Assembly (NCBI GenBank): GCA_016928495.1
Contig: JAFGKQ010000207.1
Span: 1 to 5,425, forward strand
Reading direction: 5' to 3'
Source: Candidatus Fermentibacterales bacterium
Lineage (GTDB): Bacteria; Fermentibacterota; Fermentibacteria; Fermentibacterales; JAFGKQ01
Length of the DNA stretch: 5,425 nucleotides
The position numbers and the translations under genes were made by a program. The notes under the pieces were generated by a model. It was not told the DNA's origin, made no database searches, and saw only the letters and a list, made by a program, of their open reading frames with translations. Below, piece after piece: positions 1-5,425 of this stretch. Position 1 is the stretch's first letter, and every line of letters starts with the position of its first letter.

Positions 1-576
1 GCCGTAGAACGGGACCTGCCCGGGGAGGAGCGCTCGCTGCTGGCGGAGTACCTCTCCCTGTCGGCAGCCTTCCCCGATAGCCTCGAGTTCCATGTGCGGC
101 TGGCGAGCCTGTACTACAGGAACTCGATGGCCGAGGACCTCATGAGAGAGCTTCAGCAGATAAGGAGGCTCGACCCGGACCACCCGATCCTGCTGCTCGA
201 GACCGATCTCGATCCCGCGCTCGAGGATCTGATCGTCCCGGACACGTCCGGCTTTTCCTACACATCGCCTCTCGACGGCATGATCTCGCCCGCCCTGGAG
301 CCGGAGCGACCGGACAGCTCGTCACAGCCGGGAGAGAGCGCTCACGCGCTCGAAGCCATAGAAGGCATGGAGGCTCCGGAGGTCTCTCCCGGCGACTCCC
401 TCTTCCAGCCAACCGTCGAGGAGCAAGCCGGCGCCGGGGACGAGGACACTTCCTGCGTCCTCCCACCGCTCCCCGAGGCCCGGGCCGCTGATACCCACGA
501 TGAGGAGCCAGCCCCGCCGGACTCCTCGCATTCGTTGCAGCAACCCGTCACGAGCGTGCCGGAGGACCAGCCCTGA
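1..576 (+). CDS. C-terminal part of a TPR-like protein with an acidic disordered tail (5' end outside window)
   Basis: The frame is open from base 1 to the TGA at 574-576 and gives 191 residues; the true start lies upstream of the window. A GTG at 94 could be read as a start, but the frame before it encodes the same kind of helical sequence (LLAEYLSLSAAFPDS), so I treat it as internal. Residues 1 to about 75 look like tandem amphipathic helices of the TPR kind: AAFPDSLEFHVRLASLYYR, followed by ELQQIRRLDPDHPILLL, where the LDPDHP turn is typical between repeats. From about residue 77 to the end the protein is rich in Glu, Asp, Pro and Ser, has no clear hydrophobic pattern, and is probably disordered. 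No catalytic motif is visible. The last codons overlap the start proposed for tgt, so the two are probably translationally coupled. The function is unknown; a protein-interaction role is inferred from the TPR-like part only. Confidence 0.75.
   Translation, partial: AVERDLPGEERSLLAEYLSLSAAFPDSLEFHVRLASLYYRNSMAEDLMRELQQIRRLDPDHPILLLETDLDPALEDLIVPDTSGFSYTSPLDGMISPALEPERPDSSSQPGESAHALEAIEGMEAPEVSPGDSLFQPTVEEQAGAGDEDTSCVLPPLPEARAADTHDEEPAPPDSSHSLQQPVTSVPEDQP
561..566 (+). promoter_or_regulatory. Ribosome-binding site deciding the tgt start
   Basis: GGAGGA lies inside the end of the upstream gene, and its GGAGG core sits eight bases before a CTG at 573. It is the best Shine-Dalgarno match near the tgt N-terminus and supports CTG as the start. 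The TTG at 651 has only the loose purine run GGCGGGG just upstream. Confidence 0.6.
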
Positions 577-1727
577 CCCTTCCGGACGAAGCCGCGGGAC
601 CTGCGGCCTTCAGGGTCGTCGCGACCAGCGGGAGGGCCAGGGCGGGGCAGTTGAGGTTCGCAACGGGGTCGGTCGACACCCCGGTCTTCATGCCGGTCGG
701 CACCCAGGGCACCGTCAAGACGGTGCGATGGCCCGACCTTCTCCAGATGGGCTACAACCTGATCCTGGCCAACACCTACCACCTCTACCTCCGGCCTGGC
801 GTGGAGGTAATCGAGCAGGCCGGAGGCCTGCGGTCCTTCACGGGATGGCCAGGCGCGATCCTGACCGACAGCGGCGGCTTCCAGCTCTTCAGTCTGTCCG
901 GGCTGCGCAGGAGCTCGCCGGAGGGCTACCAGTTCAGGTCACACATCGACGGCTCCCTGCACACGCTGACCCCGGAACAGGTGATAGAGCTCCAGATCCG
1001 CTTCGGCAGCGACATCATGATGGTCCTCGATGAGTGCCTCGAGCAACCCAGCGACAGGGAGCGGACCAGCCGGTCGGTGGATCTGACTCTCGATTGGGCA
1101 CAGAGGTCTCGCGATGCCTACAGCGCTGTGGGCTGGAACCGGGGGCGGCTCTTCGGGATCGTCCAGGGAGGGACGTTTCCCGACATGAGAGAGGCCTCGG
1201 CCAGGGAGCTGGTTCGAATGGGCTTCGACGGCTACGCGATAGGCGGCGTGTCTGTAGGCGAGGAAAGACGGGAGACGGAGATCGCCGTCGAATCCTGCGT
1301 GGATATCCTCCCCGCCGGAAGCCCGAGGTACCTCATGGGAGTGGGTAAGCCGGAAGACCTTGTGGACTTCGTGGGACGCGGCATAGATATGTTCGACTGC
1401 GTGGTCCCCACCAGGAACGCCAGGGGAGCGGCCTTCTTCGTGCCGGGAGGGGTGCTGAACATGCGCAACGCCAGGTTCAGGAACGACCACCGCCCCGTCC
1501 AGGAGAGCTGTTCCTGCTTCGCCTGCAGGAACCACACCAGGGCGTACCTGCGTCACCTCTTCCTGGCCAGGGAGTGGCTCGCGCCGATACTGGCCACCCT
1601 CCACAACCTGCAGTACTTCTCGGATCTGATGACCCGGATCAGAGAAGCGATCGTCGCTGGAAGCTACGACTCCTGGCGCGAGCAATGGCACGACGCGAGG
1701 AGGGACTTCGATGCCTCCGCCCATTGA
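573..1727 (+). CDS. tgt: tRNA-guanine(34) transglycosylase, bacterial type, probable CTG start
   Basis: The enzyme swaps guanine-34 of GUN-anticodon tRNAs (Asp, Asn, His, Tyr) for preQ1 in queuosine synthesis; it is cytoplasmic and TIM-barrel shaped. From the CTG the product is 384 residues, within the usual 370-390. Visible motifs: FMPVGTQGTVK near residue 39; DSGGFQ with the active-site Asp at 99; DEC at 153-155; FGIVQGG near 194; GGVSVGE at 224-230; MFDCVVPTRNAR with the nucleophile Asp at 275; and the zinc site Cys313, Cys315, Cys318, His344, spaced as in the Zymomonas enzyme. Cys155 plus Val228 is the bacterial pairing linked to preQ1 use. After TRNAR the usual Asn-Gly is Gly-Ala, a mild departure. 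The family N-terminal strand (FRVVATSGRARAG, residues 13-25) lies upstream of the TTG at 651, so that start is too late. In this frame the only plausible start after the stop at 501-503 is CTG573, which overlaps the previous stop as CTGA. The family call is near certain; the start is less so. Confidence 0.96.
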   Translation: MTLPDEAAGPAAFRVVATSGRARAGQLRFATGSVDTPVFMPVGTQGTVKTVRWPDLLQMGYNLILANTYHLYLRPGVEVIEQAGGLRSFTGWPGAILTDSGGFQLFSLSGLRRSSPEGYQFRSHIDGSLHTLTPEQVIELQIRFGSDIMMVLDECLEQPSDRERTSRSVDLTLDWAQRSRDAYSAVGWNRGRLFGIVQGGTFPDMREASARELVRMGFDGYAIGGVSVGEERRETEIAVESCVDILPAGSPRYLMGVGKPEDLVDFVGRGIDMFDCVVPTRNARGAAFFVPGGVLNMRNARFRNDHRPVQESCSCFACRNHTRAYLRHLFLAREWLAPILATLHNLQYFSDLMTRIREAIVAGSYDSWREQWHDARRDFDASAH

Positions 1728-1798
1728 GGGCCGCGCGCGGAACGCTCCGGCAGGCTGGTGCGACGGGAAGCCCTGAAGGGGCTGGAAGGGGGAGACCG
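1728..1798 (+). other. tgt to wzi-like gene spacer with short inverted repeats
   Basis: This spacer holds the perfect palindrome CCGCGCGCGG (1731-1740), four bases after the tgt stop, and a five-base-pair inverted repeat AGCCC/GGGCT (1769-1783, loop TGAAG) just ahead of the next ribosome-binding site. Neither is followed by a T-run, so a classical intrinsic terminator is not supported. The second hairpin could modulate access to the ribosome-binding site. With no AT-rich promoter-like stretch here, read-through from tgt is the simpler reading. Confidence 0.4.
1786..1794 (+). promoter_or_regulatory. Ribosome-binding site of the Wzi-like gene
   Basis: The purine run AAGGGGGAG ends four bases before the GTG at 1799. 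Together with the signal peptide that begins right there, it favours GTG1799 over the in-frame ATGs at 1574 and 1685, which lie inside tgt. Confidence 0.55.
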
Positions 1799-3280
1799 GT
1801 GAGAGAGGCCGCCCGGGGAACGGGGAGACACTGGCTGTTCGCTGTGGGAGTATGCCTTCTCGCGTGCAGGGCGAGCATCGCAGGGTTCCTACCGCTCGAT
1901 GATCCCCTGGGCATCTGGCTCCACCACGGGGAGGCCGCGGGGCTGCTCCCGCTGCTTGCTCCCATCAGGCCCTTCGGCATGCTCTCCGGACGCTACGCCC
2001 TGGAGGCGACGAAGTCCGATGGCGCACCCGAGCCGGGCGGGATTCCCATGTCTCTCATCGAGGCAGCGGAGAAAAGGCTCGATCTCACGCTCCTATCGCC
2101 CTCCACCAGGTCCGGAGCATCGATCGAGACGGGGGGCTCGGCCACAGTCGAGGCCCTCGATGCCTCCGGCTTCGAGCAGAGGGCAGGCATCAGGATGGGG
2201 ATAGAGGCCGCTCTGCTGCCGGGCCTCGAGCTGCACGAGCAGATGTCTCTCTGGACCGGCTCCGACGATCTTGCGCCATCGTTCTTCCCTTCCTGGCATC
2301 AGGGCTCCGAGCCTGGAAGGCACCTATACGTCGACTGGGCTTTCCTGGATTTCGGATACAGGTGGCTCGAGCTGAGCTTCGGAAGGAAGCCTCAGCAGTG
2401 GGGGCCCGGGAGGTTCACCCAGTTGATGCTCTCGGACAACAGCCCGGGCATCGACATGCTGTGGGTGCAGTACGCGCTGGGCGACGATGCCTCCTTCACC
2501 GGCCTCACTGGCTCGGTCGACAGCGACTCCGGAACCTGGCTGACCGCTCACAGGCTCGACATGACCCCCTGGCCGTTCCTCAGGATCGGGCTCAGCGAGG
2601 CCCTTCTCTACAGCGCCACGGGGATAGACCTGGCCTACACCAACCCCTTCATACCCTGGTACCCCGTGCAATGGAACGAGAGAGAGGACGACAACGCATT
2701 CCTCGGCATCGACGCCACCTTCAGGCCGGCGGACGGCCTGCTGGCATACGGGGAGCTGCTGATAGACGATATCCAGTACCAGAAGGCCAACCAGTATCCG
2801 AACAAGCTCGCGTGGACGCTGGGGCTCGACGGCTGCCTCCGAGGACCCGGACTGGGCGCGGTGCTCGAGTACACGCGTATCGACCGCTACGTCTACAGCC
2901 AGAGGCGCGAGTGCAACTACTACCTGCATGCCGGCAGGATCATCGGCTCGGCCCTCGGACCCGACTGCGACAGGCTGGCCCTTTCGGTCTCGGCCACCAT
3001 CGCACGGCCCCTGCTCTCCGAGCTGAGGATCGACCACACGAGACACGGCGAAGGCGACGTCTACGAAGGCTGGCCCGACAGCGTGCAGGCCCACCAGGTC
3101 TTCCCTTCCGGGGTGGTAGAGCACTCCACGGGTCTGACGCTGGCTCTCTCCGCATACCCCCTCGACTGGCTGCAGGCACACGCCAGCGCATCGAAGAGGT
3201 GGCTGCGCAACAGAGACAACCTGTCGGGCCAGAGCGACAGCGAGCTGGACGGCTCGATACAGCTGCTCTTCGCCTGGTAG
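1799..3280 (+). CDS. Wzi-family (capsule assembly-like) outer-membrane beta-barrel protein
   Basis: The product is 493 residues from GTG. Residues 1-28 form a signal peptide: charged start MREAARGTGR, hydrophobic core LFAVGVCLLA, likely signal peptidase I cut after SIA (26-28). LLAC at 20-23 also resembles a lipobox, so a lipoprotein cannot be excluded. The mature start (PLDDPLGIWLHHGEAAGLL) resembles the short N-terminal helical segment of this family. The central hallmarks are FGRKPQQWGPG (194-204), LSDNSPGIDML (211-221), AHRLD (250-254), LSEALLYS (265-272), LAYTNPF (278-284), DDNAFLGID (297-305) and YGELLIDD (317-324). This order matches the Wzi/capsule assembly family as I know it. Alternating polar and hydrophobic strands continue to a C-terminal Trp (LLFAW), as expected for a barrel recognised by BamA. 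E. coli Wzi is a lectin-like barrel that anchors group 1 capsule; many relatives in other phyla have no proven role, so a function in surface polysaccharide is inference. No capsule genes are in view. It probably shares a transcript with tgt. Confidence 0.85.
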   Translation: MREAARGTGRHWLFAVGVCLLACRASIAGFLPLDDPLGIWLHHGEAAGLLPLLAPIRPFGMLSGRYALEATKSDGAPEPGGIPMSLIEAAEKRLDLTLLSPSTRSGASIETGGSATVEALDASGFEQRAGIRMGIEAALLPGLELHEQMSLWTGSDDLAPSFFPSWHQGSEPGRHLYVDWAFLDFGYRWLELSFGRKPQQWGPGRFTQLMLSDNSPGIDMLWVQYALGDDASFTGLTGSVDSDSGTWLTAHRLDMTPWPFLRIGLSEALLYSATGIDLAYTNPFIPWYPVQWNEREDDNAFLGIDATFRPADGLLAYGELLIDDIQYQKANQYPNKLAWTLGLDGCLRGPGLGAVLEYTRIDRYVYSQRRECNYYLHAGRIIGSALGPDCDRLALSVSATIARPLLSELRIDHTRHGEGDVYEGWPDSVQAHQVFPSGVVEHSTGLTLALSAYPLDWLQAHASASKRWLRNRDNLSGQSDSELDGSIQLLFAW

Positions 3281-3282
3281 GT

Positions 3283-3296
3283 CGCGGGTCCCCGCG
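3283..3296 (+). terminator. GC-rich hairpin just after the Wzi-like stop codon (possible terminator stem, no T-tract)
   Basis: CGCGG (3283-3287) pairs with CCGCG (3292-3296) around the loop GTCC, beginning two bases after the TAG. It is very stable for its length but is followed by GCAGCTCC rather than T residues. It could be a 3'-end stabilising stem or a non-canonical terminator. Confidence 0.3.
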
Positions 3297-3325
3297 CAGC
3301 TCCGCTACTGGACCCCAGCACGGAA

Positions 3326-3340
3326 AGGGATATTTTCCCT
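3326..3340 (+). other. Short AT-loop inverted repeat AGGGA-TATTT-TCCCT
   Basis: The two five-base arms are perfectly complementary around an AT-only five-base loop. Such a dyad could be an operator half-site pair or a weak hairpin. It overlaps the only promoter-like AT-rich patch in the gap, which would suit a repressor site, but this is inference from position alone. Confidence 0.25.
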
Positions 3341-3352
3341 GAAGAGGCAGCA

Positions 3353-3377
3353 GTGCCCCCTCCGATCCCCGGGGCAC
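3353..3377 (+). terminator. Seven-base-pair hairpin in the leader of the pseudokinase gene
   Basis: GTGCCCC (3353-3359) pairs perfectly with GGGGCAC (3371-3377) across an 11-base loop. It ends 13 bases before the GAGG core of the ribosome-binding site. No T-run follows. It may be a terminator-like stem for upstream transcription or, if transcribed from a promoter in this gap, a leader structure. Confidence 0.3.
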
Positions 3378-3399
3378 CGGCACTCAGAGAGAGGATAGC

Positions 3400-5425
3400 A
3401 TGGAGCTGGAGGGAATAGTATCCAGGCGTCACCTGAGCGGCGGGCGCACGGACGTCGTGTTCATCTCCGGCGGGGAGCGCAGGATCGGGCGCGTCTTCCG
3501 GTACGAGGGCGACCCCGAGGTAGTCAGGGAGATGGTCCGCAAGCTCTCGGGGCTCGACGTCCCGGGAGTTGTCCTGCCCACGGAGGTCAGGGAGGCCGGC
3601 AACAGGCTGCTCTGCCTCTCGGCCAGCGGAGTCGGGGTCACCCCGTACACCGGTCCGCCCATGAGCTTCGGTGCTCTGATAGAACCGATCCTGCGCCTTC
3701 ATTCGTCAGGCCTGCTCCATCTCGGCATAGGCCCCCAGAGCTACGTGACCCGTAGCGGAAAGCCGCACCTGCTCTTCTGGGGGGACTCTCTGCTCACCCA
3801 CGCGGACCCGGATCTGATGCCGGCGGAGGTAACGTCCGGCGGGTTCGCAACCCCGGCCGCGGACTTCCACATGCTAGGAAGAGCCATGCTCTCCAGCCGC
3901 GGATACCTCTGGGACGACCCGGAGGCACCCGAGATCTCGCTTCTCATGGACTCGAGGCCCTCCAGGCGCCTCAATGCCGTATCGGACCGCACGGACCTCC
4001 CCGCGCCGGCGTCTCTGCCGAGGGAGGCGAGGTGGCTTCCGAAGCCCGGCTTCACGCTCGTATCGGGAGGCTCCTGGCAGCAGAGGGACTCCCTGGTCAA
4101 CGAGTGGGTCTCGACGGCCGCGGGAAGGGGATGGGGTGTAAGGGTGGTTCGCTGCAGGCCACAGGAGAGCATGCGCTCCCTGCCCGATAGACCGGCCGGG
4201 GGGGGAGCCGTCGACTCGCCTGCGACCCTTGTCAGGACCCTGTTCCCTGCCGCGAGCGGTGTCGAGAGACTGGTCGTGTTCGATCAGGTAGACTACGCCT
4301 CGGAGGACCTCCTGGACATCCTCTGCGACTTCATGGGCGCCTCGCCCCCAGACATGGCCGTCGTCCTGACCCAGGCCAGGTCGCCGGTCTTCCCGGACCG
4401 GGCCTCCATAGCCGAGGAGGTCAGGCTCCCGGGGGAAGCTACCGCCGCGATCGACCTGGACATCTTCGATGTCGGGGATATCGCGGAGACCGGAGGCTAC
4501 CCCGGGCCGGCATGGTTCGGTGTCAGGTTCCGTGCGGAGGCACAGGCGGTCACGCAGCCGTCTCCGCTCGGATTGACCCTTCAGCAGCTTCACGACGAAG
4601 GCTCCTACAGAGCTGCCTGCCAGTCTGCCGGGGAGTCTACGGAGACCCTCTCTGACTCCGAAAGGACCATAGTGGCGGCCTGTTGCGTCAGGCTCGGCAG
4701 GTTCGCGGACGCGGAGGCTCTGGCTCCCGACTCCGCTCCTCTCGTGCGGGGAAGGGCGCTCCTCGGAATGGGACGGAACAGGGAGGCGGAAGCGCTGCTC
4801 CGTGACTCCCTGGGCTCGGATGGTGACGCATCCCGCTCCGACAAGGCCCTTCTTCTCGCCAGGTGTCTGGTGGAGCAGAGCCGCTTCGATGAGGCAAGCC
4901 TGCTGCTGCGGGAGCTCGACGACCTGCGGGCGATCCCGCTTCTGGCCAGGATCCTCGACATGCAGGGACGACCCTCCGAGGCCCTGCCTCTGCTCCGCGA
5001 GGCGCTCGATTCGGCCCTCGAATCCGATCGCGTGGCCCTGCTCTCCTCTCTTGCGAACGTCAGTATGAGGCTCGGAAGCTATGGCGCGGCACTCGAGGCC
5101 GCAGACGAGGCCGTGGAGATCTCCAGACGGCAGGCCGACCCTCTCGCTCTCAGGATGAGCCTGCAGGAGCGGGGACGTGTTCGAGAGGTCCTGGGGAGAT
5201 GGCCCGAAGCTCTGGAGGACTATGGCCTTGCATCCTTCTACGCGAGCGAGTCCCTCGAGAGATCCTCGAGACCGCCACACGTAGACCTCTACGTCCTGCA
5301 ACTTGCCATGGGTGAGCTCCAGTCCGCCTTCAGGACCTTCGACGAGCTGAGCAACATGCTCACGCTGGAGGGAAGCGGGGGCGCCCTGCAGCTCCTCAGC
5401 ATGCTGACGGCCTACACAGGAGTCC
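3400..5425 (+). CDS. Degenerate kinase - degenerate AAA/STAND ATPase - TPR signalling protein (3' end outside window)
   Basis: The ATG at 3400 opens 675 codons without a stop to the window end. Residues 8 to about 205 follow the Ser/Thr kinase fold: LHSSGLLHLGIGPQSYV (100-116) aligns with the catalytic loop, PHLLFWG (122-128) with the DFG strand, PAE (141-143) with APE, and ADFHMLG (154-160) with the SDxxSLG of helix F. HRD reads HLG, the Asn of the loop is Ser114, and DFG reads FWG, so phosphotransfer is unlikely. Residues about 210-380 resemble the AAA_16/STAND module beside such kinases. LVSGGSWQQRDSL (220-232) sits where Walker A belongs but lacks GK[ST]: Arg229 and Asp230 replace Lys and Ser/Thr. 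LVVFDQVD (291-298) is Walker B with Asp295 kept and the second acidic residue changed to Gln296. From about 388 on there are TPR-type helical hairpins (for example RFDEASLLLREL, RPSEALPLLREAL, SYGAALEAADEAVEI, RWPEALEDYGLAS). No transmembrane segment is visible. It probably acts as a cytoplasmic scaffold, sensor or allosteric partner; ligand and partner are unknown. The fold calls are by eye and the sequence is divergent. Confidence 0.8.
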   Translation, partial: MELEGIVSRRHLSGGRTDVVFISGGERRIGRVFRYEGDPEVVREMVRKLSGLDVPGVVLPTEVREAGNRLLCLSASGVGVTPYTGPPMSFGALIEPILRLHSSGLLHLGIGPQSYVTRSGKPHLLFWGDSLLTHADPDLMPAEVTSGGFATPAADFHMLGRAMLSSRGYLWDDPEAPEISLLMDSRPSRRLNAVSDRTDLPAPASLPREARWLPKPGFTLVSGGSWQQRDSLVNEWVSTAAGRGWGVRVVRCRPQESMRSLPDRPAGGGAVDSPATLVRTLFPAASGVERLVVFDQVDYASEDLLDILCDFMGASPPDMAVVLTQARSPVFPDRASIAEEVRLPGEATAAIDLDIFDVGDIAETGGYPGPAWFGVRFRAEAQAVTQPSPLGLTLQQLHDEGSYRAACQSAGESTETLSDSERTIVAACCVRLGRFADAEALAPDSAPLVRGRALLGMGRNREAEALLRDSLGSDGDASRSDKALLLARCLVEQSRFDEASLLLRELDDLRAIPLLARILDMQGRPSEALPLLREALDSALESDRVALLSSLANVSMRLGSYGAALEAADEAVEISRRQADPLALRMSLQERGRVREVLGRWPEALEDYGLASFYASESLERSSRPPHVDLYVLQLAMGELQSAFRTFDELSNMLTLEGSGGALQLLSMLTAYTGV

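Follow-up and report, generated by a model that had tools for sequence, protein, structure and literature searches.

Bacterial Ser/Thr kinases and pseudokinases of the CP1 group are linked to a COG3899 ATPase and to FhlA or PAS domains (PMC12599244). A 2025 review describes bacterial pseudokinases as experimentally largely unexplored, and the role of the CP1 pseudokinases of Leptospira as almost wholly unknown (PMC12599244). A bEBP with a comparable arrangement of sites is PspF, which at a shared enhancer drives a divergent σ54 promoter and limits its own σ70 promoter (PMC3709507). A literature search for kinase- or pseudokinase-fused σ54 activators returned only the CP1 review.

The DNA considered here (the window, 5,425 bp) is the entire contig C302. 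An ATG at 3400 opens a reading frame that has no stop through the end of the window and encodes 675 aa; because the window is a whole contig, the protein is truncated at residue 675. In full, the gene quite probably encodes a single-component σ54 enhancer-binding protein consisting of a pseudokinase, a degenerate STAND-like NTPase, a TPR region, a σ54 AAA+ motor and a Fis-type helix-turn-helix (HTH), with the regulon predicted below. Its features are as follows.

3400..5424, + strand: predicted σ54 activator gene, 5′ part, encoding 675 of the ~1,275 residues predicted; truncated by the contig end, remainder placed on G000:C43
3400..3999, + strand: pseudokinase domain (aa 1-200), from AlphaFold2, fold search and a weak family-profile match to kinases
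3718..3726, + strand: HLG replacing HRD (aa 107-109); Asp at 109 in 13/19 orthologues
3775..3783, + strand: FWG replacing DFG (aa 126-128); Asp missing from 19/19
4036..4434, + strand: degenerate AAA+/STAND-like NTPase domain (about aa 213-345)
4066..4089, + strand: P-loop position, GGSWQQRD (aa 223-230); G224, W226, R229 and D230 invariant in the family
4597..5424, + strand: TPR region (about aa 400-675), incomplete at the contig end; TPR families score above the Pfam cut-off
L068:15005-16793, − strand: probable 3′ part of the activator gene, on G000:C43, ~600 aa

Matches to the window protein at E ≤ 0.001 are found in 25 of the genomes searched, and the near-full-length matches have 32-42% identity in open frames of 1,124-1,305 aa. 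Records that carry a name assign the family to Candidatus Fermentibacteria/Sabulitectum. Residue columns were counted over 19 aligned orthologues, the window included (19-20 in the alignments); an alignment of seven closer orthologues was also made.

Two degenerate enzyme cores

Neither the kinase nor the AAA domain is detected by Pfam; both are visible only by profile and fold. The window protein gives no kinase and no AAA_16 (PF13191) match in Pfam, and neither do residues 1-400 of any single orthologue; on the window protein, Pfam and NCBIfam together return only TPR-type matches. The family profile matches kinases weakly among PDB sequences (best E 0.007 among the matches shown). The AlphaFold2 model of aa 1-400, with 19 sequences as input, has a pLDDT of 90.5 and a pTM of 0.90, and its residues 1-200 form a small kinase fold: Foldseek matches PknA (E 1.3e-7), comparison with MST3 gives VIA Z 14.5 (rmsd 3.6, 196 aligned), and the JAK1 pseudokinase and ERBB3 are among the fold matches. 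Since the matches to the aa 1-400 model were taken up by kinases, a separate prediction was made for the NTPase part (pLDDT 84.6), which has a P-loop NTPase fold in the predicted structure and resembles AAA+ clamp loaders, Orc1/Cdc6 and the STAND regulator MalT (Z 10.7-11.2; for MalT, 8bob, Z 10.7 and 174 aligned). Structure prediction thereby bears out the kinase and AAA/STAND-like folds that the initial annotation had proposed.

The substitutions listed in that annotation, HLG (107-109), Ser114, FWG (126-128) and Arg229-Asp230, read as stated in the sequence; their conservation, on which the annotation's reading depended, holds in part. The DFG Asp and the catalytic-loop Asn are each present in 0/19 aligned orthologues, Arg229-Asp230 is invariant, and the Lys and Ser/Thr of Walker A (GxxxxGK[ST], here GGSWQQRD) are missing in all of them. 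The HRD Asp, however, is kept in 13/19, with Gly in two (the window and L041) and Ser in four; its loss in the window protein is local and no family trait. The structural residues said to remain divide similarly: G104, Glu143 (APE) and Asp155 (helix F) are invariant in the 19 orthologues, as is Arg190, and G128 is found in 18/19, but H107 (16/19), G160 (15/19), D295 (14/19) and P112 (11/19) vary. The window protein therefore lacks the HRD Asp, loop Asn and DFG Asp that mark an active Ser/Thr kinase, and combines a kinase fold with loss of at least one of the catalytic motifs (VAIK Lys, HRD Asp, DFG Asp), as pseudokinases do. At the level of sequence the architecture, the residue losses and their conservation are established; the N-terminal domains probably lack catalysis.

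It is possible, though doubtful, that relocated residues allow the N-terminal modules to go on binding nucleotide, or even to catalyse, which would make the protein an unconventional nucleotide sensor. Candidates for such residues are Arg31 in strand 3 (18/19 orthologues), the HLD Asp of most orthologues (the HRD Asp, 13/19) and Arg229 in place of the Walker Lys; the Walker B Asp of the NTPase part is present in 14/19, R229-D230 is invariant, and some pseudokinases bind ATP by other routes (PMC12599244). Against this, the DFG Asp and loop Asn are gone from every aligned orthologue, and so are the Walker A Lys and Ser/Thr. On the preferred reading these modules most likely have no phosphorylating activity; their role would instead be to detect a ligand or a protein and to regulate the AAA+ motor. 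The more specific proposal, that a two-pseudoenzyme sensor with an invariant GGxWxxRD at its P-loop directly gates the σ54 motor and controls secreted-protein genes, stands at roughly even chances; if true, the input to this σ54 activator would need neither phosphorylation nor, perhaps, nucleotide binding.

A paralogous regulator clade (L042, L043, L047, L048, and L049) has HLS in the place of HRD. Both regulator types occur together in some genomes (G019, G025, G020, and G037), and in L042 an ammonium transporter gene lies directly downstream of the regulator.

The σ54 motor and its predicted sites and regulon

The half of the gene placed on C43 carries a σ54 AAA+ domain (PF00158, E 2.5e-66) in which Walker A (GSTGTGKE) and Walker B (FLDEIG) are both intact, and at its C-terminus GNRARAAEMLGVDPKTLRKYL, a Fis-type HTH. 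Orthologues end with the σ54 AAA+ activator domain (PF00158, E 5e-56 to 2e-64 in five orthologues by Pfam) and its lid; HTH_8 (Fis-type) is over the Pfam cut-off in one of the five (L036) and weaker in L044 and L048. RpoN is encoded in all 42 genomes (rpoN, 42/42). As the protein would continue into an intact σ54 motor and a DNA-binding HTH, the dead modules become the regulatory end of a transcription activator, and the predicted product is a bEBP with a dead kinase/NTPase/TPR sensor.

The GAFTGA position reads GAYTDS in the C43 half and in L036, and GAFTGA is kept in six orthologues; across L036, L041, and L044-L046 it reads GAYTDS, GAFTDS, GSYTDL or GAYTDL. In a published list of variants expected to retain activity, GAFTDA and GAYTDA both occur (PMC4641369). 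Despite its GAYTDS, the window genome has a perfect σ54 site at its own F1 gene, given below together with the palindrome.

3327..3339, no strand: palindrome GGGATATTTTCCC, predicted operator of the regulator gene; the only GGGAWAWTTTCCC match in the genome
G000:C143:1760-1874: palindrome/σ54 pair before F1 in the window genome, with the perfect σ54 site TGGCACGTGAGTTGCT

GGGATATTTTCCC sits 60 bp upstream of the start codon at 3400, and in relatives GGGAWAWTTTCCC is found mostly at the regulator gene. In six orthologues the promoter-proximal palindrome overlaps a −10 element, and a hexamer, TAGACA or TTGACA, lies 17 bp farther upstream; at the window's own palindrome the match is weaker than in the orthologues, and promoter scanning of the window by itself gave no σ70 promoter over threshold there. 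Most orthologues have a second palindrome farther upstream. Of 18 orthologue loci, 15 have a σ54-like site (at least 9 of 11 positions) directed away from the regulator, and none (0/18) has one directed towards it. The genes to which these sites point belong to families F2 (~580 aa) and F1 (~190 aa); their products have signal-peptide-like N-termini, and those of F1 carry the motif YDDG...W..GG.YRG.WF. From the GGGA-N5-TCCC palindrome to the σ54 site the distance is 77-87 bp in most cases and about 65 bp in some.

In the 42 genomes the combination of palindrome and σ54 site has 28 matches and the reversed pattern 7. Of the genomes with the regulator, 13/21 carry such a pair in front of F1 or F2, against 0/21 of those without it (one-sided Fisher 8e-6, a value that ignores relatedness, with most pairs lying beside the regulator). 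For these reasons the stronger evidence comes from the four pairs before F1 genes that are unlinked to the regulator: one in the genome of the window, two in G008 and one in G019. Family F1 has many members and the pair is missing from most of those sampled, so the predicted regulon is narrow.

The arrangement of sites and their co-occurrence with the gene can be read directly from these genomes. The regulon likely comprises secreted-protein genes with a palindrome ~65-87 bp upstream of σ54 promoters; which protein binds the palindromes, and in which direction it regulates, we infer as follows. The HTH is predicted to bind GGGA-N5-TCCC palindromes. Bound at that distance upstream of σ54 promoters, the activator would switch on F1 secreted-protein genes, and in one clade F2 as well; at the regulator's promoter, binding would restrain production of the activator itself in a PspF-like manner.

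An unlikely alternative is that the palindrome belongs to another regulator and that the window protein acts at other σ54 promoters. G023 has no regulator orthologue and yet contains three tandem palindrome/σ54 pairs (G023:C21:10701-12379; L093, L105, and L110), each preceding a gene whose ~130 aa product has an N-terminus like a signal peptide; a different protein may therefore use a site of similar form. This alternative does not sit well with the single occurrence of GGGAWAWTTTCCC in the window genome and its position, mostly at the regulator gene, in relatives, or with the confinement of pairs before F1/F2 to genomes that carry the regulator. Recognition of the palindromes by the activator itself remains the preferred reading.

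The C-termini of F1 proteins share a conserved tail, [ST]W[GA]x[LIV]KxxF (L089:1753-2250, L045:11216-11737, L049:2870-3941, and others), which is possibly a C-terminal sorting signal; a DNA pattern for an F1-type tail followed by a TAG stop has nine matches in the window's genome and none for the reversed control. Family F3, which includes a peptidase C25 (gingipain-type) gene (L033:2-1792; PF01364, E 1.9e-38), is represented in eight of the loci and mostly lies downstream of the regulator gene. In three genomes a gene for a cyclase-AAA_16-TPR protein (PF00211, PF13191; L033:1884-5924) lies directly downstream of the regulator; AAA_16 proteins are numerous in the window genome.

Selection and continuity of the gene

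In four pairs the kinase and NTPase domains have dN/dS values of 0.10-0.27; in the closest pair, where substitutions are few, the values are 0.26 and, for the NTPase part, 0.47. G224, W226, R229, D230, E143, D155, and R190 are invariant despite 25-45% identity. Catalytic residues absent throughout, fixed structural residues and low dN/dS together indicate that the losses are fixed and the domains kept by selection. These sequence comparisons thus support fixed loss of the DFG Asp, the loop Asn and the Walker A Lys-Ser/Thr in domains under selection, in agreement with the proposal of the initial annotation that catalysis was lost by selection and not by decay. That both cores are functionless, decaying remnants is very improbable: the HRD and Walker B Asp do vary across orthologues, and the NTPase part of the closest pair reaches 0.47 on few changes, but the seven invariant residues and the values of 0.10-0.27 in the remaining pairs lead to rejection of decay.

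The same annotation took the product to be a full-length scaffold, which does not stand, as the contig ends within the gene, another ~600 aa probably lie on C43, and the orthologues run on into a σ54 motor and HTH, holding all domains in one frame of ~1,230-1,300 aa. The C43 half matches the orthologues (E 1e-149) from orthologue residue 680 onward and is the only C-terminal half in the window's genome with an orthologue match beyond the motor. Its frame starts four alignment columns past the end of the window protein, and its neighbours (families F20, F11, and F31) are the same as those beside the orthologues in L036, L044, and L045. C43 thus probably carries the other half of the window's gene; the ends of C302 and C43 were compared for an overlap and none was found, for which reason we infer the join instead of reading it. 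A free-standing pseudokinase-pseudoSTAND-TPR scaffold, with the C43 protein separate, would fit that missing overlap but is scarcely credible beside orthologues with all domains in one frame and a C43 frame that begins in register, with downstream genes typical of orthologue loci.

Contig C137, which has a σ54 activator at its edge, was considered as the missing half and rejected, its orthologue match extending over the motor only and its N-terminal part being different. A scan of the genome contigs with the window protein as query found no relative. Upstream of the activator gene, the window (651-3277) encodes a tRNA-guanine transglycosylase (PF01702) and a Wzi-like capsule assembly protein (PF14052); homologues (family F10) are also found near the regulator in L036 and L044.

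Comparison with known activators

The window family resembles MalT in having an NTPase fold followed by TPR-like repeats, and differs from it in that the Walker A Lys-Ser/Thr is missing. MalT is not known to depend on σ54. The site arrangement at the regulator loci, here a prediction, is like that of pspF/pspA; PspF, however, is without an N-terminal sensor of the kind found in the window family, and, unlike in pspF/pspA, the target in the window's own genome is not adjacent to the regulator. Two proteins of other phyla (L132 and L136) have the order kinase-TPR-GAF-σ54-HTH and share with the window family the order kinase, TPR, σ54 motor, HTH_8. Their kinase domains match Pkinase (E 1.8e-29 and 4e-13) and still have the Asp and Asn of the catalytic loop as well as the DFG Asp, unlike the window family, in which Pfam also finds no GAF domain.

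By domain description, the window family is most like CP1: an N-terminal degenerate kinase is followed by an ATPase-like domain, here a STAND-like fold with TPR repeats, and many CP1 members add an FhlA-type activator. In contrast to the CP1 description, the ATPase-like domain is also degenerate, the family belongs to Candidatus Fermentibacteria, and it comes with a predicted operator and regulon. Fusions of kinases with σ54 activators are thus already known; what is new here is that both N-terminal enzyme cores are degenerate and that a regulon can be predicted. With a predicted output (σ54 activation), operator and target genes, this pseudokinase makes it directly testable what a dead kinase does in the control of bacterial transcription, in a field largely unexplored by experiment.
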